The position numbers and the translations under genes are program-made. DNA of 52,203 bases from Candidatus Gottesmanbacteria bacterium (GTDB lineage Bacteria > Patescibacteriota > Microgenomatia > JACOXO01): the NCBI GenBank assembly GCA_016182365.1, contig JACOXO010000017.1:1-52203 (forward strand). The letters are read 5' to 3'. Of the stretch, positions 1-52,203 are shown piece by piece. Under the pieces are notes generated by a model. The model saw only the letters and a program-made list of their open reading frames with translations. It was not told the DNA's origin and made no database searches. Every line of letters starts with the position of its first letter. Positions within the stretch are counted from its first letter, which is position 1.

Positions 1-962
1 CTATCAACACCAACAGCTATTCCGCTGGCTTTAGGCATACCCAATTTTAAAGCATAAAGAAAATCTTTATCCATTTTAACCGGTGTTTTTTTTAATCTTT
101 TTATGGTTTCCATTTCCATTTTGAACCTGGATTCTTGCTCTTTATAATCAGTTAACTCCGAATAACAATCACCCAACTCAAGACCTCCTATGTAAAATTC
201 GAATCTCTCTGCAAAACGCGGATCAGCTTTCTTAATCTGGGATAATGCAGCCATTTCTCTTGGATAATCATACAAAATCACAGGTTTATTTTCTTTTTTA
301 ATTTTTGGCTCAATTACATTGAAAAACATTTGATGAAAAATCATCTCCCAAGTATCTGTATTATATACTTTATATTCCCTCTTCTTTGCAACATTAATGA
401 TCTTTTTTAAATTATCAATATCATCATATTTAATACCTGCATATTCTAAAAATGCTTCTTTAACACTTAGTCTTTTCCATGGAGGAGTAAGGTCAATAAT
501 TTTCCCTTGATAATTAATTTTTAAATTTTTTTTAATTTTTTTTAAAATATAAGTTATTAGATTTTCACAATCTTCCATAATGTCTTTATAATTAGCATCA
601 ACTCTGTACCATTCAAGTATTGTAAATTCCAGAAGGTGAAAATGACTACCTCCTTCTTTATTTCTAAAACTTCTGGTAATTTCAAAACAATTCCCAACTC
701 CGGCGACCAATGCTTTTTTAATTGAAGCTTCAGGCGATGTTGTCAGAAAAAACTTTTTTTTACTCCCATCTCTTTCTAAAACATCAGTTGTAAAAAATTC
801 CAGGTATGATTCTGGAATAACAGATGAAACAAGCAGAGGCGTATGTAATTCATGGAATTTTCTGCTATAAAAAAAATTGCGGATTTGTTTTATAATCTCT
901 TCCTTTTGGAAATATATAGACCATTTACTTTTGTCGTTTCTTAAATTTGTGATACTTATCAT
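1..962 (-). CDS. epmA: EpmA-like (PoxA/GenX) lysyl ligase, class II aaRS paralogue; partial at 3' end
   Basis: Read by hand because the gene runs off the window and is absent from the ORF track. It starts at ATG 962 (MISITNLRND) and gives 320 codons, ending at the class II motif 3 stretch (GMPKASGIAVGVDR) just inside the window edge. It lacks the N-terminal anticodon-binding OB domain of LysRS. It carries the EpmA-type motif 2 (ITRSFRNKE), the LEWYR signature and an ELGDCYSELTD segment. The family attaches lysine or beta-lysine to elongation factor P. No efp gene is in view, so the substrate is inferred. Divergent from the MFS gene with a 41 bp spacer. A TATAAT lies about 9 nt before the start codon and no Shine-Dalgarno is seen, which suggests a leaderless mRNA. 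A minimal LysRS is the alternative. Confidence 0.8.
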   Translation of the reverse strand, partial: MISITNLRNDKSKWSIYFQKEEIIKQIRNFFYSRKFHELHTPLLVSSVIPESYLEFFTTDVLERDGSKKKFFLTTSPEASIKKALVAGVGNCFEITRSFRNKEGGSHFHLLEFTILEWYRVDANYKDIMEDCENLITYILKKIKKNLKINYQGKIIDLTPPWKRLSVKEAFLEYAGIKYDDIDNLKKIINVAKKREYKVYNTDTWEMIFHQMFFNVIEPKIKKENKPVILYDYPREMAALSQIKKADPRFAERFEFYIGGLELGDCYSELTDYKEQESRFKMEMETIKRLKKTPVKMDKDFLYALKLGMPKASGIAVGVD

Positions 963-1003
963 GATGTTGCAATTATACATTATAAATCGTTAAATATACT
1001 TTT

Positions 1004-2248
1004 ATGGTAAAAAGAATTTCGCTTTTACCTTATTTTATAACTGTATTTATTGACCTTCTTGGAATCGGTATTATAATTCCTATACTTGCTCCAATATTTA
1101 TTTCTCAAAATTCAACATTAGTTACCCAGCAAACGCCATTAATAGTAAGAACTTTACTTTTAGGATTACTTATAGGAAGCTATCCTCTTGCACAATTTTT
1201 AGGGGCACCGATCTTAGGTACATTGTCTGATCACTGGGGTAGACGAAAAATAATTCTAATCTCTCTTTTGGGAACTTGCATTGGTTATATGCTTTTTGCA
1301 ACAGGTATTCAGTTTTCCCTTATCTGGTTATTATTTTTAAGCAGATTTTTATCTGGATTTACGGGAGGAAATATTTCAGCCGTAATGTCTGCTATTGCAG
1401 ATATAACTAAACCTGAAGAGAGAGCAAAAAGTTTTGGTATTATAGGAATGGCATTTGGAATTGGATTTATATTAGGTCCTTATATTGCTGGAAAATTATC
1501 TGATCCGAATATAGTTCCCTGGTTCAATTTTGCAACGCCATTCATTTTTGCCACACTTCTGACTATTGTTAACATTCTCCTTGTGTATTTCAAAGTACCT
1601 GAAACACTCAAAAAGCCAGTTAAATCAGAAATTAGTATATTTGCCGGTGTAAATAATATAAGAAGAGCATTTGCTATTGAAAAATTAAGAGCTGTATTTA
1701 TTGTGATGTTTTTACTCATGTTCGGGTTTAGCTTTTTTGCTCAGTTTTTTCAAGTTTATCTTATTGAACAGTTTGACTATACACAAGGACAAATAGGGGA
1801 TATGTTTGCATATATTGGGATTTGGGTAGCTTTAACTCAAGGGATTGGTGTCAGAATACTTGCAAAATACATTTCATCAAAAAGAATTTTAGTTTATTCG
1901 ATATTGCTATTTGGTTTTTCTTTATTTATATTATTACTTCCACAAAAAAGCTATTTATTTTTAATAGTCTTACCATTAATTGCCATATTTAATGGTATAA
2001 CTCAACCCAATTTAACATCTGTTGTTTCAAGTCTAGCAGATGAAAAATCTCAAGGTGAAGTTATGGGTATTAATCAATCTCTCGCTGCTCTAGCACAGGC
2101 GATTCCACCTATATTTTCAGGGTTTTTAGCAGCAATTGATACTAGGCTTCCAATTGTTACTTCTGGGGTTATTATACTTATTGCATGGTTTATATACTTT
2201 AATTACTTTTATAAAGTGAACCGTCAAGAAGTATTTCAAGAAAAATAA
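1004..2248 (+). CDS. MFS drug-efflux-type transporter (TetA/DHA1-like)
   Basis: The protein has 414 residues and about twelve hydrophobic segments, as expected for a full-length major facilitator exporter. Residues near 72-82 carry the MFS motif A between helices 2 and 3 (GTLSDHWGRRK). The first helix has the FIDLLGIGIIIP pattern and the LSRFLSGFTGGN segment matches helix 4 of TetA-like antiporters. The likely role is proton-coupled efflux of a small molecule across the cytoplasmic membrane. The substrate cannot be told from sequence. It is followed after 20 bp by the ATP-grasp gene on the same strand, so the pair is probably cotranscribed and the transporter could export the ligase product. 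That link is inference. Confidence 0.85.
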   Translation: MVKRISLLPYFITVFIDLLGIGIIIPILAPIFISQNSTLVTQQTPLIVRTLLLGLLIGSYPLAQFLGAPILGTLSDHWGRRKIILISLLGTCIGYMLFATGIQFSLIWLLFLSRFLSGFTGGNISAVMSAIADITKPEERAKSFGIIGMAFGIGFILGPYIAGKLSDPNIVPWFNFATPFIFATLLTIVNILLVYFKVPETLKKPVKSEISIFAGVNNIRRAFAIEKLRAVFIVMFLLMFGFSFFAQFFQVYLIEQFDYTQGQIGDMFAYIGIWVALTQGIGVRILAKYISSKRILVYSILLFGFSLFILLLPQKSYLFLIVLPLIAIFNGITQPNLTSVVSSLADEKSQGEVMGINQSLAALAQAIPPIFSGFLAAIDTRLPIVTSGVIILIAWFIYFNYFYKVNRQEVFQEK

Positions 2249-2268
2249 GTGTTAAAATAAATAAACTT

Positions 2269-4536
2269 ATGGAGAAAACTCTTCTTGTTATAAATACTGG
2301 ATCCATTAAAAAAAGATTTGTTTTTCAAAAACTTAAAAGGATGGGTTTGACTGTTATTGTTTTGCATCCTGAGAAAAACTGGGCCCAACCATATGTTGAT
2401 CACTGGATAATTGCCGATAACTATAACCACTCAGAGGCAATCTTGAACGTGAAAGAATTTTTAGCAGAAAATAAGGATATTAAAATTGCTGGTGCAATTA
2501 CTTTCTGGGAAGACGATGTACCACTTCTTGCCAAAATTTGTGATGAATTAAAACTTACAGGTAATGACTACTCCACAGCAATAAATACTCGAGATAAATT
2601 TAAAATGCAGGAAGTTTTTAAAAACTGCGGACTCCCTTTTATTAACCAGCACATTATTAAAAATACAAAAGATTTAGAAAAAGCAATTACAACAATTGGT
2701 TTTCCAGCTGTCATTAAACCTAATTATGGATCAGATAGCCAATTTGTTATTAAAGTTAATGATTTTAAAGAAGCTCATGAAGCATACGAATATGTCTTAA
2801 AAAACTGTACTCCTGAATTTGACCCGATCTATAAATATAACAAACAAACTTTTGTATACCAGGAATTTATTGAAGGTCACGAATTTTCTGTTGAATGTTA
2901 CATCCAACATGGAGTCCCGCATATTTGCGGGATACATGAAAAAACAGCAATGGATCTACCGTTTTTCCAGGAAACAGGAGATTATATTCCACCAAGAATA
3001 AATAATAAGCAGGAACAATCGCTGGTTAAAATTACTGAAGCTGCACTTATTGTTTTGGGAGTAAGAAATAGTCTTGCGCATGTTGAAGTTAAACTTTCCT
3101 TAAACGGACCTAAAGTAATTGAAGTGGCCTCCCGCCTTGGCGGAGACTATACCCATGAAAGCGTATTTAACGTTTATAATTTTGATTTAATTAAATCAGG
3201 GGTGGAAATAGCTTTAGGAATGAATGTTGATTCCAGCGCTCAAATGCCAAAATATTATGTAATGGGTAAGTTTTTTATTCCCAAAACTTCTGGAATCATT
3301 ACAAAAATTATTGGTATCGATGAGGCTAGGAAAGATAAGAATGTAATTGATCTTCAGATGTATAAGAAAGTTGGAGATAGCATTCTGGTACCTCCAGAAG
3401 GATATGAAAATGCCGGATGGGTTTTAGTCCGCGGCCAATCTTACTTAGAAGCTGAAAGCACAGTTTCGAAAATATTGGAAATGATAAAAATTGACGTAGT
3501 TCCTTTTAAAAGCTATTCCTCAGTAGGAAGAACATTGAGAAAAAACAGGTTTGCACCAGCCCTTCTTACAAGCCGCGATCTTATCCGTTCAAATAAAATA
3601 GTGAATATTCAGCAAACCTCAATTGAAGATCTCAGGAAACTTCATATAGGAATCGTGTGTAATATCTACGAAGGTGTAGAAAATGAAGTAGAAAACGACC
3701 TTATGAGTGTAGGAAAAAATATCGAAAAAACATTAATTGAAAGAGGATATAAGGTAACTTTTTTTGATTTCAATAATTTACCAAAGGCATTTAACGAACT
3801 TCATAAGAGTGATGTTGATTTAGTTTTTAATGTCTGTGAAAGAATTAATAATTCAAGTCTTCTGGAACCACATGCAGCGTCAATACTTGATGCTCTGCAG
3901 ATACCCTACACCGGCTCAAATCCTTTTACTTTAGCCCTTTGTATAGACAAAATACGTGTAAAGAAGCTTTTAGCTTTTCACAGTATACCTACCCCTAAAT
4001 GGGACTATGCATATATATTAGTCATCATTGAGATGGGAAGCCCGGCTCTTGTTGAAGAATACATAGAGGGTGATGAATATGATGTGTCAATAATTGGAAG
4101 TGATGAAAACGACCTTCGTGTTTTACCCCACTCAAGATCAATATTTGACCAAATGCCGGAAGGCCTGTGGCATATTTACCCTTATGAAGCTAAATGGACA
4201 GAGGACAGCCCGTATAATAAGATCCGTACTCAAAGGCCACCTAAAAATATAAGTAAAAAACTGGAATCATTAATAACGGAAATTGCTCTTGATACATACA
4301 ACATTTTGGACTGTCATGACTATGGTAGAGTGGAAATAAGAGTTGATAAAAACGATAATCCTTATGTTCTGGAACTTAATCCAAACCCTTCAATCAACAT
4401 TGGTGATTGTGTTCCAGGTGTTGCTGAACTTATCGGCATGAATTATGGCGATTTTATTGAAGAAATAATTAGAATGGCAATAAGAAGATATAAAAATAAA
4501 CCGGCATATTACCATCTGCAAACTAATCTTCTTTAA
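2269..4536 (+). CDS. Tandem ATP-grasp ligase (carboxylate-amine ligase module plus D-Ala-D-Ala ligase-like module)
   Basis: This 755-residue protein has two ATP-grasp modules. Module 1 (about residues 1-420) has a pre-ATP-grasp fold, a glycine-rich loop with the ATP-binding lysine (FPAVIKPNYGSD, near 145-156), the acidic EFIEGHEFSVE strand and a metal-binding end (IEVASRLGGD). Module 2 (about 455-755) resembles D-alanine-D-alanine ligase, with NVCERIN, YTGSNPF and the strong terminal VLELNPNPSINIGD. Between PTPKWDYAY and VIIEMGSPALVEEY (near residue 582) the roughly 40 residues that normally carry the second module's P-loop are missing without a frameshift. Module 2 is therefore probably unable to bind ATP normally. 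Such enzymes join amino acids or peptides; the product here is unknown. No Shine-Dalgarno is visible. Downstream of the MFS gene by 20 bp. Confidence 0.8.
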   Translation: MEKTLLVINTGSIKKRFVFQKLKRMGLTVIVLHPEKNWAQPYVDHWIIADNYNHSEAILNVKEFLAENKDIKIAGAITFWEDDVPLLAKICDELKLTGNDYSTAINTRDKFKMQEVFKNCGLPFINQHIIKNTKDLEKAITTIGFPAVIKPNYGSDSQFVIKVNDFKEAHEAYEYVLKNCTPEFDPIYKYNKQTFVYQEFIEGHEFSVECYIQHGVPHICGIHEKTAMDLPFFQETGDYIPPRINNKQEQSLVKITEAALIVLGVRNSLAHVEVKLSLNGPKVIEVASRLGGDYTHESVFNVYNFDLIKSGVEIALGMNVDSSAQMPKYYVMGKFFIPKTSGIITKIIGIDEARKDKNVIDLQMYKKVGDSILVPPEGYENAGWVLVRGQSYLEAESTVSKILEMIKIDVVPFKSYSSVGRTLRKNRFAPALLTSRDLIRSNKIVNIQQTSIEDLRKLHIGIVCNIYEGVENEVENDLMSVGKNIEKTLIERGYKVTFFDFNNLPKAFNELHKSDVDLVFNVCERINNSSLLEPHAASILDALQIPYTGSNPFTLALCIDKIRVKKLLAFHSIPTPKWDYAYILVIIEMGSPALVEEYIEGDEYDVSIIGSDENDLRVLPHSRSIFDQMPEGLWHIYPYEAKWTEDSPYNKIRTQRPPKNISKKLESLITEIALDTYNILDCHDYGRVEIRVDKNDNPYVLELNPNPSINIGDCVPGVAELIGMNYGDFIEEIIRMAIRRYKNKPAYYHLQTNLL

Positions 4537-4540
4537 CCCC

Positions 4541-4570
4541 TTGACAGCTATAAGTGATTTTGGTTACTAT
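4541..4570 (+). promoter_or_regulatory. Sigma70-type promoter
   Basis: TTGACA lies at 4541-4546 and TACTAT at 4565-4570 with an 18 bp spacer. A further TATAGC follows at about 4573. It lies just after the ATP-grasp stop codon and reads rightward into a structured region and then the secreted-protein gene. Confidence 0.6.
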
Positions 4571-4576
4571 CTTATA

Positions 4577-4656
4577 GCATAAAAAACTATGTCATACTGC
4601 CCGATGACTAAAATTATTTTAACCACTATAAGTTGTGAGACTGAAGTGGTTTTTTT
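4577..4656 (+). ncRNA. Candidate small RNA or structured 5' leader
   Basis: A transcript from the 4541 promoter would begin near 4577. It would fold a first hairpin GTCAT-ACTGCCCG-ATGAC (4591-4608) and a second hairpin AACCACT...AGTGGTT (4621-4651) followed at once by a T run. That is the layout of an independent RNA of about 80 nt ending in an intrinsic terminator. If termination is incomplete, it is the leader of the secreted-protein gene at 4787. It does not fold as a tRNA and matches no RNA family I recognise. Confidence 0.4.
4621..4656 (+). terminator. Intrinsic terminator or attenuator hairpin
   Basis: A 7 bp stem, AACCACT/AGTGGTT with a 17 nt loop, is followed by a run of T. It lies between the 4541 promoter and the secreted-protein gene, so it may end an upstream RNA or attenuate read-through. 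Confidence 0.55.
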
Positions 4657-4662
4657 GTTGTG

Positions 4663-4690
4663 AAAGGCTTGCCCGCCGAAGCTCGCCTTT
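4663..4690. repeat. GC-rich short palindrome
   Basis: AAAGGC...GCCTTT encloses TTGCCCGCCGAAGCTC, in strong contrast to the AT-rich surroundings. It resembles in composition the GC-rich palindromes at 6820-6880 and 12073-12141. Confidence 0.4.
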
Positions 4691-4712
4691 GGATTTAATG
4701 AAAAAAATGATT

Positions 4713-4761
4713 AATCAATATTGATTTGAATGCTCGTAATTACTAAAAGTTATTTTCGAGC
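4713..4761 (+). promoter_or_regulatory. Operator-like palindrome and 5' UTR hairpin before the secreted-protein gene
   Basis: AATCAATATTGATT (4713-4726) is a perfect 14 bp palindrome. Just downstream, GCTCG (4732-4736) can pair with CGAGC (4757-4761) to form a hairpin that ends only a few bases before the very strong ribosome binding site AGGAGGGAGGT (4764-4774). The arrangement could control transcription or ribosome access; this is inference. Confidence 0.35.
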
Positions 4762-4786
4762 GCAGGAGGGAGGTGAATATTAAAAT

Positions 4787-5113
4787 ATGAACACTATTCA
4801 AAGATTGGCAATTGGTGCTACAACGGCAGCTATTCTTTTAGGTTCTGTTGTAACCCCAACGTTCGCAGCAACAGCTTACAACCAAGATATAAGCGATAAC
4901 AGCTTTGCTAAAGCTTGGGCCATTGAGCATACCAGCTACAAAATAAAAGTTAAAAACGAACATACTACAGTTGTGAATAACACAATGAGCATCTCAGACA
5001 CCGGAGGAAACAAACAAAAGAATAAAGGAGATGGTAATACTCTTAACTCAGGCGACTCTAATGCGGAAACATGGAGTAATACTGAAGTTAATAAGACTGT
5101 TATCAAATTTTAA
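4787..5113 (+). CDS. Small secreted protein of unknown function
   Basis: The 108-residue product starts with a clear Sec signal peptide (MNTIQR, then hydrophobic AAILLGSVV, probable cleavage after TPTFA at residue 27). The mature part of about 81 residues is rich in Asn, Thr, Ser, Gly and Lys, has no Cys, and ends in alternating polar residues (NKTVIKF). It has an unusually strong Shine-Dalgarno (AGGAGGGAGGT, 12 nt before ATG), its own structured leader and a clean intrinsic terminator. That suggests a highly expressed monocistronic gene, such as a surface-layer, pilin-like or secreted factor. I recognise no family. No sortase motif or C-terminal anchor is visible. Confidence 0.7.
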   Translation: MNTIQRLAIGATTAAILLGSVVTPTFAATAYNQDISDNSFAKAWAIEHTSYKIKVKNEHTTVVNNTMSISDTGGNKQKNKGDGNTLNSGDSNAETWSNTEVNKTVIKF

Positions 5114-5135
5114 TCTAATTAATATTTGATAAACC

Positions 5136-5160
5136 AAAACCCTGCCCATGGCGGGGTTTT
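5136..5160 (+). terminator. Intrinsic terminator of the secreted-protein gene
   Basis: AAAACCCTGCC-CAT-GGCGGGGTTTT forms a long stem with one T-G wobble pair. The 3' arm supplies the T tract. It lies 22 bp after the stop codon at 5113. Confidence 0.85.
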
Positions 5161-5199
5161 GTGTGTATAAATGAAATTTAACATAAATAAAATTCAGTT

Positions 5200-5229
5200 G
5201 ACAAAAAGATCCGATCGGGTGAAAATGTC
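5200..5229 (+). repeat. 30 bp palindromic repeat, copy 1
   Basis: GACAAAAAGATCCGATCGG followed by GTGAAAATGTC. The core CCGATCGG and the outer GACA/TGTC are dyad symmetric. The left arm overlaps a TTGACA (5198-5203) that could be the -35 box of the PaaX-like gene starting 6 bp after the repeat, so it sits where an autoregulatory operator would. Confidence 0.85.
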
Positions 5230-5235
5230 TATAGG

Positions 5236-5862
5236 ATGGATGAATATAAAATTGATAAGCTAGCTAAAGTTTTAACTAAGCAGATTGACAGAGAAATTTT
5301 TGATCGGAAATATGCTCCGGTTAAAGAAATATTAAAATTGGTTGGAGCAGGAGTTTTTTTGGCCACCGCTATTGCTATACCTAATTTCCCTCGAGCACTC
5401 AAACCATTTATAAAAGACGGTAATGAATACGAGGTATGGAAAAGATTTAATATTCCTTACTTAAAAAGAACAATTAAAAGACTTGAAAAACAAAAACTCG
5501 TTGAGATAGACCAAGAGGATAATATGCAAGTTATAAAAATAACACAAGAAGGAAAGAATAAAATACTCAAGTTTGCTTTAGATGAACTCACAATAAAGAA
5601 ACCTAGGATATGGGATCAAAAGTGGAGCCTTGTTAGTTTTGATCTACCTGAGAAACTTGCTGTTAAAAGGAAAATTTTCGCTGAGTATTTACACGTTTGG
5701 GGATTTTATCCTATACACAAAAGTGTGTATCTACATGCATATCCTTGTTTAAAAGAAATAGATTTTTTAAGAGAATATCTAGAGATTTCAGAATTTGTGA
5801 GATTATTTCTAGTTGAGGAAATCGAAAATGATAAATTGTTTAAAGATTTTTTTGGAGTATAA
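5236..5862 (+). CDS. PaaX-like winged-helix protein with Cas2-like domain, flanked by palindromes
   Basis: The 208-residue protein has an N-terminal region with a hydrophobic stretch (GAGVFLATAIAIPNFP, near 37-52), then a winged-helix part (FNIPYLKRTIKRLEKQKLVEI, ending ITQEGKNKIL). A C-terminal PaaX_M/Cas2-like ferredoxin fold begins at WDQKWSLVSFDLPE (near 126-139). The Asp of FDLPE falls where Cas2 nucleases keep their metal-binding Asp. GFYPIHKSVYLH matches the second conserved strand. Proteins of this type are sometimes annotated as PaaX repressors or stand-alone Cas2. There is no cas1 or CRISPR array here, so a role in spacer acquisition is unlikely. Copies of a 30 bp palindrome lie 6 bp upstream and 17 bp downstream. 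DNA binding to this repeat is inferred. No Shine-Dalgarno precedes ATG 5236. Confidence 0.75.
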   Translation: MDEYKIDKLAKVLTKQIDREIFDRKYAPVKEILKLVGAGVFLATAIAIPNFPRALKPFIKDGNEYEVWKRFNIPYLKRTIKRLEKQKLVEIDQEDNMQVIKITQEGKNKILKFALDELTIKKPRIWDQKWSLVSFDLPEKLAVKRKIFAEYLHVWGFYPIHKSVYLHAYPCLKEIDFLREYLEISEFVRLFLVEEIENDKLFKDFFGV

Positions 5863-5879
5863 ATTAATTTCAATCTGTA

Positions 5880-5909
5880 GACAAAAAGATCCGATCGGAG
5901 CAATTTGTC
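5880..5909 (+). repeat. 30 bp palindromic repeat, copy 2
   Basis: GACAAAAAGATCCGATCGG followed by AGCAATTTGTC, in the same orientation as copy 1. Dyad symmetric at GACAAA/TTTGTC and TCCGATCGGA. It lies between the convergent ends of the PaaX-like gene and rpsI. On the minus strand the arm ends in TTTTTGTC, so a weak terminator role for rpsI is an alternative. Confidence 0.85.
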
Positions 5910-5927
5910 TTAGTTTAGAAAGGGGGG

Positions 5928-6392
5928 TTAACGCTTTGGGCTTTGTTTGCCTGCACGGGCTTTACCAGCTAGACCGGCTTTTCTTCTTTCCTTCATTCTT
6001 GGATCGCGGGTAACTAAACCCTGTTTTTGCAGTAGGGGTTTATATTTATCAGAATCAATTGAAATGAGAGCTCTTGAAATTCCATGAACAACAGCATCCA
6101 GTTGACCATTTGGACCTGAACCTAAAACTTTCACTGACACGGCAAATCTTCCTCTGGTATCAGTTACTTCAAATGGTTTTCTATATAACATCTGAGCAAC
6201 TTTACCTGGAAAATAAGATTCAATCATTCTTCCGTTTACAAGTATTTGGTCTTTACCAACGGTCTTGTCACCTATGGTTATCTCCCTACTTACAACAGGA
6301 TAAAGCCTTACCCTTGCTGATGCTGTTTTTCTTCTACCAACAGCTTTGTAAAACTCAGGTTTCTTTATTGGTTTTTTTTCTGGCTTTTTCAT
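5928..6392 (-). CDS. rpsI: 30S ribosomal protein S9
   Basis: The 154-residue protein matches S9 (uS9): FYKAVGRRKTASARVRLYP at the start of the fold, VVHGISRALI in the middle, and a basic tail (GKARAGKQSPKR) that reaches toward the P-site tRNA in the small subunit. The tail ends SPKR rather than the common KYSKR. It has a Lys/Pro-rich N-terminal extension of about 15 residues. It is the last gene of the long minus-strand ribosomal superoperon, 16 bp after rplM. The junction contains a short GC palindrome. Confidence 0.97.
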   Translation of the reverse strand: MKKPEKKPIKKPEFYKAVGRRKTASARVRLYPVVSREITIGDKTVGKDQILVNGRMIESYFPGKVAQMLYRKPFEVTDTRGRFAVSVKVLGSGPNGQLDAVVHGISRALISIDSDKYKPLLQKQGLVTRDPRMKERRKAGLAGKARAGKQSPKR

Positions 6393-6401
6393 ATATTATT
6401 T

Positions 6402-6418
6402 ACCCCGCTTAGCGGGGT
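6402..6418. repeat. Short perfect palindrome at the rplM stop codon
   Basis: ACCCCGCTTAGCGGGGT spans the rplM stop codon and the rplM-rpsI gap. The minus-strand reading is CCCCGCTAAGCGGGG, whose TAA centre is the stop codon. No T run follows, so it is not an obvious terminator. Confidence 0.6.
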
Positions 6419-6804
6419 TTAGCTGATAACTGATCTTTATAAGGATGTTCTTCGTTTGGGTATATATATAATCTTTTTATTGTTTTGTCTTTCAACTTAT
6501 TATCTGGAAGCATCCCATATACCGCCTGTCTTACAACTTTCTGCGGACTTTTCGCAAACATATCTTTCAATAACTCTTTTTTAAGTCCTCCTGGATAACC
6601 AGAGTACCGAGTGTATATTTTTTTAGTCATTTTGTCACCTGTTACTCTTAATTTTGAGCTATTGATTACAACAACAAAATCACCACAATCCATTGAAGGA
6701 TTATATTCTGGTTTTGTTTTACCCATAAGTATGTTTGCTATCTCAGATGAGCCTCTACCTAATATTTTAGCTGACATGTTATATAGATGCCATTTTCTAT
6801 CCAT
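6409..6804 (-). CDS. rplM: 50S ribosomal protein L13
   Basis: The 131-residue protein matches L13 (uL13), with WHLYNMSAKILGRGSSEIA at the start, DFVVVINSSKLRVTGDK, the YSGYPGGLK loop and the VRQAVYGMLPDNKL helix. It is an early-assembly protein of the large subunit that binds 23S rRNA. It is slightly shorter than the usual 140-145 residues and ends within a palindrome that supplies the stop codon. It lies 3 bp after rplQ and before rpsI, the usual rplM-rpsI pair joined here to the alpha operon. Confidence 0.97.
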   Translation of the reverse strand: MDRKWHLYNMSAKILGRGSSEIANILMGKTKPEYNPSMDCGDFVVVINSSKLRVTGDKMTKKIYTRYSGYPGGLKKELLKDMFAKSPQKVVRQAVYGMLPDNKLKDKTIKRLYIYPNEEHPYKDQLSAKPR

Positions 6805-6807
6805 AGA

Positions 6808-7263
6808 TTATTTTTTTGTCCCGACGCCTTCGGGTCGGCCTGCCTGCCGGCGAGGCAGGGATGCCGACTGTAACGTCGGCACTTTTTTTACGTTTTCACT
6901 TTTTGAAACGGCTTTTGCAAAAGAGATAACACACATTCTCGAATTGTCTCCGGTTCTATTAACCAGTTTTATAATTTTTGTATAACCGCCATTTGTTGTT
7001 TTAAATAAAGGTCCTATTTCTGTTAATAGTTTTTCAACAACTAAATTATCATTTAACTGACTATATAAAAAACGCCTTGATGCAATATTATTATTTCTGG
7101 CTTTAGTTATCATTTTTTCAGTGGATGCTTGAATTGATTTTGCTTTAGCAACAGTTGTTGTCATTGATCCATGCAGAATCAAAGATCTGGTTAGATTTCT
7201 AAACAGTCTTTTGCGTTCATTTGAAGTCCTATTTAATTTTCTTCCGGAAACTTTATGCCTCAT
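6808..7263 (-). CDS. rplQ: 50S ribosomal protein L17 with repeat-encoded C-terminal tail
   Basis: The first 115 or so residues are L17 (bL17): MRHKVSGRKLNRTSNERKRL, the LFRNLTRSLILHGSMTTT helix and the GGYTKIIKLVNRTGDNSRM strand. The usual protein ends soon after this. Here a tail of about 35 residues follows (KAVSKSENVKK, then SASLPRRQAGRPEGVGTKK), and its last part is the translation of the GC-rich palindrome cluster at 6820-6880. The tail probably projects from the ribosome near the tunnel exit. The start overlaps the rpoA stop by 4 bp (ATGA). Confidence 0.95.
   Translation of the reverse strand: MRHKVSGRKLNRTSNERKRLFRNLTRSLILHGSMTTTVAKAKSIQASTEKMITKARNNNIASRRFLYSQLNDNLVVEKLLTEIGPLFKTTNGGYTKIIKLVNRTGDNSRMCVISFAKAVSKSENVKKVPTLQSASLPRRQAGRPEGVGTKK
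6820..6880. repeat. Cluster of three GC-rich palindromes inside the rplQ 3' end
   Basis: Three adjacent dyads are visible: CCGAC-GCCTTCGG-GTCGG (6821-6838), CCTGCCTGCCGGCGAGGCAGG (6839-6859) and GCCGAC-TGTAAC-GTCGGC (6863-6880). They are far more GC-rich than the gene body and are translated in frame as part of the L17 tail. Confidence 0.75.
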
Positions 7264-8177
7264 ACTGTTAGTGCAACCCCTTTTTCTCTTAACTTTTCTT
7301 CAATAAGAGATAATGATTTAACTCCAAGATTTTTTACTTTACTTAAATCTTTTCTAGGTGTACCTAAGAGTTTACCCACAGTTTCAATTCCACCATTTTT
7401 TAGACTATTGGTAATTCTCATAGGAAGATCTAATTCCTCAATTGTCATTTTCAAAACCTCATCAGAAACGGCAGGAGTAACTACCACTCCCTGGGTAGCT
7501 TCAGCTTTTGGTTCGTAAACCTGTAAAAAGTATGAGGTAAGAATTTTTGCTGAGTTTTTAAGAGCAGCAGAAGGTGTAATTGTTCCATCTGTCCATATTT
7601 CAACAATAAGCTTGTCAAGGTTGGTCATTCTTCCAACACGGGTTTCCTCCACTTTGTAATTAACTCTTTTTACAGGAGAAAAAAGTGCGTCGATATTTAT
7701 TTCGCCGTATTCACTTTTATCTTGATCTTCTGCTGGAACATATCCGTAACCTGATTTCGCTTTAATGGCTGCCGATACTTTTGTCTTTTTATCATTCAAT
7801 GTTCCTAAATATTGATCTTTGTTTAAAATTGTCACTCCTGCTGGAAGATCTAAATCTGAGGCCGCGACTGTTTTGGGCCCTGAAACTTCTAATTTTATCG
7901 TATATTCTTTTTCAGAATCAAGCTGTAATCTGATTTTTTTCAGATTAAGAATGAATTCTACAACATCTTCCTTCATTCCTGGAATTGTGGAAAAAGAGTG
8001 TTTGACATTATCAAACTGTACTTGAGTAATTGCTGCTCCTTTTAACGAAGATAAAAGAACCCTGCGGAGAGAATTTCCTAGAGTATGTCCATAACCTTGT
8101 TCTAATGGTTCAATGGTAAACCGTCCATAATCGGCTCTCTCTTCAATTGTTTTTACTTTAAACATTGGGTCGTTCAT
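7260..8177 (-). CDS. rpoA: DNA-directed RNA polymerase subunit alpha
   Basis: The 305-residue subunit is nearly full length. Residues 1-225 form the dimerising N-terminal domain (RFTIEPLEQGYGHTLGNSLRRVLLSSL; later RMTNLDKLIVEIWTDGTITP). A short linker follows, then the C-terminal domain with paired helix-hairpin-helix elements (DLPMRITNSLKNGGIETVG, LSKVKNLGVKSLSLIEEKL) that contacts UP elements and activators. It starts the assembly of core RNA polymerase. It lies between rpsD and rplQ in the standard alpha-operon order. A good Shine-Dalgarno (AAAGGAGAG) lies just before ATG, directly downstream of a short palindrome at 8192-8210. Confidence 0.98.
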   Translation of the reverse strand: MNDPMFKVKTIEERADYGRFTIEPLEQGYGHTLGNSLRRVLLSSLKGAAITQVQFDNVKHSFSTIPGMKEDVVEFILNLKKIRLQLDSEKEYTIKLEVSGPKTVAASDLDLPAGVTILNKDQYLGTLNDKKTKVSAAIKAKSGYGYVPAEDQDKSEYGEINIDALFSPVKRVNYKVEETRVGRMTNLDKLIVEIWTDGTITPSAALKNSAKILTSYFLQVYEPKAEATQGVVVTPAVSDEVLKMTIEELDLPMRITNSLKNGGIETVGKLLGTPRKDLSKVKNLGVKSLSLIEEKLREKGVALTV

Positions 8178-8191
8178 AAAATCTCTCCTTT

Positions 8192-8210
8192 ATCCCGATT
8201 TAATCGGGAT
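8192..8210. repeat. Short palindrome before the rpoA ribosome binding site
   Basis: ATCCCGATTTAATCGGGAT lies in the 41 bp rpsD-rpoA gap. On the minus strand it directly precedes AAAGGAGAG and the rpoA ATG. No T run follows it. Confidence 0.6.
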
Positions 8211-8218
8211 TAAAATTT

Positions 8219-8839
8219 TTACCTTGAATAATACTCAACAATAAGCCGTTCATCTATTGCTTCAGTGAAATCTCGTTCTTCTGGCATTCTTTCAATTTTA
8301 CCTGCAGGACCTTTTCTGGATAACCAAACAGGTGGTCTATAGGTCTTATTTTCCATTGTTTTTTTTACTGCTGGAATTTCAAAAGTTTTGCTTGTTAATG
8401 TAATCACGTTACCATTTTTTACCTCAAAAGAAGGTATCGACTCTTTTTTTCCATCAACTAAAACATGGCCATGGGTTACAAGTTGTCTTGCTTGCGCTCT
8501 TGTAGGAGCAAAACCTAATCTATAAATTACATTATCAAGTCTTATCTCTAAAAATCTTAAGATTGCCTCACCGGTTGCTCCCTTAAACTTAGCGCCTTTC
8601 CTATAATATCTATGGAATTGTCTTTCCATAAGACCATAAATTCTTTTGGCTTTCTGTTTTTCTCTAAGCTGAATGCCATAATCTGATGGTTTTCTCATTC
8701 TTTTTTGAGCGTGCATTCCAGGAGGAACGTTTAAACGCCTTAAAAGAGAAGCATGAGATTTACTACCTACAGTCTTTAGGTTTAAATCTATGCCTTCTCT
8801 TCTAGCTTGTTTATTTTTTGGTTCTATATTCCTAGCCAT
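8219..8839 (-). CDS. rpsD: 30S ribosomal protein S4
   Basis: The protein is taken to start at the internal MARNIEPKNKQARREG (206 residues). The ORF track adds 14 residues (MFRVSIFEFRNFKY) translated from an intergenic inverted repeat, and these are unlikely to be real. It has the S4 RNA-binding module (LEIRLDNVIYRLGFAPTRAQARQLVTHGHVLVDG) and the terminal RLIVEYYSR. S4 nucleates assembly of the small subunit and often represses its operon by binding its leader. The N-terminal Cys-rich zinc knuckle found in some S4 proteins is absent. It sits between rpsK and rpoA, the normal order. Confidence 0.97.
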   Translation of the reverse strand: MARNIEPKNKQARREGIDLNLKTVGSKSHASLLRRLNVPPGMHAQKRMRKPSDYGIQLREKQKAKRIYGLMERQFHRYYRKGAKFKGATGEAILRFLEIRLDNVIYRLGFAPTRAQARQLVTHGHVLVDGKKESIPSFEVKNGNVITLTSKTFEIPAVKKTMENKTYRPPVWLSRKGPAGKIERMPEERDFTEAIDERLIVEYYSR

Positions 8840-8848
8840 ATATTTAAA

Positions 8849-8948
8849 ATTTCGAAATTCGAATATCGAAACCCGAAACAATGTTTTAAAAATTTAAATT
8901 TAATAAATTATAATTTGTTTCGTATTTCGGATTTCGTATTTCGGATTT
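8849..8948. repeat. Long inverted repeat built of TTTCG-type units
   Basis: The left arm (TTCGAAATTCGAATATCGAAACCCGAAACAA) and right arm (TTGTTTCGTATTTCGGATTTCGTATTTCGG) are inverted copies separated by an AT-only loop. Each arm is a loose tandem of 7-9 nt units around TTTCG. It fills the unusually long 120 bp rpsK-rpsD gap. Confidence 0.7.
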
Positions 8949-8959
8949 TGGACTTTTTA

Positions 8960-9334
8960 TTATATCCTCCTCTTTTTCTTGGGCCTGACGCCATTATGCG
9001 GCATGGGTGTAATGTCAGCAATTAAAGATAACTTCAAACCTCCTGCTTTAAGACCTCTTAGAGCTGCGTCTCTTCCTGCTCCCGGTCCCTTAATAAAAAC
9101 TTCAACTTCTTTTAACCCTGCATAGGATGCTTTCCTTGCCACATTCTCAACCGCAGTGGTAGCTGCAAATGGAGTAGCTTTTCTTGCTCCTTTATAACCC
9201 ACGTTGCCAGCTGAACTCCAAAAGAGAGCATTACCCTGAGTATCTGTTATCGTAACTAAAGTGTTATTAAAGGTAGCTGTTATATAAACTCTTCCCTTTT
9301 CCGCTACTTGTTTATTTTTTTTGATTATTGCCAT
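8960..9334 (-). CDS. rpsK: 30S ribosomal protein S11
   Basis: The 124-residue protein matches S11 (uS11): [58 protein letters not shown], and the terminal [17 protein letters not shown]. It lines the platform of the small subunit near the mRNA exit. It follows rpsM by 16 bp in the usual alpha-operon order and is separated from rpsD by the TTTCG inverted repeat. Confidence 0.98.
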
Positions 9335-9350
9335 ATATGCTATTTATTTC

Positions 9351-9782
9351 TTATTTTGCTGCGCCTTCTTTTGCCTCTCCGGCCGTATCACTAGATTGCA
9401 ACTTTACTCTTGTTTCTTTTTTAAGTGCTCCAATTGTCACTCTCTTTCCTCTTTTTGTTCTTGCGTTCGATCTTGTTCTTTGTCCTCTGACTGGAAGATT
9501 TCTTGTGTGTCTTATTCCTCTATAACTACCGATTGCTTTTAATCTTTTAATATTATCAGTAATATCTTTTCTTAAGTCTCCCTCAACTTTATAGTCCGAT
9601 TCGATAAGAGTTTGAAGCTTGCTTATTTCATCTGAAGTGATTTCCTTTACTCTTTTATTTGAGGATATCTGTGCCTTATTAAGAATATCAACAACGTTAT
9701 TTCGACCAATACCATATATAAGAGTAAGGGCAATATCTATTCTTTTATTATCAGGTAATGTAACTCCAGCAATTCTTATCAT
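9351..9782 (-). CDS. rpsM: 30S ribosomal protein S13
   Basis: The 143-residue protein matches S13 (uS13): MIRIAGVTLPDNKRIDIALTLIYGIG at the N-terminus, the SYRGIRHTRNLPVRGQRTRSNARTKRG rRNA/tRNA-contact segment, and a basic C-terminal extension. It forms the bridge between the head of the small subunit and the large subunit. The tail (RVKLQSSDTAGEAKEGAAK) is somewhat longer than in E. coli and acidic/Ala-rich at its end. It follows rpmJ by 6 bp. Confidence 0.98.
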   Translation of the reverse strand: MIRIAGVTLPDNKRIDIALTLIYGIGRNNVVDILNKAQISSNKRVKEITSDEISKLQTLIESDYKVEGDLRKDITDNIKRLKAIGSYRGIRHTRNLPVRGQRTRSNARTKRGKRVTIGALKKETRVKLQSSDTAGEAKEGAAK

Positions 9783-9788
9783 ATTTAA

Positions 9789-9902
9789 TTAACCTTGTCT
9801 TTGATTATGCTTAGGATTATCACACATAATATATACATGTCCTTTTCTTCGGACAACGCGGCATTTTTTACATCTTTTTTTGACCGACGCTTGAATTTTC
9901 AT
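9789..9902 (-). CDS. rpmJ: 50S ribosomal protein L36
   Basis: This gene is too short for the ORF track. Hand translation gives 37 residues starting [21 protein letters not shown] and ending [11 protein letters not shown]. The C-x2-C-x12-C-x4-H zinc ribbon is intact, so this is the zinc-binding form of L36 (bL36). The start codon overlaps the infA stop as ATGA, which implies translational coupling. It lies between infA and rpsM in the standard order. Confidence 0.97.
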
Positions 9903-10138
9903 TTTTTGATTCTAAAAATAATTCTTCCTTTTTCGGCATCATATGGTGTTGTTTCAACCCTCACTCTATCACCAGGCATTATTCTTATGTAATTTATCCT
10001 CATTTTACCGGACAAATGACAAAGCCTTACTTTTTCTTCTCCATCAAGTTTTACCCTAAATAAAGTGTTGGGCAAACATTCAGTAACTATTCCTTCAACT
10101 TCCTGTGTACCTTGATGCATAAATTGATTCTCAAACAA
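9899..10138 (-). CDS. infA: Translation initiation factor IF-1
   Basis: The 79-residue protein is a single S1-type OB fold: [36 protein letters not shown], then [16 protein letters not shown], ending [11 protein letters not shown]-1 occupies the ribosomal A site during initiation. It has a short extension ([11 protein letters not shown]) before the fold. Alternatively translation could begin at M8 (MHQGTQ). It lies after map with a 42 bp gap and overlaps rpmJ by 4 bp. Confidence 0.97.
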
Positions 10139-10180
10139 AAAAATAGATATCCGATTTTTACGGCAATACTATATTTTACT

Positions 10181-10942
10181 CTATATAGGGCGTTTGGTCA
10201 ATCCTGATGTTAAAATCTCCGGTTTACCATCAGTTACCAAGATTGTATGTTCAAAAACCGCAGATAGACTACCATCGGCAGTTACAATAGTCCAGCCATC
10301 GTCATTTTTATATTCAATTTCCGAAGTACCCATAGCATAAATAACCTCAATTGCTAAAGTCATACCTGGTCTTATTAACATAGTATTTTCGATTTTGCCA
10401 TGTATATATCCCGGTATCTGGGGTGATTCATGTAGAGTCTTTCCAACCCCATGACCGACTAAACTCTTTACCACAAAATAACCGTTTCCGGTAACGCCGT
10501 CCTGAATTACTTTTGAAATCTGCCCAATCCTATTTCCAACCCTTGCCTGATCTATCGCTTTATATAAAGTCTCCTCCCCAACTCTTAAAAATTTCTCAAT
10601 CTCTCTATCTCTTCCCGCTTGTACTGTCCATGCAGTATCCGTATGATAGCCTTTATACAAAAGACCAACATCTATACATACAATGTCTCCTTCTAGAATT
10701 ACATCATCAGGAACTCCATGAACTACTTCATCATTAACAGATATACAAGTTGACCACTTATATCCATTTACTGTCTTAAACGAAGCTATTCCTCCACTTT
10801 CTTTAATTAATCTGCCTGCAAGTTCATCAATCTTAATAGTGTCAACCCCTGGCTTAACCTGATTTAAAAGCTCCTTAAGAATTTTGCCAAGTATCTGCCC
10901 ACCCTCCCTCATTGCGGATATTTTATCTTCAGAATCTGTCAT
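10181..10942 (-). CDS. map: Methionine aminopeptidase type I
   Basis: It is taken to start at MTDSEDKISAMREGG (ATG 10942), 1 bp after the stop of the upstream kinase-like gene. The ORF track start would overlap that gene. The 253-residue pita-bread fold has the conserved metal ligands in order: D in CIDVGLLYKGYHTDTA (two Asp), H in VGHGVGKTLHESP, E in LAIEVIYAMG and E in VFEHTILVT. It removes the N-terminal methionine from nascent proteins, which fits its place between secY-adk and infA in the ribosomal superoperon. No N-terminal zinc-finger extension is present. Confidence 0.97.
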   Translation of the reverse strand: MTDSEDKISAMREGGQILGKILKELLNQVKPGVDTIKIDELAGRLIKESGGIASFKTVNGYKWSTCISVNDEVVHGVPDDVILEGDIVCIDVGLLYKGYHTDTAWTVQAGRDREIEKFLRVGEETLYKAIDQARVGNRIGQISKVIQDGVTGNGYFVVKSLVGHGVGKTLHESPQIPGYIHGKIENTMLIRPGMTLAIEVIYAMGTSEIEYKNDDGWTIVTADGSLSAVFEHTILVTDGKPEILTSGLTKRPI

Positions 10943-10943
10943 A

Positions 10944-11501
10944 TTAATTTTTATAAATTTGATGAAGAAATTGATCGAGGTTTTTATGAAGACTTTCAAT
11001 ATTCTCCTCGTTTATAATTGTGTAATCAGCAATAGCTATTGGACCTCCTTTATTTAATTTCGCAAGCTCTGCATGATCTCTACTGATTGCATCTTCTAAT
11101 GTCAACGATCTTATAGTTCTTTGACTCAAACGATTATATCTGATTTTGGGAGAAGCAAAAATACAAAGTAATACTAAATTCGGAAATTGCTTTTTTAGGT
11201 ATATATATTCCTCCCAACTATACAGTCCATCAAGAACAACTACGTCGATAGTTTCTAAAACTTTTTTAATTTTTGGTTCAATTTTGATTGCGTATGCTCC
11301 CATCCCAAGTTCATTTCTTAATTTCTCTCTGTACCATCTCTCGTTTTCCTCGCTTAACTCTTTATTTAACTCTTTTAAACCAATATCTGTCTGCTCACCA
11401 AATCTGAGTATGGGAATGTTTTTATCCTGAAAGTATTTCGCCGTTATACTTTTTCCTGATCCCGGCATCCCAACTAAAGCAATGACAGTTTTATTTTTCA
11501 T
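10944..11501 (-). CDS. P-loop nucleotide kinase-like protein (UPF0200/dephospho-CoA kinase-like)
   Basis: The 185-residue protein has a Walker A motif at residues 11-18 (GMPGSGKS), a lid-like segment with RDHAELAKLNKGGPIAIADYTIINE, and VVVLDGLYSWEE as a probable Walker B strand. This pattern is close to the UPF0200 group first described in archaea and to short nucleoside or dephospho-CoA kinases. Exact substrate unknown. It overlaps adk by 11 bp and sits 1 bp before map, so it is tightly coupled to two core genes. This position (adk-kinase-map) is not part of the standard spc operon. Confidence 0.7.
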   Translation of the reverse strand: MKNKTVIALVGMPGSGKSITAKYFQDKNIPILRFGEQTDIGLKELNKELSEENERWYREKLRNELGMGAYAIKIEPKIKKVLETIDVVVLDGLYSWEEYIYLKKQFPNLVLLCIFASPKIRYNRLSQRTIRSLTLEDAISRDHAELAKLNKGGPIAIADYTIINEENIESLHKNLDQFLHQIYKN

Positions 11502-12048
11502 GTTTTACTAAAATCTTTAGATGAGAATCTATAAGTTCAAATACTTCTTTAATTTCCTTTTCACCATTTACTTCAATTAATAATTTTTTCTTCCTATAAT
11601 ATTCAATAACCGGCTTTGTAACTTCATGGAACAGTTCAATTCTTTTTCTCAATGCCCCTAAAGTTTCATCGTCTCTTAATACATCGTTTCTATATGAAAG
11701 TCTCCATAAGGCTTCTTTATCAGAAACTTTAAGATAAAATACTTTATCAATTTTTTCCTTGAATGCTTTTGCTTGAGGGACAGTCCTTGGAAAACCATCC
11801 AGAATATAACCTTTTTTGTAGGTCGGTTTTTTAAGGTATTCCTCAACTATTGTTAAAGTCTTGCTATCGGGGATTAAATACCCGGCATTCATAGTTTCTT
11901 TAACATATCTTCCCAGTTTTGTTTTATCTTTTGCTATTTCTCTAAAAATATGACCCGATGAAAGATAAGGTATTTTGTATTTTTCGTTTATTAAATTTCC
12001 CTGGGTTGATTTACCAGAACCTTGAATACCAATTAAAATAATCCTCAT
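11491..12048 (-). CDS. adk: Adenylate kinase
   Basis: It is taken to start at MRIILIGIQGSGKSTQG (ATG 12048), after a GGAGG...AAAGGA ribosome binding region. The ORF track adds nine residues. The 185-residue enzyme has the P-loop (GIQGSGKS), the AMP site (YLSSGHIFREIA), GYILDGFPRTVPQA and R residues of the lid arms (RLSYRNDVLRDD, LRKRIELF). The lid is short and has no Cys, so this is the non-zinc short form. It balances AMP, ADP and ATP. It follows secY, as in many spc operons, but the gap carries a GC-rich palindromic element. Confidence 0.95.
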   Translation of the reverse strand: MRIILIGIQGSGKSTQGNLINEKYKIPYLSSGHIFREIAKDKTKLGRYVKETMNAGYLIPDSKTLTIVEEYLKKPTYKKGYILDGFPRTVPQAKAFKEKIDKVFYLKVSDKEALWRLSYRNDVLRDDETLGALRKRIELFHEVTKPVIEYYRKKKLLIEVNGEKEIKEVFELIDSHLKILVKHEK

Positions 12049-12072
12049 ATGTCCTTTCTGTCCTCCAATATT

Positions 12073-12141
12073 CACCTCGGAGGAGTCTATTCAGTCACCT
12101 CCGAGGTGGCCCCGCCTCGGGCGGGGACTCCTCGGATGGTG
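12073..12141. repeat. GC-rich nested palindrome between secY and adk
   Basis: Outer arms CACCTCGGAGGAGTC and GACTCCTCGGATGGTG are near-perfect inverted copies. Inside lie two more dyads, CACCTCCGAGGTG and CCCCGCCTCGGGCGGGG. The element makes up most of the secY-adk gap and is far more GC-rich than its surroundings. It overlaps the leader of adk. Confidence 0.75.
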
Positions 12142-12167
12142 GCAATAATAAATAAATTTAATACTTA

Positions 12168-13454
12168 CTACCTGAGAAATGAATCATAATTTCTCATAAC
12201 CAATTGTGATTCAATTTTTTTGACTGTTTCTAAAACAACTGAAACAACGATAAGAATTCCAGTTCCTCCCAAAAATAATGTGCTAATTCCAGTAACACTT
12301 TGGGCAACTGAGGGCAAAACAGCGATAAAACCTAAAAACACAGCACCACACAAAGTAATCCTTGTTAGAATATAATTTAAATAATTTGCTGTTGCTGTGC
12401 CCGGCCTTATACCCGGAATAAATCCTCCGTATTTTTGTATTTCTGAAGCGATTTTCTTAGGATCAAATACAACAGCAGTGTAAAAGTAAGTAAACCCAAT
12501 AATAAGTAAGAAATAGACAACGTTATACCATAAACTATTTGGTGCTAAAACTGTAATCATCCATTGGGCAAAACTGGAAACAGCCTGATTTGGTACTGAA
12601 ACCAGAAATCTTCCTAAAATTGAAGGTAAAAGCATTAAAGAAACAGCAAAAATTATTGGAATTACACCAGCCTGATTAACTCTTAAAGGCAAATGCGTGC
12701 TTGATCCACCATACATTTTATTACCTCTCACCCGCTTTGCATATTGTACTGTAATTCTTCTGGTACCTTCATTAACAACGACAATAAGAGCAATAACAAC
12801 TAGCGCAAGGATAAGAAATATTATAACCCGGTAAATGAAATCTGGGGTTATGGTGGATATTGTTTGGAATGCAGTAACTGGGAATCTTCCTACAATGCCT
12901 GCAAATATGAGTAAAGAAATTCCATTTCCTATTCCCTTTTCCGTAATTAACTCACCCAACCACATTAGAAATACTGTACCAGCTGTCATTGTAAATACTA
13001 AAGCTATGAGACTTAACGGATCTAGATTTCCAATAACACCTTGACCTCTCAATAAAACATACATACCAAATGATTGCATAATCGCAAGCGGGACCGTAGC
13101 GTATCTTGTATACTGATTTATTTTCTGCCTGCCATATTCACCTTCTTTGGAAAGAGCCTCAAGTTTTGGAAATATTATAGTTAATAACTGAAAAATAATG
13201 CTTGCATTGATGTAAGGATTAAGACCTAATGCCATTACTGAAAAGTTGGCAAGAGTTCCTCCTGAAAAAATATTTAAAAGTCCTAAAAACTGATTGGATG
13301 CAAATAACTCTGATAACCGTGCAGTGTCAACACCAGGAATAGGGATGTGAGCAAAAAGCCGGAAAACAAAGAAAATAAATGCTGTAAATAATATTTTATT
13401 TCTTACTTCCGACGTTTTGAAAGCTACTTTGATTGATTCAAAAGTACTTGCCAT
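12168..13454 (-). CDS. secY: Preprotein translocase subunit SecY
   Basis: The 428-residue protein has about ten membrane helices and the SecY hallmarks: [13 protein letters not shown] after helix 1, the plug region [24 protein letters not shown], the [14 protein letters not shown] helix, and the cytoplasmic [19 protein letters not shown] and FIPGIRPG loops that bind ribosomes and SecA. It forms the protein-conducting channel. It follows rplO by 6 bp, as in other spc operons. Confidence 0.98.
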
Positions 13455-13460
13455 GAATTT

Positions 13461-13895
13461 TTATTCGACTTTACCACCAACCTTGATAATTTTTTCTTTT
13501 GCTATCTTTGAACACTTTAGTTTTACAGTTAAAGATTTTTTTAATTCTCCCATACCCAATATCTTAATGTTTAAGTCCGTAAAATCTTCACTTATTAAAT
13601 TATGCTTCTTTAATGACTGAATATCTACAATACTTTTATTAGGGAGTATATTTAAATATTTAACATTAATAATATATGGTTTTTTACCAACCGGCTTGTT
13701 GGTTCCTTTACCCCTAAGAAGAGGTAATTTCTTTATAAGTGGAACTTGTCCTCCTTCAAATAAAAGTTTGACTGAGGTTCGTGCTCCTTGACCTTTGGTA
13801 CCACGACCTGAAGTCTTACCTTTTCCACTACCTGCTCCACGACCAACTCTTTTTTGTCGTCTTTGTATTATTTTAGGAAGTGTATGTAATTTCAT
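13461..13895 (-). CDS. rplO: 50S ribosomal protein L15
   Basis: The 144-residue protein matches L15 (uL15), with the flexible glycine/arginine-rich N-terminus (RVGRGAGSGKGKTSGRGTKGQGART), FEGGQVPLIKKLPLLRG and a C-terminal L15/L18e domain ending KIIKVGGKVE. It follows rpsE directly with a 9 bp gap. The rpmD gene (L30), normally found between rpsE and rplO, is absent, which agrees with the known lack of L30 in CPR bacteria. Confidence 0.97.
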   Translation of the reverse strand: MKLHTLPKIIQRRQKRVGRGAGSGKGKTSGRGTKGQGARTSVKLLFEGGQVPLIKKLPLLRGKGTNKPVGKKPYIINVKYLNILPNKSIVDIQSLKKHNLISEDFTDLNIKILGMGELKKSLTVKLKCSKIAKEKIIKVGGKVE

Positions 13896-13904
13896 ATTGA
13901 ATAG

Positions 13905-14375
13905 TTATTTTTTTAATTGCCTTAGCTGTTTTAAAGCCTCAAGAGTGGCGTAAACATTACTTGCTTTATTTTTTGTTCCTAAGGTTTTTGATACTATGTT
14001 TTGAATACCACAAGCTTCAACCACAGCCCTTACTGCTCCTCCTGCAATAACTCCTGTGCCAACAGATGCTGGTTTAATAAGAACTTGAGCCGCACCTTTT
14101 TTTATTCTAACTTCATGTGGAATTGTTCCCTTGTAAATAGGGACTGTAATTAAATGTTTTTTTGCATAAACAACACCTTTTCTAATAGCCGGTGAAACAT
14201 CTGGAGCTTTTCCAAGACCAACACCAACTCTACCTTTAGAGTCACCGACAACAACCAGGACTGAAAAACCAATTTTATTGCCACCCTTAGTTTTTTTGGA
14301 AACTCTATTTACCTGAATAATTTTTTCCGAAAATTCCTGATCTTCTTGTCTGTATGAATTTCTTCTTTGATCCAT
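13905..14375 (-). CDS. rpsE: 30S ribosomal protein S5
   Basis: The 156-residue protein has the S5 double-stranded RNA-binding fold (EKIIQVNRVSKKTKGGNKIGFSVLVVVGD) and the C-terminal domain (KPASVGTGVIAGGAVRAVVEACGIQNIVSKTLGTKN). It lies at the mRNA entry site and affects decoding accuracy. It is 14 bp after rplR. The immediate downstream neighbour is rplO, with no rpmD. Confidence 0.98.
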   Translation of the reverse strand: MDQRRNSYRQEDQEFSEKIIQVNRVSKKTKGGNKIGFSVLVVVGDSKGRVGVGLGKAPDVSPAIRKGVVYAKKHLITVPIYKGTIPHEVRIKKGAAQVLIKPASVGTGVIAGGAVRAVVEACGIQNIVSKTLGTKNKASNVYATLEALKQLRQLKK

Positions 14376-14389
14376 ATATTTTTAAAAAA

Positions 14390-14734
14390 TTAAAATAATA
14401 ACCCCCCGTCTCTTGCACCTTTGGCTAGGGATTCTACCCTTCCGTGATACTGATACCCTCCTCTATCAAAAATCACTGATTTGACTCTTTTTTCTACCGC
14501 TTTCTTTGCTAGCATTTTACCTACTTCGTATGCCTTTTCTGACTTGGTTCCCGGTTTAGTAATTCCCTTTTCATTTGCCGTTGTTATCATTTTGCCATTA
14601 CTGTCATCGATAAGAGAAGCATATATATGCTTGTTTGACCTATAAACTACCAATCTAGGAATAGATCTTGCCCCTAAAACAGCTTTTTTAATTTTTTTAT
14701 GTCTCTTAATTCTTCTTACAATTTTTGTATTCAT
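14390..14734 (-). CDS. rplR: 50S ribosomal protein L18
   Basis: The 114-residue protein matches L18 (uL18): the basic N-terminus (RRIKRHKKIKKAVLGARSIPRLVVYRSNKHIYASLIDD), KAYEVGKMLAKKAVEK and the conserved end VIFDRGGYQYHGRVESLAKGARDGGL. It binds 5S rRNA together with L5. Start to the rplF stop is a 1 bp gap. Confidence 0.98.
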   Translation of the reverse strand: MNTKIVRRIKRHKKIKKAVLGARSIPRLVVYRSNKHIYASLIDDSNGKMITTANEKGITKPGTKSEKAYEVGKMLAKKAVEKRVKSVIFDRGGYQYHGRVESLAKGARDGGLLF

Positions 14735-14735
14735 A

Positions 14736-15299
14736 TTATTTTACTCCTGTGGCTACTCCCCCTACAGTTTTTGCTGCTTTACCTGGTTTTAATTTAATTA
14801 TTTCATCTTTGTATCTGATACCTTTACCTTTATAAATTTCTGGCGGTTTGATTCTTCTGATCATTGCGCTTGTCTCACCCACTAGCTGTTTACTAATTCC
14901 TGAGACTATCACATTATTACCGGATACTTTAAAAGTAATGCCTTCAGGAGCCATAAAATCTACAGTATGTGAAAAACCAACAGTTAAAGTTAGTTTTTTA
15001 CTATCAGTAACAGCCCTAAAACCTACACCTACTAAACTAAGTGTTTTAGACCATCCCTCATTTACACCCCTTATGGCATTAGCAAGATTAGCCCTTACGT
15101 AGCCATGCAAAGCTTTTGTTCTCTGATCATCTAATTTTCTTGTGACTAGTATGGTCTTGTCTTTTTGTTCTATATTTATTTTATCAGGTATAGTTTCATT
15201 AATATTGCCTTTAGGACCAGTCAACTGGATCTGGTTTTGATTCAGATTAATTTTAACGCTATCAGGTACTGCAATTGGTTGAATTCCTATCCTTGACAT
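14736..15299 (-). CDS. rplF: 50S ribosomal protein L6
   Basis: It is taken to start at MSRIGIQPIAVPDSVKI (ATG 15299), 5 bp after the rpsH stop. The ORF track adds four residues that overlap rpsH. The 187-residue protein has the two L6 repeats, VTGPKGNINETIP-type at the start and the RNA-contact IRRIKPPEIYKGKGIRYKDEIIKLKPGKAAK near the end. A short extra tail (TVGGVATGVK) follows the usual terminus. It sits near the sarcin-ricin loop. Confidence 0.97.
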   Translation of the reverse strand: MSRIGIQPIAVPDSVKINLNQNQIQLTGPKGNINETIPDKINIEQKDKTILVTRKLDDQRTKALHGYVRANLANAIRGVNEGWSKTLSLVGVGFRAVTDSKKLTLTVGFSHTVDFMAPEGITFKVSGNNVIVSGISKQLVGETSAMIRRIKPPEIYKGKGIRYKDEIIKLKPGKAAKTVGGVATGVK

Positions 15300-15304
15300 A
15301 ATAT

Positions 15305-15697
15305 TTACCAAATTTTACATAATAATTCGCCGCCCAAACGCTTTTTTCTTGCCTCTTTACCTGTCATTAATCCCTGAGGCGTGGAAACAATGGTCACTCC
15401 CAAACCACTAAATACATTTGGAATCTTACCTGTCTTAACATAAACTCTATAGCTTGGTTTACTAACCCGGGTTACGTCACTTACAACCGGAGTTTTATCA
15501 TTGTATGCAAGTTTCACAAGCATTGTCTTTATATTATTATTCTCAATAATCTCCACTGAAGTTAGATATTTATTTTTAGCAAGTAATTTAACTAAACTTT
15601 TTCCTATTTTAGAATAGGGTAATTCAACCTGTTTTTTACCCGCTAAATATCCATTTTTTATTCTTATTAATGTGTCTCCTACAATATCATTTGTCAT
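15305..15697 (-). CDS. rpsH: 30S ribosomal protein S8
   Basis: The 130-residue protein matches S8 (uS8): DTLIRIKNGYLAGKKQVELPYSKI, SKPSYRVYVKTGKIPNVFSGLGVTIVSTPQGLMTGKEARKKRLGGELLC. It binds the central domain of 16S rRNA and in many bacteria is the translational repressor of the spc operon. It follows the S14 gene by 15 bp. Confidence 0.98.
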   Translation of the reverse strand: MTNDIVGDTLIRIKNGYLAGKKQVELPYSKIGKSLVKLLAKNKYLTSVEIIENNNIKTMLVKLAYNDKTPVVSDVTRVSKPSYRVYVKTGKIPNVFSGLGVTIVSTPQGLMTGKEARKKRLGGELLCKIW

Positions 15698-15712
15698 ATT
15701 ATAAATTTATTA

Positions 15713-15898
15713 TTACCAGCTAGCTTTAATAACTCCGGGAAGCTCACCTTTATAAGCTCTTTCTTTAAAACAAAGTCTGCACAGACCAAATTTTCTAATA
15801 TATCCTCGTGATCTACCACAAAAAACGCAGCGGTTAACCTGTCTGGTTGAATATTTCTGCTTCTTTTGAAATTTAACAATACTTGAAACTTTAGCCAT
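15713..15898 (-). CDS. rpsZ: 30S ribosomal protein S14, zinc-binding type Z
   Basis: The 61-residue protein is the short zinc form of S14 (uS14): [23 protein letters not shown] holds the two CxxC pairs and the protein ends GVIKASW. It lies in the head of the small subunit. Its start overlaps the rplE stop region by 8 bp. The overlapping 61-residue ORF at 15694-15879 is a frame shadow. Confidence 0.97.
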
Positions 15899-16451
15899 TT
15901 ATTCCTCCCTTTCTAAAAGGCATACCTAATAATTCCAATAATCTATGTGACTTTTTATAATCAGAGCCTGAAGTTACTATTGTAATTTCAAGCCCTCTTA
16001 TTTTATCAATAGTATCAAAATTTATCTCAGGAAATATCGTCTGCTCTGAAAAACCTAAAGAGTAATTGCCAACTTTATCAAAACTTTTTTCGCTTATTCC
16101 TCTAAAATCACGTACCCTAGGAAGTACGATTGCTATTATCTTTAACAAAAAGTCATACATTCTATAACCTCTCAGAGTTACTTTTAATCCAATCGGAACT
16201 CCTGCCCTTAATTTAAAAGTTGATATCGATCTTTTTGAAACAGTTACTTTTGGCTTCTGACCAGTTATAAGCATCAACTGTTTGCTGGCATTTTCAATAA
16301 CGTTCTTATTTTCAAGAGCCTCACCTAAACCTATATTAACTACTATTTTTTCAATCCTAGACACTGACATTTTATTTTTCAATTTAAATTCCTTAAGAAG
16401 CTGGGGCAATAGTTCGTTATTATATTTGTCTAATAGTAATGGTTTATTCAT
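15891..16451 (-). CDS. rplE: 50S ribosomal protein L5
   Basis: The 186-residue protein matches L5 (uL5): [18 protein letters not shown], the AFKLRAG-like [19 protein letters not shown] and the [21 protein letters not shown] segment, with [26 protein letters not shown] at the end. It binds 5S rRNA and contacts the P-site tRNA. It lies 2 bp after rplX and overlaps the S14 gene by 8 bp. Confidence 0.98.
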
Positions 16452-16453
16452 AA

Positions 16454-16765
16454 TTAAATTGGCAAGTTACATTTTTTACAGATTCTTACCTTTTCATTTT
16501 TTGTGATACTAAAACCAACTCTGGTTCTTTTTTTACATTTAGGACAAATAAGGGCGATATTTGAAACAGGAATTGGTCTTGAAAAAGTCACTATTCCTGT
16601 TCGTCCTGTTATTGCAGATTTTTCTTTCTTAATATGTCTCTTATACTGGTTCAAGTTGGATACCAATACTTTTTCATCTTGTGGAAAAATATCTAAAACT
16701 GAACCCTGCTTCCCTTTGTCTTTCCCTGCTGTAATTATAACTGTATCGTTTTTCTTAAATTTCAT
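16454..16765 (-). CDS. rplX: 50S ribosomal protein L24
   Basis: The 103-residue protein has the KOW motif (KFKKNDTVIITAGKDKGKQGSVLDI) and the C-terminal zinc-ribbon part (ALICPKCKKRTRVGF...RICKKCNLPI) that keeps two CxxC pairs. L24 (uL24) starts large-subunit assembly. In the 25 bp gap to rplN a short palindrome (16773-16789) sits just before the start codon. Confidence 0.97.
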   Translation of the reverse strand: MKFKKNDTVIITAGKDKGKQGSVLDIFPQDEKVLVSNLNQYKRHIKKEKSAITGRTGIVTFSRPIPVSNIALICPKCKKRTRVGFSITKNEKVRICKKCNLPI

Positions 16766-16772
16766 AGTTTAT

Positions 16773-16789
16773 CCCGACGTAACGTCGGG
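16773..16789. repeat. Short palindrome before rplX
   Basis: CCCGACGTAACGTCGGG fills the rplN-rplX gap. The transcript would form a hairpin about 7 nt before the rplX start codon, taking the place of a visible Shine-Dalgarno. The same ACGTCGG arm appears in the rplQ cluster at 6874-6880. Confidence 0.6.
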
Positions 16790-16790
16790 G

Positions 16791-17165
16791 TTAATAAACT
16801 TCCTGCGCCATTGATATTATTTTTGTAAAACCCAATTCTTTTAAATCTCTGGCGATTGGCCCGAAAATACGTGTGCCTCTGGGATTTTTGTCTTTCTCAT
16901 TATCAATAATCACAACTGCATTATCGTCAAAGCGTATGTAAGATCCATCTTTTCTACCTGCTTCTTTGCGGGTTCTAACTATAACTGCTTTTACTACTTC
17001 GTGCTTCTTAACAACACCTAAGGGATCGGCAATTTTTACAACAGCTTGAACCAAATCTCCTATATATCCATAATTTCTTTTGCTTCCACCATAAATTCTA
17101 ATGATGGAAGCTGTTTTGGCTCCGCTATTGTCTGCTATATTTACAATCGACCTTAGCTGCAACAT
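16791..17165 (-). CDS. rplN: 50S ribosomal protein L14
   Basis: The 124-residue protein matches L14 (uL14): [83 protein letters not shown]. It forms an intersubunit bridge and the RsfS silencing site. It follows rpsQ by 11 bp. The stop codon borders the palindrome at 16773-16789. Confidence 0.98.
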
Positions 17166-17176
17166 AAATTATAAAA

Positions 17177-17398
17177 TTATTTTTTAATAATAAATTGTTT
17201 TGTTTTTGAAATTGGCCTCACTTCGAAAGCTGTCACCATGTCTCCAACTTTTAAAGTCTGATCATTAATATGAGCTTTTAAATTCTTTTTGCTAACCAAG
17301 GACCTCCCATATATTGGATGCTTTTTAACTGTAGTAATTTCAACAACCGCTGTTTTATTCATTTTTAAAGAGACTACTTTTCCGGTAAATTGCTTCAT
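17177..17398 (-). CDS. rpsQ: 30S ribosomal protein S17
   Basis: The 73-residue protein has the S17 (uS17) OB fold: KQFTGKVVSLKMNKTAVVEITTVKKHPIYGRSLVSKKNLKAH and GDMVTAFEVRPISKTKQFIIKK. It binds helix 11 of 16S rRNA and is an early assembly protein. It is slightly shorter than E. coli S17 (84). It overlaps the rpmC stop by 4 bp. Confidence 0.97.
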   Translation of the reverse strand: MKQFTGKVVSLKMNKTAVVEITTVKKHPIYGRSLVSKKNLKAHINDQTLKVGDMVTAFEVRPISKTKQFIIKK

Positions 17399-17598
17399 AC
17401 TTTTTTATTTTTAATATTTAAAACAGTAAGTAATACGCTTAACTTCTTTCTTAAGTGAAAAAATTTTCTTGTATCTTTCACTTTTTTAACCGTTGTCTCA
17501 AGATGCATATCCGTAAGTTCCTTTTTAGTGTCTTTAATTTGTTTTGCAAGCTCAGCAACTGATGCAGTCTTGATTTGCTCTAATTCTTTCTTTTTCAT
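17395..17598 (-). CDS. rpmC: 50S ribosomal protein L29
   Basis: The 67-residue all-helical protein matches L29 (uL29), with TASVAELAKQIKDTKKELTDMHLETTVKKVKDTRKFFHLRKKLSVLLTVLN. The KKVKDTRKFFHLRK part is the conserved rRNA-binding helix of the family. It lies at the tunnel exit, where SRP and trigger factor dock. It follows rplP by 12 bp and overlaps rpsQ by 4 bp. Confidence 0.95.
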   Translation of the reverse strand: MKKKELEQIKTASVAELAKQIKDTKKELTDMHLETTVKKVKDTRKFFHLRKKLSVLLTVLNIKNKKV

Positions 17599-17610
17599 AC
17601 TATTTTTAAA

Positions 17611-18012
17611 CTACTCCACAAATCTTGTTTTTACCGGTAATTTATCAGCTGCTAATCTAAATGCTTCCTTTGCAACTTCCGGGGTAACACCTCCCATTTC
17701 AAACATAACTCTTCCGGGTTTGACAGCAACCGCATATTCATACACATCTCCTTTTCCTGATCCCATAGTTACTTCCGGAGGTTTCTTAGTTAAAGGCTTA
17801 TCTGGAAAAATTCTTATCCAAAGTCTTCCTCCACGCCTAGTATAGTGAGCAACAACACGCCTGGCAGCTTCAATTTGCCGGGAAGTAACATAACCATGGG
17901 TTAAACTCATTAAACCATAATCACCAAAATCCAATTGGATTCCACGGTCACTCATACCCCTATTTTTTCCCCTAAAGGTTTTTTTGTGTTTAGCTCTTTT
18001 TGGTACTAACAT
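17611..18012 (-). CDS. rplP: 50S ribosomal protein L16
   Basis: The 133-residue protein matches L16 (uL16): MLVPKRAKHKKTFRGKNRGMSDRG, FGDYGLMSLTHGYVTSRQIEAARRVVAHYTRRGGRLWIRIFPDKPLTKKPPEVTMGSGKG, ending LPVKTRFVE. It positions the A-site tRNA. It follows rpsC by 12 bp. Confidence 0.98.
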   Translation of the reverse strand: MLVPKRAKHKKTFRGKNRGMSDRGIQLDFGDYGLMSLTHGYVTSRQIEAARRVVAHYTRRGGRLWIRIFPDKPLTKKPPEVTMGSGKGDVYEYAVAVKPGRVMFEMGGVTPEVAKEAFRLAADKLPVKTRFVE

Positions 18013-18024
18013 ATTTTTAATTCC

Positions 18025-18666
18025 TTAAGTAGTACAAATCCATACTTTTACACCAATATATCCTGATTTAGTTAAGGCAGGAGTTGAAGCGAAATCAATT
18101 TTCTCCCTTATTGTTGACAAAGGCACGGTCCCCTGTTGGAATCTTTCTCTTCTTGCAATCTCGGCACCGTTAATTCTACCTCCAACTAAAACCTTTATAC
18201 CTCTTGCGCCTGATGACATTACTCTACCCATTGCTTGATTAACTACACTCTTATGAGGTACTCTTTTAATTAACTGGTCAGCAATATAGGTGCCAACCAG
18301 ATGAGCATTCAAATTCATGCTCTTAATAGGCTCAATTTTTATTTCAAATTTGAGCTTATCACCAATTTCCCGGTATTTTTTCAGAAGTTGGGCTGTCTGC
18401 TTTTTAATTAATTCCAGGCCGGTCCCCCCTCTTCCAATTGCCATACCCGGCTTTGAAACAAATAAAGTTATATCAATTTTATTTATAGATCTTTCGATAT
18501 CTATCTGAGCAATACCAGCTGTTTTTAATTGTTTCATTAAATAATCGCGCAAAACTATATCTTCTCTTACATATTTTCTATACTGAGTATCATTGGCAAA
18601 CCACCTGGAATTCCAGGTATAAACTGGTCCGATTCTATATGCCTTTGGATTAACTTTATGACCCAT
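18025..18666 (-). CDS. rpsC: 30S ribosomal protein S3
   Basis: It is taken to start at [18 protein letters not shown] (ATG 18666), giving 213 residues and an 11 bp overlap with the rplV end. The ORF track start adds ten basic residues deeper in rplV. It has the KH type II domain ([22 protein letters not shown]) and the S3 C-terminal domain ([37 protein letters not shown]). It forms part of the mRNA entry channel. Confidence 0.97.
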   Translation of the reverse strand: [213 protein letters not shown]

Positions 18667-19015
18667 TTTTTTTCTCCTTAACAGTCTTAATTTCATTTAA
18701 TACGACTGTAATATGGCTTGTCCTCTTTTTATATTCGTGAGCAGAACCTCTTGAAACAGCATGCCATCTTTTAAATGAAGGGCCACTATTTACATCAATC
18801 TTCTTAATAACCAAATCTTCCCGATTTAGTTGTTTTGTATTTTTAGCGTTAGCGATTGCTGACTCTAATGTTTTTTTGATATCAAAAGCACCTCTTTTGT
18901 TGCTATTTGTCAGTACGCCAAGAGCATCGAGAATGCGCATTTTTTTAACTTCTGTTGCAATTATGCGAAGCTTTTTTGGACTAATTCTGACTGATTTTGA
19001 AATCGCTTGTATCAT
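18656..19015 (-). CDS. rplV: 50S ribosomal protein L22
   Basis: The 119-residue protein matches L22 (uL22): SKSVRISPKKLRIIATEVKKM, GAFDIKKTLESAIANAKN, and the beta-hairpin region GPSFKRWHAVSRGSAHEYKKRTSHITVVLNE, which reaches into the exit tunnel. It follows rpsS by 14 bp and overlaps rpsC. Confidence 0.98.
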   Translation of the reverse strand: MIQAISKSVRISPKKLRIIATEVKKMRILDALGVLTNSNKRGAFDIKKTLESAIANAKNTKQLNREDLVIKKIDVNSGPSFKRWHAVSRGSAHEYKKRTSHITVVLNEIKTVKEKKNGS

Positions 19016-19029
19016 AAATTAAATATTTT

Positions 19030-19314
19030 TTAAGTCTTCTCAAGTACGCGTTTAGTAACTTGCCCATGACCCCTAAAAGTTCTGGTTGCAGAAAATTCTC
19101 CTAACCTATGCCCAACCATGTCTTCAGAAATAAGTACTTCTATAAAAGTTCTTCCGTTATGTATGCCTAATTTATGACCGACAAACTCAGGTGCAATCTG
19201 ACTTGCCCGAGCCCAAGTTTTTATTAAACTTCTATCTCCTTTGTTTTTTTGTATGATAACCTTTTTTAACAATTTTTTATCTATATATGGACCTTTTTTA
19301 CTTGATCTCGCCAT
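19030..19314 (-). CDS. rpsS: 30S ribosomal protein S19
   Basis: The 94-residue protein matches S19 (uS19): [72 protein letters not shown]. It lies in the small-subunit head near S13. It follows rplB by 5 bp. Confidence 0.98.
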
Positions 19315-19319
19315 AGAAA

Positions 19320-20087
19320 TTATTTTCTCCTAGAAATAATATACTGACTTGAATATCTATTTCGTTTTCTAGTTCTTTTACCAAGAGTTCTTTTTCCCCA
19401 AGGACTTTTTGGAGATTTTAGACCAATTCCACTTCTACCTTCTCCTCCACCGTGTGGATGTGAATGAGGATTTTGAGCAACACCTCTTACAGATGGCCTT
19501 ATACCAAGTCTTCTCTTCCTACCGGCTGTCGCAAATACTGTATTTTTCCAATCAACATTTCCAACTTGTCCTACAGTTGCCCAGCAATCAACAAATATTT
19601 TCCTGACTTCACCTGAAGGAAGTTTAATTTGTGCAAAATTCCCTTCTTTGCTTAATACCTGTGCTGATGATCCAGCGGTCCTTACAATCTGAGCGCCTTT
19701 ACCCGGTTCCATTTCAACGCAATGGATAATAGTTCCCACAGGAATCTGCCTTAAAGGAAGAGCGTTACCTAATTTTAACTCGACTGATTCACCCGACACA
19801 ATAGTGTCACCAACTTTAAGTCCATCAGGAAGCAATATATATCTTTTTTCACCATCTGCGTATAAAACTAAAGCTATATATGCAGTTCTATTAGGATCAT
19901 ACTCAATAGTTACTACTTTCCCCAAAATACCATATTTGTCACGGAAAAAGTCAATTTTTCGCAAATACCTCTTTAACCTTCCGCCTTGATGACGGACTGT
20001 AACTTTACCGGTGTTATTCCTTCCCGACTGTTTAGGAAGTATAGTCAAAAGCGATCTTTCTGGTTTAGTTGTTGTTGTTTTTAACAT
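19320..20087 (-). CDS. rplB: 50S ribosomal protein L2, short N-terminus
   Basis: The 255-residue protein matches L2 (uL2): [53 protein letters not shown], and the conserved peptidyl-transferase-proximal loop [17 protein letters not shown]. It is about 20 residues shorter at the N-terminus than E. coli L2 (273) and starts directly at a Thr-rich [12 protein letters not shown]. It is needed for subunit joining. It follows rplW by 4 bp. Confidence 0.98.
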
Positions 20088-20091
20088 AAAT

Positions 20092-20343
20092 TTATGTAGT
20101 TACATCAAATAAAGCAATTTTCTGACCTTTTTCAACTTTTACTAGTGCTTTCTTCCATAAGTTACCGGTTTTATTTTTTAATTTAATTGTTTTGACCGAC
20201 TCTACATTTACTTTATAGTGTTTTTCAACTTCTTTTCTTATTTGTTTTTTAGTTATGTTTTTAGAAACTGCAAATGTATACAAACCAAGCTTAGCATGTG
20301 TAAGCGACCGTTCAGTTATAATTGGTTTGTTTAAAATATGCAT
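20092..20343 (-). CDS. rplW: 50S ribosomal protein L23
   Basis: The 83-residue protein matches L23 (uL23): [53 protein letters not shown]. It lies at the tunnel exit and is the dock for trigger factor and SRP. It is shorter than E. coli L23 (100). Its start and the rplD stop share one base. Confidence 0.97.
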
Positions 20344-21035
20344 TATTTTGCTGCTTTTTTAATATTTTTTTTCGTGGTTTTTATTTCAGAACCTGTTATA
20401 TTAAGTCTTTTTAAGAAATTAACAATACTTTCTTTTTGGATTGCTATTTTTGGATGAGATAAAACATCGTAAATATTGACAGTTTGATAAGGGGTAAGTG
20501 TTACTCTTTTAATATTTCTTGCTCCCTTTAGAAGGTTGTCCATACCACTATTTATAAAAAGCAGGTTTTCGTTATTTGTAAAAATATTATTAAACATTGC
20601 ATCAAATAATTTTGTTTTTGGTTTAACATCAGTTAATCCCTCAATGGCTATAAAATCTCTACTGCGAATCTTAGAAAGTATAGCTGCTAAAAATGCTTTT
20701 TGCGCCATATTCTTTGATAAACCTAATTTTTTAGTAGATGGCTTTGGTCCAAAAACTATTCCACCACCTATGAATATTGGCGCCTTAATATCTCCGTGTC
20801 TTGCTCTTCCAGTACCTTTTTGCTGGTATATTTTTCTGGTTGAACCTGCAACTTCACCTCTCTCCTTTGTTGATGAATTTTTCTGTCTTATATTCTCTTT
20901 ATAGACTCTGACTGCCTGAGCCATAAGTTTATTAAGACTATCAGAAACTACGTTACTTTCTACTCTCCCCTGGGAAATTTTCTTTCCTTGTGGATTGTAA
21001 ATATCGTATGTAAATATAGTTGAATTGTTATCCAT
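20343..21035 (-). CDS. rplD: 50S ribosomal protein L4
   Basis: The 230-residue protein matches L4 (uL4): the internal extended loop AGSTRKIYQQKGTGRARHGDIKAPIFIGGGIVFGP that lines the exit tunnel, then the globular core ending SHPKIAIQKESIVNFLKRL. In E. coli L4 also represses the S10 operon by attenuation in the leader. Here a terminator-like hairpin lies before rplC, so the same loop could exist, but this is inference. It follows rplC by 2 bp. Confidence 0.98.
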   Translation of the reverse strand: MDNNSTIFTYDIYNPQGKKISQGRVESNVVSDSLNKLMAQAVRVYKENIRQKNSSTKERGEVAGSTRKIYQQKGTGRARHGDIKAPIFIGGGIVFGPKPSTKKLGLSKNMAQKAFLAAILSKIRSRDFIAIEGLTDVKPKTKLFDAMFNNIFTNNENLLFINSGMDNLLKGARNIKRVTLTPYQTVNIYDVLSHPKIAIQKESIVNFLKRLNITGSEIKTTKKNIKKAAK

Positions 21036-21037
21036 AT

Positions 21038-21679
21038 TTAGTTATTTAAAGAAATTGTGACTATGCCTTTTGTGCTGCCCGGAATCAAACCGGCAATAAC
21101 TATTCTGTTTTGTTTTTCGTCAATTGACATAACTTCTAAGTTCTTTACTGTCACTTTCCCTCCACCGCTCCTTCCAGCCATTCTTTTACCTCTATATACA
21201 CGCCCTGGAGTAGTTGTCTGTCCAATTGAACCAGGTGCACGTTCCCTATCTGACTGGCCGTGTGTTCTTGGTCCACCCTTGAAATGATGTCTCTTTACAA
21301 CTCCTGTAAATCCACGACCTATTGATGTTCCAATAACATCCACTTTATCGCCAACTTTTAAAACACCCGTAACGTTAATTGTTTCTCCTAATTTAAAAGA
21401 TGTAACATCGCCAACCTTAACTTCTTTTAAAAAACGGGAAACTTTTTCTATTCCCGTTTTCTTTTGATGACCAGTTTCAGGTTTATTTGGATTTTTTGAA
21501 GTCATAAATCCAAGTTGGACCGCGTTGTATCCATCTTTTTCCTTTGTTTTGACCTGAACTACCGTACATGGTCCAGCCTCAACAATAGTTACTGGAATCC
21601 GCTCAAATTTTTGGTTAAAAAGCTGTGTTTGACCTATCTTTTTACCAATAATTGATGTTATTTTTGTCTGTGTATCCAT
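21038..21679 (-). CDS. rplC: 50S ribosomal protein L3
   Basis: It is taken to start at ATG 21679 (MDTQTKITSIIGKKIGQTQLF). The ORF track uses a TTG three codons earlier, inside the T run of the leader hairpin. The 213-residue protein matches L3 (uL3): IPVTIVEAGPCTVVQVKT, the GRGFTGVVKRHHFKGGPRTHGQSDRERAPGSIGQ central extension that reaches the peptidyl transferase centre, and KTVKNLEVMSIDEKQNRIVIAGLIPG-like end. First gene after the rplC promoter. Confidence 0.97.
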   Translation of the reverse strand: MDTQTKITSIIGKKIGQTQLFNQKFERIPVTIVEAGPCTVVQVKTKEKDGYNAVQLGFMTSKNPNKPETGHQKKTGIEKVSRFLKEVKVGDVTSFKLGETINVTGVLKVGDKVDVIGTSIGRGFTGVVKRHHFKGGPRTHGQSDRERAPGSIGQTTTPGRVYRGKRMAGRSGGGKVTVKNLEVMSIDEKQNRIVIAGLIPGSTKGIVTISLNN

Positions 21680-21686
21680 TTTTTTC

Positions 21687-21712
21687 AAAAAAAATGACCC
21701 CGGATTGGGGTC
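21687..21712 (-). terminator. Leader hairpin with T run before rplC (attenuator-like)
   Basis: On the minus strand GACCCC-AATCC-GGGGTC is followed by A and a run of T that runs almost into the rplC start. It lies downstream of the rplC promoter, so it could terminate either tuf-rpsJ read-through or a short rplC leader. Confidence 0.7.
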
Positions 21713-21748
21713 TATCCAATCTTACTTTGTTACTCATGAATAAGGCTG

Positions 21749-21777
21749 ATTATATCAAATTACCGCCCATACGTCTA
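21749..21777 (-). promoter_or_regulatory. Sigma70-type promoter for the rplC-initiated operon
   Basis: On the minus strand TAGACG (21777-21772) and TATAAT (21754-21749) are spaced by 17 bp. The -35 box overlaps the rpsJ stop codon. The implied leader of about 65 nt contains the GACCCC/GGGGTC hairpin. Confidence 0.6.
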
Positions 21778-22083
21778 CATTTTAATCTCAATATTGACTC
21801 CAGCGGGTAGATCAAGATGCATAAGACTATCAATTGTTTTGTCAGTTGGCTCTGAAATTTCAATAAGCCTTTTATGAGTTTTTATCATAAATTGTTCCCT
21901 TGAGTCTTTATCTGTAAAAGGCGATTTATTTACAGTAAAATGCTGATGATCCGTAGGCAGTGGAACAGGACCAACAACTTGAGCACCGGTTCTTATAGCC
22001 GTATCAAGTATTTGCTGACAACAAGAATCAATTACTCTTGAGTCATATGCTTTGAGTCTTACTCTTATTTTACCTTTTGGCAT
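21775..22083 (-). CDS. rpsJ: 30S ribosomal protein S10
   Basis: The 102-residue protein matches S10 (uS10): [72 protein letters not shown]. It is part of the small-subunit head and, as NusE, of antitermination complexes. It follows tuf by 1 bp. It is separated from rplC by a promoter and a terminator-like hairpin, so S10 is tied more to tuf than to the rest of the S10 cluster. Confidence 0.98.
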
Positions 22084-22084
22084 T

Positions 22085-23272
22085 TTAGGCTTTAATCTTA
22101 GTTACAACTCCAGCTCCAACTGTATGTCCACCTTCTCTTACGGCAAATCTCAAACCTTCTTCAACTGCAACCGGAACAATAAGCTTAACAGAACCCTTGA
22201 TTGAATCACCCGGCATTACCATTTCAACATCCTTAGGCAGATTAACTTCACCGGTTACGTCAGTTGTTCCAATATAAAACTGGGGTCTGTATCCTGTAAA
22301 GAAAGGTGTATGTCTTCCACCTTCTTCTTTAGACAGAACATAAATTTCAGCATCAAACTCTGTATGAGGTTTTATTGAACCTGGTTTTGCAAGAACTTGG
22401 CCTCTTTCAACCTGATCTTTTTCAATACCCCTAAGGAGTATCCCAACGTTATCTCCTGCTTGTCCTTCGTCAAGGATTTTTCTAAACATTTCAACACCTG
22501 TTACTACTGTTTTTTGAGTTGGTTTAATACCAACAATCTCAATTTCATCGTTAATGTGAACTTTTCCTCTTTCTATCCTACCTGTTACAACAGTACCGCG
22601 GCCTTTAATTGAGAAAACATCCTCAACACGCATCAAGAATGGCTTTTCAAGATCACGGACTGGATCTGGTACATACTCATCAACTGCCTTCATAAGCTCA
22701 AGAATACCTTTTTCGGCCTCGGCGTCTCCCTGAAGAGCCTTAAGAGCTGAACCTCTAATTACTGGAACTTTGTCTCCTGGAAACTTGTATTTAGTAAGAA
22801 GCTCTCTAACTTCCATCTCAACAAGATCTAAAAGTTCTTTATCAGAAACCATATCACACTTATTCATGAATACAACAATTGCAGGAACATTTACCTGACG
22901 GGCAAGAAGTATATGCTCTGTAGTTTGCGGCATTGGACCGTCTGGTGCCGAAACAACAAGAATAGCTCCGTCCATTTGGGCGGCTCCTGTTATCATGTTT
23001 TTAATATAATCTGCATGACCCGGACAGTCAATATGAGCATAATGTCTTTTATCAGTTTCAAACTCAAGATGTGAAATATTGATTGTTACTCCTCTTTGTC
23101 TTTCCTCAGGAGCATTGTCAATGTCTTCATACTTCATTGCAGTACTTTTACCCGATTTTGCAAGTACGGTTGTAATTGCTGCAGTTAATGTTGTTTTACC
23201 GTGGTCAACATGACCAATTGTTCCTACATTAACGTGTGGCTTAGAACGATCGAATTTTTTTTGATCAGCCAT
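22085..23272 (-). CDS. tuf: Elongation factor Tu
   Basis: The 395-residue GTPase is full length. It has G1 (GHVDHGKTT), the switch [16 protein letters not shown]3 (DCPGHADY), G4 (NKCD) and G5 (GSALKALQG), then the two beta-barrel domains ([32 protein letters not shown]). It brings aminoacyl-tRNA to the ribosome. It lies between fusA and rpsJ in the str order. A ribosome binding site (GAAAGGA) precedes ATG. Confidence 0.99.
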
Positions 23273-23311
23273 AAAATAGATTCCTTTCTTTAAATTAAAA
23301 ATAATACTTAT

Positions 23312-23317
23312 ATTATA
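23312..23317 (-). promoter_or_regulatory. Possible -10 element before tuf
   Basis: A TATAAT on the minus strand lies in the 62 bp fusA-tuf gap, 39 bp before the tuf start. No good -35 box is visible (best TTTAAG at 16 bp). It may give tuf an extra promoter inside the operon. Confidence 0.35.
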
Positions 23318-23334
23318 CAGCTTGTTGCAAGTTC

Positions 23335-25443
23335 TTAAACTTTGTTGGCTACAATTTTATCAGTAATATTTTTTGGAACCTCTTCATAATGAGATGGTTC
23401 CATATAATAAGCTGCTCTACCCTGTGACATTGACCGCAATGTTGTTGCATATCCGGAAAGCTCAGCTAAGGGTACTGTTGCATTAATAATTCTTGTTAAT
23501 CCTCTTGACTCAGTACCTAAGATTTGTCCTCTTTTAGCAGACAAGTCTCCAATTACCGTACCCATGAAATCTTCAGGTGTTGTTACCTCAACCTTCATAA
23601 TAGGTTCCAAAAGTATGGGAGTTGCGGCTTTGGTTGCAGCCTGTAATGCTTGGGAACCTGCTATCTTAAAAGCAACTTCTGAAGAATCAACATCATGATA
23701 AGTACCATCATAAAGCGTTACTTGTAAATCAACCAAAGGATAACCGGCAATTACTCCATTGGCGGCTGCTTCTATAACCCCTTTTTCAATTGCTGGAATA
23801 AATTCCTGTGGAATAGCTCCACCTTTTATAGCATTTATAAATTCAAAACCTTCACCTCTACCTTTTGGCTCAATTCTTATAAAACAGTGACCATACTGAC
23901 CGCGACCTCCAGATTGCCTAATATACTTTCCTTCTGCTTGAGCTTTACCTTTAATTGTTTCTTTGTAGGCAACCTGAGGAGCGCCGACGTTTGCCTGTAC
24001 TTTAAATTCTCTAAACATTCTATCAACCAAAACCTCAAGATGCAACTCACCCATACCCCAGATAATTGTTTGCCCGGTTTCGTGATTTGTTGAAATTTTA
24101 AATGTTGGGTCTTCTTCTGATAATCTATTCAATGCAATACCCATCTTTTCCTGATCAGCTTTGGTTTTAGGTTCAATAGCCAGAGAAATAACGGGATCTG
24201 GAAATTGAATTGACTCAAGTAAAATATTATCACCCTCGGAAGTTATAGTATCTCCAGTTCCGGTATCTTTAAATCCTACTATTCCAACTATAGATCCTGC
24301 CCCACCCTGTTTAATCTCTTCCCTATGATCTGCATGCATTAAAAGAAGACGTCCAATTCTCTCTTTTTTACTTTTTGAAGCGTTATAAACATAAGTTCCT
24401 GATGTTAATTTACCTGAATAAATTCTTACATACGTAAGTTTACCAACATGAGGATCAAGCTGGATTTTAAAGGCAAGAGCTGATAGCGGTTCATTTATAT
24501 CAGGTTTTCTTTCAATTTTTGATCCATCTGGTTTTGTTGCAATAATTGCCGGAACATCCATAGGAGATGGAAGATAATCAACAACAGCATCCAAAAGCGG
24601 CTGGACACCTTTGTTCCGTAGTGATGATCCGCAATAAATAGGAACTAATTTGTAAGCAATAACAGCGGCTCTTAAGCCTTTCTTAAGCTCAGCTTCAGGA
24701 ATTTCTTCACCGTTTAAAAATTTCTCAATAAGCTTGTCATCTGTTTCAGCAATTCTTTCAACAAGAAAAGCTCGGGCTTTCTCTACTTCATCCTTAATAT
24801 TATCCGGAACGTCTGTAATATCATATTTGGCTCCTAATTCCTCGCCATCCCAGATATATGCTTTTCTAGCCAAAAGATCGACTTCGCCTTTAAATGTGGC
24901 TTCTTTACCAATTGGATAAACCATTACTGCAGTTCTAGCCCCAAGTCTGTCTTCTATGGTTTTTATTGTTCTTTGAAAATCAGCACCCGTCTTATCCATT
25001 TTATTGATAAAACAGATTCTAGGTACTTTATACTTATCAGCCTGATGCCATACGGTTTCTGATTGTGACTGGACGCCTTCCTCAGCATCCAAAACAGTAA
25101 TACCCCCGTCAAGAACCCGCAATGACCTTTCAACTTCTGCTGTAAAATCAACATGTCCCGGAGTATCAATTATATTTATTCTATATTGTCCGTCCTTTGC
25201 TTTATCTTTAGGCGGCCAAAAACAGGTTGTTGCTGCCGAAACAATTGTGATTCCACGTTCCCTTTCCTGAGGCATCCAGTCCATAACTGTTGTTCCTTCA
25301 TCGATATCCCCAATTTTATGGGTTTTTCCGGTATAAAAAAGAATGCGCTCGGTAGTTGTTGTTTTTCCAGCATCAATATGGGCAATAATGCCTATATTCC
25401 TTACTTTTTTTAAATCTTGGATAAGTTGTTGATCGTTTATCAT
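23335..25443 (-). CDS. fusA: Elongation factor G
   Basis: It is taken to start at [24 protein letters not shown] (ATG 25443), 4 bp after rpsG. The ORF track start would overlap rpsG by 95 bp. The 702-residue translocase has G1 (AHIDAGKTT), [19 protein letters not shown] and NKMDKTGAD, followed by domains II-V ([14 protein letters not shown] region, [52 protein letters not shown]). It drives ribosomal translocation. It is the only fusA copy in view. Confidence 0.98.
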
Positions 25444-25447
25444 GTCT

Positions 25448-25921
25448 TTACCATCTGAAATGTGAGAAGACTTTATTGGCTTCAGCCATTTTATGTGTTG
25501 TGTCCTTTTTCTTAACAGCTTCTCCGGAACCGTTAGAAGCATCTATAAGTTCTGCTGCCAACTTCTGAGAAAAATGCCGGTATTCCTTATTTGACTTTTT
25601 TGCTGTTGCGGCAATAATCCATCTAATAGCCAAAGAAGTCCTTCTGTCACCTCTTACCTCAGAAGGTACTTGATAAGCTGCTCCACCTACTCTTTTTGAA
25701 CGTACTTCTACTTTCGGACTGACATTATTTATAGCTTTTTCAAAAGTTTCTATAGGGTTTAAGCCTTTTTTCTCAATTTCAGAAAAAGCATCGTAGACAG
25801 CTTTATAAGCTGCTCCTTTTTTCCCACTTCTCATAACCCTGTTTATAAGTCTTGCTACAGTTTGACTATTATAAACTGGATCTCCAGATATCATTTTTTT
25901 CTCTGCTAATTTTGTTGCCAT
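25448..25921 (-). CDS. rpsG: 30S ribosomal protein S7
   Basis: The 157-residue protein matches S7 (uS7): [63 protein letters not shown], and the C-terminal helix [18 protein letters not shown]. It nucleates assembly of the small-subunit head and contacts the E-site tRNA. It lies 11 bp after rpsL, the usual order. Confidence 0.98.
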
Positions 25922-25932
25922 ATATTATTTAT

Positions 25933-26373
25933 TTATGCGGCCGCTACAGCTGATTTGACAGGTGCAGCACCACTTTTTGCTCCGTATAAGGATCTCCCTT
26001 GTTTTCTACCTACTACTGGGCTTGTATCATATTTACCTCTGACAATATGATATTTTACTCCAGGAAGATCTTTTACTCTTCCGCCTCTAACCATAACAAC
26101 AGCATGTTCTGTTAACTCGTGACCAACACCTGGAATATATGCTGTAACTTCCTGTCTATTTGAAAGTCTGACTCTTGCAATTTTACGAAGAGCTGAATTT
26201 GGTTTTTTAGGAGTCATTGTTTTGACTACAGTAACAACTCCTCTTTTAAAAGGAGATTCAAATCCTGCCGCTTCTCTAGTTCTTGCATTGTAACTCTTTC
26301 TAAGAGCGGCCGCTTTGACTTTCTTTTGCTTTTTCTTTCTTGGTTTTCTAATAAGTTGTGATAGCGTCGGCAT
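25933..26373 (-). CDS. rpsL: 30S ribosomal protein S12 with an insertion near the N-terminus
   Basis: It is taken to start at [16 protein letters not shown] (ATG 26373), 4 bp after the rpoC stop. The ORF track start lies within rpoC. The 146-residue protein keeps the decoding-site loops ([11 protein letters not shown] and [16 protein letters not shown]). Between AAAL and FKRGVV it has about 18 residues ([17 protein letters not shown]) where E. coli has five, a 13-residue insertion. It ends in an Ala/Val-rich tail ([10 protein letters not shown]). Confidence 0.97.
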
Positions 26374-26377
26374 AAGT

Positions 26378-29300
26378 CTATTCGTTTTTAATAACAGCAC
26401 GATCCTCTGATACCGGAATCAGTCTTCCAATAATCACGTTTTCTTTAAGTCCTAAAAGATGATCTTTCTTACCAGCTGAGGCGGCTTCAGTTAATATACT
26501 TGTAGTTTCCTGAAATGATGCAGCTGATAACCATGAATCAGTATATAATGCTGCTATGGTTATACCTAAAACTACAACTTGAGCTGTTGCTGCATCTCCA
26601 CCTTCTGCTAAAACTTTACCATTTTTCTCTTCAAAAGTAGCTTTATCAACTAATTCACCAGGAAGCATGTCTGTGTCTCCTGCTGTTTCAACCCTCACTT
26701 TATCACTCATCTTTTTAATAATCACTTCGAAATGTTTGTCATTAATTGGAATACCTTGTGATTCGTATACTTTTTGAACTTCATCTATAAGATATTTTTG
26801 TACTCCTCGCAACCCCCTTACAGATAAAACTTCTTTAATATCCAGATATCCTGAAGTTATCTGCTGGCCGGATGAGACTAGCTGGCCATCTTTAACAAGC
26901 AGTTGACTTGTTAACGGCACAATATACTCTCTTACTTCCTGCGGTCTGGTTGCCTGACTGACAACTAAGACTTTTATTCCATCGGCAACATCGGCAATTT
27001 TTACTTTTCCTGAAATCTCAACAATTGGTGATCTGACTTTTGGTGTTCTTGTTTCAAATAACTCCTCAACCCGAGGCAAACCCTGAGTAACGTCAAGCCC
27101 AACAATACCTCCTGCGTGCCTGACTCTCATGGTAAGCTGAGTACCCGGTTCACCAATTGATTGAGCAGCAACAACTCCAGCTGGAGTTCCTATCTCAACT
27201 AATTTTCTTGTAGCTAAATCTCTACCATAACAAAGCTGGCAAATTCCATATTTGGCATTACAGGTAAGAGGCGACCTTAGCATAACTTCATCTATACCAT
27301 TGGTCGTTTCAATAATTTGAGCTTGTTCGTCTGATATTTCCGTATTTTTCTCAACTATAACTTTTTTACCGTCTTTGATATCAGCTCCCGCTATCCTACC
27401 ATTTATCCTTTGAGCAAATGATGTTCTTCTTTTATCCTCTTTGTATACATAGATACCCAAGTCGGTTTTACAATCTTCCAATCTAACTATTACATCATGA
27501 GCAACATCAACAAGTCTACGGGTGAGGTACCCTGCATCAGCCGTTTTTAAAGCTGAGTCGGTTAAACCTTTCCTTGAACCTCTTGTTGAAGTAACATATT
27601 CAAAAATTGATAAACCTTCCCTGAAGTTTGATTTTGTTGGAAGTTCAACGATTTTACCTAAAGGATCAACTGAAAGTCCTCTCATTGCTGAAAGTTGTTT
27701 TAACTGATCCCTACTAGCCCTGGCTCCTCCTGAATCAATAATCATTTTAACTGGATTGGAGCTGGGTAATATTTTCCAGGTTTCATCTGCAAGTTTTTCC
27801 GTTGTTTCTATCCAGATATCATTTGAAAGTCTTCTTTTTTCTTCAAGCGTTATAAGACCATTACTATAATTTGATTCAATATCATAAACTTTCTTTTCGG
27901 CCTCAGTTACAAGTTTCTTTTTTTCAGGAACAATAAGACAATCAAATACTGAAACTGAAAGACCGCCTGATAATGTTGAACCCCAGAAACCTAAATCTTT
28001 AATAGCGTCGATTAATAAGACCATTTTCTCTGAATCCAAAAACTTCATGGCATCAGTAATAATTTTTTTTAGATCTGCAGCTTTAACTGGTTTGTTTATA
28101 AATCTAAGATCCTGAGGAAGTAATTCATTAAAAAGGATTCTGCCAACGCTTGTATCCATTCTTTTACCGTCAACGTTAACTGCTATTTTTTCTCTAAGCG
28201 GAAGTTTTTTCGTCTGATAAGCATACAGAGCCTCTGATACACCAGCGAAAATCTTAGGAGTTTTTTGACTATCGCTATTTTCTAAAGTTGTAACGTAATA
28301 ACAACCTAAAACCATTTCTTTGTTTGGGAAAGTAATTAAACTCCCATCTGCTGGTTTTAAAAGATTTGCAACAGGAAGCATTAATCTTCTGGCTTCTTCT
28401 TGAGCTGCATCAGATAAGGGAATATGAACAGCCATTTGATCACCGTCAAAGTCTGCATTGTATCCAGCACAAACACAAGGATGAATCCTGATTGCTGAAC
28501 CTTCAATTAGTATTGGATAAAATGCCTGTATACCAAGTTTATGAAGAGTTGGAGCTCTATTTAGAAGAACCGGGTGATTTTTAGTGATTTCCTCCAAAAT
28601 ATCAAAAACTTGCGGATGCCGTTCATCCAAAAAGTTTTTAGCACTCTTCACATTAGGGCAAACTCCACGAGCAATAAGCTCTCTCAAAACAAACGGTTTA
28701 AACATTTCAAGAGCCATCTCTTTAGGTAGTCCGCACTGATAAAGAGATAATTCTGGTCCAACAACAATAACAGATCTTCCCGAATAATCCACTCTTTTTC
28801 CTAAAAGATTTTGTCTGAACCTTCCCTGTTTTCCCCGAAGCATTTCTGAGAGTGATCTTAATTTCTGTTGTCCAGTTCTTCTTACCTGAGGTTTTTGTGT
28901 TGTATCAATAAGTGAATCTACAGCTTCCTGCAACATTCTTTTTTCATTTCTAAGAATTATTTCAGGAGCTCCAAGATCCATTAAGTGCTTAAGTCTGTTG
29001 TTTCTGTTAATTACCCTTCTGTATAAATCATTTAAATCAGATGTGGCAAACCGTCCACCTGTTAGTTGCACCATAGGTCGCAAATCAGGTGGGAGTACTG
29101 GAAGGTTTTTCAAAATCATCCATGAAGGCGAAATTACTGCATTTTTAAATGCTTCGACAACCCTCAGTCTTTTTGTTATCTTAATATGCTTTTGTCCTGT
29201 TACTTTCTTGGCTTCATTTCGCAAATCTGCGGCAATTTTTACAAGATCTAAAGCTTTAATTAAATTAATAAGTGCACCAGCACCCATTCTAACATCAAAA

Positions 29301-30094
29301 AAGTCTGTTAGACCGTAATCAGATAAACTTAAATATTCTTCTTCAGAAAGAACAGTTTGGACTTTAATATTGCCAACTAACAAATTAAGCTGTTTGAATA
29401 ATCCTTCAAGTTTTGTTTTCTCTGACTCTCTTTTTTCTTCAAGAGAAATAACTCTTTGTCTTTCTTTAAACTTGGATTCATCAAGTGTTAAATCTCTCAC
29501 TTCTTTATTCTTTTGTTTTGTAGAAATATCTTTTCTCTCTTTTTCAAATTGTTTTTCAACCTCCTTAATTTGTTCTTTAAATGAGTCCACAATTTCATCA
29601 GTTCTTTCTTTTTTCTTCTTATCTAAAGATTTTGTAGCTTCTTTTCTTTTTTGATCGTTAACTTCAGTTACTAAAAATTTGGCATAATAAATAATTCCTT
29701 CAAGCTCCCTCGGTGTCATACCAAGAAGCAAAGACATCTTGCTTGGAGCGCCTTTTGCAAACCAGACATGAGCTACAGCTGTTGCAAGTTCAATATGACC
29801 CATTCTTTCTCTTCTTACTCTACTTTGCGTAACTTCAACACCACATTTATCACAAATTATTCCTTTATATCTAATTCTTTTATATTTTCCGCAGTAACAC
29901 TCCCAATCCTTAGTTGGACCAAAAATTCTTTCATCAAATAATCCATCTTTTTCCGGCCTTAATGTTCTATAGTTAATCGTTTCGGGTTTGGTTACTTCTC
30001 CATAAGACCAATGTTTAATTTCATCAGGGGATGCCAACTTAATAAGAAGTCCGGAAAAATCTGCGATATTATTTAAATTAGTTTGTTTATCCAT
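26378..30094 (-). CDS. rpoC: DNA-directed RNA polymerase subunit beta'
   Basis: The 1238-residue subunit has the N-terminal zinc ribbon ([23 protein letters not shown]), a lysine/glutamate-rich coiled insertion (near 145-230), the catalytic [12 protein letters not shown] that binds the active-site magnesium, and the second zinc site ([16 protein letters not shown]). The trigger loop and bridge helix follow, with the [16 protein letters not shown] segment. It is shorter than E. coli beta' (1407) because the lineage-specific trigger-loop insertion is absent. It follows rpoB by 1 bp. Confidence 0.99.
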
Positions 30095-30095
30095 A

Positions 30096-33000
30096 TTATT
30101 TAATTTTTTCCTCAGTGTTATTAGTAGGAGCTAATGAAGTTAAGCTTGTATTATCTGCAGGAGTTACTGGCGTAGACTGGGGAACGTCTTGAACAAAAGG
30201 TTTTTTATGAACAACGTCCGTTGGTGTAACCGAAAGAGACAGTGCCTGAAGTTCTTTGATAAGAACTTTAAATGATTCAGGTACTGTTGATTCAGGAATT
30301 ACCCCACCTTTTACAATCGCCTCAAATGACCGGGCTCTTCCTACAACATCATCACTTTTAATTGTAAGCATTTCCTGAAGAGTTCTTGCCGCCTTGTGTG
30401 CCTCAAGTGCCCATACTTCCATCTCTCCAAGACGCTGTCCTCCCATTTGAGCTTTACCTCCCAAAGGTTGCTGTGTAACAAGAGAATATGGACCGGTTGA
30501 TCTTGCGTGTGTTTTGTCCTCAACCATGTGGATAAGCTTCATGACATATTCTATTCCAACAACTACCTTTTCTTGGTAAGGCTCGCCTGTCTTACCGTCA
30601 AAAAGCCTCATTTTACCGTCTTTAGCAAAACCGGCTCTAATCAGTTCAGAAACAATTTTTTCCTCTGAAATTTTTTCAAAAACAGGTGTTGCTACTTTAT
30701 AGCCTAGTTTAGCTGCAGCAAGTCCTACATGGGCTTCAAGCAGCTGGCCTAAATTCATACGTGACAACACTGATAATGGAGAAATAATTATATCAACCGG
30801 ACTTCCATCCTCCATATAAGGCATATCGTGCTGAGATACAATTTTTGAAATAACGCCTTTATTTCCATGTCTTCCGGCAAGCTTATCTCCAACAACTACT
30901 TTTCTTATCTGGGCTACTTTTACGATAATTTTTTTAATTGTTCCTGGTTCAAGCTCATCACCTTTTTCACGGTCCAAAATTTTTACTTCGATAACTACTC
31001 CTCGTTCACCATGGGGCATACGAAGAGATGTATCTCTTACTTCTCTTGCTTTTTCTCCAAAAATTGCTCTAAGAAGCCTTTCCTCGGCTGTAAGTTCAGT
31101 CTCACCTTTTGGTGCAATCTTACCAACAAGAATATCATTGGGTCCAACCTCAGCCCCAACTATAACAATGCCTTCTTTATCAAGATTGCTAAGCGCTTCT
31201 TCTCCTACATTAGGAATATCTCTTGTTGTTTCTTCAGGACCAAGTTTAGTATCAACAACACTGGACTCATATTCTTCAATGTTGATTGATGTCAATATGT
31301 CTTCTTTGACTAATCTATCTGAAATAACAATAGCATCCTCATAACCTAAACCTTCATAACTCATATAGGCAATTGTAAGATTCTGGCCTAGTGCCAATTC
31401 TCCCGCTTCAGAGGCGGGACCATCGATTAAAACTTGACCTTTTTGAACTTTATCGCCAACAGAAACAAAAGGTTTTTGTGAAAAACATGTGCTTTGAGCT
31501 GTTCTTTGGAATTTTTTAACCTGATAAACTTCTTCTTTACCGCTTGTTCCTTTAACTACAATCATATTGGCGTCAACATAACTAACTTTTCCTGATTCTT
31601 TGGCTGTTATAACTCTTTCCATTGCAAGCGGAATAACTTTTTCCATTCCAGTTCCAACAATAGGGGAAGCTGGTTTTAGAAGAGGTACAGATTGACATTG
31701 CATGTGTGTACCCATCAAAGCCCTGTTTGCCTCATCATTTGCTAAAAACGGAATAAGGGATGCAGCAAGCCCTACAACTTGTCTTGGAACTATATCAATA
31801 TAACTAATATTCACTGCTTCTGTTTCCATGAAGCTACCTTTATATCTTGCTGGAACATGTGTATCAAGAATGTAACCTTTTTCATCTGTGTTAACCAAAG
31901 CATGAGTAATGTATACATTTTGCTCATCGTCAGCAGATAAATAGACAATTTCCTGAGTTAACTTCATTTTAGTTTTGGACCCTCTAACCTCTTTAACTAC
32001 CTTTCTGTATGGAGTTTCCAAAAATCCATATTCGTTTACTCTGGAATAAAGGGCCATATATGTAACAAGACCGATGTTAGGTCCTTCAGGCGATCTGACA
32101 GGACAGATTCTTCCATATTGTGAAGCATTAATATCTCTTATTGAAAATGAGGCTCTTTCTCTTGATATACCGCCTGAACCCATAACGGTAAGACGCCTTA
32201 AATTATCAAGTTCAGAAAGAGGATTGGTTTGATCAAGAATCGCAGAAAGTTGGCTTGTTCGGAAAAAATCGTTGATTGCTGCAATAACTGGTCTTGCATT
32301 AACAAGAAGAGTTGGAGTAATTTCCATACCGCTTCCTGCCAAACTCATTCTTTCTTTAACCACTCTTTCAAGTCTTAATAACCCTATTCTAAATGCGTTT
32401 TTAGCAACTAATTCACCAACTGTTCTTACTCTTCTATTACCTAAATGGTCAATATCATCGGTATCGCCTTTGCCATTTTGCAATCCTAGAAGATAGGATA
32501 CTGAGGCTATAAGGTCTTCCTTTGTCAAAATCCAATGGTCACGGTCATTTGGTATATTAATACCTAATTTTTTGTTAACTTTATATCTTCCAACATTATC
32601 CAAACTATAACGACGGGAGTTAAAAAATAAATTTTTTAAATATTCGCGGGCGGTATCCAAAACCACTGGTTCACCTGGCCGCATTCTTCTATATATCTCT
32701 AAAACTGCTTCAATTGAGCTCTTTGTAGGATCTTTATCAATTGTAGTTTTAATGTATTGATGTTTAGGATCAGTGTCAACTGCTTTGAAAAGATTAATCA
32801 TTTCTTCGTCGGTTTCAATCCCAACCGCTCTTAAAAAGGTGGTGATCGGGAATTTTCTCTTTCTATCTATTCTGACTGTAATTACATCATTTCTGGAAAT
32901 TGCAAAGTCAAGCCATGAACCATGTTCTGGTCTTATCTCTGAACTATGTAAAATACGGCCTGTGATCCTATCAATATCTGCGGAAAAAAATACTCCGGGA

Positions 33001-33416
33001 GACCTTACTATTTGATTGACAATGCATCTTTCAACACCATTGATGACAAAAGTTCCATTAGCTGTCATCTGGGGAATATCGCCTAAAAATACTTCCTGAG
33101 TTTGTCTTTGGCCTGTTTGTTTATTTATAAGAGTGGCTTTTAATTTAAGAGGGGCATCGTAGGTTACACCTTTTTCAATTGCTTCTTTGTAACTATATTT
33201 TGGTTCTCCAAATGAATGCTCTGAAAATTCCAATAACCAGTTTTTGCCAGTAAAATCCTCAACCGGTGAGATTTCAGAAAGAAGACGTGCAATTCCCGTG
33301 GTTAAAAAAGACGCATATGACTCTCTCTGTACAGAGGTTAAGTCTATGGGTTTTAATGTTTCAGGAAAAGCGCCTCCCCAATACTGCCTAATTGAAGGTT
33401 TATTATTTCCCATCAC
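30096..33416 (-). CDS. rpoB: DNA-directed RNA polymerase subunit beta
   Basis: The 1106-residue subunit has the rifampicin region ([35 protein letters not shown]), the [15 protein letters not shown] fragment, and the [16 protein letters not shown] and [32 protein letters not shown] catalytic segments. The rifampicin region reads [20 protein letters not shown], where the common bacterial form is NPLSELTHKRRLSALGPGG, a difference relevant to intrinsic rifampicin resistance. Start is MM; either Met is possible. A Thr/Pro-rich C-terminal tail ([21 protein letters not shown]) is extra. First gene of the superoperon; rplJL and rplKA are not upstream. Confidence 0.99.
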
Positions 33417-33459
33417 GTATATTATTATTTAAAAAAAATCGTTTTGCTACAGTAACGAC

Positions 33460-33488
33460 AAAAATAGCGTACTACAATCAAAGTACGC
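33460..33488 (-). terminator. Attenuator-like hairpin in the rpoB leader
   Basis: On the minus strand GCGTAC-TTTGATTGTA-GTACGC is followed by TATTTTTG. It lies about 25 nt downstream of the -10 box and about 45 nt before the rpoB start, in a position suitable for transcription attenuation of rpoBC. Confidence 0.6.
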
Positions 33489-33512
33489 CTAAACGTATTT
33501 AAATGTAGAGTT

Positions 33513-33541
33513 ATTCTATACTACAATATAACTCTTGTCAA
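33513..33541 (-). promoter_or_regulatory. Strong sigma70-type promoter for rpoBC superoperon
   Basis: On the minus strand TTGACA (33541-33536) and TAGAAT (33518-33513) are spaced by exactly 17 bp. The leader to rpoB is about 95 nt and carries the hairpin at 33467-33488. Confidence 0.8.
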
Positions 33542-33544
33542 CAA

Positions 33545-33703
33545 TTAATTGCGTGGCACGTCTAAACCCCATTTTTCCATAGCATATCCAAAACCTTTAT
33601 TTCTTATTAATTTTTCTAATCCTTTAACGCTTTCCAAATTACTAATTCGCCTACCTTCAGTTTTGTAACTACAAATCCGATCCTGGATCGAATTATTTCT
33701 ATC
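33545..33703 (-). pseudogene. Short open frame without a start codon, probable gene remnant
   Basis: Between an in-frame TAG at 33704-33706 and the TAA at 33545 there are 52 open codons. The translation has ordinary protein-like composition (RICSYKTEGRRISN, then GFGYAMEKWGLDVPRN). No ATG is near its beginning; the only Met is 11 codons from the end. The -35 box of the rpoB promoter abuts its 3' end. It may be the tail of a decayed gene cut by rearrangement, or chance. I do not recognise a family. It also contains the imperfect dyad AATCCGATCCTGGATCGAATT (33675-33695). Confidence 0.3.
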
Positions 33704-33706
33704 CTA

Positions 33707-33736
33707 GACAAAAAGATCCGATCGGATGAATTTGTC
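33707..33736 (+). repeat. 30 bp palindromic repeat, copy 3
   Basis: GACAAAAAGATCCGATCGG followed by ATGAATTTGTC, the most symmetric copy: GACAAA/TTTGTC and ATCCGATCGGAT pair perfectly with three mismatched positions between. It lies 7 bp after the stop of the minus-strand gene at 33744. Confidence 0.85.
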
Positions 33737-33743
33737 GATCTAA

Positions 33744-34499
33744 TTATTTAGCTAAAACTGAATTTAATTTTTCCGCCTCCTCTAAAAAGTCAGTAACTCT
33801 TGGAGGAGTAGTTTTTAAGATTAGCTCATGATCTCTAAGAGATACGATGTATGATAGTTGCTCAAGAAACCTGAGAGGTACTCTTTTACTTATATATTGT
33901 TGATCAGCTATATAAGCACTAATTGAGTTTCCAATCAGTTTTAGCTGATCCTCTGATAAGTTATCCGAGCCGATTGCGAATTCATTACATCCCCCAAACA
34001 TAGGCAAATAATTATTTGTATTTCCTGTTTGCAACCACTGTTGAACTAAATAATATGCATTATAATAAGAAGTTTGATAATCTAGATCTTTGGCAAGAGT
34101 TATTGGTGAAAATGGTCTTGTTATTAGTCCTTTTGCTTCATCTGGAATAATACCACTATCTTTTGGGTAAGTGAAAGCAAAAGTTTCCAAAGCTTCCGAG
34201 ATCAAAACTTTTGTAGTCCTTAAAGAAGTATAAAACCTATATAGAGGATGATTACTCAGTTCGTTAAATTGATCTTGTGAAAGATAACGTCCTTCAATTA
34301 AAAGTGAAGAAATTTCCTCCTCAGGTAAAGAATAAAGAAATCTTAGTAAATTACCAACATTATCGGTATGCAAAGAAAGTTTAACTCTATGTCCACTGCT
34401 TGGTATAGTAACTTCAGGTAAAACTACAACATGAATATTTTGTGGTTTTTCTTTTGTGAATTGTATATCTGGTTGTAGTTGAGTATGCACGACTTCCAT
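33744..34499 (-). CDS. Protein of unknown function
   Basis: The 251-residue protein has no signal peptide, no membrane segment and no motif I recognise. The N-terminal half has a beta strand-rich start (HVVVLPEVTIPSSGHRVKLSLHTD), then a helical region (LLRFLYSLPEEEISSLLIEG) and YNAYYLVQQWLQTG. It looks soluble and cytoplasmic. A TATAAT lies 12 nt before ATG with no Shine-Dalgarno, so the mRNA may be leaderless. It is divergent from the leader-peptide/HEPN-like cassette and is followed at once by palindrome copy 3. This accessory setting hints at a mobile or defence-linked gene, but nothing in the sequence proves it. Confidence 0.55.
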   Translation of the reverse strand: MEVVHTQLQPDIQFTKEKPQNIHVVVLPEVTIPSSGHRVKLSLHTDNVGNLLRFLYSLPEEEISSLLIEGRYLSQDQFNELSNHPLYRFYTSLRTTKVLISEALETFAFTYPKDSGIIPDEAKGLITRPFSPITLAKDLDYQTSYYNAYYLVQQWLQTGNTNNYLPMFGGCNEFAIGSDNLSEDQLKLIGNSISAYIADQQYISKRVPLRFLEQLSYIVSLRDHELILKTTPPRVTDFLEEAEKLNSVLAK

Positions 34500-34542
34500 A
34501 CAAGTTATTATATTATAGGTTGATATAAATTGGAGGGCTTTT

Positions 34543-34584
34543 ATGAGTATTTTTAAATTAATGGTATTATTTAGTTATGAATAA
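34543..34584 (+). CDS. Possible 13-residue leader peptide
   Basis: MSIFKLMVLFSYE begins 6 nt after a strong Shine-Dalgarno (GGAGGG, 34532-34537). Its stop overlaps the ATG of the 53-residue ORF at 34577. The downstream ORF has no ribosome binding site of its own, so this small frame may load ribosomes for it. It could also be chance. Confidence 0.4.
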   Translation: MSIFKLMVLFSYE

Positions 34585-34738
34585 TAAAATTCTAAAGAAG
34601 AAAAGAAGTGACACGAAAATTGGCACCATTGAAAAGAAATATGGAAAGGATTTTGGCGTTAGATCTGATAAAAAACTAGGTTCCTATTTAAAAGAAAAGG
34701 GGTATTCTTCACTAAGTAAGTTACTAATAAATGAGTAA
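34577..34738 (+). CDS. Small basic protein, putative antitoxin
   Basis: This gene is below the ORF-track cutoff. It encodes 53 residues beginning MNNKILKKKRSDTKIGTIEKKYG and ending SYLKEKGYSSLSKLLINE. It is strongly basic at the N-terminus and has a helical end. The spacing of TIEKKYGKDFGVRSDKKLGSYLKEKGY resembles a short conserved family rather than random sequence, but I cannot name it. It overlaps the HEPN-like gene by 8 bp, as small antitoxin genes commonly do with their toxin. Start is ATG 34577, the first in frame. Confidence 0.6.
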   Translation: MNNKILKKKRSDTKIGTIEKKYGKDFGVRSDKKLGSYLKEKGYSSLSKLLINE

Positions 34739-35342
34739 GTCAAACTTAATTATTCCCTCACAAAAAGAACTTGAATCTAGATTTTCGTTCATTAATAACA
34801 AAGTTTTGAGAGTAAATATTGTAATTGCTTTTAGATATATAATTTTTCTAATCAATATAGAGAGCGACCTAAAACTTCCAGGCGCTATTTTATACTCATT
34901 ATACAAAGATATTATTTTATACACCGCTACAATAGTAGAGAGCTGTATTCATTACTGCCTGAAAGAATATATTGATTCTGGTCAACTGAAAAGTACTGAC
35001 ATTATGCCTTATGAATGGAAAGACAGTGTATGTAAAGATTTATATCTAATTTCAGAAGACGAAAAAGTATGTGGCGTTATAAGACATAAAGTTAGCGAAC
35101 ACTTTACTGACAAAACACAGTTTAAAACATTGAATGAAGCTTGTTTGAAAGCTAATTTATTTGATAAATCTCTGTTTGACAAAGCCGAAAATCTGCGAAA
35201 TATAAGAAACAATATACATTTGGTAGCTTTAAAAAGAACTGACGATTATTATGAAAAAAAGGACACTCAAGAAGCTTTTGAGATAGCAAAAACCATTATT
35301 GAAAGAGTTGAGAATAAATTAATGAAATTGCAAAAAATCTGA
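34731..35342 (+). CDS. HEPN-like protein, putative RNase toxin
   Basis: The 203-residue protein is almost entirely alpha-helical by pattern. Near residues 154-163 it has LRNIRNNIHL, which fits the Rx4-6H catalytic motif of HEPN RNases. A preceding helical bundle (AILYSLYKDIILYTATIVESCIHYCLKEYI) and a final helix (AFEIAKTIIERVENKL) fit the fold. HEPN proteins occur as toxins and in abortive-infection systems. The 53-residue gene overlaps its start, so the two are likely translationally coupled. It ends 36 bp from the convergent gene at 35379. The HEPN call rests on the motif and helical pattern, not on an alignment. Confidence 0.5.
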   Translation: MSKSNLIIPSQKELESRFSFINNKVLRVNIVIAFRYIIFLINIESDLKLPGAILYSLYKDIILYTATIVESCIHYCLKEYIDSGQLKSTDIMPYEWKDSVCKDLYLISEDEKVCGVIRHKVSEHFTDKTQFKTLNEACLKANLFDKSLFDKAENLRNIRNNIHLVALKRTDDYYEKKDTQEAFEIAKTIIERVENKLMKLQKI

Positions 35343-35378
35343 ATAGCTATATTTACGTTTCCAAAAAATATTTAAGAT

Positions 35379-36236
35379 TTACCAAGTTATTGAATTGAAT
35401 ATGCTTATCATTTCACTTTGAATCTCTGGATTTGTTTGTCCTCCCTCGTTGCTAACAACAATAAAATTGTATTGATAACCATTTTTTTTAATAACATTCT
35501 CATATCCCTTATAAGAATTCCCTGAAGCTGATTTATTAGGAATATATTCAGCAAGCGAACTCCAACCGTATGGACCACTATCTGATTCCTGGAGCGTGGA
35601 AATTGCATTATTTTCTTTATTTAAATAATATGTAGAATCTCCAATTACTACTTTATCTTTATTAGTAAGAAACTTATTATATTCATCCTCATTAAAAAAG
35701 ATTCCGCCCGCTTGACCTTTATTTTCTTCTTCAACTGTAATAATTATATATAATCCGTCTCTCTTTAAAGCAATTGTCCTACCTTGAATATTAAGATTTG
35801 CGAATCTTTCCTTTAAAGGAAAATCTTCGCTTGTTTCTAAATCTAATAGACTCCAATCATCTGGATATCTAATTGAGAAATTATTAAAATTAAAATTATT
35901 AGTAAAAGTCGCAGGAATTTCACTGGTTGGTTCAATTACCTGATTAGTAGAAGTTGGACTTGGAGCACTTGGTGTAATAGTTGGTGTAATAGTAAGTTGA
36001 TTTTGATAAGCTTGTTGTCTAACTGTTTGGAAATCTTTATAAAGTAAATAACCCACAGTACTTAATAATAATACTAGTAAAACTAATATTAACCACTTTT
36101 TAGATATCTGTTTCGGGTTTGACTGTAAATGTTTATCTGAAGTATTTTTAATAGAATTTTGTGTAATATCTGCTTGTGTTTGCATAAATTGAGAGTTGCT
36201 TTCTTTCGTATTACTTAAATCGTAATTTTTATTCAT
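35379..36236 (-). CDS. Membrane-anchored extracellular protein with PsbP-like domain
   Basis: The 285-residue protein has a cytoplasmic N-terminal part of about 46 Asn/Gln/Ser-rich residues and one membrane helix (WLILVLLVLLLSTVGYLLY, near 48-66). A Thr/Pro/Ser-rich spacer (TITPTITPSAPSPTSTN) follows. An outer domain begins FNNFSIRYPDDWSLLD, the typical first strand of PsbP-like domains, and ends SIFNSITW. Such proteins are common in CPR surfaces; their ligands are unknown. A TATAGA-like -10 lies close to the start codon. Convergent with the HEPN-like gene. Confidence 0.65.
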   Translation of the reverse strand: MNKNYDLSNTKESNSQFMQTQADITQNSIKNTSDKHLQSNPKQISKKWLILVLLVLLLSTVGYLLYKDFQTVRQQAYQNQLTITPTITPSAPSPTSTNQVIEPTSEIPATFTNNFNFNNFSIRYPDDWSLLDLETSEDFPLKERFANLNIQGRTIALKRDGLYIIITVEEENKGQAGGIFFNEDEYNKFLTNKDKVVIGDSTYYLNKENNAISTLQESDSGPYGWSSLAEYIPNKSASGNSYKGYENVIKKNGYQYNFIVVSNEGGQTNPEIQSEMISIFNSITW

Positions 36237-36296
36237 AGATATACTCTATATGATAATTCTCAAAGGTTACTTAATCAATGCTCGGTTTGACACTAT

Positions 36297-37259
36297 TTAA
36301 TGCAGATATTTTACAATATTTTGGTTGTGTTCTTCGATGGTTTTGGCGTAGTGGAGTGTACCAGCGTCATCTGAAATGTAATACCAGTAATCTGAATCCT
36401 TAGGATTTGCAACAGCTTTAATTGTTGCAAGACCCGGATTGGCGATAGGTCCTGGGGGCAATCCTGTTACTATATAAGTATTATATGGAGAATCAATTTC
36501 TAGATCACTAGCTGTCAGATGCTTCTTCCACCAGATATTTCCACCCGCATCAAAGCCTACAATATATTGAACAGTTGCATCAGCCTGAAGCGGCCAATTA
36601 TTATTAAGACGCTTAAGATAAATTCCGGCAACGATAGGTCTGTCAGAAGCGTTTTTAACTTCTCTTTCCAGAATAGATGCCAGTGTAATACCTTGATGTA
36701 AAGTAAGCCCTTGCGCCGTTATTCCATTTTTAATGTCTTCCGTTACTTTAGTATAAAAATTTGATCTCATAACACTGGCAATTTCTGTTGGACTGGAATC
36801 AGCTGAAATTCTATAAGAATCTGGAAACATATAACCTTCTTGGGCATTTTGTATAAATTCGTTTTTATCAATTCCAAAGTTGTTATATAAATAATCAGCA
36901 ATTTCCTCAACTCTCCAACCTTCAATAATTTTAACCCATACATCGTTAACTCCATGGGTCAGCTGATTTGCAATTTCGGAAACGCTCATAGCCGGATTGA
37001 GTTCATAATTTCCGGCCTGAATATTCTCGCTTATTCCAGAAATTCTTGTGTATAGAAGAAATGCTTTAGCATTTTTTATAAGACCCTCACTTTTCAGATT
37101 ATTAGCAATTATTGATACATTCTGTCCAGATGAAATGACAAAGTCAACTGGTTCGCTGTCTTTAATATTAACCGGAGATGTTGCAGACAGCCACCAAAAC
37201 AATGAAACTGCTAATACTGCAGTCAGCATGATAATTAATAAAAAACTTTTTCTAAACAT
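36297..37259 (-). CDS. mltG: Endolytic transglycosylase MltG (YceG-like)
   Basis: It is taken to start at MFRKSFLLIIMLTAVLAVSLFWW (ATG 37259), 8 bp after the zinc-ribbon gene. The track start lies inside that gene. The 320-residue protein has one membrane anchor, a LysM-like region (VDFVISSGQNVSIIANNLKSEGLI) and the YceG catalytic domain, with the catalytic Glu in LASILEREV (near residue 197), YLKRLNNNWPLQADATVQY and the SPYNTYIVTGLPPGPIANPG signature. It cuts nascent glycan strands and so sets their length. Confidence 0.93.
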   Translation of the reverse strand: MFRKSFLLIIMLTAVLAVSLFWWLSATSPVNIKDSEPVDFVISSGQNVSIIANNLKSEGLIKNAKAFLLYTRISGISENIQAGNYELNPAMSVSEIANQLTHGVNDVWVKIIEGWRVEEIADYLYNNFGIDKNEFIQNAQEGYMFPDSYRISADSSPTEIASVMRSNFYTKVTEDIKNGITAQGLTLHQGITLASILEREVKNASDRPIVAGIYLKRLNNNWPLQADATVQYIVGFDAGGNIWWKKHLTASDLEIDSPYNTYIVTGLPPGPIANPGLATIKAVANPKDSDYWYYISDDAGTLHYAKTIEEHNQNIVKYLH

Positions 37260-37267
37260 AAAAGTTT

Positions 37268-37465
37268 TTATATCTGAGATATTTTTGCACGTTCGTAGAA
37301 TGAAGACTTGTCTTTTTGTATATATATCCTGCCGCATTTACAGGTTGTTAATATATGGGTATTTTTTTTGCTTACCTTGCCTTTATTAATTGGCATTCCG
37401 CAACCCACACATCTTCCTTGAGCAAGAAGCCACATTTGCAATTGAGCTATAACATTTTTAATCAT
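37268..37465 (-). CDS. Small zinc-ribbon protein
   Basis: The 65-residue protein has four Cys at positions 19, 22, 42 and 44 (CVGCGMP and CKCGRIYI), arranged as a CxxC...CxC zinc-binding ribbon, and a hydrophobic N-terminal stretch (VIAQLQMWLLAQ). It lies 6 bp after the AMP phosphorylase gene and 8 bp before mltG. The role is unknown; a small nucleic-acid or protein-binding ribbon is likely. Confidence 0.6.
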   Translation of the reverse strand: MIKNVIAQLQMWLLAQGRCVGCGMPINKGKVSKKNTHILTTCKCGRIYIQKDKSSFYERAKISQI

Positions 37466-37471
37466 AATAAT

Positions 37472-38755
37472 TTATTCAATTTTAAAAATCCTCATATTAT
37501 CTAACGTATCCACAGCTTCTTTTAATTTCCAGCTATCTGATGAATATAATGTACAAAGTATATCATCTTTTCCTACTTTTTCCTCGATCCTTTTTTGTAA
37601 AAAAATTCCTGCTGCTCTATCAGCAGGACTTCCTAGAATTTTAGCAACTGCTGAAATCTGAAAGTTATCAACGCTGGAAATTACACCTTTTTTATATGCC
37701 ATTATTTCTTTTTTATATTTTCCAAGTTTTAAATCGGTACTCTTTATATGCGAATTGCCTTTCTGGGCTTTTATAATCTCCCGCATTTTTTTTAAAGCCT
37801 GGCCACTTTTTAAAATTTCAGCGGCCACCATTTCTCCTGTTCCAACTTTTTTCTTATCCATTTCCTCATAACATAAATCCAGAAGTTTTGTTGATAACCT
37901 TAAAGCTTTAGCCTCTAGTGCTAACGGTCTTTCAGGATCCTGTTCAAGTACTCTTAATACATCACGACATTCAAGGACTGGACCAACTCCCCGACCCGCT
38001 GGTTCTCTGGTTTCATTAATATCAACAATAATTTTTTTACCGAATTTTCTGGCCAAGACATTAAATTTCTTGGCAACTATCTCTGCATCTTTAAAATGTT
38101 GAATTTTCATTGTTGGTCCAACTGGAACATCAAAAACAATATGAGTTGCTCCTGATGCAATTTTTTTTGCCATTACTGAAACAATAATCTTATCAAAGGA
38201 TTCAAAGGCTAATGGTTGCTCAACTTGAATAATTATATCATCAGCTGGAGCTAGACCCATTTTACCGTTCCAAACAATACAGCCCCCAATACCCATTACT
38301 AATTTTTGAATCTCAGCAGGCGAGAATGTAACATTCGCCAATACTTCCATGGTATCAGCTGTTCCCGAAGGAGAGGTAATTGCTCTTGAAGATAATTTCG
38401 GAATTTTTATCCCAGCTGCCGCAATAATTGGTACCAGAATCATTGTAGTTCTCGTACCAGCAACACCTCCTGTCGAATGCTTATCAGCAACAACCCCTTT
38501 AAAATGTAGAGTTTCACCGGTTTCTGCCATTGCTTTGGTTAAATAAAAAAGCTCATCTTCAGAAAAACCCTCTCTAAAACCTGCTGCTGCAAAATAAGCT
38601 GTTAAAATCGGGCTAAGTCTTTCACTTCCTATCTCATCCATTAAAGTAAATATCTCCCTATATGTTAGCTTTTTACCCAAAAGCTTTTTTCTAATTGCAT
38701 CAATTGCAACATGTTGACTATGGTTATTTTGCTTGCTTACGGTTTTCTTATCCAT
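37472..38755 (-). CDS. deoA: AMP phosphorylase (thymidine phosphorylase family)
   Basis: The 427-residue protein belongs to the nucleoside phosphorylase II family: KHSTGGVAGTRTT (phosphate site, near 88) and SSRAITSPSGTADTMEVLANV. The last segment is the archaeal AMP phosphorylase form rather than the GRGLGHTGGT form of bacterial thymidine phosphorylase. The C-terminal domain includes AGRGVGPVLECRDVLRVLE. It lacks the roughly 80-residue N-terminal domain of many archaeal enzymes. It would convert AMP and phosphate to adenine and ribose-1,5-bisphosphate. Six bp upstream is the isomerase that acts on this product. Confidence 0.85.
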   Translation of the reverse strand: MDKKTVSKQNNHSQHVAIDAIRKKLLGKKLTYREIFTLMDEIGSERLSPILTAYFAAAGFREGFSEDELFYLTKAMAETGETLHFKGVVADKHSTGGVAGTRTTMILVPIIAAAGIKIPKLSSRAITSPSGTADTMEVLANVTFSPAEIQKLVMGIGGCIVWNGKMGLAPADDIIIQVEQPLAFESFDKIIVSVMAKKIASGATHIVFDVPVGPTMKIQHFKDAEIVAKKFNVLARKFGKKIIVDINETREPAGRGVGPVLECRDVLRVLEQDPERPLALEAKALRLSTKLLDLCYEEMDKKKVGTGEMVAAEILKSGQALKKMREIIKAQKGNSHIKSTDLKLGKYKKEIMAYKKGVISSVDNFQISAVAKILGSPADRAAGIFLQKRIEEKVGKDDILCTLYSSDSWKLKEAVDTLDNMRIFKIE

Positions 38756-38761
38756 AATTTT

Positions 38762-39667
38762 TTATTTGATTTTATGCTTTGCAAAAATCCAAGGACTATA
38801 TTTTTTAGCAGTTAAAGTTATATTTTGTGGTTTTATTAAACCATATTCAGTTATAAATGCAGTGATATTTTCAGGGGGGATTTTATCAAATGCCGGATTG
38901 TAAATTTTAAGTCTGTCCGGTTTAGAAGCCCATATCTCCTCTCCTTCTCTCTCTTCTATCTCAATTGCTCGGGGTGCGTATTTTAAAATTGTTGCTGTAA
39001 CATATAAAGGAACTTTTGCGCCTCTTGCTGAAAGTGAGATTCCATAACTGCCTACCTTATTTAAAGCGCTTCCGTCTCTTTCAATAGCGTCCGCTCCTAA
39101 AAGAATTAAATCTATATCTAAATTATCTTCTTTACTTATCATAAACACAGCCTCAGAATCTGTTATCATGATTGACGAAATACCGTGCGAAGTTAACTCT
39201 CTGGCAGTTATCTGTCCCTGATATCTTGGTCTTGTTTCGGTTAAATAAACTTTAAATTTAATCCCTTCAGAATGAGCGCCTATAAGAATTCCTGTTACTG
39301 TTGATGAATGGCAATGGGTAAGAATCGTGGAGTTGTTTTTAATAAGACTGATTCCATTTTCAACTATTTTTTCTTTGGCTATAGTTAAGGATGCTACCAG
39401 ATTTTGAGCAATAGGCAAAAGTGATTTCCCGGAATTATTTTTTGCCTCGTTTAATAACCAATACATTGCATTTCTGGCTAAAGGCTCTGTCCTTCTTGCT
39501 AAAGCTAAATGCATACCGCTTTTTTCCAAATCATGGTAACTCCATTTACCATCACTTGAATATCTTCCTAATGCTAAAACTGCCTCTTTAGCAACATTAG
39601 TAGCTCCTTGTATAGTTAAATTCTTAATAGACTTTACAGTATTGGCAATATCAGTTTTGTTGTTCAT
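38762..39667 (-). CDS. Ribose-1,5-bisphosphate isomerase-type protein (eIF2B alpha family)
   Basis: The 301-residue protein has the eIF2B-alpha/MtnA/R15P isomerase fold: TILTHCHSSTVTG with the catalytic-type Cys (near 117), LTETRPRYQGQITARELTSHGI, and ILLGADAIERDGSALNKVGSYGISL with the catalytic-type Asp. MtnA and eIF2B-like proteins share these motifs. The adjacent AMP phosphorylase favours R15P isomerase, which makes ribulose-1,5-bisphosphate for RuBisCO. No RuBisCO gene is in the window. It overlaps ruvX by 17 bp. Confidence 0.8.
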   Translation of the reverse strand: MNNKTDIANTVKSIKNLTIQGATNVAKEAVLALGRYSSDGKWSYHDLEKSGMHLALARRTEPLARNAMYWLLNEAKNNSGKSLLPIAQNLVASLTIAKEKIVENGISLIKNNSTILTHCHSSTVTGILIGAHSEGIKFKVYLTETRPRYQGQITARELTSHGISSIMITDSEAVFMISKEDNLDIDLILLGADAIERDGSALNKVGSYGISLSARGAKVPLYVTATILKYAPRAIEIEEREGEEIWASKPDRLKIYNPAFDKIPPENITAFITEYGLIKPQNITLTAKKYSPWIFAKHKIK

Positions 39668-40034
39668 AATATTCTTCTAATAATATACATGCAGCATATG
39701 TATGTTCAAGGGATTTCCTTTTTTTAACAGGCACATTGTTTTTAATCATATAATCTAAAGCGTGATTACTTGTCAAAGTTTCATCTATTGAAGTTATTGG
39801 AATACTGGTAAATTTTTTTATTTTTTGAATAAAACCCCTAATATGATTCCCCAGCTCCCCAGAACCTTTACCAATAACTATTCCTTCAATATTGTACTCG
39901 GTTAATATTTGTTTTATGTCTTCAAGTTTCCTTTGATCGCTTCTGGTTGAAATCACTCTAAGCGGAGATGGAATTCCGCTTTGTGAGATTGCCAAACCCA
40001 TATGAACTCTTCCATAATCAATTGCCAAGATCAT
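39651..40034 (-). CDS. ruvX: Putative Holliday junction resolvase RuvX (YqgF)
   Basis: It is taken to start at MILAIDYGRVHMGLAIS (ATG 40034), 1 bp after the sortase stop. The ORF track start lies in the sortase gene. The 127-residue RNase H-fold protein keeps the three acidic clusters: D in AIDYG, E in GKGSGELGNHI and D in SIDETLTSNHA. It is needed for pre-16S rRNA maturation and possibly resolves junctions. Confidence 0.92.
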   Translation of the reverse strand: MILAIDYGRVHMGLAISQSGIPSPLRVISTRSDQRKLEDIKQILTEYNIEGIVIGKGSGELGNHIRGFIQKIKKFTSIPITSIDETLTSNHALDYMIKNNVPVKKRKSLEHTYAACILLEEYYEQQN

Positions 40035-40035
40035 A

Positions 40036-40800
40036 TTAAATTTTCTGAAGGCGGGAATAAACCCAAAGCCTTTTTTCATAAGTTCCTGGAGGCACGCAGG
40101 TAATCAGTGAAAGATAAGAATCATCAAACCGCTGCTCTAAAATACTCACATCGCTAGGATCTACAACATGCATGTTTTCGACAACATATTTATATGTAAT
40201 CCCCTCATAGTTAACAAAAATTTCATCTCCTTCATCTAATGAAGGAAGAAACGAGAAAATAGTTTTGTAATCCTTTGGATTATAGAAAAAAGGCAAAACA
40301 GAGTGTCCAAATACAACAGTATTACCATAATCGCCAGGGTATGCTGTACCACCATATTGTATTAGACTTTTATTAAGATCATCCGAACCTATGGTAATTT
40401 CAGCATCTTTTATCTTTAATTTGGGAATAGAAAGAGAATATGTACCTGAAGTCTGTTGAACTATTTTAACTGCTGGTTTTTTAGGAAACCAAATACTTGC
40501 TTTGGTAAAATCTTGATCGGAATTTGCAGGTGCTTCTTCCTGAGCTTCAACAATGGAACGGGCGGCAGATACAAAAGTATTGGAAAAACTGCCTCTTATA
40601 CGTGGCTGTATAACTTCTGATTCAGCAATTGGTTTAACTATTCTTGCAAAGCGGGGAGCGACCAAAAGATCAAAAGATAATATCGGCCAAACAGCAAATG
40701 CTATTAAAATAAGTCCGGAACCCATAAGGCCTAATGAAATTATCTTAGATTTTTTAAAAGGATTTTTGGGTTTTGCTTTGTGATATATTTTCTTTTTCAT
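40036..40800 (-). CDS. Sortase family transpeptidase
   Basis: The 254-residue protein has a single N-terminal membrane helix (ISLGLMGSGLILIAFAVWPIL, near 20-40), a spacer, and a sortase beta barrel (SIPKLKIKDAEITIG). The catalytic triad is visible: His in NTVVFGHSVL (near 164), Cys in LSLITCVPPG (near 232) and Arg in YEKRLWVYSRL. It would link secreted substrates to the envelope. No sorting signal (LPxTG-like with a hydrophobic tail) was noticed in the window, so its substrates are elsewhere or unusual. One base is shared with the next gene upstream. Confidence 0.88.
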   Translation of the reverse strand: MKKKIYHKAKPKNPFKKSKIISLGLMGSGLILIAFAVWPILSFDLLVAPRFARIVKPIAESEVIQPRIRGSFSNTFVSAARSIVEAQEEAPANSDQDFTKASIWFPKKPAVKIVQQTSGTYSLSIPKLKIKDAEITIGSDDLNKSLIQYGGTAYPGDYGNTVVFGHSVLPFFYNPKDYKTIFSFLPSLDEGDEIFVNYEGITYKYVVENMHVVDPSDVSILEQRFDDSYLSLITCVPPGTYEKRLWVYSRLQKI

Positions 40801-42935
40801 TATTCTCTAGACTGAATTGTTATTTCAATATTTTCAACTCTTGCTGGGACTTTGGAGTCAAATAATGATAACGGGCTATCAACATCAATTTCATATCCGG
40901 CAACGTTTTTTACAGTTTTCATATAGCTTTCAAGTTTATCAAGAGATACTCCTGCAACATCGCTTTTAATTTTGTCTGAATTTACTTTTGGAAAAAGTCT
41001 TGCTTCAAAATCAGCCGTAAATCGTACTTTATTGGTACTTTTGTCTATAACTGCATCAGATACGCCTAAAACTGTCTCGTTGGGTTTAAATTCATATCCC
41101 TCAGGAATATTGGTTAGTAAAGTCTTTTCCATGAGGGTTGTGAAATCTGCATCTTTATAAACCAAACCCTTAAACGACTCTGTTAAAGTTAAGGTTAATT
41201 CTTTGGTTTCTTCACCTACTTCGTTTGAGAATTTTCTTGATGTAACCGTACCTATTAAGGACTCATTTAGTAAATGTTCTCCGGACTGAAGTTTTGCTAT
41301 CAGATCATTTGCTGCCTGATTTTTAAGCTCATCATGAAGCTGGTTCATTAAATTTTCCTGATCTTTGGCTGAAACTATACTAATCTCTCGGCTTGTACCG
41401 CCGGCAAGAGCCTCAACATTTCTTGCAGTATAGGATGTATTTGAAAACTCCTCAACAGTAAATTCAGTCTGTGCAGCTAAATTTCCTTCGGCTCCAATTT
41501 TTGAAGCTGTAATACCAATAGTTGCTTTACCGTAAGTTGGCTTTAATTCATCTCCATCAAGTGTTTCTGAGGCGCCAGGAACTGTAACCACATCGTCTGC
41601 AGTAAAACTTAGACTTCCTGAAGTTAAATTCGTGCCTTTCTCAAATGTTCTCTCCGAGCTAGTTTTATTGTAAATTGTTATAGTCCCTTTGGCAGAATCG
41701 CCTACAAGTTTTGTTCCTGTAGTCTGTGTAGTTCTTGATCCAGAAACTTCTGTTCCTATATTTGTACCAGGTATTTCATTTGTCTCATTAGACGGAGTAA
41801 GTAAATCTGAATTGACACCCACTTCTTTTTGACTTCCCATGACTTTGGGATCAACTACAAGAGTAATAGTTGCCGTAGGCAAAGTATATGAAGCAGCATA
41901 GTAAACACCACCAATAAAAACAAAAGCTATGACAACAGCGATTGCTGCCATTTTTGTTTTTAGATTAATTTTTGAAAAGTTAGGGAGTGCAACTCTTGGT
42001 TTTTGGGGAACATTATTATCTTCAACTTGAGGTTTGGGAATATTATTTTTTTGCTGACTGTTTGAAAATGGAAGTGAAAAAGATAAGGATGGAGGAGTAG
42101 TAATATTAGTTGAAGTTGGCTCGGAGACAAAACCTAAATCAGAAGGCGATACCTGTTTTCCTTGTCCATCATTAGTCGTTTCAGGAATACTTTCTAAGCT
42201 AAATGATGTAGAAAGTTCGCTAGCCGCGGCCTCAACTACCGCTTCTAAACAAAAATCATTATCTAGTAATTCTACTTTAGGAAAATGGAGGAACTTTGGA
42301 TTTTTCTGCCAGCTGTAATTCACAAATTGACTGTGGATATTCTCAAGCGGTAAAGTGCTATAAAGAATAATTCTTGTTGGAAATATATCTATATCAGAGT
42401 ATTGAGCCAAAATACTATCAACTGTATCGGCTACTCTATCTGTTATTTGAGTAACTGTTTGTTTAACGATCTTTCCACCTCTAAATAATGAAACGACTAA
42501 ATGGTTCTTTGAAACTCCAACTAAAATGTTGGTTGGTGGACCTCCATCGCGTTTTTCAAGCATAAAGTTAACTGCCTCCGGAAGAACTACAAAACCTGAC
42601 GGGGTAAGTTCAAGCTCAGACGTTAACTTTTTAAGCTGAGGAAGTATGATTTGTGATATCTTTTCATTCTCCAAGTAGTAAGGTGGGAACCCAAAAACTG
42701 CTTTCTTAATAGTTGTGAGGTTAATTTCACCCGCTGCTTTTGAAACTACATGATCTGTTGCGTTTATGGCATTTTCCCAATCACCGGTAAAATCTTCATA
42801 CCCTTTGCCATAAGTAACAGTTTTCCCGTCAACCACGGTAAATACGCTGGCAGATACACTGCTTTCATCTAGTTTTATAGCTACAAAATATTCAGCCACT
42901 TGCTGTTTTTTCTTGCGAAATATTCCTTCAAACAT
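40800..42935 (-). CDS. Actin-fold (PilM/FtsA-like) and baseplate J-like fusion protein
   Basis: The 711-residue protein has three parts. Residues 1-250 look like an actin-fold ATPase (YFVAIKLDESSVSASVF, KKAVFGFPPYYLENEK, TNILVGVSKNHLVVSLFRGG). A Pro/Ser/Asn-rich linker and one membrane helix follow (AAIAVVIAFVFIGGVYYAA, near 328-348). The outer part has ATITLVVDPKVMGS and a baseplate J-like region (ERTFEKGTNLTSGSLSFTADD, TYGKATIGITASKIGAEGNLAA). It may be a cytoplasm-to-surface assembly protein; function is unknown. It is immediately upstream of the sortase gene and downstream of alaS by 14 bp. Confidence 0.65.
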   Translation of the reverse strand: MFEGIFRKKKQQVAEYFVAIKLDESSVSASVFTVVDGKTVTYGKGYEDFTGDWENAINATDHVVSKAAGEINLTTIKKAVFGFPPYYLENEKISQIILPQLKKLTSELELTPSGFVVLPEAVNFMLEKRDGGPPTNILVGVSKNHLVVSLFRGGKIVKQTVTQITDRVADTVDSILAQYSDIDIFPTRIILYSTLPLENIHSQFVNYSWQKNPKFLHFPKVELLDNDFCLEAVVEAAASELSTSFSLESIPETTNDGQGKQVSPSDLGFVSEPTSTNITTPPSLSFSLPFSNSQQKNNIPKPQVEDNNVPQKPRVALPNFSKINLKTKMAAIAVVIAFVFIGGVYYAASYTLPTATITLVVDPKVMGSQKEVGVNSDLLTPSNETNEIPGTNIGTEVSGSRTTQTTGTKLVGDSAKGTITIYNKTSSERTFEKGTNLTSGSLSFTADDVVTVPGASETLDGDELKPTYGKATIGITASKIGAEGNLAAQTEFTVEEFSNTSYTARNVEALAGGTSREISIVSAKDQENLMNQLHDELKNQAANDLIAKLQSGEHLLNESLIGTVTSRKFSNEVGEETKELTLTLTESFKGLVYKDADFTTLMEKTLLTNIPEGYEFKPNETVLGVSDAVIDKSTNKVRFTADFEARLFPKVNSDKIKSDVAGVSLDKLESYMKTVKNVAGYEIDVDSPLSLFDSKVPARVENIEITIQSRE

Positions 42936-42949
42936 GTAGGCAGATCCCC

Positions 42950-44743
42950 TTAATTATTAACAACAGCATAAATACGCCGGACTCCGGAAGCGGCGCTCTC
43001 CTCTTTTATTATTCTAAAGCTCCCCAACTTAGATGTAAAGTCCACATGTGGTCCACCACAAACCTCTTTTGAAAACCACCCCGCATTTGCGGGGCCAATT
43101 GTATAAACTTTTACCTTATCCTGATACTTTTCACTAAAAAAAGCTAAAGCGCCTTTAGCTACTGCATCTTTATAGGACATTATAGTAAATGTTACCGGAA
43201 GATTTTTGTTGATCTGTTGGTTAATTAGTTCCTCTACTGTTTTAATTTCTTCATTAGTCATTTTCTGAGGATGCGAAAAGTCAAATCTTAATCTTTTATC
43301 TGTAATATGAGAACCTTTTTGTGAAATATGCACACCCAAAACTTTTCTTAAAGCAGCGTGAAGTAAGTGTGTCGCTGTATGCAGTTTTGTAGTCTCAACT
43401 GAATGATCGGCAAGACCACCTTTAAACATTCCGCTTGAAGTTGAACGGGATAATTGCTTATGCTTTTCAAATTCTCTTTCAAACTCAGTTCTATCAATTG
43501 TATCTCCTCTTTTGTGAACTAATTCCTGAGTCATCTCCCAGGGGAAACCAAATGTTTCATAAATCTTAAAAGCTATTTTTCCATCAATTTTTTCAGTTTT
43601 TTCTATTTCTCTGAGTCCTTTTTCTAGAGTTTTTGAAAACTTCAATGCTTCTTCTTCAAGAACCAAAGTTATCTGCTGCTGTTTTGCAGACAGATAAGAA
43701 TAATAATCTTTATAAATATTAACTACAGCTGGAACAACTGCACGAATAATATCTACCCCATTTACAATACCCAAATCTTTACAGTAAACAATTGATCTTC
43801 TTATAAGTCTTCTGAGCGTATATCCTTGTGTTTTATTTGACGGCAATACTCCGTCGGCAATCATAAAAATACTTGCCTTTAAGTGATCTGCTATAACCCT
43901 CATCGCTTTTTTATTTAAATTGTCTATGTAGTTTTTGCCAGAAGTTTTTTCAATTTGATTAATGATTGGATAAAATATGTCTGTTTTAAAAATGTCAGGT
44001 TCACTGGCAACTGCCATGGTCAAACGTTCAAGACCTCCGCCAAAATCAACATTTTTTTGTGAAAGTTTTTCAACTCCACTTTCAGTCTTTTTGTATTCCA
44101 TAAAAACGGAGTTTCCGATTTCAATAAATCTTCCGCAATCACAATTAGGATGACATTTTTGGCCAAAAGCGTTACTATGCTGAGTACCGAAATCATAAAA
44201 AACTTCGCTACTTGGACCACCCGGCTCACCAACAGGCATTTTCTCCGGTGGACCAGATCTTGACCACCAGTTTTTGGAAGCTGGGTAATAAAAAATTCTA
44301 TCATCAGAAATTCCTAAATTTTTCCAGATTGATGCTGACTCTATGTCTCTAGGAATATCTTTATTTCCCTCAAAAACAGAAACGTATAATTTATTTGAAT
44401 CAAGTTTTAACACCTTAGTTAAAAATTCAAAAAACCAGGTTAATTGTTCTTTTTTAAAATAATCACCCAAAGACCAGTTGCCCAACATCTCAAAAAAAGT
44501 TGTATGCCTATTATCACCAACTTCTTCAATGTCTTGTGCTCTAAAACTTCTCTGACTATCAACCAGTCTTGTTCCTTGAGGATGTTTTTCACCCAATAAA
44601 TACGGTACAAGAGGCTGCATACCCGATGATGTAAAAAGCGTTGTAGGATCATTCTCAGGAACCAAAGGGCTAGGAGTAATTTCCTTATGCCCCCGTTTAA
44701 CAAAAAAACTAATATATGCCTTTCTAATATCTGAAGACGTCAT
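42950..44743 (-). CDS. alaS: Alanyl-tRNA synthetase, short form lacking the C-Ala domain
   Basis: The 597-residue enzyme has motif 1 region (FTSSGMQPLVPYLLGEKHP), motif 2 (SQRSFRAQDIEEVGDNRHTTFFEMLGNWS), motif 3 (GGGLERLTMAV) and the tRNA recognition region. The editing domain keeps its zinc ligands (HTATHLLHAAL and CGGPHVDF). It ends soon after GVRRIYAVVNN, so the C-terminal C-Ala/DHHA1 region (about 270 residues in E. coli) is absent. A TATAAT lies 8 nt before ATG and no Shine-Dalgarno is seen, so the mRNA may be leaderless. Confidence 0.95.
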   Translation of the reverse strand: MTSSDIRKAYISFFVKRGHKEITPSPLVPENDPTTLFTSSGMQPLVPYLLGEKHPQGTRLVDSQRSFRAQDIEEVGDNRHTTFFEMLGNWSLGDYFKKEQLTWFFEFLTKVLKLDSNKLYVSVFEGNKDIPRDIESASIWKNLGISDDRIFYYPASKNWWSRSGPPEKMPVGEPGGPSSEVFYDFGTQHSNAFGQKCHPNCDCGRFIEIGNSVFMEYKKTESGVEKLSQKNVDFGGGLERLTMAVASEPDIFKTDIFYPIINQIEKTSGKNYIDNLNKKAMRVIADHLKASIFMIADGVLPSNKTQGYTLRRLIRRSIVYCKDLGIVNGVDIIRAVVPAVVNIYKDYYSYLSAKQQQITLVLEEEALKFSKTLEKGLREIEKTEKIDGKIAFKIYETFGFPWEMTQELVHKRGDTIDRTEFEREFEKHKQLSRSTSSGMFKGGLADHSVETTKLHTATHLLHAALRKVLGVHISQKGSHITDKRLRFDFSHPQKMTNEEIKTVEELINQQINKNLPVTFTIMSYKDAVAKGALAFFSEKYQDKVKVYTIGPANAGWFSKEVCGGPHVDFTSKLGSFRIIKEESAASGVRRIYAVVNN

Positions 44744-44783
44744 ATGTGGGTATTATAGCGTATAAACAAAAAGAGAGCTAAAT

Positions 44784-45404
44784 TCAAAAAGTCAGTTTTC
44801 TGGTTAAATAAATTCCCATAGGTGTACGGAGCGGTTCGTCAAGCGATTCTGTAAAATCTTGAGCAAGATATCTGGTTAATTCCATAGCTTTAGGATTTAA
44901 CTTATCCATACAGTTATGAATTTCTGCCCACCAGACTGCTTCGAACTTATCGATTAAATTTGCGCATTTAGATTCTTTTGTTTTACGCTGTTCATATTCG
45001 TTATAAACACTAATAAGTTCAGCGTTTCTAACTGGATCTGGAATAATTTTTGGCAAAAAAGTCACAAAAATTAAATGTTCTTTTCTCTTTTTCCTACCAT
45101 TTAATTCCTTATGCTTTGGATGAGCATATGATAAATCTCCGTCCACTGCTTCAGGATCGTCATGAACACCAAATTGTTTTTTTACTTTATTAATATCAAC
45201 TTGTTCTGGAAGCATTGGAAATAGATCCACCCACTCATTTAAAATTACTGGCAGGTTGTCAACATGCTCTTCCACAGTTTCTTTCAATCCTTTTGGTAAA
45301 ACCACATTACCCCACCGCTTTTCAGCTCTTAACCTAAGTCTTACCTCATCTATCATTTCTTGTGCAACGTACGGACGAAACATTTGATCAAGTTCATTAA
45401 TCAT
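44784..45404 (-). CDS. HD-domain phosphohydrolase-like protein
   Basis: The 206-residue protein has a pattern close to the HD-domain group that includes YfbR and HDDC2: GLKETVEEHVDN (first His), FGVHDDPEAVDGDLSY (HD pair followed by E and GD) and ESKCANLIDKFEAVWWAE (final Asp). These residues would form the metal site of a nucleotide phosphohydrolase. The HD segment includes a long basic loop (HPKHKELNGRKKRKEH). It is a single gene 40 bp before alaS, with a TACAAT about 10 nt before ATG. The family assignment comes from motif spacing only. Confidence 0.55.
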   Translation of the reverse strand: MINELDQMFRPYVAQEMIDEVRLRLRAEKRWGNVVLPKGLKETVEEHVDNLPVILNEWVDLFPMLPEQVDINKVKKQFGVHDDPEAVDGDLSYAHPKHKELNGRKKRKEHLIFVTFLPKIIPDPVRNAELISVYNEYEQRKTKESKCANLIDKFEAVWWAEIHNCMDKLNPKAMELTRYLAQDFTESLDEPLRTPMGIYLTRKLTF

Positions 45405-45472
45405 AAAGTATGAAATTGTATGATAAGAATTAACTAGTTTAGCATAAATTTTGGGAGAAAAAAAGTATGAAA

Positions 45473-45657
45473 TTAGATTGACTTTTTGTAGTGTTCTATA
45501 TCATGCTGAGTTATAAATGAACTGCCCCACCTGGAGCCTCCCAACATCCTTTTTCATTTTTAGCATTTTGACTTCTTTTGCTCAAGAATACTTCACCTTT
45601 CTCGTTGAAGATTAATGCTCCCACTGAAATCCCAATATAATCAATTCCTTGTTTCAT
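45473..45657 (-). pseudogene. Nudix hydrolase remnant
   Basis: From ATG 45657 the frame reads MKQGIDYIGISVGALIFNEKG...GCWEAPGGAVHL and stops at 45511. This is the N-terminal part of a Nudix domain, cut just where the Nudix box (GGxxxxxE...REVEEE) should start. Another frame just past that point (FITQHDIEHYKKSI, stop at 45473) looks like a family C-terminal end. An out-of-frame internal deletion that removed the catalytic box is the simplest reading. It is therefore inactive. It is not in the ORF track. Confidence 0.65.
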
Positions 45658-45725
45658 TGGTTAATTATATCAATTACATATAATAAGATTACAAGTGATT
45701 TATATTACAAGGAATTTAAAATAAA

Positions 45726-45755
45726 GACAATTTCATCCGATCGGAGTTTTTTGTC
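45726..45755 (-). repeat. 30 bp palindromic repeat, copy 4 (inverted)
   Basis: On the plus strand GACAATTTCATCCGATCGGAGTTTTTTGTC; its reverse complement GACAAAAAACTCCGATCGG...TTGTC aligns with copies 1-3, so the orientation is opposite. It lies 78 bp before the HIT gene and 68 bp past the start of the decayed Nudix gene. Confidence 0.85.
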
Positions 45756-45820
45756 AAAAATTAAATTACAAGGCGTATTAATGAAATATTTTTTACCACC
45801 ACGGGTTCTAGGATTTAGGT

Positions 45821-45826
45821 TATAAT
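45821..45826 (+). promoter_or_regulatory. -10 element of the HIT gene, leaderless layout
   Basis: TATAAT ends 7 nt before the ATG of the HIT gene and no Shine-Dalgarno is present, so transcription would start at or next to the start codon. No clear -35 is seen. The remaining intergenic sequence from 45405 to 45833 holds only the Nudix remnant and palindrome copy 4. Confidence 0.5.
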
Positions 45827-45833
45827 TAAACTT

Positions 45834-46142
45834 ATGAGTGATTTTTATTGTGAAGAAGTGTTAACGGGAAAAACAAAAGTTGATAAAGTTTCCGAAACTG
45901 AGAATGTCTTGGCTTTTCACCACACAAAACCGTCTTATAAAATTCATGTTGTAGTAATCTCAAAAAAACACGTTGCTTCTTTTTTGGCGCTTGAGGATGA
46001 CAATCTTCTGTCGGAAATGTTTAAGGTGATAAAACAAGTTGCCTACGATATAACTAACAGATACGGAAGCTGCAGAATTGTTACTAACTTAGGAGGCTAT
46101 CAGGAATCAAAGCATTTACATTGGCACATTTATTGTGAATAA
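45834..46142 (+). CDS. HIT family nucleotide-binding protein
   Basis: The 102-residue protein is a compact HIT domain. It has FHHTKPSYKIHVVVISKKHVAS, RIVTNLGGYQESKHLHWHIYCE, where HLHWH is the histidine triad that binds the alpha-phosphate. It ends directly after the triad, a few residues shorter than most Hint-type proteins. It probably hydrolyses a nucleoside phosphoramidate or dinucleotide. It overlaps the glycosyltransferase by 8 bp. Confidence 0.92.
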   Translation: MSDFYCEEVLTGKTKVDKVSETENVLAFHHTKPSYKIHVVVISKKHVASFLALEDDNLLSEMFKVIKQVAYDITNRYGSCRIVTNLGGYQESKHLHWHIYCE

Positions 46143-46905
46143 TATATCTATGACTCCATATTTTTCGGTGGTTATCCCGACCTTAAATGAAGAAGTTAAT
46201 TTACCCATCCTATTAAATTCAATTGCCCAAAATCAGTATCAGGAATTGGAAGTAATTATTTCTGATAGCGGGTCTAAGGATAAGACTAAAAATAAAGCGA
46301 TGGAATTTAAGGATAAAATAAAAAACCTGCATTTTTTGGAGCATTCTAGCAAAAATGTAAGTGCGGCAAGAAATTTTGGAGCAAGTCATGCTAAAGGAGA
46401 ATTTATTGTTTTTTTTGACTCTGATGTTGAAATCGAACAGAATTTTTTAATTCAAATTAAAGACGCAATACAAAAATATAATCTCGATTGTTTAACTGTT
46501 TGGAACAGAAGTAAAAATAATAAGTTAACAGGTAGATTTCTTCTAAATCTTCTTAATGCTAGTATGTCTTTATTTGCGAAAATTAAACCAGCGGCAAACG
46601 GCCCATGCATAATAATAAAAAGAGTTTTATTTGAAAAAATAGGAGGATTTGATGATACTATTGTTTTTGGTGAGGATTTTGATCTTATTCAAAAAGCCCA
46701 CAAACTAAAAGCGAAGTTTGCAGTATTTAAACATCCAATATTATATGTATCAACCCGGAGATTTGAAAAAGAAGGATTATTTTTAAGTCTATATAAATCA
46801 ATTCGGGCTGTAATTTACCAACTTTTTTTGGGCCCAATTAGAAAACCGATTTTTGAATACCAAATGGGCGGACAATACTATCAAAAAAATAAGAAGGTCA
46901 GTTAA
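46135..46905 (+). CDS. Glycosyltransferase family 2
   Basis: The 256-residue GT-A enzyme starts YFSVVIPTLNEEVNLPILLNSI, with EVIISDSGSKDKTKN and the metal-binding DSD in FFDSDVEIE (near residue 96). A later acidic motif (GFDDTIVFGEDFDL) may hold the catalytic base. It likely transfers a sugar to a lipid or polysaccharide carrier. Translation may begin at GTG 46135, which overlaps the HIT stop, or at ATG 46150. No membrane helix is strong. Convergent with the next gene, sharing 4 bp. Confidence 0.85.
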   Translation: MNNISMTPYFSVVIPTLNEEVNLPILLNSIAQNQYQELEVIISDSGSKDKTKNKAMEFKDKIKNLHFLEHSSKNVSAARNFGASHAKGEFIVFFDSDVEIEQNFLIQIKDAIQKYNLDCLTVWNRSKNNKLTGRFLLNLLNASMSLFAKIKPAANGPCIIIKRVLFEKIGGFDDTIVFGEDFDLIQKAHKLKAKFAVFKHPILYVSTRRFEKEGLFLSLYKSIRAVIYQLFLGPIRKPIFEYQMGGQYYQKNKKVS

Positions 46906-47267
46906 GATTTACCTTGTTTTCTGAATAATTTATTTCCTATTTTTGATGCTACGTCTTGACCTTTTTTAGCAGCTTTCTCCTTTAACTCTTCTGCTCTATC
47001 AATAACTCCTCCTTCTTTTTCCATTTCATGTTCTAACTGGTCAATCTGACCCTCAATCCTTCTTTTCATTCTTTTGGCAAATAATCTTCCTTCTTTTGTG
47101 CCTGCTAACACTAGAAGAATTACACTTAATATAGCCAACATCTTGTTTATTTTCTCAACACTCTTTTGCAGTTCTTTAAGAATAATAAACACCTGAATTC
47201 CTATTGCTGCAAGAATTATTGAAAGGATGGTAACTATTACTACTAGTAATACCTGTGTAGTTTCCAT
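46902..47267 (-). CDS. Membrane protein with coiled-coil tail
   Basis: The 121-residue protein has an N-terminal membrane helix (VLLVVIVTILSIILAAIGIQVFIIL), a short charged turn (KELQKSVEKINKM) and a second hydrophobic segment (LAILSVILLVLAG). A charged helical tail (RRIEGQIDQLEHEMEKEGGVIDRAEELKEKAAKKG) looks coiled-coil. It resembles small DUF948-type or YtxH-type membrane proteins in layout, but I cannot assign a family. It lies between the GT2 gene (convergent) and rodZ. Confidence 0.55.
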   Translation of the reverse strand: METTQVLLVVIVTILSIILAAIGIQVFIILKELQKSVEKINKMLAILSVILLVLAGTKEGRLFAKRMKRRIEGQIDQLEHEMEKEGGVIDRAEELKEKAAKKGQDVASKIGNKLFRKQGKS

Positions 47268-47326
47268 AGGCAGCTATTAATTAATTGTAGTTTACTATGG
47301 ATTTTATTATCATGCAAATATATGTC

Positions 47327-47965
47327 TTAGGGTGGATTAACAACTTCAATTATCCTTTCTATAACTGTAGTTTTGCCGTTTTTATTCTCTGCAACAATAT
47401 TAATCGCTGGAGTATTTTTTCCTATACTTATTTCCTGATTGAATTCACCTTCGCTGTCAACAATAATTTCCTGGTTATTAATATATACTTTTGCATTGGG
47501 ATCGGTCTTCCCGGAAACTTCAACAGACAAACCAGATATTTTTTCACCTGCCTTAGGTTTTGATACTTCCAAATATGGCGCTCCTGATAAACTAAAGTAA
47601 CCTTGAATAAGGTATCCAAAAAATAAAGCAAGAAGCAGAAAAATGGTAAGAACTGTAACTTTTAGAGGTGTCAACTTAAGAAGAGAATGTTGGGATGGAA
47701 TAGTTTGAGGCGTAATTTGAGTATTTTCTCTTTTATCATACTCTCTTCTGAATATTGCTAGAATCTCAGTTGTAGGTAAATCCAGAAAATCGCTATAGTT
47801 TTTAATAAATCCACGAAGATATGTGCTTGAAGAAAACTGATTATAATCACCTTTCTCAATGGCTTCAAGAAACTTCTTCCTTATTTTTGTTCTTTTTTCT
47901 ATATCTTCAAAAGTAAGATTTCGTTCAATCCTTCTTTTCTTAAGAATTTCTCCAACTGTAAGCAT
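47327..47965 (-). CDS. RodZ-like protein: HTH, membrane helix and Ig-like domain
   Basis: The 212-residue protein has an N-terminal Xre-like helix-turn-helix (VGEILKKRRIERNLTFEDIEKRTKIRKKFLEAIEKGDYNQFSSSTYLRGFIKNYSDFL) of the kind that binds MreB in RodZ, one membrane helix (VTVLTIFLLLALFFGYLIQGYF, near 100-122) and an outer Ig-like beta domain (LEVSKPKAGEKISGLSVEVSGKTDPNAKVYINNQ). It probably links the cytoskeleton to the wall machinery. It follows ftsK by 12 bp. Confidence 0.8.
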   Translation of the reverse strand: MLTVGEILKKRRIERNLTFEDIEKRTKIRKKFLEAIEKGDYNQFSSSTYLRGFIKNYSDFLDLPTTEILAIFRREYDKRENTQITPQTIPSQHSLLKLTPLKVTVLTIFLLLALFFGYLIQGYFSLSGAPYLEVSKPKAGEKISGLSVEVSGKTDPNAKVYINNQEIIVDSEGEFNQEISIGKNTPAINIVAENKNGKTTVIERIIEVVNPP

Positions 47966-47977
47966 AAGTGAAAAAAA

Positions 47978-50080
47978 CTAATTTTGGGGAGCTGGCGAGT
48001 TTTGTGCTCTTTGGGCAAAATACTCATCGGCATTCCTGATTAATACTTCCCTTGGTTTGCTTCCCTCACTTGGTCCCACCACATTTCCTGCTTCCAACTG
48101 ATCAAGCATCCTTGCTGCCCTTGCATACCCTACTCTTAATCTTCTTTGTAGTAAAGAGGCGGAAGCCCGGTCATACTGACAAACAATTCTAACAGCTTCG
48201 TCAAGCAAATCGTCTGTATCTTGGGTATCGTCAAAACCTCTTCCCGAGCCTTTTTTACCCGAAGAAACAGGCATGGAAGTAACCTCATCTGTATATTCAA
48301 CAGGCGCCCCCTTACTTTTAAGATATTCAACAACTTTCCTGACTTCCGGCTCCGAAACAAATGCTCCTTGAATACGGGCGGGTTTGGCCTGATCTGGAGG
48401 AATATATAACATATCACCCCGGCCCAAAAGTTTTTCAGCACCAGGCATATCAATTATTACTCTGGAATCAATCATAGAAGATACATTGAATGCAATCCTG
48501 GAAGGAATGTTTGCTTTCAAAAGACCAGTAATAACGTCAACTGACGGCCTTTGAGTTGATAATACAAGATGGATGCCAACAGCCCTGGCCATTTGGGCAA
48601 GTCTTGTAATTGAATCTTCAACTTCAACCGGAGAGTAAGCCATAAGATCAGCAAGTTCGTCTATGACAATTACAATGTATGGAATTGCTTGAAATCCGGA
48701 AAGCTCATTATAACCATCGATATTCCTAACTCCAACCTCTGCAAACAGTTTATAGCGTCTTTCCATTTCGGCTAGGGCCCACTTCAAGGCTGATAAAGTC
48801 TGGTCTATCTCAACAATAACAGGACTTAAAAGATGAGAAATTCCATTATAACCAGTTAATTCTACTCTCTTTGGATCAACAAGTATAAGCCTTATTTCAG
48901 AAGGAGTGGTTCTAAATAACAATGAACAAATCCAGGAATTAACAAGCACAGATTTACCTGAACCTGTTGTACCAGCAATTAAAACATGCGGCATTTTTGC
49001 AAGATCTATAACCTTTGGATGGCCGGAAACGTCAAGTCCTAATGCAACAGTAAGTTTGCTTTTTGCTTTCTTCATGTCTTCAGACTCAAGCATTTGTTTT
49101 AGAGTTACTAACTCTAAGCTCCTATTTGGAATTTCTATTCCAACTAGTGATCTTCCAGGAATTGGAGCTTCGATTCTAATTTGTCCGGTTGGTGCAGCAA
49201 GAGCAAGAGCTAAATCATTTGCAAGTGAGGTAATCTTTGATACTTTTGTACCCATGGCAATCTCAAGTGCATATTGGGTGACAGCTGGACCCATATTAAC
49301 TTCAACAACACGGGCATTTATACCAAAGCTGTCAAGAGTTTGCTCAATAATTTGTGCGTTTTTCTTTAAATTACCCCTATCGGCTTTTCCAGTTGTGCTC
49401 TGGGTAAGAAGACTGTTTGGAGGATACTCCCAAATTCCTACTCCTACACCTTTGGGATTGCTTAAAAGTTTTGTTCCTAATATCGGAACTTGTGAAGTTT
49501 TTTGTGGTGGGGGCTGATTCCTAACAAGTTTCCTGTCTTCCATAAACACCGGCTGCTTCTTATCTATTATTTTTTGTTCCTCTCTTTCTCCTTTTTGAAA
49601 CAACTTACCGAAGCTTTCACCTATTTTAATAAGAAACATGGCAAATTCATCCAAAGTTGTATTGAAAAGAATAATAATTCCAATAACCATAATGCCAAAG
49701 AATAAAATTACAACTCCAGGACGCGATACAAGGGATGCTATACTTGAAGATAGAGTATAACCAATTTCACCAGACTGGGACAAACCAAGAAGTGATAAGA
49801 ATATTAAAGATAAACCAGTTGGCACGTTAACTGTAGTAAATCTTGTTTTAATGCCTAGAATAAAAATGCTGAAAAAAAGCAAAAGCAGAGCAAATAAAAA
49901 TCCTGCCCAACCAAATAAAGTTTCTACAAAGTCTCTAAACTCACTCAATAATTCTCCTTGCTGAAAATAGGAAAGCATAATAAAACCAGCAGTTAAAAGC
50001 ATCAAAATTGAAATGATGGTCATTGTCATCTTTTTTTTCAATCTTGCCGAAACTGATCTTTTTACTCTTTTCCTTTTCAT
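47978..50080 (-). CDS. ftsK: DNA translocase FtsK/SpoIIIE
   Basis: The 700-residue protein has about four N-terminal membrane helices (residues 18-165), a short linker, the alpha/beta motor domain and a C-terminal gamma winged helix. The motor has Walker A (VLIAGTTGSGKSVLVNSW, near 372) and Walker B (IVIDELADLM, near 475). The gamma domain (RRLRVGYARAARMLDQLEAGNVVG) would read KOPS-like sites. It pumps DNA through the closing septum. The long low-complexity linker of E. coli FtsK is absent. It follows rnj by 8 bp. Confidence 0.97.
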   Translation of the reverse strand: MKRKRVKRSVSARLKKKMTMTIISILMLLTAGFIMLSYFQQGELLSEFRDFVETLFGWAGFLFALLLLFFSIFILGIKTRFTTVNVPTGLSLIFLSLLGLSQSGEIGYTLSSSIASLVSRPGVVILFFGIMVIGIIILFNTTLDEFAMFLIKIGESFGKLFQKGEREEQKIIDKKQPVFMEDRKLVRNQPPPQKTSQVPILGTKLLSNPKGVGVGIWEYPPNSLLTQSTTGKADRGNLKKNAQIIEQTLDSFGINARVVEVNMGPAVTQYALEIAMGTKVSKITSLANDLALALAAPTGQIRIEAPIPGRSLVGIEIPNRSLELVTLKQMLESEDMKKAKSKLTVALGLDVSGHPKVIDLAKMPHVLIAGTTGSGKSVLVNSWICSLLFRTTPSEIRLILVDPKRVELTGYNGISHLLSPVIVEIDQTLSALKWALAEMERRYKLFAEVGVRNIDGYNELSGFQAIPYIVIVIDELADLMAYSPVEVEDSITRLAQMARAVGIHLVLSTQRPSVDVITGLLKANIPSRIAFNVSSMIDSRVIIDMPGAEKLLGRGDMLYIPPDQAKPARIQGAFVSEPEVRKVVEYLKSKGAPVEYTDEVTSMPVSSGKKGSGRGFDDTQDTDDLLDEAVRIVCQYDRASASLLQRRLRVGYARAARMLDQLEAGNVVGPSEGSKPREVLIRNADEYFAQRAQNSPAPQN

Positions 50081-50088
50081 ATAAAAAA

Positions 50089-51816
50089 TTAAACCTCAAT
50101 TAAAACTACCATTACCATTGGTCTTCTATGGGTTTTGTCATATAAAAATTTCTCTAGCATGTCTTCGATTAACTTCTTTACATACAATGGATCTTTTGCA
50201 GTCTTTTTATTATTAAACTCTCTTATTACCATCTGTTTTGCCTGGTAAATTAACTGTTCGGATTCTTTCATGTAGACAAATCCGCGGGATATAACATCGA
50301 TATCTTTTTCTATTGTACCTTTTGGCTTATCAAAAGGTATGATAACCATAACAATTCCATCTTGTGCCATTTTTCTTCTATCTCGAAGAACTACATTGCC
50401 AACGTCCCCAATTCCCAAACCGTCAACCATAACCGTTTCAACCGTTATTGGATTCTGTTTGACTAATTTATTATTTTCAAACCCTACAACTTGGCCATTT
50501 TCCAAAAGCAGTATTTGCTCATTATTGTATCCTAAAGTTTTGGCAAGAGCTTTGTAATGATACATGTGTCTTTTAGTTCCCCCTATAGGAATAACAAAAC
50601 GGGGTTTGACTAAAGCCAAAAGCAGTAAAAGATCATTTTGTGACCCGTGACCTGAAACGTGTAAGTCCTCCAAAACTTCTGAATAAGAAACTTCTGCACC
50701 CAAATCCACAAGAAGATCTATAAGGCTATGAACAGCTTCCTCGTTACCTGGAATTGGATCGGCTGAAAAAACAACCATATCAGAAGGATATATTTGCACA
50801 TTTTTATTATCTCCCAATGCAATCCTTGATAAAGCAGACTCCACCTGTCCCTGGCTTCCTGCAACAATAAGAGCAACTTTGTTTGCTGGGTATCTCTTGA
50901 TTTCTTTTTCTGAAATCATTGAGCTTTGCGGTAACTTTATGTAACCCAATTTTTGAGCTACCTCAACATTCTGTTTAATACTTCTTCCCAAAAGACATAT
51001 TCTTCTGTGTCCAGCAATTGCAACAGTGATTGCCTGCTGTATTCTTGAAATATTTGATGATTGAGTAGTTACAATAAATTTTCCTCTACAGTTTCCAATT
51101 TCTTTTTCAAAACCCTTAAGAATAACTCTTTCTGAAAGCGTATATCCTGGCCTGTCGCTTCCTAAAGAATCTGTTGTCATAACCGTAATACCCGTACTTG
51201 ACGCTTTTGCAATTTTTTCAACCTGTGTAGGATCACTGTCAACCGGAGTCCAATCAAATTTATAGTCGCTGCCATGATAAAAAGTTCCTCCCGGAGTTCT
51301 TATAACCAGATGATTAGCGTCAGGTATGGAATGCGTAACGTGAATAAATTCTATGGAAAAGTTGCCAAGATGAAGTATTTTATCTCTATCACAAACTGTG
51401 ATTGGCGCTGAAACGCTTCTATCTAATAGCCTTACATTAGCAAGAGCGGCGGTAAGACGGGTCGCGTAAATTGGGACTTTAAGTTTTGGCCAAAGATAAG
51501 GAAGAGCTGCTATATGATCTTCATGTCCATGAGTAAGAACGATACCTTTTATCAAATGAGCTTTATCAATAAGGTAAGTTATATCCGGAATTACCAGATC
51601 GACTCCGTACATGTTAGCATCAGGAAAACCAACTCCGCAATCAACAATAAGTATCTCTTTTATACCCTTAAACTCATATTCATAAACATACATGTTTTTG
51701 GTCACATCCCCTATACCTCCAAGAGGAATAAAACGAACCGTACCTTGCAGATGGCGTTCTGGTTTTGGAGTAAATTGATTATTTATAGTCTGTGGTTTTC
51801 TAATAAATGAAAACAT
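50089..51816 (-). CDS. rnj: Ribonuclease J
   Basis: The 575-residue metallo-beta-lactamase/beta-CASP RNase starts with a short basic segment and then RFIPLGGIGDVTKNMYVYE. The metal site HGHEDH lies in VLTHGHEDHIAALPYLWP (near 94-99), with HVTHSIPDANHLVI and HGSDYKFDWTPVD further on. The beta-CASP part has TVMTTDSLGSDRPGYT and the C-terminal domain includes DLHVSGHGSQNDLLLLL. It acts as 5' exonuclease and endonuclease in RNA decay. It follows the Lon-like gene by 16 bp. Confidence 0.97.
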   Translation of the reverse strand: MFSFIRKPQTINNQFTPKPERHLQGTVRFIPLGGIGDVTKNMYVYEYEFKGIKEILIVDCGVGFPDANMYGVDLVIPDITYLIDKAHLIKGIVLTHGHEDHIAALPYLWPKLKVPIYATRLTAALANVRLLDRSVSAPITVCDRDKILHLGNFSIEFIHVTHSIPDANHLVIRTPGGTFYHGSDYKFDWTPVDSDPTQVEKIAKASSTGITVMTTDSLGSDRPGYTLSERVILKGFEKEIGNCRGKFIVTTQSSNISRIQQAITVAIAGHRRICLLGRSIKQNVEVAQKLGYIKLPQSSMISEKEIKRYPANKVALIVAGSQGQVESALSRIALGDNKNVQIYPSDMVVFSADPIPGNEEAVHSLIDLLVDLGAEVSYSEVLEDLHVSGHGSQNDLLLLLALVKPRFVIPIGGTKRHMYHYKALAKTLGYNNEQILLLENGQVVGFENNKLVKQNPITVETVMVDGLGIGDVGNVVLRDRRKMAQDGIVMVIIPFDKPKGTIEKDIDVISRGFVYMKESEQLIYQAKQMVIREFNNKKTAKDPLYVKKLIEDMLEKFLYDKTHRRPMVMVVLIEV

Positions 51817-51832
51817 ATTTAGTTTACGAATT

Positions 51833-52203
51833 TTACCATGTTGGAATAAATGATTTAAGATTATCAGTTGTTACATGAAATTGAGTACCTTCACCGGTTA
51901 CTATTTTTTTTGCTACTTTTCTTACCATCCCAGATATAGTCCGCTCAAGACTTCTAATTCCTGAGTCGAAACCCAATGGTCTTATAATTATTGGCCAAAC
52001 ATCATCATCAATAGTCAAGTGATTTTGTGTTATTCCCATAAGACTCATTGTTTTTTGCAATAAATAGTTTTTACCGATTGCCATTTTCTCACTATCTGTA
52101 TAGGAAGGCATCTCAATAGGTTCCAGCCTATCCAAAACAGCTGTTGATATATTATTTGTGTTATTGGCAGTTGAAATAAATAACACTTCTGAAAGATCAA
52201 AAG
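51833..52203 (-). CDS. Lon-type AAA+ protein, C-terminal end without protease domain; partial at 5' end
   Basis: Only the last 123 residues are in the window; the frame is open to the edge. It begins FDLSEVLFISTANNTNNIS and continues with AVLDRLEPIEMPSYTDSEKMAIGKNYLL, LGFDSGIRSLERTISGMVRKVA, which is the second half of the Lon AAA+ module (sensor-1, arginine finger and sensor-2). The gene stops at LKSFIPTW, just where Lon normally goes on to its serine-lysine S16 protease domain of about 200 residues. It is either a Lon-derived AAA+ protein without protease or a truncated gene. Confidence 0.75.
   Translation of the reverse strand, partial: FDLSEVLFISTANNTNNISTAVLDRLEPIEMPSYTDSEKMAIGKNYLLQKTMSLMGITQNHLTIDDDVWPIIIRPLGFDSGIRSLERTISGMVRKVAKKIVTGEGTQFHVTTDNLKSFIPTW

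Follow-up and report, generated by a model that had tools for sequence, protein, structure and literature searches.

Gene organization of the locus

The window, which designates the whole stretch of DNA under analysis, is a single contig of 52,203 bp belonging to a genome of 1.04 Mb, probably that of a Microgenomatia-type Patescibacterium. Its gene core consists of ribosomal protein, rpoB/rpoC and cell-envelope genes. Three overlapping frames of 13, 53 and 203 residues are located on the forward strand (Table 1), as stated in the preliminary description. The genes of 53 and 203 residues, each present in a single copy in the source genome, are flanked on one side by rpoB and an orphan gene of 251 residues, and on the other side by a gene of 285 residues with a predicted membrane segment, which is followed by an mltG-like gene (names given by sequence reading). 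The orphan gene is the divergent gene already reported as unknown: it belongs to no family and has no homologues among 93 other genomes of the class.

Table 1. Positions in the window of the gene pair, its sequence elements and neighboring features
Feature	Position	Strand	Basis or remark
rpoB	30096..33416	−	name by sequence reading
Palindrome ATCCGATCGGAT	33716..33727		one-mismatch copies at 5209, 5889 and 45735
Divergent orphan gene, 251 residues	33744..34499	−	no family
Shine-Dalgarno sequence GGAGGG	34532..34537		precedes the 13-codon frame
13-codon frame, proposed leader peptide; probably outside the module	34543..34584	+	not conserved; overlaps the probable promoter
Probable extended -10 promoter element TGGTATTAT	34562..34570	+	spacing shared across loci
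53-residue basic small protein, candidate antitoxin	34577..34738	+	conserved partner of the 203-residue gene
Overlap of the 53- and 203-residue genes, 8 nt, ATGAGTAA	34731..34738	+	read from the sequence
203-residue predicted HEPN-fold protein, candidate RNase toxin	34731..35342	+	AlphaFold2 model, PDB neighbors, invariant residues
Codon of E70, conserved acidic residue	34938..34940	+	E in 25/25 sequences covering the position
Motif R156-N-I-R159-N160-N-I-H163	35196..35219	+	invariant part is R159-N160-x-x-H163

The palindrome mentioned earlier as lying near these genes does exist. Four copies of it lie in the window, where 0.03 would be expected, and the stretch around it occurs in ten places in the genome. 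It was rejected as a part of the gene pair and is regarded as a dispersed intergenic repeat of the genome.

The earlier observation that only the first frame is preceded by a Shine-Dalgarno sequence was confirmed. The 8-nt overlap between the genes of 53 and 203 residues has an identical length in five other loci (L030, L032, L034, L037 and L048). Since the larger gene lacks a Shine-Dalgarno sequence of its own, its translation is probably coupled, through this overlap, to that of the small gene.

The 203-residue protein

The AlphaFold2 model of the 203-residue protein, built from 26 aligned sequences, is confident (pLDDT 91.6, pTM 0.85). It contains helices at residues 24-46, 51-82, 146-160 (with the motif at its end) and 176-202, and the protein, previously described as all-helical, fits this description except for a beta-hairpin at residues 94-122, between two helices. 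The model shows the four-helix fold expected of HEPN proteins, including the insert that separates helices 2 and 3. In a Foldseek search against the PDB, the neighbors of high probability are HEPN toxins, namely HepT (7bxo, probability 0.97), AF_0298 (2hsb, 0.94, with a TM of 0.74 on the target) and YutE (1ylm, 0.84), all with E-values above 0.1; indeed, none of the PDB matches has an E-value below 0.1. Further HEPN matches are 7ae8, 6m6w, 1wwp and 5yep. The matches to proteins other than HEPN are elongated and V-ATPase stalk-like, and have low probability. Among viral structure models, the search did not yield a useful match.

No sequence profile, of HEPN or of any other family, matches the protein above cut-off in Pfam, NCBIfam or PADLOC, and the sequences of the PDB gave no HEPN match either. 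The weak Pfam matches to Lin1244_N, GalA_N and CFAP77 were rejected as being below cut-off. Membership in DUF4145 (PF13643), a HEPN-like domain, was likewise rejected: the L032 homologue resembles this family over the motif region, but the match (E 0.19) is far below cut-off and the window protein is not matched at all. DUF4145 proteins surveyed in relatives were too few in number for comparing profiles.

A survey of HEPN proteins places the active site at an acidic residue in helix 2 and at a motif located at the end of the motif helix, where the arginine is followed by a polar residue and is separated from the histidine by 4-6 residues (PMC3710099). The residues E70, R159, N160 and H163 are located where this survey places the active site. 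E70 lies within helix 51-82, although the second half of the Ex3[KR] pattern, frequent at this place in HEPN proteins, is not kept after it (the window protein has H74). R159, N160 and H163 are invariant in all of the 26 aligned HEPN sequences, whereas R156 is conserved in 19. The Rx6H motif proposed in the preliminary description, RNIRNNIH, is thus present at residues 156-163 and depends on R156, but the conserved form is RNxxH, or Rx3H (R159-N160-x2-H163). Its position at the helix end and the asparagine after the arginine fit HEPN proteins, and its R-to-H spacing of 3 is one below the published range. The protein is therefore called here a predicted HEPN-fold protein with a variant motif, given that the invariant spacing is 3 and that R156 is found in 19/26 sequences only.

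The small protein

The 53-residue protein is basic (pI 10.0, net charge +9) and its AlphaFold2 model (pLDDT 85) consists of three short helices. It has no family match above cut-off in Pfam, NCBIfam, PADLOC or PHROGs and no relatives in the PDB, either by fold or by sequence. By eye, its core is formed by two similar halves, RSDxKIGTIEKKYG and RSDxKLGxYLKxKG. T17, I18, E19, K20, Y22, R29 and D31 belong to its conserved face. The pattern RxDTxxGTIEKxYGxDxGVRSD provides a sequence handle for the family, which recurs beside defense genes in several phyla. Gene callers easily overlook a partner of about 53 residues without a Shine-Dalgarno sequence.

Conservation, loss and spread of the gene pair

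Judged by their sequences, both frames are genuine protein genes, conserved far beyond chance. Between the small protein and its L030 counterpart the identity is 77%, and of the codons that differ 17 are synonymous and 12 change the amino acid. The 203-residue protein is 57% identical to the corresponding protein of L030. In L002, the first homologue found, the counterpart of the 203-residue protein is 29% identical and is preceded by a gene of 62 residues whose product is 58% identical to the 53-residue protein.

A sample of 374 genomes of the class was searched from both the HEPN side and the small-protein side, and a sample of 380 genomes of the phylum from the HEPN side. The class search yielded ten strong HEPN-side loci, all ten with the small gene adjacent, and the phylum search yielded 13, counting that of the window, each of them immediately preceded by the small gene. 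Pooled, the two HEPN-side searches gave 22 distinct strong loci in Patescibacteria, and the small gene is directly upstream in each of them (22/22). Of the two outcomes that the preliminary description would have taken as a refutation, a confident fold other than HEPN and homologues that are never accompanied by the small gene, neither was observed. The remaining phylum matches from the HEPN side are just two remote ones without the small gene, L097 and L098 (E 1e-13 and 1e-10), which were treated as outside the family. These HEPN-like relatives (L097:1360-2085 and L098:1405-1929) carry the motifs RNKIH and RNLRH, respectively, and possibly represent a sister family with another partner.

Scans of genome contigs and viral contigs with the 203-residue protein as a single sequence gave no matches. 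The small-protein alignment, on the other hand, detected loci where these scans had not. It had one match among viral contigs (a long variant, see below), one among plasmids and none among phage records. In GTDB genomes, this alignment identified 55 loci, 29 of which carry a small gene of the short type. A whole HEPN-like gene is present in 23 of these 29, and its start lies −46 to +16 nt from the end of the small gene, mostly −10 to +16. The complete pairing seen from the HEPN side and the overlaps or gaps of a few nucleotides conform to the tight linkage of a small co-operonic gene to a toxin gene that marks type II toxin-antitoxin modules.

In the six remaining short-type loci the HEPN gene is deleted or broken. 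It is deleted in L031, L035 and L072, with short remnants in L031 and L072, and split in L033 and L047, where the small gene is kept. L083 has cuts in both genes, followed by a sequence that reads as the tail of hsdS. None of the 29 short-type loci combines an intact HEPN gene with a broken small gene. Loss of the toxin alone, as seen in L031, L035, L072, L033 and L047, is a further mark of type II modules and agrees with a toxin whose loss does no harm and an antitoxin whose loss does, in a sample that is partly biased because the loci were found via the small gene. For the same reason, the complete pairing seen from the HEPN side constitutes the unbiased half of the argument.

The two proteins also co-diverge. 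Across 24 loci their pairwise identities are correlated (mirror-tree r = 0.66), a value reached in none of 5000 permutations. The module is found in 10/374 and 12/380 genomes, or about 3%, and distant CPR lineages are intermixed in the HEPN tree, both of which point to a mobile accessory element. One MAG (TH-Jun18-152) contains two small/HEPN pairs, L039 and L050, from far-apart branches of this tree. A sporadic, mobile and repeatedly broken distribution is unlike that of a housekeeping factor, and the invariant arginine, asparagine, histidine and glutamate argue for catalysis. These features render quite improbable a pair devoid of toxicity, in which the HEPN protein would bind or process RNA and the small protein would be a subunit of it or regulate transcription, even if some HEPN domains are non-catalytic (PMC3710099) and a small protein of such basic composition could bind nucleic acid.

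The neighbors of the pair include type I restriction-modification genes, type IIG enzymes, MNT/HEPN-like genes and other toxin-antitoxin-like genes, a setting that favors a toxin-antitoxin module. HEPN proteins are known in restriction-modification and abortive-infection loci (PMC3710099); two pairs are located directly behind hsdS (L042 and L075), the broken pair of L083 is joined to an hsdS tail, and a long variant of the small protein immediately precedes hsdM in L057 and L058 and has methylases and CD-NTases nearby in other loci. These associations would suit an abortive-infection effector instead of an addiction module: the HEPN RNase would be kept latent, and the small protein would mainly sense a phage trigger, or link the RNase to it or to a partner restriction system as a PrrC-like back-up. 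Such a role is considered rather unlikely for the pair: most pairs, including that of the window, have no adjacent restriction-modification genes, and it is the small gene that accompanies the HEPN gene constantly, a pairing far stricter than that with any restriction-modification gene.

Start of transcription

A TATAAT-like hexamer ends exactly 6 nt upstream of the ATG of the small gene in 13 of 29 loci, window included, whereas every other spacing occurs three times at most. A Shine-Dalgarno sequence precedes this ATG in none of 30 loci. Owing to these two features, the transcripts are probably leaderless. In the window, TGG-TATTAT ends 6 nt before the ATG at 34577 and, consequently, the RNA probably starts at this ATG, downstream of the start of the supposed leader peptide.

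The preliminary description had joined the three frames in a single translational chain. Its second link, between the genes of 53 and 203 residues, was retained, but the first one is disfavored by the comparative promoter evidence. In a chain of three genes, a regulatory leader peptide of 13 residues would set the translation of the small gene by termination-reinitiation. Both the GGAGGG that is well spaced before the ATG at 34543 and the 8-nt overlap of the short frame with the start of the 53-residue frame (ATGAATAA) favor this arrangement, which is nonetheless judged improbable. A short frame that is preceded by a Shine-Dalgarno sequence and ends near the start of the small gene is found in 3/29 loci, window included, and in the other two it sits at the end of the upstream gene. 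Moreover, with a -10 box at the conserved spacing of the family, transcription would begin beyond the point at which the leader starts. The frame is accordingly disfavored as a leader peptide of the cassette, and the Shine-Dalgarno sequence in the window may be a chance or vestigial one.

Proposed function and comparison with known systems

The layout described for the locus, a small coupled partner followed by a HEPN protein as in toxin-antitoxin systems, is supported by the predicted fold, the invariant residues, the obligatory linkage and the small-gene-first overlap, and further by the co-divergence, sporadic spread and one-sided loss. The pair is probably a two-gene, type II-like toxin-antitoxin module, composed of a HEPN RNase toxin and an antitoxin from a new protein family. 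The promoter would produce a leaderless mRNA beginning at the small gene, whose basic product would be the antitoxin. The HEPN protein would be translated from the overlapping second frame, probably by coupling, and would act as a metal-independent RNase, probably dimeric, with E70, R159, N160 and H163 in its active site. Binding of the small protein would keep the HEPN protein inactive. Loss or titration of the small protein, which segregation, infection or stress might trigger, would then allow the HEPN protein to cut RNA and growth would stop. Against this reading, loci with a long form of the small protein lack a HEPN gene of the family of the pair, and hence the small fold does not serve solely as a HEPN antitoxin.

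The module resembles the HEPN/MNT (HepT-MntA) systems in having two adjacent genes, one of which encodes a predicted HEPN-fold protein with R/H active-site residues, and HepT is the top fold match. In those systems the toxin is AMPylated by its partner, a minimal nucleotidyltransferase (PMC7641770). AMPylation cannot be the mechanism here because the partner is a three-helix protein of 53 residues without a family match, and not a nucleotidyltransferase. Additional differences are the R-H spacing of 3, the beta-hairpin insert and the size of about 200 versus about 130 residues. In the Tha/Ith-1 system of Staphylococcus aureus prophages, a HEPN RNase (R265NSIMH270) is also restrained by a separate protein inhibitor; however, Tha has 301 residues and an Rx4H motif, is triggered by the phage tail and belongs to a noncontiguous operon (PMC11087260), and no homology was found between this system and the window pair. 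The HEPN RNases of restriction-modification loci (PMC3710099) recall the pairs located behind hsdS.

The pair is absent from the papers on HEPN toxins found in an open-access library, where the systems reported (PMC7641770, PMC11087260 and PMC13284704) are of the MNT type or have unrelated inhibitors. If the proposed function is correct, the module represents a toxin-antitoxin family with a new type of antitoxin and a shortened HEPN motif in the poorly explored and mostly uncultured Patescibacteria.

Long variant of the small protein

About 25 further loci encode a variant of the small protein of about 70 residues with the N-terminal extension DAPGM...RSRN...LRxKR (L044, L049, L052-L054, L057, L058, L060-L067, L069, L070, L073, L074, L076, L078-L081 and L085). 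Its overall pattern is DAPGM...RSRN...DTHVGTIEKQYGVDLGVRSDM...SLNDLI and it has no Pfam or NCBIfam family. The hosts comprise Bacteroidota, Verrucomicrobia, Omnitrophica, Pseudobacteroides, Acidobacteria, Desulfuromonadales and some Patescibacteria. The variant is rare (2/295 genomes in the class of L058) and sometimes stands alone. In several phyla it sits near restriction-modification and CBASS synthase genes: the 84 proteins encoded next to it include N6_N4 DNA methylases (6), HsdM_N (3), S24 peptidases, which are LexA-like repressors (5), and SMODS nucleotidyltransferases (2).

This distribution, together with the pairs behind hsdS, hints that the small fold may serve defense loci more generally. 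A broader proposal, tentative and rather doubtful as it stands, is that the small protein defines a family, undescribed and spread across phyla, of inhibitors or adaptors of defense modules. One branch, in Patescibacteria, would neutralize a new HEPN RNase with an Rx3H motif, and the longer DAPGM branch would serve restriction-modification, CBASS and other defense loci elsewhere.

In Epilithonimonas (L076:3938-4747), a 5'-nucleotidase domain (PF06189, E 7e-73) shares its reading frame with the long variant. In two Bacteroidota genomes, the variant is followed by a conserved gene of 69 residues (L063:4169-4378 and L064:4158-4367; MYYNYYVNTNAQSNGDHEVHKSGC...); an S24-type repressor gene precedes, and the large genes that come next differ between the two.
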